DNA of 28,693 bases from a virus. Below the pieces are notes generated by a model that worked only from the letters and a program-made list of their open reading frames with translations, searched no databases and was not told the DNA's origin. The stretch is taken from the IMG/VR virus record IMGVR_UViG_3300027896_000165, positions 1 through 28,693 of that record. One strand, written 5' to 3'. Of the stretch, positions 1 to 28,693 are shown piece by piece; position 1 is the stretch's first letter, and every line of letters starts with the position of its first letter. Made by a program: the position numbers and the translations under genes.

Positions 1-1
1 C

Positions 2-724
2 GTGTCCAAAATGGCTGATGATGAATTGGTTACCCGTCTTGCTGGAAATCCTTGGATGGACCTTATGAAAAAAGTTCGGGAAGACCCCGCAAACAAAGGT
101 AAGTCTGTAAAAGAACTTGCCGGTATAGCCAAGAAGTTATACAAAAAAGCGGACGATGAAAAAGTTGAAGAAAAAGTCTGCCCAAAATGTGGAAAGCCCG
201 AATGTGCTTGCATGAAAGAGGCATCCGAGGAGGTTACAGTGAAGGATTTTTGGACGAAAGAAGCATCGGATGCTGTAGCAAAAGCTCTTATTGCTGACGC
301 TGCAGAATCCCCTGTTCAAGAGCAGCAGGAAGAACATGAAAAAGCAGAAACTCCTGCGGAAGAAGCTAAGGAAAAAGGAAAAGAATCCGGTCAGAATGAC
401 CCAAGATATTTTTATCAACATGGTAAATCTAAACCAGAAGCCGCTGCTCCTGCAGTAGCCCCTGAAAAAGAAGTACCAGCCCCGGCTCCTGTTCCTGAAA
501 AGAAAGTGGAAGTAGAAGCGAAAAAAGAAGAAGTTCCTGCTGTCCCGGCTCCGGTTCCTGAAAAGAAACCTGAAGTCGAAGCTAAGAAAAAGGAAACAGA
601 AGAAGTGGTTGATACCAGTGCTCTTGCAGTTGAAAAATTCGATAACATCGAATTATCCGCTGGCATGGTAGATACTGAATTGACTGCAAGTGAAAAAGCC
701 CAGTTAGACCAACTTTTTAAATAA
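2..724 (+). CDS. Acidic/lysine-rich low-complexity phage protein with Cys cluster
   Basis: Function not recognised. From the GTG at position 2 the frame reads 240 residues. An in-frame ATG lies at 11 and the frame may extend upstream of the window, so the true start is unknown. Residues 15-49 form a short basic helical segment (NPWMDLMKKVRE, then KELAGIAKKLYKK). A Cys cluster CPKCGKPECAC follows at residues 60-70 and could bind one zinc ion. Residues 100-200 are Glu/Lys/Ala/Pro-rich and probably disordered, with a 21-residue unit repeated twice (residues 161-202, PAPVPEKK core). The C-terminus ends in a short predicted helix (TASEKAQLDQLF). It sits just upstream of the tail tube gene with a 52-base gap, so a virion or assembly role is plausible by position only. 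The stop at 722-724 and consistent coding character make the gene itself convincing. Confidence 0.75.
   Translation: MSKMADDELVTRLAGNPWMDLMKKVREDPANKGKSVKELAGIAKKLYKKADDEKVEEKVCPKCGKPECACMKEASEEVTVKDFWTKEASDAVAKALIADAAESPVQEQQEEHEKAETPAEEAKEKGKESGQNDPRYFYQHGKSKPEAAAPAVAPEKEVPAPAPVPEKKVEVEAKKEEVPAVPAPVPEKKPEVEAKKKETEEVVDTSALAVEKFDNIELSAGMVDTELTASEKAQLDQLFK
482..607 (+). repeat. Two tandem 63-bp units inside the first gene
   Basis: Units 482-544 and 545-607 encode two successive 21-residue segments, each starting PAPVPEKK, followed by VEVEAKK or PEVEAKK and an acidic tail. The DNA copies differ at several third positions, so the duplication is not recent or is under protein-level selection. 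Such Pro/Lys/Glu repeats usually form extended linkers. Confidence 0.7.
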
Positions 725-731
725 TGGTATC

Positions 732-760
732 TTTGCATCTTTTGATGCATGGATTGTAAT
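732..760 (+). other. Hairpin with CRISPR-handle-like 3' flank upstream of tail tube gene
   Basis: TGCATC (734-739) pairs with GATGCA (744-749) around a TTTT loop. The stem is followed at once by TGGATTGTAAT (750-760). This flank matches, at 10 of 11 bases, the TGGATTGAAAT that follows the stem of the CRISPR-repeat-like element at 1678-1688. The stem sequences differ but both pair. There is no T-tract, so it is a poor intrinsic terminator. It lies just ahead of the Shine-Dalgarno of the tail tube gene and could instead be an mRNA leader structure. Confidence 0.4.
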
Positions 761-762
761 AT

Positions 763-769
763 AAGGAGG
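763..769 (+). promoter_or_regulatory. Strong Shine-Dalgarno site for tail tube gene
   Basis: AAGGAGG lies 7 bases before the ATG at 777. It is the best ribosome-binding site in the window, in keeping with the high copy number of tail tube subunits. Confidence 0.85.
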
Positions 770-776
770 ATTAAAC

Positions 777-1481
777 ATGCCGTCTACAGGAAGAGATTTT
801 GACTCTTATATATTCCGTAAAGGCGTGTCACCGAATACCTTATCGGTTATAAGTTCCAAAAATCGTATTTTTGCGTACAATGCTGGTGGAGAACAAAAAC
901 AAATTGGCGTCATTGCCACTTTTGACCCGTCTGAATCTAGGACGGTTGAACCAGTACGTGGAATTGGTTTCGGGGACCATATAGCTGAGCTCGTCCCTGG
1001 GGTAACTGACCCTATGACAATATCGGTGACTCGTACAGCCCTTTATTTATCCAATATCATGCAGGTATTCGGGTACAAAGCGGGTGTTGACGGAATCACA
1101 CGTTCATTAAAGCATCACCGTTGGCCCTTTGATGTATGGCAGGAAGTTGTGTTCAGCACAATTGCTAAACGTCAAATGCAGGGGAATGCTACTATTGACC
1201 AGGCCGGACTTCTTGAAAGGCTTCCACAGGAGCCAAAAGAGGGTTCCAGCGGTAATGGTGATGAGAATGCAATTGGTCTTTTAACAATCTATGAAGCATG
1301 CTGGATGTCGGATTATTCGATATCTTATGCTTCGGATTCTGCAATTGTTCAGGAAACGTGCACGATTACTGTATCCGACATATTGGCCGGAACAGACTTG
1401 AATAAGTACTATTCAGAGGTCGAACCGTATTCGACAATGAATACTCAGGGTAAAGGGTTATCAATTAGATTACCTGGGTAA
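777..1481 (+). CDS. Putative tail tube protein
   Basis: A 234-residue protein that I assign as the subunit of the inner tail tube, which forms stacked hexameric rings around the tape measure. The beta-rich pattern with a central GFGDHIAELVPG and ISVTRTALYLSN segment (about residues 62-94) and a conserved C-terminal strand region (CWMSDYSISYA, then TCTITVSDI) fits T4 gp19-type tubes of myoviruses. A charged Gly/Ser loop near residues 150-165 (KEGSSGNGDEN) looks like a surface insertion, and the protein is longer than T4 gp19 (about 163 residues). The ATG at 777 is fixed by an excellent AAGGAGG. Context supports the call: chaperone-position genes and the tape measure follow. The call rests on pattern and synteny, so another tail structural role is possible. 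Confidence 0.7.
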   Translation: MPSTGRDFDSYIFRKGVSPNTLSVISSKNRIFAYNAGGEQKQIGVIATFDPSESRTVEPVRGIGFGDHIAELVPGVTDPMTISVTRTALYLSNIMQVFGYKAGVDGITRSLKHHRWPFDVWQEVVFSTIAKRQMQGNATIDQAGLLERLPQEPKEGSSGNGDENAIGLLTIYEACWMSDYSISYASDSAIVQETCTITVSDILAGTDLNKYYSEVEPYSTMNTQGKGLSIRLPG

Positions 1482-1522
1482 AATAGTATAAGTTAAGTTA
1501 ATATTCCTCTTGGGGAATAACA

Positions 1523-1553
1523 ACCGGGAGCCCAGTGTCAAAGGGCTCCCGGT
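1523..1553 (+). terminator. Perfect 11-bp stem-loop after tail tube gene
   Basis: ACCGGGAGCCC (1523-1533) is the exact reverse complement of GGGCTCCCGGT (1543-1553), with a 9-base loop. It starts 42 bases after the tail tube stop. A GC-rich stem in AT-rich DNA at this place suggests a terminator or an mRNA 3'-end stabiliser. The following bases are AAATCTAAATT rather than a U-tract, so full intrinsic termination is doubtful and partial read-through or RNA processing is as likely. Confidence 0.55.
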
Positions 1554-1660
1554 AAATCTAAATTCAGATAACGGATAGTATTATTAAAATCGAGATAAGA
1601 TACCTCATCTTTATCCCCTTGGAATATTCTCCTTATATTATTTCTCTATTGTATAGTGTT

Positions 1661-1688
1661 GTCGCTCCCCGGGAGCGTGGATTGAAAT
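1661..1688 (+). CRISPR. Solitary type I-C CRISPR-repeat-like unit
   Basis: A single 28-base element begins GTCGC and ends GCGTGGATTGAAAT, the conserved ends of type I-C repeats that Cas5d recognises. Its centre is an inverted repeat, CGCTCC (1663-1668) with GGAGCG (1672-1677), giving a 6-bp stem and 3-base loop. Typical I-C repeats are about 32 bases with a longer stem and loop, so this copy is a shortened form. The 11 bases after the stem (1678-1688, TGGATTGAAAT) match the I-C crRNA 5' handle. There is no second copy or spacer nearby, so this is not an array. It lies in the 5' leader of the gene at 1719, in the transcribed orientation. Phage-borne solitary repeats are known as RNA anti-CRISPRs (Racrs), and that role is an inference here. 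Confidence 0.75.
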
Positions 1689-1718
1689 AAACATATCTAA
1701 ATTTAAATAGGAGTTCTT

Positions 1719-2300
1719 ATGAATTTATCTGAGATTCTTACCGGAATAAAAAAGACATTTACAAAGTTTAAGATTGTAGAAATGAAGGAGTTAGGTCTTA
1801 CCTTTAAACTTGAGCCACTATCCTCGGAAGAAGAATTAAAAATTTTAGAGGCCTGTAAGGATGTTGAAGGGATACAATATATTTCGAATATAAAACGGCA
1901 TAGCCTAGCTTATGCTATAAAAAAGATAAACGATTTAGAATTAAATGAGGATGTGACTTACGAGGAAAATGGGCAAAAGAAGACCATGTCAAAATTTTTA
2001 TACATGGGGAAGCAAATAGCTGATTGGCCCTCTCCTCTTGTGGATATGCTATTTGAAGCCTACACAAATCTTCAAACTGAAGTAGAGGACATGGTAAAAA
2101 CTAAAACCAAGTTTGATACTTATACCCCGATTAAGACACCGGAGATACAGGCTAAACCCCAATTTACCCGAATTGAAGAAAAGGATGAAGAGGGTGATAC
2201 TGAAACAGATAAGTTGAATAAACAGATTGAAAAAGAGGCAAATCAGGTTGATGTTCATATGGACGATGCTGTAGAAACAGCGAAAATTACAAAAAAATGA
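1719..2300 (+). CDS. Putative tail assembly chaperone, first (gpG-like position)
   Basis: A 193-residue protein with no recognisable catalytic motif. It is small, acidic and mostly helical, with an N-terminal folded part (residues 1-120, including LTFKLEPLSSEEELKILEA) and a charged, probably disordered C-terminal tail (residues 140-193, rich in Glu, Asp and Lys). Its place between tail tube and tape measure, and its link to the next gene through a slippery heptamer, match the lambda G/GT class of tape-measure chaperones. Such chaperones are often found by synteny rather than sequence. The start ATG has AGGAG at 1709-1713 with a 5-base spacer. The leader carries the CRISPR-repeat-like hairpin, which could affect translation or mRNA processing. 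Confidence 0.6.
   Translation: MNLSEILTGIKKTFTKFKIVEMKELGLTFKLEPLSSEEELKILEACKDVEGIQYISNIKRHSLAYAIKKINDLELNEDVTYEENGQKKTMSKFLYMGKQIADWPSPLVDMLFEAYTNLQTEVEDMVKTKTKFDTYTPIKTPEIQAKPQFTRIEEKDEEGDTETDKLNKQIEKEANQVDVHMDDAVETAKITKK
2291..2300 (+). promoter_or_regulatory. Candidate -1 ribosomal frameshift site with ATGA stop-start overlap
   Basis: In the upstream gene's frame the sequence reads A AAA AAA TGA: a perfect X_XXY_YYZ slippery heptamer directly before the stop at 2298-2300. A slip of -1 places the ribosome on the ATG at 2297 and into the next open frame, giving a fusion of about 544 residues. The same bases form an ATGA overlap, so re-initiation after termination is the alternative. No good Shine-Dalgarno precedes 2297. 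Confidence 0.55.
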
Positions 2301-3352
2301 AAAAGACTGAAGCATACCAAATTCTATCGGACCTTATTTTTAAAGGTTTTATTACCGTGGCCGCAACTATCGGTAATAAGCATATGATTTTAAAAACGGT
2401 TAATGACCGGGAATTTGATATGATAAAATTCAGGTCCGGGACAGACAAGGGACCTGAGTATATAACCCGGTTTAATACATTTTTTCTTGCTTATAGTGTA
2501 TTCATGGTGGATGGATACAATATGTTACAGGACCGGGAGGAGAATATTAGGACTCTTCAGGAATTCTTTTGTAAGGTGCCCATTAAATTCTATGAAAAAA
2601 TTATTTCTGAGACATCCATAATCCGGGATAAGTCGTACGATTCTTTAAAGTTTTTAGAGGGGTATACTTACACGGATTCAGCCAGGTGGAAATGGAAGGC
2701 TCTTAATGGGGCTTTTCCGAATAGTACAGTATTTACCGGTATTCCTGGTAGTTCGGATTTAGGTATTAATGCCCATCAGGAAAATTGGGTTCATATAAAT
2801 AGGATGGTGGATGACTTTGATAGTAATAGCAGGGAATTTGAGACGGCTGTTTTAATAGCATCGGCTTCTAATCCAAAGGGAGCGAAGCAGATACGTAGCC
2901 GTCATGATAGTAATACGCAGAATGTAGAGGACCGGAGAAAGAAGCTTGCTCATGAAGGGTATATTGATGTTGATACGTGGTCTCCGGAGGGATGGGCGGC
3001 TCCTGTGGATACGGCTGAGGAGTTGGTAGCGGAATTAGAGCGTCAGATATCGGGCGTAAAGGATAAGCATGACGTATTTATGGAGAACTATTTAAAATCG
3101 ATGAATGACCAGGCTGAGGCCCAGTCCAGGCAAGCGGAAGAGCGGTTAAAGAAGATGTCTGAGGAAGGTAACCAGGCTCTTATTACGGGTTCACAGCGGG
3201 CGCTTACGACGAAGGAAGCAAAGGCGTTGTTTTCTAGTCCATCAGAGAAGTCGCATGTTATATCGGTATTATCGGATGAGCAGTCGACTGTAGAAGGTAA
3301 AGAAAAATACATGAGTAAGATAGGGTCAAAAGTTTTAACAGGGAAGAAATAA
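2297..3352 (+). CDS. Putative second tail assembly chaperone / tail protein (gpT-like position)
   Basis: A 351-residue protein of unknown fold lying directly before the tape measure. The first 200 residues look globular (for example EYITRFNTFFLAYSVFMVDG and the helical QEFFCKVPIKFYEKII). Residues 215-300 are highly charged and helical with coiled-coil character (ELERQISGVKDKHDVF, then QAEAQSRQAEERLKKM). The gene overlaps the upstream stop as ATGA, is in the -1 frame relative to it and has no clear ribosome-binding site, so it is probably made by frameshift fusion, translational coupling, or both. Position suggests it acts with the preceding chaperone on the tape measure. A baseplate or tail-terminator role cannot be excluded from sequence alone. 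Confidence 0.55.
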   Translation: MKKTEAYQILSDLIFKGFITVAATIGNKHMILKTVNDREFDMIKFRSGTDKGPEYITRFNTFFLAYSVFMVDGYNMLQDREENIRTLQEFFCKVPIKFYEKIISETSIIRDKSYDSLKFLEGYTYTDSARWKWKALNGAFPNSTVFTGIPGSSDLGINAHQENWVHINRMVDDFDSNSREFETAVLIASASNPKGAKQIRSRHDSNTQNVEDRRKKLAHEGYIDVDTWSPEGWAAPVDTAEELVAELERQISGVKDKHDVFMENYLKSMNDQAEAQSRQAEERLKKMSEEGNQALITGSQRALTTKEAKALFSSPSEKSHVISVLSDEQSTVEGKEKYMSKIGSKVLTGKK

Positions 3353-3355
3353 AGT

Positions 3356-6300
3356 ATGGCGTTAGATGCAAAAGATATACCCTCTATAATTGATGTTCTA
3401 AAAAAAGATAAGGGTTTCGTAAAAGAATTTGGGAAAGCTTTTGGTGACCTTACAAAAGGTATTGATAAGGCGTCTAAAGCCGCGGAAGATTTTTCTGATG
3501 AAATTTATGATTTAAATAGGGGTGTTGATTCTTTAGCCAGTGAAATAAAAGGCTTACAAATTGAGAAGGGTTTTAGGGCTGATAAAGTAAGGGAATTTAC
3601 AAAAGAGCTTGATGATGCACAAAAAGGAATTAAAGAGATTCAAAAAATAGGATTTACGGACCCAAAAGAAATAGATGCTGCAACTAAAGCAATATCGGAA
3701 TACAAAAAGAAAATAGAAGACACCCATATTAAGATACAGGCGATGACAAAGTCATCCGGAGAAGTTTTTGGTCAAGTAGGTGAAGGGCTATCGGGAATCA
3801 AAAGTCTTTTTTCTAATATAAAAAATCCAAAAGCTTTTGCTGAATCAGCAAAGGATGCAAAAAATATGGGAAATAAATTAAAAGTTTCTGGGGCTACATG
3901 GGAGACGATGACTGAAAAAATGGGTTCCGCTGGAAAAATGGCTAAAATGGCTGGAGGTGCTATTGGTGGTTTAGGAAAACTTGCCGGATTAGCCTCGGGT
4001 CCACTTGCGATAGCGATGTCTGTTGGGTCAGCAGTAAAAGCCATATGGGACTTTGGTAATGCCGCTGATAAAGTTGTTAAGGATGCAAATAAAGGTTTTG
4101 CTATGGTTCGTGGTCCGGATATAATGACTCCAGATGTTAAAGGACAGTTTGATGATTTTAATAAACAGATATATAGTACTGCTCAAAATTGGAAAGATGG
4201 GGTTGATGCAGACCAAATCAGGGGGTTTACCGGAGCCCTATATCAGGCTGGAAAAACGATAACTGATTTAAATACCGGATTTAATGATTATAGGTCTACT
4301 ATTCATATAGCGGCAAAAGCTAGTAAGTCATTAGGAACTGATATAGTTCAAGTTGGAAATATGATGGGTGTTATGATGGTTGATATGAAAGCCGATTTAT
4401 CTACAGTCAATGAAACATTTAATGAGGTAGCATTTGATGCAAAAAAAGCTGGATTAAGTACGGATAGATTCTGGTCTACTGTTCAGAATGCATCCGCTTC
4501 TTTATCTATGTATGGTCTTATAACAAAAGGGGTAGCTAAAAATTTAAAAGGTATGATGGAGGGCGGGTTAGGTGCCCAAGAAGCGCAGAGTGATGTGGAG
4601 GACCTAACTGGTGCTATTAAAAATAGCAATATGGTTACAAAAGCTACGATAATACAATTTTCGGGTATAAAAAAAGCACAACAAAGGTATATTAAACAAG
4701 CAAAAGGCATGCGTGATTCAATGAAGGCTGAGGGAAAAGAAATTGAAGACCTTGAAAAAAAGAAAGCAGCAGCCCCTGAAGAAGAACAAGGAAGGTACCA
4801 GGCTAGAATAGATGAATTAAGTAGTGTCATAGACAAACAGCAAACTTCAGCGGAGATATTTGAGAAAGCAGCTAAATCTAATGACCCAACCGTTCTAGCT
4901 GAAGCTTTTGAATCCCAAGCAGGCGACGCAAATGAAATATTTTCGGACCTCGCTACTAGGATATCCGGTCAACAAGATGTAGGTGCAATAAGTTTAGAGC
5001 AGCTCCGGGTACTTGAGCAAACCGCTGGTTTAACTGGGAACCAATTTAAATCAGTAAAGGACCTTGTTAATGTAATGCATAAATTTAACATAAGTAACGA
5101 AAAATCGATTGAAAAATATTCCGAGTTGATAGCTACAAAGGGAGCAGCAGGGAATGAAGGAGTATCAGATGCTATAGATGAACTTGAAAAATCTTTAAAT
5201 GATACAGAGGATAAACAAATAGAGGCAACTCAGAAACTGGAAGACCAACTTGTACATAATGGTATGAAATCCCTAATGGCAAAGGGTATTGTTCGAATTG
5301 CTAAAACGTCAGAGCAAGCTAGGAAGCTAATAAAAAACGGTAATGCCACAGATTTAAAAGCATACTGGAAAGATGCTAAAAGTGGAGCGGATAAGACGAA
5401 AGCAGCGCAAGAAGTATTTAAAGAAAGTGAAAAGACAAAAAAAGAATTAAATGCCGCGTCAGAATCAACTTTATCCGATATTGTAGACCAAACATTATCC
5501 TATGAGGATATGCAAAAAATAGCGATGGCTGAAGGAACATATAGAATAGCCCAGTTAGGGTATGCTCAGAAATTAAATGATATGGTTTTTTCTATTTTTA
5601 AAAAAATGAAAATAGAAGAATCGGAGGGGTCTAAACAAGCTAGGAGTGATTTGAAAGAAAGGGGAATAAAAATTGGTGGAATATTTGGCAAGAGTCCAAA
5701 AGAAGAAGCTAAAATATTAGGTACAGAACTGGGAAAGCTCAAGAAAGAACGGGGTGAAATAGAAAAGGCTGGAGGGGACACTGAAAAAATTGATGAGCAG
5801 ATAAAGCAGAATATGGATACGAAGAATTTACTAGAACAAATTGATAACACAGTATCTAAAGTTGCTGGATTATACTCAAAAAGTCCAAAAGAAATAGGAG
5901 AACAGTTAACTAAAAGTATAAAAGAAGGGATACCTCTAGAGAAACTTAAAAGTACTTTCGGGGATGATATAGTTAATAGTATAAATGCAGAGGGGGCCAA
6001 ATTACTCATAAATAAATTCGATAGAGGGGGGGACATCCAGTTAAGTACGTATGAACAGACGACACTCCTGGGTGCTGAAGCTGGGTTTGGTCAGGCAAAC
6101 ACAACCCCTCCGGCCTCCCCCATTAAAAAAGAGGCAAATCTTAGGACCCCTGAAATAGTTACCTCCCCGGGTATGGTGAAGCTTGACCCGGGTGAAATGA
6201 TTTTTCCTAAAGGTATGGATATAAAAACTCTACCTACTCCTGGGTTTACGGGCCCTTCAAAAGATATAAATGGAAAAAATATTAGTATTACCGTAAACGC

Positions 6301-6382
6301 AAATGAAAAAGATTTGGCTAGTCGTATTGCGAATGAAATAAGGTCTGTTTTATATAAAGAACAACTAACAGGAATGGCTTAA
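3356..6382 (+). CDS. Tail tape measure protein
   Basis: A 1008-residue, mainly helical protein that sets tail length and fills the tube lumen. Residues 1-135 are coiled-coil-like and charged. A hydrophobic Gly/Ala-rich segment at about 188-233 (GGAIGGLGKLAGLASGPLA) is typical of tape measures and may insert in the host membrane during DNA delivery. Charged helices follow through the middle (EIEDLEKKKAAAPEEEQ and others). A short motif KSPKE occurs twice in the C-terminal third. The end (residues 930-1008) is less helical with a PGMVKLDPGEMIFPKGM segment. At roughly 1.5 angstrom per helical residue the tail would be about 150 nm long. The start follows the previous stop by 3 bases, with AGGGAAG upstream. 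Length, composition and position make this call firm. Confidence 0.9.
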   Translation: MALDAKDIPSIIDVLKKDKGFVKEFGKAFGDLTKGIDKASKAAEDFSDEIYDLNRGVDSLASEIKGLQIEKGFRADKVREFTKELDDAQKGIKEIQKIGFTDPKEIDAATKAISEYKKKIEDTHIKIQAMTKSSGEVFGQVGEGLSGIKSLFSNIKNPKAFAESAKDAKNMGNKLKVSGATWETMTEKMGSAGKMAKMAGGAIGGLGKLAGLASGPLAIAMSVGSAVKAIWDFGNAADKVVKDANKGFAMVRGPDIMTPDVKGQFDDFNKQIYSTAQNWKDGVDADQIRGFTGALYQAGKTITDLNTGFNDYRSTIHIAAKASKSLGTDIVQVGNMMGVMMVDMKADLSTVNETFNEVAFDAKKAGLSTDRFWSTVQNASASLSMYGLITKGVAKNLKGMMEGGLGAQEAQSDVEDLTGAIKNSNMVTKATIIQFSGIKKAQQRYIKQAKGMRDSMKAEGKEIEDLEKKKAAAPEEEQGRYQARIDELSSVIDKQQTSAEIFEKAAKSNDPTVLAEAFESQAGDANEIFSDLATRISGQQDVGAISLEQLRVLEQTAGLTGNQFKSVKDLVNVMHKFNISNEKSIEKYSELIATKGAAGNEGVSDAIDELEKSLNDTEDKQIEATQKLEDQLVHNGMKSLMAKGIVRIAKTSEQARKLIKNGNATDLKAYWKDAKSGADKTKAAQEVFKESEKTKKELNAASESTLSDIVDQTLSYEDMQKIAMAEGTYRIAQLGYAQKLNDMVFSIFKKMKIEESEGSKQARSDLKERGIKIGGIFGKSPKEEAKILGTELGKLKKERGEIEKAGGDTEKIDEQIKQNMDTKNLLEQIDNTVSKVAGLYSKSPKEIGEQLTKSIKEGIPLEKLKSTFGDDIVNSINAEGAKLLINKFDRGGDIQLSTYEQTTLLGAEAGFGQANTTPPASPIKKEANLRTPEIVTSPGMVKLDPGEMIFPKGMDIKTLPTPGFTGPSKDINGKNISITVNANEKDLASRIANEIRSVLYKEQLTGMA

Positions 6383-7164
6383 TGCCTGACCAAATAATAT
6401 CAGCATCAAATGACTATAATTTGTCATTGTCTGAATATCTATACAAACAGCGTGGCATTGTTCTTCCATCTAGTTTAATACCATTCTATGTAGAAATGGT
6501 AGACCAAGCGGGAGAACCCGTAGTAATAAAAAGAGATGATGATACTACTATAAAAGGTATAAAATTATATATAAATCCAGCTACTATAAGTTTTAATATG
6601 TCCAAAATTATTGGTAGGACACAAACGATGACTGGTTGGTTTGAGGAGCACTGGGGAGAAGAACTAGATGCCATATCTCTCCAGGGTAGCACGGCAGCTT
6701 TTGTTATTGGTCCCAGTGGGTTACCTCGTAAACCTGATGATATACCTCTTACAGGAGCTCGAATAGCTGATGTTACAGCACAGAAATTATATAAAGAAGA
6801 AGCAACGGTAATATCGGCTGATGCAGCACTACGACAGTCATTTAATGACTTTGTAGGAGTAAAAGACCCTGGGAGTAATACATCATCTGTATTTGATTCT
6901 GGATTAACAACGAGAAATCGTCAGTTATCTTTAGGATATCAGCAATTTAAGCAAGTGATAAAAATAATGGAAAATAACGGGTGCGTTTTTGATGGGCTCG
7001 GATTTGTAAGGGATAGAAAACAAATACAAATAAGTTATGACTATGCATGCTATCGGGGATACATTGAAAGTATCGATACCGTTGAGGATTCTGCAAGTCC
7101 ATTTAAATTTACTTATACGATGGTTTTTAAATCAGAAAGAACCATGTATACCTTAATGAAATAA
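6382..7164 (+). CDS. Baseplate/tube-adaptor-like structural protein, copy 1
   Basis: A 260-residue protein whose start overlaps the tape measure stop (TAATG), indicating translational coupling; an AGGA lies just upstream. It shares an ordered set of motifs with the next gene: INP (residues 64-66), a Trp-Gly (91-92), GSTAAF (102-107), a Y..F.....NNG helix, ISYD, and a final ASPFKFTYTMVF strand. The mostly beta pattern and the place between tape measure and hub suggest a tube-like ring or adaptor at the top of the baseplate hub (the role of gp48/gp54 in T4), or a LysM-type tail-associated protein. The family name is not certain; I infer the role from paralogy and context. Confidence 0.6.
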   Translation: MPDQIISASNDYNLSLSEYLYKQRGIVLPSSLIPFYVEMVDQAGEPVVIKRDDDTTIKGIKLYINPATISFNMSKIIGRTQTMTGWFEEHWGEELDAISLQGSTAAFVIGPSGLPRKPDDIPLTGARIADVTAQKLYKEEATVISADAALRQSFNDFVGVKDPGSNTSSVFDSGLTTRNRQLSLGYQQFKQVIKIMENNGCVFDGLGFVRDRKQIQISYDYACYRGYIESIDTVEDSASPFKFTYTMVFKSERTMYTLMK

Positions 7165-7167
7165 ATC

Positions 7168-7989
7168 ATGACAAAAGCTGAAGCAGATAAAATTTTACAG
7201 CAAACTATCGAGTATTTAACTGGTGTGAGTAGTAGCTCTTACTCACCCTTTATTCAGTCTATCCCATCAACTCTACCGGGCATTGGTCAGACAGACCCGT
7301 TAACAGGGGAAATAACAGCACAGAAACCAATAACTGGAGCCATGTCCGCTTTACTCCCAATGACTATAGCAACAGCGGATAGTTCAGGAAATAAAAGGGT
7401 TGAATTTACAATGCTGATAAATCCTGAAAACATGAACCACGGAAAAACAAATTCCTCTTATTTATCTTATACAAGAAAAGGGTATGTTTCACAATTATGG
7501 GGCCCAAACCAGGATATGCTTACAGGGACAGGAAAATCCGCCGCTTTTATGGTAAATGGAACAGGACTCACAGGATTTTTAAGACGCCGTTCATTTGGAT
7601 TCCAAAATTTTATGGCACTTTTAAGGGCTTATAGAAATAATGGGTATATGCTTGTTGACCCTATGAATATTAGAGAAACGGTAACCCGTGTCATATCCCT
7701 TGTTTCAGGAATTGAAATAAGTTATGATGGTCAATTTTTCATGGGTCATTTCAATAACTTTACAATGGATGAAGTTGCAGAGTCCCCTTTTATTTTTACA
7801 TATAACTTTGAATTTGTTTGTAGTACATTGAGTAATGAATATAGTCAGGTCCGGGGTCATTTCAGACCTATACCTGTATCTACTGGAGCAGCATCTGCAC
7901 CAAAGCCTGTACTTCTTTCTGAAATAGTGCAGACTGCAACAGATAAAAGTTTCTTCGGTGACGTTGTTGATTTTTTAACAAAGGACTAG
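7168..7989 (+). CDS. Baseplate/tube-adaptor-like structural protein, copy 2
   Basis: A 273-residue paralogue of the preceding protein. The shared motifs recur in order: INP (84-86), Trp-Gly (111-112), GTGKSAAF (120-127), a Y..F.....NNG segment, ISYDGQFFMGHF and ESPFIFTYNFEF. It has an extra N-terminal segment of about 20 residues (IPSTLPGIGQTDPLTGE region) and an extended C-terminus that the first copy lacks. It starts 3 bases after the preceding stop and has no clear Shine-Dalgarno, so coupling is likely. Two related proteins in succession match the tail practice of stacking similar ring proteins between tube and hub. Function is inferred from context. Confidence 0.6.
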   Translation: MTKAEADKILQQTIEYLTGVSSSSYSPFIQSIPSTLPGIGQTDPLTGEITAQKPITGAMSALLPMTIATADSSGNKRVEFTMLINPENMNHGKTNSSYLSYTRKGYVSQLWGPNQDMLTGTGKSAAFMVNGTGLTGFLRRRSFGFQNFMALLRAYRNNGYMLVDPMNIRETVTRVISLVSGIEISYDGQFFMGHFNNFTMDEVAESPFIFTYNFEFVCSTLSNEYSQVRGHFRPIPVSTGAASAPKPVLLSEIVQTATDKSFFGDVVDFLTKD

Positions 7990-7990
7990 C

Positions 7991-10123
7991 ATGCCTTCTA
8001 ATTCGGGTATCTTTACTAAAGCAGAATTTCAAAACAGGGGCATAATAAAACTTGCTCCGGACATGCTGGCATATTTTGGTGGTAGTCAGACTATGCAGAT
8101 AGTGGCCCCTGTTTCAAATGCAACTTCCAAAATATCTTTTAATGATGGAATAACAACTATAAATGTGCAAAATAATGTAGACCCGCCTGGTTCATCTACT
8201 GCGAGTATTGAAATAGCAACGCCGATATATAATGAGACATCTAACTATTGGGTTAACTATTATAATAAAAATACTGACTCTATAATACGAGCCCCGGTTT
8301 TTTCTCCGATGACCGAAGTGACTATTTATATGAAAGGTAGATATTTAGTAGATGGAGTTCCACGATATTATCCTGTTTTTTGGGGATTTATAACAGAAGT
8401 AGACGAAAGTTATAGTGGAGGGATGTATAAAATAACTTTGAATTGTGCCAATATTTTAAGTTGGCTTGGGCACAGCCTTTTAAATGTCCATCCAAATCTT
8501 GAGAGCATAATTTATTCTGGAGGTCATCAACCATCTACTGTAAACGCTACAATATTTGATAAAGCAAATCCATATACTATAGTGTACAATATGATTAACA
8601 CATTTTTTGCTATGAGTGGTACCGGTAAATCTGACCCAACATTAAATTTTGTTACCCCAGTATCTATTGCTCAAAGAACTTCTACTGAATATCAATATCC
8701 TTCTAATCAATTTAGAAAAATAGCTGGAAGTCTTTCTAATTATTGGAAAGAAAGGTTTGGAAGTTTAGGGGCTCTGTTAAAAATGTACGGTATGGGAGGA
8801 AATGAGATTAAAACTCATCTTAATCCTAAAACTAAACTCATAGAACTTTTACCCAGTACTATACGAGCAAGTAGCCTTGAAAGTGACTCACAAAAGGCAA
8901 AGGGGGCTGTACAAAGAAGTCAATTTGACGTTGATAAGAGTCTTAGAAATTTTATTGCTCTCGCAGATTATGAAAAAATGGGAAATTTTGAGTCTTCAGA
9001 ATATCAGTCAAAACTGGAAATCCTTACCGAAATAAAAAATCGTATGGGCTATGAATTTTATCAGGACGTAAACGGAAACTTTATATTTAAACCACCTTTC
9101 TATAATATGGATGTTAAGGGGGTATTTCCGTATACTATAGCTCCTAATGAGATTATTTCTAGCTCCTTTCAAAAAAATTCAGACGGAATCGTAACTACAG
9201 TTTTAATCCATACAGCATTCACTCAGGATTTAAAAAATACTCCGCATGCTCGTGGAGAGGGATTTCATATGGATTTTGAATTAGCTCAACAATATGGAAT
9301 TCGTAGTGCAGATATTACTCTAACATGGACTACGGACTCCCATATAGCCAGGTCATTAGCTGTGGGTCAAATGGATATAATAAACGCAAAAACTTCTACC
9401 GGTAATATAACGGTCCCTGGAAGACCAGAAATGAAACTTGGATATCCAATATATTTAATACATAGGGATACATACCATTATGTTAAATCTATTAGTCATA
9501 GTTTTGACTATGGTGGGTCATGCACCACAACATTATCATTGGAAACTGAGCGAAGACCGGTAATGATAATAGACCAAAATAGTGGTACGTGGAGTGACGT
9601 ACTAAAAAATAAGTCATATATTTTTAGTGCGAAACTTACTGATAAGCAACTTTCAGATTTTGGAAAAAATGAGGGGGATTCTAAACTTCAAGAACTTGAA
9701 AGGGCCAGTGGACTTAGTACTTCGATGAATCCTGGTCTTTATAAAATAGGAAATTCTTTACCTGGAGCTTTTTTTCCAACCAATACAACCATTCCTTATA
9801 CGGATGAAAATGGGTATAAATTAATTGGTGGATTCCCCTATGGTCGAAATGTGGACCCTTTAACTGGGGATGTAAGGGTAACACAACAGGATAATGTGGC
9901 TCAAATAAACCCTATTGCAGGTTCAGACGGGGAATCTAAAGCAATGTCATCACTATTTACAGAGAAAGAAGGAGCAATCCTTAATTATTTACAAAGTGCC
10001 AGAATAAATCAAAATCCTAATGATACACTGGATTTAAGTCCAGTGGGTATCAAACCCAAGGAAATACCCTTAGAAGCTATTTCAACTAATTTAGTGGCAA
10101 GTGCTTACTCGAAGGGGAACTAA
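7991..10123 (+). CDS. Baseplate hub protein (gp27/gpD/XkdQ-like)
   Basis: A 710-residue protein that I place in the baseplate hub family, which forms a trimer joining the spike to the tube. The evidence is the beta-rich N-terminal part (INVQNNVDPPGSSTASIEIA, then FWGFITEVDES and YKITLNCANILSWLG), a helical middle with YEFYQDVNGNFIFKPP, and a C-terminal hub segment with PGRPEMKLGYPIYL, then YHYVKSISHSFDYGG and TTLSLETERR (about residues 473-527), the usual gpD/XkdQ pattern. About 180 residues follow this core and look like a linker-rich extension (VTQQDNVAQINPIAGSDGE). The ATG has AAGGA 5 bases upstream. The spike gene follows immediately, as expected for hub-spike pairs. Confidence 0.75.
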   Translation: MPSNSGIFTKAEFQNRGIIKLAPDMLAYFGGSQTMQIVAPVSNATSKISFNDGITTINVQNNVDPPGSSTASIEIATPIYNETSNYWVNYYNKNTDSIIRAPVFSPMTEVTIYMKGRYLVDGVPRYYPVFWGFITEVDESYSGGMYKITLNCANILSWLGHSLLNVHPNLESIIYSGGHQPSTVNATIFDKANPYTIVYNMINTFFAMSGTGKSDPTLNFVTPVSIAQRTSTEYQYPSNQFRKIAGSLSNYWKERFGSLGALLKMYGMGGNEIKTHLNPKTKLIELLPSTIRASSLESDSQKAKGAVQRSQFDVDKSLRNFIALADYEKMGNFESSEYQSKLEILTEIKNRMGYEFYQDVNGNFIFKPPFYNMDVKGVFPYTIAPNEIISSSFQKNSDGIVTTVLIHTAFTQDLKNTPHARGEGFHMDFELAQQYGIRSADITLTWTTDSHIARSLAVGQMDIINAKTSTGNITVPGRPEMKLGYPIYLIHRDTYHYVKSISHSFDYGGSCTTTLSLETERRPVMIIDQNSGTWSDVLKNKSYIFSAKLTDKQLSDFGKNEGDSKLQELERASGLSTSMNPGLYKIGNSLPGAFFPTNTTIPYTDENGYKLIGGFPYGRNVDPLTGDVRVTQQDNVAQINPIAGSDGESKAMSSLFTEKEGAILNYLQSARINQNPNDTLDLSPVGIKPKEIPLEAISTNLVASAYSKGN

Positions 10124-10126
10124 ATT

Positions 10127-12076
10127 ATGCCACCTAATAACAGAATATTTCATAGGGGTGAAAAACCCCATCATGTTTTTTCAAATAATAAAGGGTCCGC
10201 CGCTAATAATAAATATTTTTATATAAAAATTGGTGTCGTAAAAGAAATCGACATGGATAAATATGAGATGACTATAGAATGGACACACCAAACCGGTGTC
10301 CGTTCTAAGATTCCCATATCTTTTCCATATGTAGGTCCGGCTGGGTGCATGGGTATGGTTCCGGAAGTAGGAGCTATTGGCATCTTCGGTTTTTATGATG
10401 AAGGTGGTGGAAAAGGGTCTCCATTATGCTTAGCTTATGTATCATCAGGTCTGGCTAATGCCCTGGAATATAATGATGTGCAAGTCAAACCTGATTCAAT
10501 TTCTACAGATGACACAAATATTATACAGCACAAATTTAGAAAAATAACCAGTGGGGAAATGATACTGTCATCTCCGTCGGGTGGACAGATTCTTGTTAGT
10601 AAAGGGATTCAGCTATTAGATAGTTTACAAGATGGAATTATTATTCGGGATGAAGACCAGTCTATCATAGCTACCTCTTTAAATAACTTTATTTTTGCTG
10701 ATGGGGCATCGGTAATGGCCGGCCCTATTATTCGTAATGGGTTAATGTTGTATGACCTTAAAGGGAATAAACTTCCGGGATTAAATGGAAGCAGTATATC
10801 TATGCCTGGGGGCCGGGAAAATACGTATATCATTCCTTTTGGAGACCCCGTATTATACGACTCTCAATTTTATACTGAGTATCGAGTAGATGTAGATGAA
10901 AAAGGAGACGGAAAATTAGACCTGAATGACATAAATAGTAATCAGGGTATAAGTAATAGGCGACCTATCGTATCCATGGTTATGGGTAATTTTGTAGGAA
11001 ATAATAAGACAGACCAATCATATGGAAAAATATTACGTCCACAAATTTTTCTCAGGCCCGATGATGCCGTAGGGTCATTTCAATTGGTATCTTGTATTCA
11101 AACAAATGCAACTGATGAACCCGCTGTTTTGGGATTGGCTCATGCCCTTAATTTCTCTTCAGGGGCTTTTCTAGGTATTGATAAAGAAGGTCATTATTTC
11201 ATAAATCTTCCATCTTCTATATCAAATCCTCTTGGAGCTGGAAGGTCCATGTCAATTGCTGCAGCCGGTAGTTTGAAAGAAAGCTGGGGGGCATCAAACG
11301 GAAATAATAATTCATGGGATTTAAATGCTACCGGAGGTATTAAATGGAATGTAGGAGCCCACAATCTTAATCAGTTCAGAAGGTCCATAGATATAACCAC
11401 ATCCAGTAGTATCTCTATTAATGTCACAGGGGCCGATGACAATGGAACTGCAAAAGAAGAATCATACTTTGGTAATGCCCTAGAAACTGTAGTAGGAAGT
11501 AAAACCACCGACATAGCGGAAAAATATAGTCTTACTATAAAGGGAATGAAGGTAGAAAATATTTATGGGTCTGCCGCTGAAGCTGTTCAGGTAGATAAGA
11601 CAGTAAGTGTAACCGGGGTATATTCTGAAATTGTAGTTAAGGAAAAACAGCAGAAATATGGAAAAAGAAAAACTACGATTACAGTTGGGAATGATGAACT
11701 AACTTTACTGGCTGGGAATATACTTGAAACGATAGTAACTTTTGGTAATAGAACCAGTACAATTACCACGGGTAATAATACAGAAATAATAGGTACTGGA
11801 AATAAAACGACTACTATTGCTACCGGTAATTTTACTGTAGCTATTGGAGCCGGGAATGTATCAGTTGTAACAGCGGCAGGTGTTATTAGTATGACTGCAA
11901 CAGGAACAATTAATATTACCAGTGCTTCTATGGTTAATTTAACAGCACCTATGGTGAACATGGGTGGTGTGCCGATAGGAGCCGTTATGGCGGGTCTTCC
12001 AGGCGTCCCATCGGACTTTTGTAAAATTTCTGGAATGCCATTTCGTGGTTCGATGACGGTAAAAACAGCTTTATAA
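10127..12076 (+). CDS. Baseplate spike protein (gp5/VgrG-like), no lysozyme domain
   Basis: A 649-residue protein forming the trimeric puncturing spike. Residues 30-105 look like the OB-fold that starts gp5/VgrG/gpV spikes (IKIGVVKEIDMDKYEMTIEW, then IPISFPYVG and MVPEVGAIGIFGF). A central beta-rich part follows. Residues about 510-620 hold short Thr/Gly/Asn/Ile-rich repeats of eight to ten residues (TTITVGN, TSTITTGN, TTTIATGN, VAIGAGN, SMTATG), the signature of an intertwined triple-stranded beta-helix. The C-terminus ends in a Gly/Pro-rich cap. No lysozyme or other peptidoglycan-cleaving motif is visible, unlike T4 gp5. A calcium- or iron-binding tip was not identified. The start has AAGGGGA upstream. 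Confidence 0.8.
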   Translation: MPPNNRIFHRGEKPHHVFSNNKGSAANNKYFYIKIGVVKEIDMDKYEMTIEWTHQTGVRSKIPISFPYVGPAGCMGMVPEVGAIGIFGFYDEGGGKGSPLCLAYVSSGLANALEYNDVQVKPDSISTDDTNIIQHKFRKITSGEMILSSPSGGQILVSKGIQLLDSLQDGIIIRDEDQSIIATSLNNFIFADGASVMAGPIIRNGLMLYDLKGNKLPGLNGSSISMPGGRENTYIIPFGDPVLYDSQFYTEYRVDVDEKGDGKLDLNDINSNQGISNRRPIVSMVMGNFVGNNKTDQSYGKILRPQIFLRPDDAVGSFQLVSCIQTNATDEPAVLGLAHALNFSSGAFLGIDKEGHYFINLPSSISNPLGAGRSMSIAAAGSLKESWGASNGNNNSWDLNATGGIKWNVGAHNLNQFRRSIDITTSSSISINVTGADDNGTAKEESYFGNALETVVGSKTTDIAEKYSLTIKGMKVENIYGSAAEAVQVDKTVSVTGVYSEIVVKEKQQKYGKRKTTITVGNDELTLLAGNILETIVTFGNRTSTITTGNNTEIIGTGNKTTTIATGNFTVAIGAGNVSVVTAAGVISMTATGTINITSASMVNLTAPMVNMGGVPIGAVMAGLPGVPSDFCKISGMPFRGSMTVKTAL

Positions 12077-12085
12077 GGATATACA

Positions 12086-12694
12086 ATGCCATTAATACCA
12101 ACACAGATGCAATCATTAATAATGTCGAAAGCTGGGTCTCAGGCCCTGGCCGGTGATAAATTGGTTCCGTTTGTATCCGCAGTTGCTACAGCTACATGTC
12201 AATATTTAATGACAGCATCTACCGTTAATAGTACAAATATAGCTGTAGGTCCAGGGGCTGGTACACAAACAGGGAAAATTGTTGGTGCCATACCAACAGC
12301 TATGACTAGTTTAATGGTGTCTAAAGCAGCCTCTACTGGTCTTGTAGGTAAAGATATTTTTAAACTTTTAAATTCTGTAGCATTTGGGGTTTGCATGTCT
12401 TTAAACGCCGTTACAGTCACAGGGACTATCATAGGAGCAGGGCCAGGAAGTGGGACGGGTAAAATAATAGGCTTGGCTCCAACGGCTCTACAGGGGCTTA
12501 TTTTTGCTCAGGAGTCATTACGAACATTAGTAGGTCAATATATGCAGTTATTAGTAGGAGCTATGGCTTTCGGAATATGCACACATATAATGTCGTCAGC
12601 TACAGTAGTATTGGTTGATATAGGAGCTTTTTTACCACCCCCGGTAGGGCCCATACCAATACCTGCAGCTCCGGGCATAGGGAGATTTTCTTAA
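12086..12694 (+). CDS. Three-repeat hydrophobic protein, possible spike-tip or hub accessory
   Basis: A 202-residue protein of unrecognised family made of three repeats of about 62-65 residues (4-67, 69-129, 131-200). Each starts (I/A)PT followed by two hydrophobic helices, and the first two end in a Gly-rich G-K-I-(V/I)-G turn. A Cys sits exactly 33 residues after the Pro in every repeat (C38, C103, C165), and a Gly exactly 18 residues after it (G23, G88, G150). The third repeat ends in a Pro-rich tail. The gene directly follows the spike (9-base gap, AAGGA site). A single chain with pseudo-threefold repeats could fit onto a threefold spike, a job done in other systems by PAAR proteins, though no PAAR motif is present. 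That role is inference; membrane association is an alternative given the hydrophobicity. Confidence 0.6.
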   Translation: MPLIPTQMQSLIMSKAGSQALAGDKLVPFVSAVATATCQYLMTASTVNSTNIAVGPGAGTQTGKIVGAIPTAMTSLMVSKAASTGLVGKDIFKLLNSVAFGVCMSLNAVTVTGTIIGAGPGSGTGKIIGLAPTALQGLIFAQESLRTLVGQYMQLLVGAMAFGICTHIMSSATVVLVDIGAFLPPPVGPIPIPAAPGIGRFS

Positions 12695-12698
12695 AAAT

Positions 12699-15600
12699 AT
12701 GGATATCAATCAAATTAAGCAGTTGCAATCATTAGACTTAGAATCATTTGAGATACGTGGGGCAAAAGCCGGCGTAGGTAACGCCAGTACTACAGGTCCG
12801 GTTTATGATTCCGGGTCTTATATTCTTCCTACAAGTAAGTATTCTGCAACCGGTAACTTCATTCCTGGTAGTCCCTCTATAACTGGTATAGTATTTTCGG
12901 CTCCGTACAGTGGATATGACTGTACAATTTTAAAAGATAATGATACGATTACAGTCGGGAGTTCTTCGTTTACCATAAAATCTATTGATTCAGTCAATAG
13001 TGTTACAGTTACTATGGTTACAGGATTGTCAGGTAGTCAGGTAATGACTTTGCATCTGTCCCAGAGAGAATACCTTGTTGAACCAGACATACTTACAAAT
13101 ATTCTTACAGGAAATGCAACGTTTACACAAGGGAGTCCTATTGTTATAGGTAATAGTACCCATTGGAAAAGTAAACTTGTTAGTGGGGATTTCATACAGC
13201 ATGACGGGTTTCAGGAATACTTCGAAATTCTGTCAGTTGATAGTAATACACAATTAACATTAACTTCGACGTATATAGGGGATAGTACATACGGAGCTTA
13301 TACAGCTAAAAAATGGACTATTGGTAGTACAGAAATAGAATATACAAAAAATAATTTTACGTATGATAAAAATTCTGCGAGATGGAAATCGGATAGTACT
13401 ACGGGGAGCGGATTATCAACATCAATTTATCCTACACCGCTGGCAGATGGTATTAATTTGTCGTTTACTCATACAATAAGTCCTGGGGCTCCTGACCTGA
13501 TGGATTCAGCTACGGTCCTAATGAAGACCTTTGCACAGAGCACTCAAACTGATGCATTTCAGTTTTCCTTACCGGTGGTTCCGAATCCTGAATCTTCAAT
13601 GGACTTATATATTAATGGGATACCGGCTGTTAGAAATACGGATTACGTAATAAATTATAATCAGAGTCCAATTTATCTTCCGCCGCCACCTGCACCTCAA
13701 GTTGCTAATATTATGCCTTTAGCCAGTGCCACTAATATCGAAATATCGCGGTCCAGTAGTGAAAACGGTCAGATACATTTTGTGGATGCCGGTGGGAATC
13801 CTGTTTCCGGGGTTATGCCTGGAACTGAGTTGATAAAAATTGATAGCACACAACAAGTTCCTTATCGTGACTATATGATAAATCCCTATGCTGGAACTGC
13901 AGAGATAATTCATGGTACTGTAAATGAGGAATTAGTAAAATACGTCGCTGTAAATAAAAGCAATTTAATAGATTACGGTATAAAAGTCTATATGGATGGT
14001 ATACCGCAGGCTATATCGAATCCACCACAGGACAGTGATGATGTAAGAATTGCACAATCAGGCCGTCTTCGTATTAAGGGTAAGGACCATCCGGGTCCTG
14101 GGGAAGAGTATGAAATTCATTATCAGGTTCCTGGGGGTCCTGTAAGTAATGAGAAGGAGACCGTTTTAATTAACTCACAGGGTAATAAATATGTTCAGAC
14201 ATCCTTATACCCCTTACAGAATGATACAGTTTTAGTTACCAAAAATGGATTTTTTCTGGACGAATGGATAGATTACAGGGTAAGTTATCCGACAGGTAGG
14301 ATTACTTTTCTTACATCCACAGATACGACGGACCAGGTAGCTGCTACCTATACCCCTCTTTCACTTCAGGTAAACAGTATGACATTTGAGGACTCAACGT
14401 CCTTCTGTACGGTATACGATTCAAGGTTGTCTATATTGGATTCCACGGCGTTTAAATTTTCAATTACAAATTCCGCATTACAGACCGAAAATATAAATGT
14501 TTTACGAATTTATAATGAGACCAGGAATAAAGAATACAATCTTACAAATATTACAAAACTTGGCTATACAATCACTTTAGAAAAAAATGCAACGAATATA
14601 GCCATAGGACTGGATACGTATGATAATATTATCAGTGATTATAAATTTGCATCAGAGGTCACGGAATACCAACCCATTATTTTAAATAAAATTACGGCTC
14701 CTGCCGGCTCTTATTCCATGTATTTTTCCGGCATGGATGTAACCAGTGACTTTCCTTCTTTTTCAGTAGTACGGTTATCACAACCGGATGGGGCACTTCC
14801 ATTTTATTTTCTTGTAGCATCCTCTGTATATGATGGGGAGGGGACACTTGTCACTTTTTGGTCACCTATACAGGAAGACATGTCCAATCCATTTATTGCT
14901 GTTACAGATAATATTGTTACTTTTAATTCTGTCCCATACAGAGCAAATACGATTGTTTCTGGTTCCAGTGACCTGTTTTTCCAAGGGGTCCGAATCAGAA
15001 ACCTATTTAGAGTCGGTACTCTTTTACAAATTGGGGCTGATATATATCAGGTTCAAAATGCAGGATATGATGACATCCGGTTAGGAACAGCCGTAAGAAT
15101 AGGTGGCACTTTTTTAAAAGATTATATTACGCCTACGATTTATGCATCAGACCAACCTGTTTATTTTGAGGGTTCCACAGAACTATCCCCATTCATGAAT
15201 ATAGTGGATACGTTATCTCAGCCAGGTATTATCCTGTCTGGGAATGTAAATATGACTACTTTAACGGATGCAACATCCTTATCTGTTGTTTCTGACTCAA
15301 GTACATACCAGTTCTTTTATGCTGACCATACAACATGTGGACTCATGGCTTCTTATATTCAGGCATCAGTGCCCGATTTAGATGCTACAACTTATGTATC
15401 ACAATGGGACAGTACAAAAATTATTTCGGGTCAGAGCCTGACTATTGCAAACGACTTTCCAGCAACAATAACTGTTCAGACTACCCTTAGGTTGGATGGT
15501 ACAGATACCACGAATTTTTCGGTCAGCACACAGGGTGGAATTACACTTGAAGAAGGTTTGGTAAAAGGACAAAGATACAATTTAGACTATATGGGTAGAC

Positions 15601-18035
15601 GGTATTTAGATGACCAAACGGTCGTTTATTCAGCCAACTACTTTACTATGCTATCAAAGGGGTCAAAGGTTCAGGCATCCTTCCGGTTTGATAATGTTGA
15701 TCAATTCTATATACAGGTTATGAGTCAGAGGGACTTTCTTGAAAATGTAACCATACCGAGGATGAAAGAGGAAGCGTTACAACTAAACGGGAATCCGGGT
15801 CAGGGGGGAAGTGTGCCGGATGATGAAGCACAGGGGAATGACCAGGGCGGTTTAGCCAATGATGAGTATCGTAGAAAAGATGCTGAAATAGAGTGCGACG
15901 TTTTTAAACAGATTTATGATTGGTTTAGTGACCGCTTAAGTGCATTTGGAAACGAGATGTATTCAGCGATAGGTCCTAAATTATTTAATAACGATGGTAC
16001 ATTTAGCCTTACAGAACAGCAAGGTGCTACATTAGCGACGAGCAGGATTTTTCCTTATCCTGATTATACGAACTTCGAACCATTCCGAGTTAACCCTCTG
16101 ACTGGGGAATACTATAGTTATGGGGCTCTTTTTACTCAGGGGTTAAATATAGTCACTAATATTGGGTCTTCATTTGGGTATCCCTCTTATTGGACTACAC
16201 AATTAAAAAGTAATGATTTTATTAGAAAGTTTGATTCTACAAAGATGTATAAAATACAATCAGTAGATTCAGATACGCAGGTCACACTAAATACTAACTT
16301 TGCAGAACGTAGCACAGCGACCGATACCAGGTTCGGAGCATCCTCTGGATATCCTATATATGATGATGATGGAAATTTAGGAGCAAAGATAGTAGGAAGT
16401 CGGTCGGACAACTTCGGACTTATAAGTGGGGATATTTTTGATTACTCTATTGATGGAAGTTCATATACTTATTATTCATTTGCTATTCCAACCGACCCGT
16501 TTATGGCTCTTCTTTTCCCTCCGGATAATCTTAACGCTGATTCTGTGGCTAAAATGATAAGTAATCCGACTAAAGGATTAATTGCTAAAGCTGAATGGGT
16601 CTTTGACTCCAATACTACATATGGGTATAAAACAGTTATTGTTTTAAGAACAGTACCCCCATATACAGGGATTAAATTAGGAACCGGAACTGCAATTTCT
16701 AAACTTGGATTTCAAATAAATGACGAAGTATATGGGAATTTAGACCCATTAAAAAGCAATCCTGAAATAGTTCTCATTCCTATTGAAATAGGATATTTAG
16801 CAGATGAATTTCCCAATATAAATTATTTAATTTCAGCTGGTTCAACAGATAAACTTGCACGGGTTAATCCAATTAATATCCCTTATGTTACTCCTATCTA
16901 TTTAGATGCGTACAATGAATTTGTTACTATTGCTAGTGAAATACCGAAGATTAACCAGGAAGTAATTTCAACGGAGCATATTATTCAAGAACCGGGACGT
17001 CCTGCTTATGCAGGGACTTATATAGCACATACGAACGCTGTAGCTATGTATAACGATACATGGGCTGCTCAGATTTATAATTTGTCTCTTATAACGAACT
17101 GGCAGGGTCATGACAGTAGTACAAACTGGGTTTTAGATTTACTTCCAAATAATAGGTATGTACGTGGTAAGAATACCGTTTCTGGAATAGGTGTACCGAC
17201 TTCATCCGGAACAAATATTGTAAATATAAATGGAGAAACAACATTTATTATAGATTCCGCTTCTGATAATGACAGAAGAATACTTTTAAATGCACTAATA
17301 GATGGGACGGTCTATCAGCCATCCATTGTTTATGAAAACAATCTTTTACCGGTAAGTGGGACATGGACTGGAGGAGACCCTTCAGTTGGAAATGTGTATA
17401 CATTAAATAATACTATGACATTTAATTTTAATCATAGTACTCCTGTTTTTACTATTTTGGCTGATGGTTCTACAATAAGTAATAGGAACTATTTAGTAGA
17501 TAAAACATCTATGAATTTATCATGGGAACAGGATACAACTACTTATTATCAATCATTTCCATACTCTACCTATACAACAATTGGTAGTATGAAAACAGGT
17601 ATTAATACTGTATCCGGATTTGATGCCACAGGAAATATCTCTTTAGACAGTAGTTCTTCAGAATCCTTTTTATTAAGTAGCGGAGTCATTGTTACAGATG
17701 CCACTATTTATCCTGCTTTACGTTCCTGTTATGTAACATGGTCGTCTATCTCCGACCAGATGTTAAACGACCGAGCTACTTTTGTTGTAAACAGAAGTAC
17801 CGTTTTAAATAATCGTAATTTATACCTAATTAATACTAGACAGAGTCAGATTGTAAGTAATGTAATAGATGAAGGGATACTTAGGGATAGTAGTGGTAAT
17901 CCGGGTGACCTTTATACTTGGGCAAATAATCGATGGAATCGCAGACAGGGATGTAATGCAAAATTGGTACAAATAGAAAATCAAATAAAATCAAATAAAT
18001 CAGCTCTGTCTGTGAGTCAGACAGTGGCTTTCTAA
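12699..18035 (+). CDS. Giant beta-rich virion structural protein, modular
   Basis: A 1778-residue protein, the largest in the window, with no enzyme motif that I recognise. Three segments resemble a small beta module with a Trp or aromatic, a (S)GDFI-like turn and a (S)VDSxTQ(L/V)TL strand: roughly residues 50-115 (degenerate), 132-215 and 1148-1225. A second type of module, with an NG/DG turn and a D-Y strand, recurs near 299-340, 424-484 and 508-558. Residues about 1000-1070 are helical and charged with a Gly/Gln/Asp-rich linker (GNPGQGGSVPDDEAQG). The final 40 residues are helical. Position between spike and wedge genes and the modular beta architecture suggest a baseplate-peripheral or side-fibre scaffold. 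The ATG lies 4 bases after the previous stop with a rather distant AGGGAG. Confidence 0.65.
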   Translation: MDINQIKQLQSLDLESFEIRGAKAGVGNASTTGPVYDSGSYILPTSKYSATGNFIPGSPSITGIVFSAPYSGYDCTILKDNDTITVGSSSFTIKSIDSVNSVTVTMVTGLSGSQVMTLHLSQREYLVEPDILTNILTGNATFTQGSPIVIGNSTHWKSKLVSGDFIQHDGFQEYFEILSVDSNTQLTLTSTYIGDSTYGAYTAKKWTIGSTEIEYTKNNFTYDKNSARWKSDSTTGSGLSTSIYPTPLADGINLSFTHTISPGAPDLMDSATVLMKTFAQSTQTDAFQFSLPVVPNPESSMDLYINGIPAVRNTDYVINYNQSPIYLPPPPAPQVANIMPLASATNIEISRSSSENGQIHFVDAGGNPVSGVMPGTELIKIDSTQQVPYRDYMINPYAGTAEIIHGTVNEELVKYVAVNKSNLIDYGIKVYMDGIPQAISNPPQDSDDVRIAQSGRLRIKGKDHPGPGEEYEIHYQVPGGPVSNEKETVLINSQGNKYVQTSLYPLQNDTVLVTKNGFFLDEWIDYRVSYPTGRITFLTSTDTTDQVAATYTPLSLQVNSMTFEDSTSFCTVYDSRLSILDSTAFKFSITNSALQTENINVLRIYNETRNKEYNLTNITKLGYTITLEKNATNIAIGLDTYDNIISDYKFASEVTEYQPIILNKITAPAGSYSMYFSGMDVTSDFPSFSVVRLSQPDGALPFYFLVASSVYDGEGTLVTFWSPIQEDMSNPFIAVTDNIVTFNSVPYRANTIVSGSSDLFFQGVRIRNLFRVGTLLQIGADIYQVQNAGYDDIRLGTAVRIGGTFLKDYITPTIYASDQPVYFEGSTELSPFMNIVDTLSQPGIILSGNVNMTTLTDATSLSVVSDSSTYQFFYADHTTCGLMASYIQASVPDLDATTYVSQWDSTKIISGQSLTIANDFPATITVQTTLRLDGTDTTNFSVSTQGGITLEEGLVKGQRYNLDYMGRRYLDDQTVVYSANYFTMLSKGSKVQASFRFDNVDQFYIQVMSQRDFLENVTIPRMKEEALQLNGNPGQGGSVPDDEAQGNDQGGLANDEYRRKDAEIECDVFKQIYDWFSDRLSAFGNEMYSAIGPKLFNNDGTFSLTEQQGATLATSRIFPYPDYTNFEPFRVNPLTGEYYSYGALFTQGLNIVTNIGSSFGYPSYWTTQLKSNDFIRKFDSTKMYKIQSVDSDTQVTLNTNFAERSTATDTRFGASSGYPIYDDDGNLGAKIVGSRSDNFGLISGDIFDYSIDGSSYTYYSFAIPTDPFMALLFPPDNLNADSVAKMISNPTKGLIAKAEWVFDSNTTYGYKTVIVLRTVPPYTGIKLGTGTAISKLGFQINDEVYGNLDPLKSNPEIVLIPIEIGYLADEFPNINYLISAGSTDKLARVNPINIPYVTPIYLDAYNEFVTIASEIPKINQEVISTEHIIQEPGRPAYAGTYIAHTNAVAMYNDTWAAQIYNLSLITNWQGHDSSTNWVLDLLPNNRYVRGKNTVSGIGVPTSSGTNIVNINGETTFIIDSASDNDRRILLNALIDGTVYQPSIVYENNLLPVSGTWTGGDPSVGNVYTLNNTMTFNFNHSTPVFTILADGSTISNRNYLVDKTSMNLSWEQDTTTYYQSFPYSTYTTIGSMKTGINTVSGFDATGNISLDSSSSESFLLSSGVIVTDATIYPALRSCYVTWSSISDQMLNDRATFVVNRSTVLNNRNLYLINTRQSQIVSNVIDEGILRDSSGNPGDLYTWANNRWNRRQGCNAKLVQIENQIKSNKSALSVSQTVAF
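15699..15702. other. Only GATC tetranucleotide found in the window
   Basis: Reading the sequence by eye, I found one GATC, within TTGATCAA in the giant structural gene. Its palindromic nature makes it the same on both strands. It marks the exception to a window-wide absence of this site. Confidence 0.75.
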
Positions 18036-18050
18036 AGAGGACTTTAAGAT

Positions 18051-18218
18051 ATGACGGATTCGACTAGTAGCCCATTACAGTGGTCCGCAGCGAAACCAAA
18101 TACGGAATTAAATAATAAGCTGGATACATTATTATCCACTTTTACTTTTTTAGTTCATAAAGAAATCCGAAGTTTAGAGAAGCAATTTCACGAAATGAGA
18201 AAGTTACACGATGCCTAG
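18051..18218 (+). CDS. Small 55-residue hypothetical protein
   Basis: ATG at 18051 has AGAGGA at 18036-18041 with good spacing, and the frame reads 55 codons to a TAG at 18216-18218. The protein begins MTDSTSSPLQWSAAKPN, followed by a predicted helix from about residue 19 to the end (LNNKLDTLLSTFTFL, then KEIRSLEKQFHEMRKL) with heptad-like hydrophobic spacing, so a short coiled coil is likely. It fills the gap between the giant protein and the next gene and overlaps the latter by 8 bases, as expected for coupled phage genes. Function unknown; a small structural or assembly factor is possible. Confidence 0.65.
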   Translation: MTDSTSSPLQWSAAKPNTELNNKLDTLLSTFTFLVHKEIRSLEKQFHEMRKLHDA

Positions 18219-19938
18219 CATATCCGTTCAAATAAAAATTCAGGCGATACCGTTTGTGCTTCCTGTAGCAGCCGGTATAATACCAGGTACTCCAGATGGG
18301 CAACCCGGTTCTGCAACCGGCCCGGGGGTTCCACCACCTGAACCAGTAACTCCTGAGACCCCACTCCCAAAGGATTGGAGTCAACTTGCTCCAAGTTTTT
18401 CTACAATACCTTCTGCGGTTGTAGATAAACTGACTAGCGCTCTTAAAAAATTAGACGCAGTGATGAAGGTGGTAAAAGCGCTACTGGATGTGATTGAGAT
18501 ATTTATAAATGACTGGAGCTCCTTTGCTACATTATTAAAAGCCGTTGTTGATGCCCTTAATAAACAGATAGATGACTTTGTTAAAGACCTGCAGAGTACC
18601 GGGGTATACCTTAATTTTTTTGTTCCACCCTCTTTTTATCAAAAGGTACCGGTTACATCAATGTTGAAGCATATGTCTGCCGGTGGTTTTCAAGGATTTT
18701 TGAGTCGGTTACAGACATCTTTTTATAGTCCAACTCAAGAAATGCCGGATAAGAATCCTTTAACTAAGACATTCCTTTCTAAACCTACATTTGGTCCACA
18801 GGCTCAAGTCGGTGGATTTGTTATAATAGCTGATACACAGAGCCTGGATGAATTTTTTGCAGCTATGAGAGCTCTTTATCGATTTTTTGATTTTCTTGAT
18901 ATTTTTGGTATAAATTTCACGCCTCAGCCTCCGACTAATATCAGAGGGACTTGTGTTATAGCTGAGGACCCAAAAACTAAAGAAAATAAACTAAGTGTTA
19001 ATCTTGAATGGGACCCGCCTGTAACGGCAGGTGACCAATGGTTATACAAAGTATATAGAGATACGTCGGTAAATAATCCGGCTCATTATATTGAAAAGTC
19101 GCAGCTTCCTGAGAGACTCGGAGGACCTAAGGGGTTAATAAACTGGGTAAAAACAATGTTCGCAACAGGAGTTTATAAATTACCCACAATAACGGAATAC
19201 GAATACAAGGATGATAAAGGATTATTTACACCAACAACGGCATATCAAAATTCATTCCTAGATACAAATTTGGATGCATCTTTTGACCCGACTACCGGGA
19301 CATATAAAGTGAACCAGTTAGAATATTATTATGTAGTCGAAACAGTTCCACTGTTAGTGCCCGGTTCTAAATCGACCCCTTATCGTATGGTTATAAAAGG
19401 GTGTGCGGATGGCTCTATTACCTGTAACGTAGTAGAACATCCGGATGCGGTGTTTGAAAAATTAGGACCGAATTCCCCGTGGCAATGGCCTTGGGTATCT
19501 TTTCGTCCATTAGAAATGATTCCGGTTATACCTTTATTTGCTAATTTAATGAAAAAAGTACTCAATATGTTTGCCGGTGCAGTGATGAGTGTCACGAATT
19601 CATTTTTAGAATATGTAAAAGCACTGGTAGCAAAAATAAATTCATATCTTACCCTTTTACAGATTATAAGTGCTCTTGTGCAGGCTTTGAAAGACTTTAC
19701 TAATATGCCCCCCTCTATTTATTACATTTACATACCACCGGAAGTCGGTGGAACAGATGGATTTATGACAAGGTTAAGTAATGCTCAGCCCCCTCCAGGT
19801 AGGAAATTTAGTGGTCCAAGTGGTATTACAGCTGGAGCTGTTATGGTATTCGGAACAACGTCACCTGAAGAGCTGGCAGCACTCGGTAAAGCATTTAATT
19901 TAATCGGGAATGTGCTCGGGAATCCAACGGGTAAATAG
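18211..19938 (+). CDS. Virion structural protein with Pro-rich N-terminus and FnIII-like segment
   Basis: A 575-residue protein of unrecognised family. Residues 18-52 are Gly/Pro-rich (GIIPGTPDGQPGSATGPG region). Residues 65-130 form hydrophobic amphipathic helices (LTSALKKLDAVMKVVKALLD, then FATLLKAVVDALNKQ). Residues about 240-375 resemble a fibronectin type III-like fold (PQPPTNIRGTCVIAED, LSVNLEWDPPVTAGDQWLYKVYR, YYYVVETVPLL). A further helical, hydrophobic segment lies at 435-500. The gene overlaps the small gene upstream by 8 bases. It is probably a baseplate or tail component by neighbourhood; no catalytic residues could be identified. Confidence 0.55.
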   Translation: MPSISVQIKIQAIPFVLPVAAGIIPGTPDGQPGSATGPGVPPPEPVTPETPLPKDWSQLAPSFSTIPSAVVDKLTSALKKLDAVMKVVKALLDVIEIFINDWSSFATLLKAVVDALNKQIDDFVKDLQSTGVYLNFFVPPSFYQKVPVTSMLKHMSAGGFQGFLSRLQTSFYSPTQEMPDKNPLTKTFLSKPTFGPQAQVGGFVIIADTQSLDEFFAAMRALYRFFDFLDIFGINFTPQPPTNIRGTCVIAEDPKTKENKLSVNLEWDPPVTAGDQWLYKVYRDTSVNNPAHYIEKSQLPERLGGPKGLINWVKTMFATGVYKLPTITEYEYKDDKGLFTPTTAYQNSFLDTNLDASFDPTTGTYKVNQLEYYYVVETVPLLVPGSKSTPYRMVIKGCADGSITCNVVEHPDAVFEKLGPNSPWQWPWVSFRPLEMIPVIPLFANLMKKVLNMFAGAVMSVTNSFLEYVKALVAKINSYLTLLQIISALVQALKDFTNMPPSIYYIYIPPEVGGTDGFMTRLSNAQPPPGRKFSGPSGITAGAVMVFGTTSPEELAALGKAFNLIGNVLGNPTGK

Positions 19939-19946
19939 GAGATATA

Positions 19947-21491
19947 ATGGCTGATGTTACTCCTTTGTTAAGTGGGTCAACTGCTAAAGCCGCTAATACT
20001 GCAAAAATAGCGACCTCTGCCGGGTCTGAGTTATTAGCTACTACTTGGCAGGGTATTACCCAGGTTATAGACCTTGCTAGGAATAATACAACTACTGGTT
20101 TACGTCAGGCAAATGACCTGTTAACTAGAAGGATAGCCATTCTACAGGAGAGATTATCCAGTTTACAGTCTAATGAAGATTATTTATTAGCTAAAATTTA
20201 TACAAATATTGATTCAAAAGAATTAGAACAAAGATATAAAGCCAATCATTTTCAAAAAACAGGACCAGTTCCATCAGTTGCTCCTACGTATTCTGATGTA
20301 AATCCGTTTCATAACATTCCCTATAATATGGAATGGCTCCGTAATAATTCCCCGGGTTTTAAGGAATTAGAAGCTGAAATTAATAAAGTTCAAACAGAAA
20401 TAAAAGCAATAGGCAGTGAAATAAATCATTTAACAAATGCTCTTAATGCCTACCAAAAAATTATTAATAATCAGTCTGGATTCCGTATTAATGTAGAAAC
20501 GGATAGAACTGCAAAAGCAATAATTTCTTACCTATTCCTTTTACAGAGTCTTTGTAAAGAATTTGCAAAATATACAACGGACCCAACTGGAGCCAATAAA
20601 AATTGTACGGGTCAATCGTGGGAAGAAAAAAGGACAGTCATTAGAGAACAGTTTAAAGCTACGGTAAGGGGTATTGGGCAAGTTGACCCACAGTATATTA
20701 GTGGGCCAAAAAAATTAAATTTGTCAAATCCAGGAGACCCAAATAATTTAGCAATTCTTAACGAAGATATTAAGAGTATTAATGACCTAGCGAGTAAGAA
20801 CTCGGCGGATTTTAGTGCTATAACTGCACTAAAAAATCAAGCTGATAAATTTGTTAATAGCTTGGTTTCAACAAGTACTGACCCAATTGTCTCAAAATCT
20901 GTAAATTCAAGGCAATCCCAGGATAACCCATCAGATTCATTAGCCGTTAATACAAAGTCTTTATCTTATAAATTATCTACACTTGGAGATAATTTTTGGA
21001 CAAAATGGATTATTGATGGCGGGAAAGAAATCGACGCTGTATTAAAAACATGGATGGGTTATAATAATAAAATACTTAAGGCACTACAGCCATGTACAGG
21101 TAAACCAATTGATGATAAAGCGGAAGAAGATAGGCAGAAAAAAATTGATGAAACTACTGCGGCACAAAAAGCTGCGGCTAAAAAAGTAACAGATGCAGCA
21201 GCGGCCGCGGCCGCGGCAGAGGAGCAAGCGAATAAGAATACAGATACGATGAATAAAGCTAATGCAAGATACGTGGAAGCTGCCGGTCTTAATCTCGATA
21301 GTAATCGTGAAGACGTAAATACAGCCGTAGAAGCAAAATTACGGTCTGCAATAGTTTTTTTACAGGGTATAATTATTGGACCTGATTTTAAAACCCTCTC
21401 CCCAACGGATAAGGTCGCTGTTATAAAAATGAAAGATGAATTGAATTCAAATTTACATAAATTTCTCGAAAGACTCCGTGGAAATTCGTAA
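19947..21491 (+). CDS. Coiled-coil virion protein
   Basis: A 514-residue mainly helical protein of unknown family. Coiled-coil-like stretches lie at about 50-100 (ANDLLTRRIAILQERLSSLQ), 130-180 (ELEAEINKVQTEIKAIGSEI) and 385-430, where an Ala-rich segment (KKVTDAAAAAAAAEEQ) is encoded by a GC-only run at 21201-21216 in otherwise AT-rich DNA. The ATG at 19947 has AGGAGAT overlapping the preceding stop, so the two genes are coupled. The composition suggests a rod or bundle, perhaps linking baseplate parts. Function is not assignable from sequence. Confidence 0.55.
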   Translation: MADVTPLLSGSTAKAANTAKIATSAGSELLATTWQGITQVIDLARNNTTTGLRQANDLLTRRIAILQERLSSLQSNEDYLLAKIYTNIDSKELEQRYKANHFQKTGPVPSVAPTYSDVNPFHNIPYNMEWLRNNSPGFKELEAEINKVQTEIKAIGSEINHLTNALNAYQKIINNQSGFRINVETDRTAKAIISYLFLLQSLCKEFAKYTTDPTGANKNCTGQSWEEKRTVIREQFKATVRGIGQVDPQYISGPKKLNLSNPGDPNNLAILNEDIKSINDLASKNSADFSAITALKNQADKFVNSLVSTSTDPIVSKSVNSRQSQDNPSDSLAVNTKSLSYKLSTLGDNFWTKWIIDGGKEIDAVLKTWMGYNNKILKALQPCTGKPIDDKAEEDRQKKIDETTAAQKAAAKKVTDAAAAAAAAEEQANKNTDTMNKANARYVEAAGLNLDSNREDVNTAVEAKLRSAIVFLQGIIIGPDFKTLSPTDKVAVIKMKDELNSNLHKFLERLRGNS

Positions 21492-21517
21492 TATTCTCTT
21501 AATTGATTATCTATAGT

Positions 21518-22240
21518 ATGTCCTTTGACCTTAACTTAGCAACAGTATGTAACCATAAGGTTTATAAAGAGTTATCTGAACTCGGAACCGATAGGAAATC
21601 GTTACGTGTGTCAAAACCCATTGCTTCTGTTGATACCATAGACGTATACGCATCGGATTCCATAGTTCCTAAAACAGATTATATCGTAATTTATGACCCG
21701 AATACGGTCACTGTAAATCAGCCAAGAATGGTCTATTTTAAAGAAAAATGGAACTCTATCGAAGATTTTTTCTCTATTTCCTATATTACGATACAAAGTT
21801 ATTGCCCAAAATGTATTGGACTGAATATAATTGATGATATAAGTTATGATATTAAAGGGAGCATGACTATATTAAGGGATGAGAAGCTATTGTTGCAAAA
21901 CGCTGAAAAATTTACAGTTACAGAGTTAAACAGCAACCCTTTTCATAAATATATAGGAACAGCTCTTGTTAAATTACTCGGAGAGCAGATTACAGACATA
22001 AACTATATGACCTCTAAAATTACACAGGAAATCACAACAACTCTGGGTAAATTTAAAGATATGCAGAATCAATACAGATTAACCGGTAGACCCGTAACCG
22101 ATGGAGAAATATTAGACCGGGTTGAAAATGTACGGGTTGTGCAGGACCCAAATGACCCAACGATAATCAGAACCGATGTATCATTACAAGCAAAATCTGG
22201 AAAAACAGTATATTATTCTCAATATTTAAAGATTCAGTAA
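21518..22240 (+). CDS. Putative baseplate wedge protein (gp25-like candidate)
   Basis: I place the start at ATG 21518 (240 residues, MSFDLNLATVCNHK). An in-frame TTG at 21503 would add five residues, but neither has a clear Shine-Dalgarno. The N-terminal third contains a beta module with V-D-Y strand pattern (VDTIDVYASDSIVPKTDYIV) like modules in neighbouring proteins, ending in a CPKC pair near residue 98. The C-terminal half is helix then strands, with LLGEQITDINYMTSKITQEI, RVENVRVVQDPNDPT and IIRTDVSLQAKSG, which recalls the gp25/GPW wedge fold. It sits directly before the baseplate-J-like gene, where gp25-like genes are commonly found. The family call is tentative. Confidence 0.5.
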   Translation: MSFDLNLATVCNHKVYKELSELGTDRKSLRVSKPIASVDTIDVYASDSIVPKTDYIVIYDPNTVTVNQPRMVYFKEKWNSIEDFFSISYITIQSYCPKCIGLNIIDDISYDIKGSMTILRDEKLLLQNAEKFTVTELNSNPFHKYIGTALVKLLGEQITDINYMTSKITQEITTTLGKFKDMQNQYRLTGRPVTDGEILDRVENVRVVQDPNDPTIIRTDVSLQAKSGKTVYYSQYLKIQ

Positions 22241-22249
22241 GGAACTAAA

Positions 22250-25200
22250 ATGTCATTACCAGCCCCAGTCATACTTTTGCCTACAAACGGTGCAGATTAT
22301 ACAACCGATGTACAGACCCAGACATTATCTGGAACAACTTCTACTGATAGTGCTCGAGTTATCGTTAATGGGTCATCTTTAGGCGTATCTTATACCCCAG
22401 GGGAATCAGTATGGTCATGGACCGGAAACCTGGTAATGGGAACGAATACCTATAGTATCATTTCCGTTGAAAAAAGTACAGGAAACCTGAGTCCGGCTAC
22501 TACAATTAATATTACATACATCCAAAGTGACCAGTTCATTACAATATCACCTCCAACAGGTGTACGTCTACGGGAATATCAAAACCAAATAGAAATAATC
22601 TGTACACAGAATCCGGAACCACAAACTATTGGATATAACTTTTATGTAAGTACATCCAGTGGTGGTGTAAACGGGTCGTACGTAAAAATAAATGCAGAAC
22701 CAGTAAATCAATATTCTTTCTTTGAGGATGTAATATCAGAAATCAATCGTTCTGTGGATACTGCTGGAAACATACGGGTTACTACAATAACAGAAGAAAT
22801 TACCAGGACCTATTATTATTCTACATTTTTTACACAAGATATCTTTAATGCCATGGTAACAAATGGTCAATTACCTCCTGTATCTTTTAATGAAGACCAA
22901 CCATTTTTTTTCATCGCAACAGCGGTTATTTATGACCCAAATGCAGGACAAGTTACAGAAAGTGCTTATTCTTCTGAGCTACAGGGTTCCCCAATTATTA
23001 TTACAACCGGGATACAAGATTTGCCGGCACGTACACAGAATGATATTGTATCTACTTTTAGTACGGAACTCACAGTTGCTAATCAAGGCATTGATACAAA
23101 ACCCGGAACCGTTATTCGAGACCTAATTAATCCGGAAACAGAAGAAATGGCCAGGTATTACGTTATTCAGGATTTCATGGCCCGGTCTCTTTCGGTCAGT
23201 GCCCTGCAGGATTTTGATGATTCTAACGGGGATGGGGTAAGTGACGATGTTAGCACAAGTACAAAAAAAAGTGCTTTAAAAATGGCAGTTGGCTTTACAA
23301 ATGACTCTGATGTTCAACGATTGATTGATGACCAATTTGATAAATTAGCGTCAAACGTAAATGTATTAAGAAAAGGGGCAACCAGTTCTACCGGTTCTGT
23401 AACATTTTTTACCAATACGCCACCTATACGGGACATGTACGTCTATGAAGGTGCCGTTGTTGCTACTTTAGGTGACGTAGACCAGGGTATCCCTTCGCAG
23501 AATTATAAAACTTTAACTACAAAATCCATTACATACGCAACGAGGGACCAATATTATAATAGTCAAACCGGACGATATGAACTTGAAATGGATGTTGAAT
23601 GTACAGATACTGGTTCTGCCGGAAATACAGATTCATACACTGTTAAATCTGTTCTTACCGGTGTAGATTCTAATTTCCAGGTAGAAAATCCGAATCCAAT
23701 AAGTTTCGGACAGGACAGGGAATCAAATCATGATATGGCAGGTAGAATTGAACTTGCATTATTTGCGGACACAGGTACTGAAGGTGGTTATGTTAAAACA
23801 TCAATTGCTATTACAGGTGTACATGGAGTACGTGTAGAAAAGGCAGGGGATTCTTTGATGATAAGGGATTATGACCCTATTCGTAAAGAGCATATCGGTG
23901 GTAAAGTTGATATATATGTTCAGGGTGAAAAAGAAAAGCAGATGACAGACCAGGTTGCTTTTTCTTTTGGAGAATCAGCCCAGGTCAGTGGAGGTATCTC
24001 CGGGGAAACATTCCTGGTTATTAACGCTGCCTCTTTCCAGTTTAAATCACAAAATTCAAGTGTAACAGCCCATACACCGATTTTTGAGGTGTCCCGAGTT
24101 TATAATTCTACACGAGCTGCTGATTATGATATTACCGGGTATCAAATTATTGGAGATGGAAATACTATAGACCTGGATGAGACACTTCCGAAGAATGTTA
24201 CAATTGGCCTGGCATCAACGGATACTATAAAAGTGGACTATAAATATCGTAGCTCGGATACTTTCGTATTAGCTCATCAGCCGGTATTAAATATCGTATC
24301 CGTTGTTGGACAGCTTTCGGGTCCATTAACATCGGACAACTGGGATTTAGTTAAACTTCAAGACCCGTTAGCCGAGGGTGGGTCTACTATTGCTAAAGAT
24401 AGTATTAGAATAAAATTTGCTAATAATCTTCCCCTTACTGAATTCCAAACGATTACGGATGAGCCCCATACATTAGTTATGGGTGTGGATGAACCGTTAG
24501 ATTATATGGGTATTGATGTTGAATCAATCGTGATAACGAATACGGACAAAACTACTACCTATGTATTAGACTTTGATTATAGAGTATTACCCGGTACAGA
24601 TACAACTCCAACCAATATACGTATGATTGATACCGGAAGAATTAGCAATGGCCAGTCTGTTCTTGTAAATTATACAGCAATAGAAAATTTCACAATTACA
24701 TACACAACGAATGACCTCTTAAATACAGTTCAGGACCAGGTCAATATTATGAAGCATGCCTGTGCTGATGTTATTGTAAAGCAGTCTATTGAAAATAAAG
24801 TGGATTTTATTATTACGGTAGTCCCAAAGTCAGGTGCTACAAATATGAACAGTCTATCTTCAAAGATTCGTACAGCCGTAGCAAACTATGTAACACAACT
24901 TGGAGTAGGTATCTCTTTGGAACAAAGTGAAATAATAAGCCTGATTCAAAGTATACCCGATGTAGATTATCTCATACTTCCTTTCCTGAAAATGGTAAAG
25001 GCAGACGGGTCTTTTATTACCCGGGACAATTTGAGTTCACCTACATTTCAAATATTCAATCAGGGCTTATCAACGTCGTATATCACTACTATCCCGGTAC
25101 TAACATATAAAACAACAGATAAGGGTGGGTCTGAAAATATGTTTCGTGGAGTCTTTGAAAACCAAATGCCGATGGTTTTACAGGCTGACCCGCTTGATGT

Positions 25201-25423
25201 ATCCGGGGGCCCGGGAAGAGCTTATATCCAGTCCGATGGTAAAATCGTTGTCAGCACTAGAGACGGTAAACTCCCCGAGACAAAGACCTATGAAGTAGCT
25301 TACTTCGTTTATGGTGAAACCGGAGCAAAAGACATTAATGTGGCATCTTTGGAATATCTTACAGTGGGTAATTTTACTATTATTTTTGATAATCCTAGAG
25401 AACAAACCAAGCAGGCTTTTTAA
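22250..25423 (+). CDS. Baseplate wedge protein, J-like (gp6/Mu gp47 family) with large insertion
   Basis: A 1057-residue wedge protein. Residues 1-92 look like an Ig-like domain (PAPVILLPTNGADYTTDVQ) and 95-250 like a fibronectin type III-like domain (PPTGVRLREYQNQIEIICT). The baseplate-J core starts near 260 (ARTQNDIVSTFSTELTVANQ, then KPGTVIRDL) and runs to GGKVDIYVQG near 550-560. About 265 residues of beta modules (DYDITGYQIIGDGNTIDLDE, then FDYRVLPGTDTTPTN) separate it from the usual J C-terminal part (about 825-930: VNIMKHACADVIVKQ, IITVVPKSGAT, IRTAVANYVTQLGVG, IISLIQSIPDVDYLI). The remaining C-terminus is beta-rich. The gene follows the gp25-like candidate with AAGGA upstream. The J assignment is based on the ordered motif pattern and synteny. 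Confidence 0.75.
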   Translation: MSLPAPVILLPTNGADYTTDVQTQTLSGTTSTDSARVIVNGSSLGVSYTPGESVWSWTGNLVMGTNTYSIISVEKSTGNLSPATTINITYIQSDQFITISPPTGVRLREYQNQIEIICTQNPEPQTIGYNFYVSTSSGGVNGSYVKINAEPVNQYSFFEDVISEINRSVDTAGNIRVTTITEEITRTYYYSTFFTQDIFNAMVTNGQLPPVSFNEDQPFFFIATAVIYDPNAGQVTESAYSSELQGSPIIITTGIQDLPARTQNDIVSTFSTELTVANQGIDTKPGTVIRDLINPETEEMARYYVIQDFMARSLSVSALQDFDDSNGDGVSDDVSTSTKKSALKMAVGFTNDSDVQRLIDDQFDKLASNVNVLRKGATSSTGSVTFFTNTPPIRDMYVYEGAVVATLGDVDQGIPSQNYKTLTTKSITYATRDQYYNSQTGRYELEMDVECTDTGSAGNTDSYTVKSVLTGVDSNFQVENPNPISFGQDRESNHDMAGRIELALFADTGTEGGYVKTSIAITGVHGVRVEKAGDSLMIRDYDPIRKEHIGGKVDIYVQGEKEKQMTDQVAFSFGESAQVSGGISGETFLVINAASFQFKSQNSSVTAHTPIFEVSRVYNSTRAADYDITGYQIIGDGNTIDLDETLPKNVTIGLASTDTIKVDYKYRSSDTFVLAHQPVLNIVSVVGQLSGPLTSDNWDLVKLQDPLAEGGSTIAKDSIRIKFANNLPLTEFQTITDEPHTLVMGVDEPLDYMGIDVESIVITNTDKTTTYVLDFDYRVLPGTDTTPTNIRMIDTGRISNGQSVLVNYTAIENFTITYTTNDLLNTVQDQVNIMKHACADVIVKQSIENKVDFIITVVPKSGATNMNSLSSKIRTAVANYVTQLGVGISLEQSEIISLIQSIPDVDYLILPFLKMVKADGSFITRDNLSSPTFQIFNQGLSTSYITTIPVLTYKTTDKGGSENMFRGVFENQMPMVLQADPLDVSGGPGRAYIQSDGKIVVSTRDGKLPETKTYEVAYFVYGETGAKDINVASLEYLTVGNFTIIFDNPREQTKQAF

Positions 25424-25438
25424 TAGAGGACCAACACT

Positions 25439-28400
25439 ATGGCTGAAAATTTAGGTACCGGCGTTTCGTATGTAATTGATGAGCAAGGATACAATCATTC
25501 TATGGTTGTATTTCAAAAAGGAAAACCTCCTCTTGATACCGAGTTGAATCTCCTTCAGCAGATTCAGAATGTCCTCAACCAAAGACAATTGAATAGCATC
25601 CCATCCGGATGGTTATCATTTCGTGAACTCTATACGAGCATGGCATTAACAAATAAATTTTATACACAGAACCCGGTCGGTGCCATCCCTGAATATGCCA
25701 TTGTTAATGGTACAGTTGTTTATGTAACTAATACAGGGACAACGGATACAAACTCTAATTTGATTGACCTGTTAAGTCCTCCATCTACGGGTAATATAGT
25801 CAACGGTGTATACCTCGAAATGTGGAAAGCGTTGATTGACCCATCAAATGATAATAATAAACCAAGCCCGAGTCAGGTTATTGATGCAATTATGGATGTA
25901 GATGCATATGACTCAAATTTTGGATGGGTCGTTGGTGAGAATGGCCTAATTTTAGGAACCCAGAATGGTGGCCAGACGTGGTATGTTCAAGCGATTGATA
26001 CGAAGCAGAGGCTCAACGGGGTATCATTCATTACGGGTGGGTCAACGAATGGCATAGGATGGGTCGTTGGTAACGGCGGTGTGATTGCCAGAACATCATC
26101 CAGTGGCGCCCGGTGGACAATGCTTCAGAATGCTCTTACTGATAATCTGAATTCTATCTACATGGTAAACCAATTAACCGGGTGGTCTGTTGGGGACTCG
26201 GGTACTATTTTAAAAACATCAAACGGTGTTACCTGGTTGCCACAGGTAAGTGTTACAACGCAGAATTTGAAGGGTGTCTATTTTTATGATGCACTAACTG
26301 GATGGGCTGTCGGGGATAAGGGAGTAATTTTAAAAACAACCAGTGGTGGTGCTACCTGGTCGGTTCTTTCAAGTCCGTCTATTAACAATCTTGTATCTGT
26401 AGCCTTTTTTGACTTGAGTTATGGTTTTGCTGTTGGGAATAACGGAACCATACTTAGGACATCTGATGGTGGACTTTCATGGGTTACACAATCCAGTGGG
26501 ACCCTGTTAAATTTAACGGATGTGTCTGTTGTACCTACTCTGGATAAGTATGAAGAGAATGAAGTAAGTTCTCAGTTTAACGGGTCAAATAAAAATTTTA
26601 CAGTATTTAATGTTCCTATTACCAGTGGGAATGGAAAAGGGGAAACGACAAACAACCCATCCGATGTCCAGGTAACTGTGAATGGTACATTTGTTCTTGT
26701 GGATAGTGTAAATGGGGCTACTGGTCAAATTATTTTAAATAGTGCTCCAAGACTTGGTGATACTGTAAAAGTATATTATTGGTTTAAATGCAGTGGGAAT
26801 ACTTTTAGAGTGTGGGTTACAGGACAAACGGGTACGGTATTATTTTCCGATAACATGGGTGCTACATGGGTAGCTCAAAATCCGAATACAGCTTATAACT
26901 TGAATGGGGTTTCTTTTGTTGATAAAAACAAGGGGTGGGTTGTTGGAGACTTATCCGTTATAAGACATACAGAGGACGGTGGAACTACATGGGCTGTGCA
27001 ACAGAGTCAAGTTGTTGTTAGAGAAGTACAGAGGGACTATTACGAAGGAAATACGGGGACTCCTGTATACCTAACTGATGACTGTATACATCCGGATGTA
27101 AACATTGAAACCACGAAACGTGTACAGACTCAATATAGAATACGTGTTGCAAGTGGAGTAGACCCCTCTTCCTACCCGGAAGCCGGGCTTGGTGCTGCAG
27201 GTGTGGTTGGGTTAGGGCCTAATGCAACGGGGCAGTACCCATTTGAAAATATGGGCATCCTTACTGGTGACTATGGTCTATGGAGAGCTAAGTGTACGGG
27301 CACGATTGATGGTTATTGCTGGTCGGTCCCGATGTTTTTTGTAAATAGAAGGAATACAACAGAGTACAATGCTCAGAGTAACACAAATGGAGCTACTAAT
27401 CCGGGTACATCAAATATACGCCCCGACCTATTAAAAGCTACGAATGTCATTGCGGACGATATCCTGGATGTACGTCGTAAGGTTGTACTTCCCCCTATTT
27501 CTGATATTTTAGAGAGAAATTTTGACATGCTGATGTCTAATAATTTCAGCACAAAATTCATGCGGAATACATTTGGTGGTGACAAGTACGGGGTTCGTCT
27601 TTTACAGACAGACCGAGTAGCCGGTATTGATACTGATGGTGGAGAAGTAATTTCCGGTGCGACCATTAATCCGTTCACCATTATTTCCTCTGAATCAGTT
27701 AGAAAATCAAAAATAGAATTTGTAACTCCGGGGCCCACAGTTCCTATACCGTATTCATTACCTACAGTATCAGGGTTATATGATACCAATCCTATTTATT
27801 ATAGTGTGGTATATGACGCCCCATATCCATACAAGGGAAAACCGGTTCCTGGGTATTTCTCCGGTCTGGGTACTAATACTGTAATTTTTTATTTTTCAGC
27901 ATCAACTAAAACACGAACAGACGGTATTATTAACTATATAATTACTGGTTCCTGGATATCTACTAGTTCCTTATCCTTAAAATATATTCCTAGTACACCG
28001 AAACTTGTAAAAAATACAAGCAATGCTAATCCTTCAAATGCTTTTTATTATCAAGGGGTATTAGATACTGTTACCAGTAACCTAATTGAGCAATGGGACT
28101 CAGGAATACCAGGATATACCAATTCTGCATATGTATATTCGGGTACAAGTTCTTCTGATACTGACCAACAGAATCGGGCATCTTCCGTTATTATAAAATT
28201 TTATATGAAGGTTTCATCATCCGATATCAGCGGACAAAATAACCTTTATATAAACCCGAATATCTATCCTGATACGGATGTACCATATAATATTTATACT
28301 ATACACGGTATAAAAAATGTTACATCAAATTTCTCCTACAAAATACAAAATATACAAGTTCATACTACGGACCCGTCCGGTAGATATATCATAACCAGTG

Positions 28401-28693
28401 AAACAGGGTTCCCTTTTATCATTGATACAGTTATTGAAATAACGGCCGCAGTACCGGCAGCTATTGGTGATACAAAAATAAGAAATGGTGCTTCAACCAA
28501 TTTTACTTCGAGAATAAAAAAAGTTGGTCCGTTTTATGAGTCCTTTGTTGTAAACGGTACAGTTACACCAAAGGGAACACAGATTATTATACCTCTTTCT
28601 AATCCCCCCACATTTACTTCTGCAGGTATTTTATTAGGGGTATCTACTACTGAAACATCCACGAGTCTCATACAGACGTATTGTATAATAAAT
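25439..28693 (+). CDS. Baseplate/fibre protein with seven-repeat Ycf48/BNR-like beta-propeller (3' partial)
   Basis: Starts at ATG 25439 with AGAGGA 8 bases upstream and remains open for 1085 codons to the window edge, so the C-terminus is missing. Residues 22-50 carry a VVFQKGKPPLDTELNLLQQ segment, a pattern I associate with phage baseplate-attached proteins. Seven repeats of the form G-(W/F)-x-V-G-x-x-G-x-(I/V)-L-x-T-x-x-G-G-x-x-W begin near residues 162, 207, 248, 288, 329, 458 and 499, the last two more degenerate. Spacing is 40-45 residues except for an inserted beta domain of about 80 residues (369-448) between repeats five and six. This is the pattern of a Ycf48/BNR-type seven-bladed propeller. 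Beyond residue 520 the chain is beta-rich and unrecognised. Location after the J-like gene suggests baseplate attachment and possibly ligand binding. Confidence 0.75.
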   Translation, partial: MAENLGTGVSYVIDEQGYNHSMVVFQKGKPPLDTELNLLQQIQNVLNQRQLNSIPSGWLSFRELYTSMALTNKFYTQNPVGAIPEYAIVNGTVVYVTNTGTTDTNSNLIDLLSPPSTGNIVNGVYLEMWKALIDPSNDNNKPSPSQVIDAIMDVDAYDSNFGWVVGENGLILGTQNGGQTWYVQAIDTKQRLNGVSFITGGSTNGIGWVVGNGGVIARTSSSGARWTMLQNALTDNLNSIYMVNQLTGWSVGDSGTILKTSNGVTWLPQVSVTTQNLKGVYFYDALTGWAVGDKGVILKTTSGGATWSVLSSPSINNLVSVAFFDLSYGFAVGNNGTILRTSDGGLSWVTQSSGTLLNLTDVSVVPTLDKYEENEVSSQFNGSNKNFTVFNVPITSGNGKGETTNNPSDVQVTVNGTFVLVDSVNGATGQIILNSAPRLGDTVKVYYWFKCSGNTFRVWVTGQTGTVLFSDNMGATWVAQNPNTAYNLNGVSFVDKNKGWVVGDLSVIRHTEDGGTTWAVQQSQVVVREVQRDYYEGNTGTPVYLTDDCIHPDVNIETTKRVQTQYRIRVASGVDPSSYPEAGLGAAGVVGLGPNATGQYPFENMGILTGDYGLWRAKCTGTIDGYCWSVPMFFVNRRNTTEYNAQSNTNGATNPGTSNIRPDLLKATNVIADDILDVRRKVVLPPISDILERNFDMLMSNNFSTKFMRNTFGGDKYGVRLLQTDRVAGIDTDGGEVISGATINPFTIISSESVRKSKIEFVTPGPTVPIPYSLPTVSGLYDTNPIYYSVVYDAPYPYKGKPVPGYFSGLGTNTVIFYFSASTKTRTDGIINYIITGSWISTSSLSLKYIPSTPKLVKNTSNANPSNAFYYQGVLDTVTSNLIEQWDSGIPGYTNSAYVYSGTSSSDTDQQNRASSVIIKFYMKVSSSDISGQNNLYINPNIYPDTDVPYNIYTIHGIKNVTSNFSYKIQNIQVHTTDPSGRYIITSETGFPFIIDTVIEITAAVPAAIGDTKIRNGASTNFTSRIKKVGPFYESFVVNGTVTPKGTQIIIPLSNPPTFTSAGILLGVSTTETSTSLIQTYCIIN

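Follow-up and report, generated by a model that had tools for sequence, protein, structure and literature searches.

Candidate RNA anti-CRISPR in a huge phage: a solitary, loop-trimmed type I-C CRISPR repeat in a structural-gene cluster

RacrIC1 is a type I-C solitary repeat unit (SRU) located beside acrIC5 in a prophage of Bifidobacterium pseudocatenulatum; it is co-transcribed with acrIC5 and rescues a targeted phage from an I-C system, the strain used being PAO1::I-C (PMC10651486). RacrIF1, an SRU of type I-F, works by tying up Cas6f and Cas7f in an aberrant subcomplex (PMC10651486). An element at positions 1661-1688 of a 28.7-kb virus record, the whole of which is called the window here, resembles RacrIC1 as a solitary I-C repeat in a phage-derived genome that is co-directional with a neighbour gene. 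The two differ in that RacrIC1 has been tested and is co-transcribed with an acr gene, whereas the window element is a loop-trimmed candidate among huge-phage structural genes. Like RacrIF1, it is a repeat mimic that would be expected to undergo processing by the host crRNA endonuclease and to yield a dead-end Cas subcomplex, but RacrIF1 belongs to type I-F, involves Cas6f rather than Cas5d, and has a mechanism shown for I-F only. Cellular I-C arrays with a GCTCCC/GGGAGC stem, found in Clostridia, Paenibacillus, Chloroflexi and others, have the GTCGC start, the stem bases and the GCGTGGATTGAAAT end in common with the window. Naming a host by repeat typing was abandoned, as the same stem and GAAAT end were found in several phyla.

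The window reads exactly GTCGCTCCCCGGGAGCGTGGATTGAAAT at 1661-1688 on the plus strand (Table 1). Folded alone, this 28-mer forms a 6-bp stem with a CCG triloop and leaves an 11-nt handle (1678-1688) unpaired, and the hairpin at 1663-1677 is also kept when the whole leader is folded. Cas5d processing of I-C crRNAs leaves a 5' handle equal to TGGATTGAAAT. A covariance model of 15 I-C repeats, of which 13 came from viral-contig arrays and two were other known I-C repeats, matched 1661-1688 at 38 bits with E = 9.5e-10, against E = 0.5 for the runner-up match in the window; therefore, the element is a solitary type I-C repeat and not a chance resemblance. Model and fold agree with the claim in the preliminary description of one 28-base I-C element with a 6-bp stem, an intact 11-base handle and no second repeat. 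The further claim that stem and loop are about 4 bases short of the usual I-C repeat was right as to the shortening, but this lies mainly in the loop, with one nucleotide between CCC and GGG here and 4-7 nt in arrays.

Table 1. Features of the element and its flanking genes in the window
Feature	Position	Strand	Basis
Compact solitary type I-C CRISPR repeat, candidate racr	1661..1688	+	38 bits, E 9.5e-10 (I-C covariance model)
Stem of 6 bp (1663-1668 / 1672-1677) plus CCG triloop (1669-1671)	1663..1677	+	Fold
3' tail, 11 nt, TGGATTGAAAT	1678..1688	+	Sequence
Upstream gene, virion structural protein homologue, 234 aa	777..1481	+	Homology
Downstream gene, 193 aa, no family match; AGGAG at 1709-1713	1719..2300	+	Sequence, profile search

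As an SRU should, the element matches a known repeat of a defined subtype by the I-C model, though its loop is shorter than in array repeats; it lies between genes of a viral record, in the gap separating ORF 777-1481 from ORF 1719-2300, and no other repeat occurs within ~100 bp of it by the I-C model in the window. Neither a second repeat nor a spacer was found, nor any further significant I-C model match in the window. A type I-C array has at least two repeats with spacers, usually beside cas genes; the window has one repeat, and a profile search gave no Cas5 match in it. Curated Rfam families gave no match in the window at gathering score, and no further copy of the exact 28-mer was found elsewhere in IMG/VR. 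An informal reading of one-mismatch handles across the family revealed no clear excess in the window. A weak lookalike at 732-760 (+), made up of a hairpin followed by TGGATTGTAAT and located ahead of the ribosome-binding site of ORF 777-1481 in its leader, was considered as a true repeat and rejected as not significant (E = 1.3).

The window comes from an uncultured huge phage and covers part of its structural genes. Its proteins are mostly without family match in profile searches, but three matches mark a structural-gene cluster: Baseplate_J at 22250-25423, a tail-fibre-like protein at 12699-18035 and, weakly, a tape-measure protein at 19947-21491. ORF 777-1481 has one relative in the 485-kb phage LR745208 and another in jumbo phage Tunturi_5, gp329, which sits among sheath and other structural genes; these matches make the earlier term "tail operon" a fair reading. 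No tRNA was found in the window, and no acr gene was recognised near 1661-1688, most window proteins matching no family. A dedicated promoter ahead of the element was rejected, since a consensus scan was near chance. The gap that follows ORF 777-1481 (1482-1645 in the window) is folded in most relatives (L004, L008, L014, L016, L017, L019, L021, L024, L027, L028, L036 and others), with a long-range closing stem that differs in sequence among them and often encloses a G+C-rich hairpin, and AU-rich repeats like AGATAAGAT occur in it. The gap may form a structured RNA that is conserved in this group of huge phages.

The element is sense with both flanking ORFs and lies only 20 nt 5' of the ribosome-binding AGGAG, and several other solitary elements lie 11-35 nt ahead of a same-strand gene. 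This would suit a cis-acting leader element, at which host Cas5d or Cascade binds or cuts the leader so that expression of ORF 1719-2300 follows CRISPR status. The position, however, is not conserved. ORF 777-1481 has homologues on 38 viral contigs, and by the I-C model four of these contigs hold clear elements. In G029 and G032, which are nearly identical here, a 32-nt element occupies the same gap on the opposite side of the intergenic hairpin, preceding it and far from the next start; in G001 (a 120-kb contig) one element lies near tRNA-like sequence, and in G026 two 25-nt elements, GTCGCTGAAAAGCG(T/C)GGATTGAAAC, lie near tRNA-Ile. Distance to the next gene also varies widely among solitary elements. 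Because relatives carry the element elsewhere, leader regulation of the next gene is unlikely, and the earlier suggestion of leader cleavage tying tail expression to CRISPR status finds no positional support, the copies of relatives being placed before the intergenic structure or in a tRNA cluster.

Elements at differing sites in G029/G032, G001, G026 and LR745208 show that phages of this group hold I-C mimics repeatedly, with changing positions. The four matches in LR745208 are weaker (E 3e-5 to 3e-3); their stems have diverged, their GTGGATTGAAAC end is intact, and two of the four are separated by 75 nt. No I-C element was found by the model in Tunturi_5, and about 20 relatives have the same gap with no I-C element in it. 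A GTGGATTGAAT string in L006/L007 was dismissed as an element, as it pairs with a downstream segment and is uncalled by the I-C model. Around the I-C-like element of G001 (L297, ~1216-1640) are several repeated tRNA-like stretches, none of which ARAGORN calls as tRNA. The two elements of the 210-kb contig G026 (L169, 7434-7762) are GAAA-capped and ~180 nt apart, near the tRNA-Ile gene. The 141-kb contig G039 (L325 and L334, ~1440-1600) has two I-C-like elements 84 nt apart with similar sequence after each, as though the complete unit had undergone duplication and then divergence. In a relative of the window, the 469-kb contig G015 (L166, 834-3224), a Cas5 family protein lies between proteins resembling Cas7 and Cas6 from an I-E-type Cascade, the Cas5 match alone being profile-tested. 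Phage-encoded I-C machinery was rejected, since this Cas5 match belongs to an apparent I-E-type cassette.

The loop of the element is trimmed. Cellular repeats sharing its GCTCCC/GGGAGC stem, taken from 120 stretches, have 4-7 nt between CCC and GGG; the window has one nucleotide there and no array. The spacing from GTCGC to GCGTGG is 12-15 nt in 1,837 of the 1,840 array repeats of those stretches and 9 in the window. Among the matches listed, 16 of 111 viral solitary elements have a spacing of 8-10 nt, a loose comparison in that the cellular set was picked by stem and repeats within one array are not independent. No compact array repeat was found in the 120 stretches. A direct scan for spacings of 4-10 nt returned 62 viral stretches, against one for a control with reversed handle. 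Among 55 distinct compact elements, a few of the shortest of which may be chance matches in coding DNA, the loop is GAAA five times and UUCG four times. A Clostridiales contig with arrays (LVAK01000012, L253) also has a compact solitary element, GTCGCACTTGTGTGCGTGGATTGAAA, which could belong to a prophage.

These comparisons bear on two further explanations. A functionless remnant of a captured CRISPR array would be solitary and missing from the same gap in most relatives, as observed, but the loop here is shorter than in all cellular array repeats examined, and it is shortened beside an intact stem and handle, which decay would not spare; with the compact form recurring in those 62 viral stretches, several with stable tetraloops, and with multiple copies in several phages, a remnant is quite unlikely. 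Loop trimming with stem and handle kept suggests selection on an RNA that Cas5d recognises, not on a repeat serving Cas1-Cas2. The second explanation is that the element acts as DNA, being a decoy or attachment site at which Cas1-Cas2 would integrate spacers or through which integration into arrays would occur. This is most improbable: integration is expected to require a certain repeat length, which compact elements have lost, their orientation is biased to the sense strand, and stem pairing, an RNA feature, is kept.

The wider population of solitary elements was collected in IMG/VR with the pattern GTCGC-N8-20-GCGTGGATTGAAA, which gave at least 111 solitary matches. Among the matches listed, about 100 of the 111 lengthen the stem by at least two pairs, the fourth stem pair is formed in 93% of distinct elements against 43% in shuffles, and the stem is kept through many different base pairs. 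Also among the matches listed, 34 intergenic elements run along both flanking genes and 7 against both (binomial p = 2.5e-5), with flanks that are approximate, as the genes were called by a simple script, and with some contigs related. This tendency to follow the direction of flanking genes indicates that the elements probably ride on phage transcripts. In other viral contigs, some solitary I-C elements adjoin terminase, portal, head-protease or tail-lysin genes, so that placement among structural genes is not exceptional; the earlier caveat that a late-module position is unusual is contradicted by these neighbours and by the two related contigs with an element in the same structural-gene gap.

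Another explanation is a guide-making element, in which host Cas5d cuts, downstream mRNA is loaded with the handle as a guide, and Cascade is turned towards a target in the phage or the host. The handle is intact even where the stem has diverged, as in LR745208, but there is no second repeat to set a 3' end, the sequence after 1688 is an AT-rich leader overlapping the next start codon, and the bases 3' of the handle have no common pattern among compact elements. Guide production is thus very unlikely.

The best-supported explanation for 1661-1688 is the one given in the preliminary description, a solitary I-C repeat that is a candidate RNA anti-CRISPR, a known kind of element with RacrIC1 as its experimentally tested I-C member. 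The element is probably a loop-trimmed RNA anti-CRISPR (Racr) against a host type I-C CRISPR-Cas system. The comparisons show that the element is an I-C repeat with stem and handle, that it stands alone and in sense orientation, that such elements recur in phages both related and unrelated to this one, and that the compact form is rare in cells; transcription, binding or cleavage by Cas5d, and inhibition are inferred. The element would be transcribed within the structural-gene mRNA, and by analogy with known Racrs its stem base and TGGATTGAAAT handle would be the site at which host Cas5d binds or cuts. Incomplete complexes of Cas5d and Cas7 with the products would then form, so that less working Cascade would be assembled and interference inhibited.

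The kind of element is known; what is new is its form, which is loop-shortened, recurrent in many viruses and unseen in the cellular arrays examined. SRUFinder, as published, asks that a candidate share 90% or more identity with a known repeat across 90% or more of its length, applies a threshold of 41.1 bits, and allows no similar sequence nearer than 100 bp. Owing to its 4-nt-shorter loop, 1661-1688 would probably be a partial match only by these criteria, and compact and paired elements in general would probably fail them. Loop-trimmed I-C mimics, some capped by GAAA or UUCG, are possibly a distinct and overlooked class of RNA anti-CRISPR, a tentative proposal in which several per huge-phage genome would be carried in late operons and tRNA clusters and released by ordinary mRNA or tRNA maturation.

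If compact mimics inhibit, RNA anti-CRISPRs are undercounted by published screens that ask for nearly the full length of a repeat to match, the usual loop is dispensable for fooling Cas5d, and a minimal inhibitor would measure ~25-28 nt. That such elements recur in uncultured huge phages suggests that these phages meet type I-C CRISPR as a defence.
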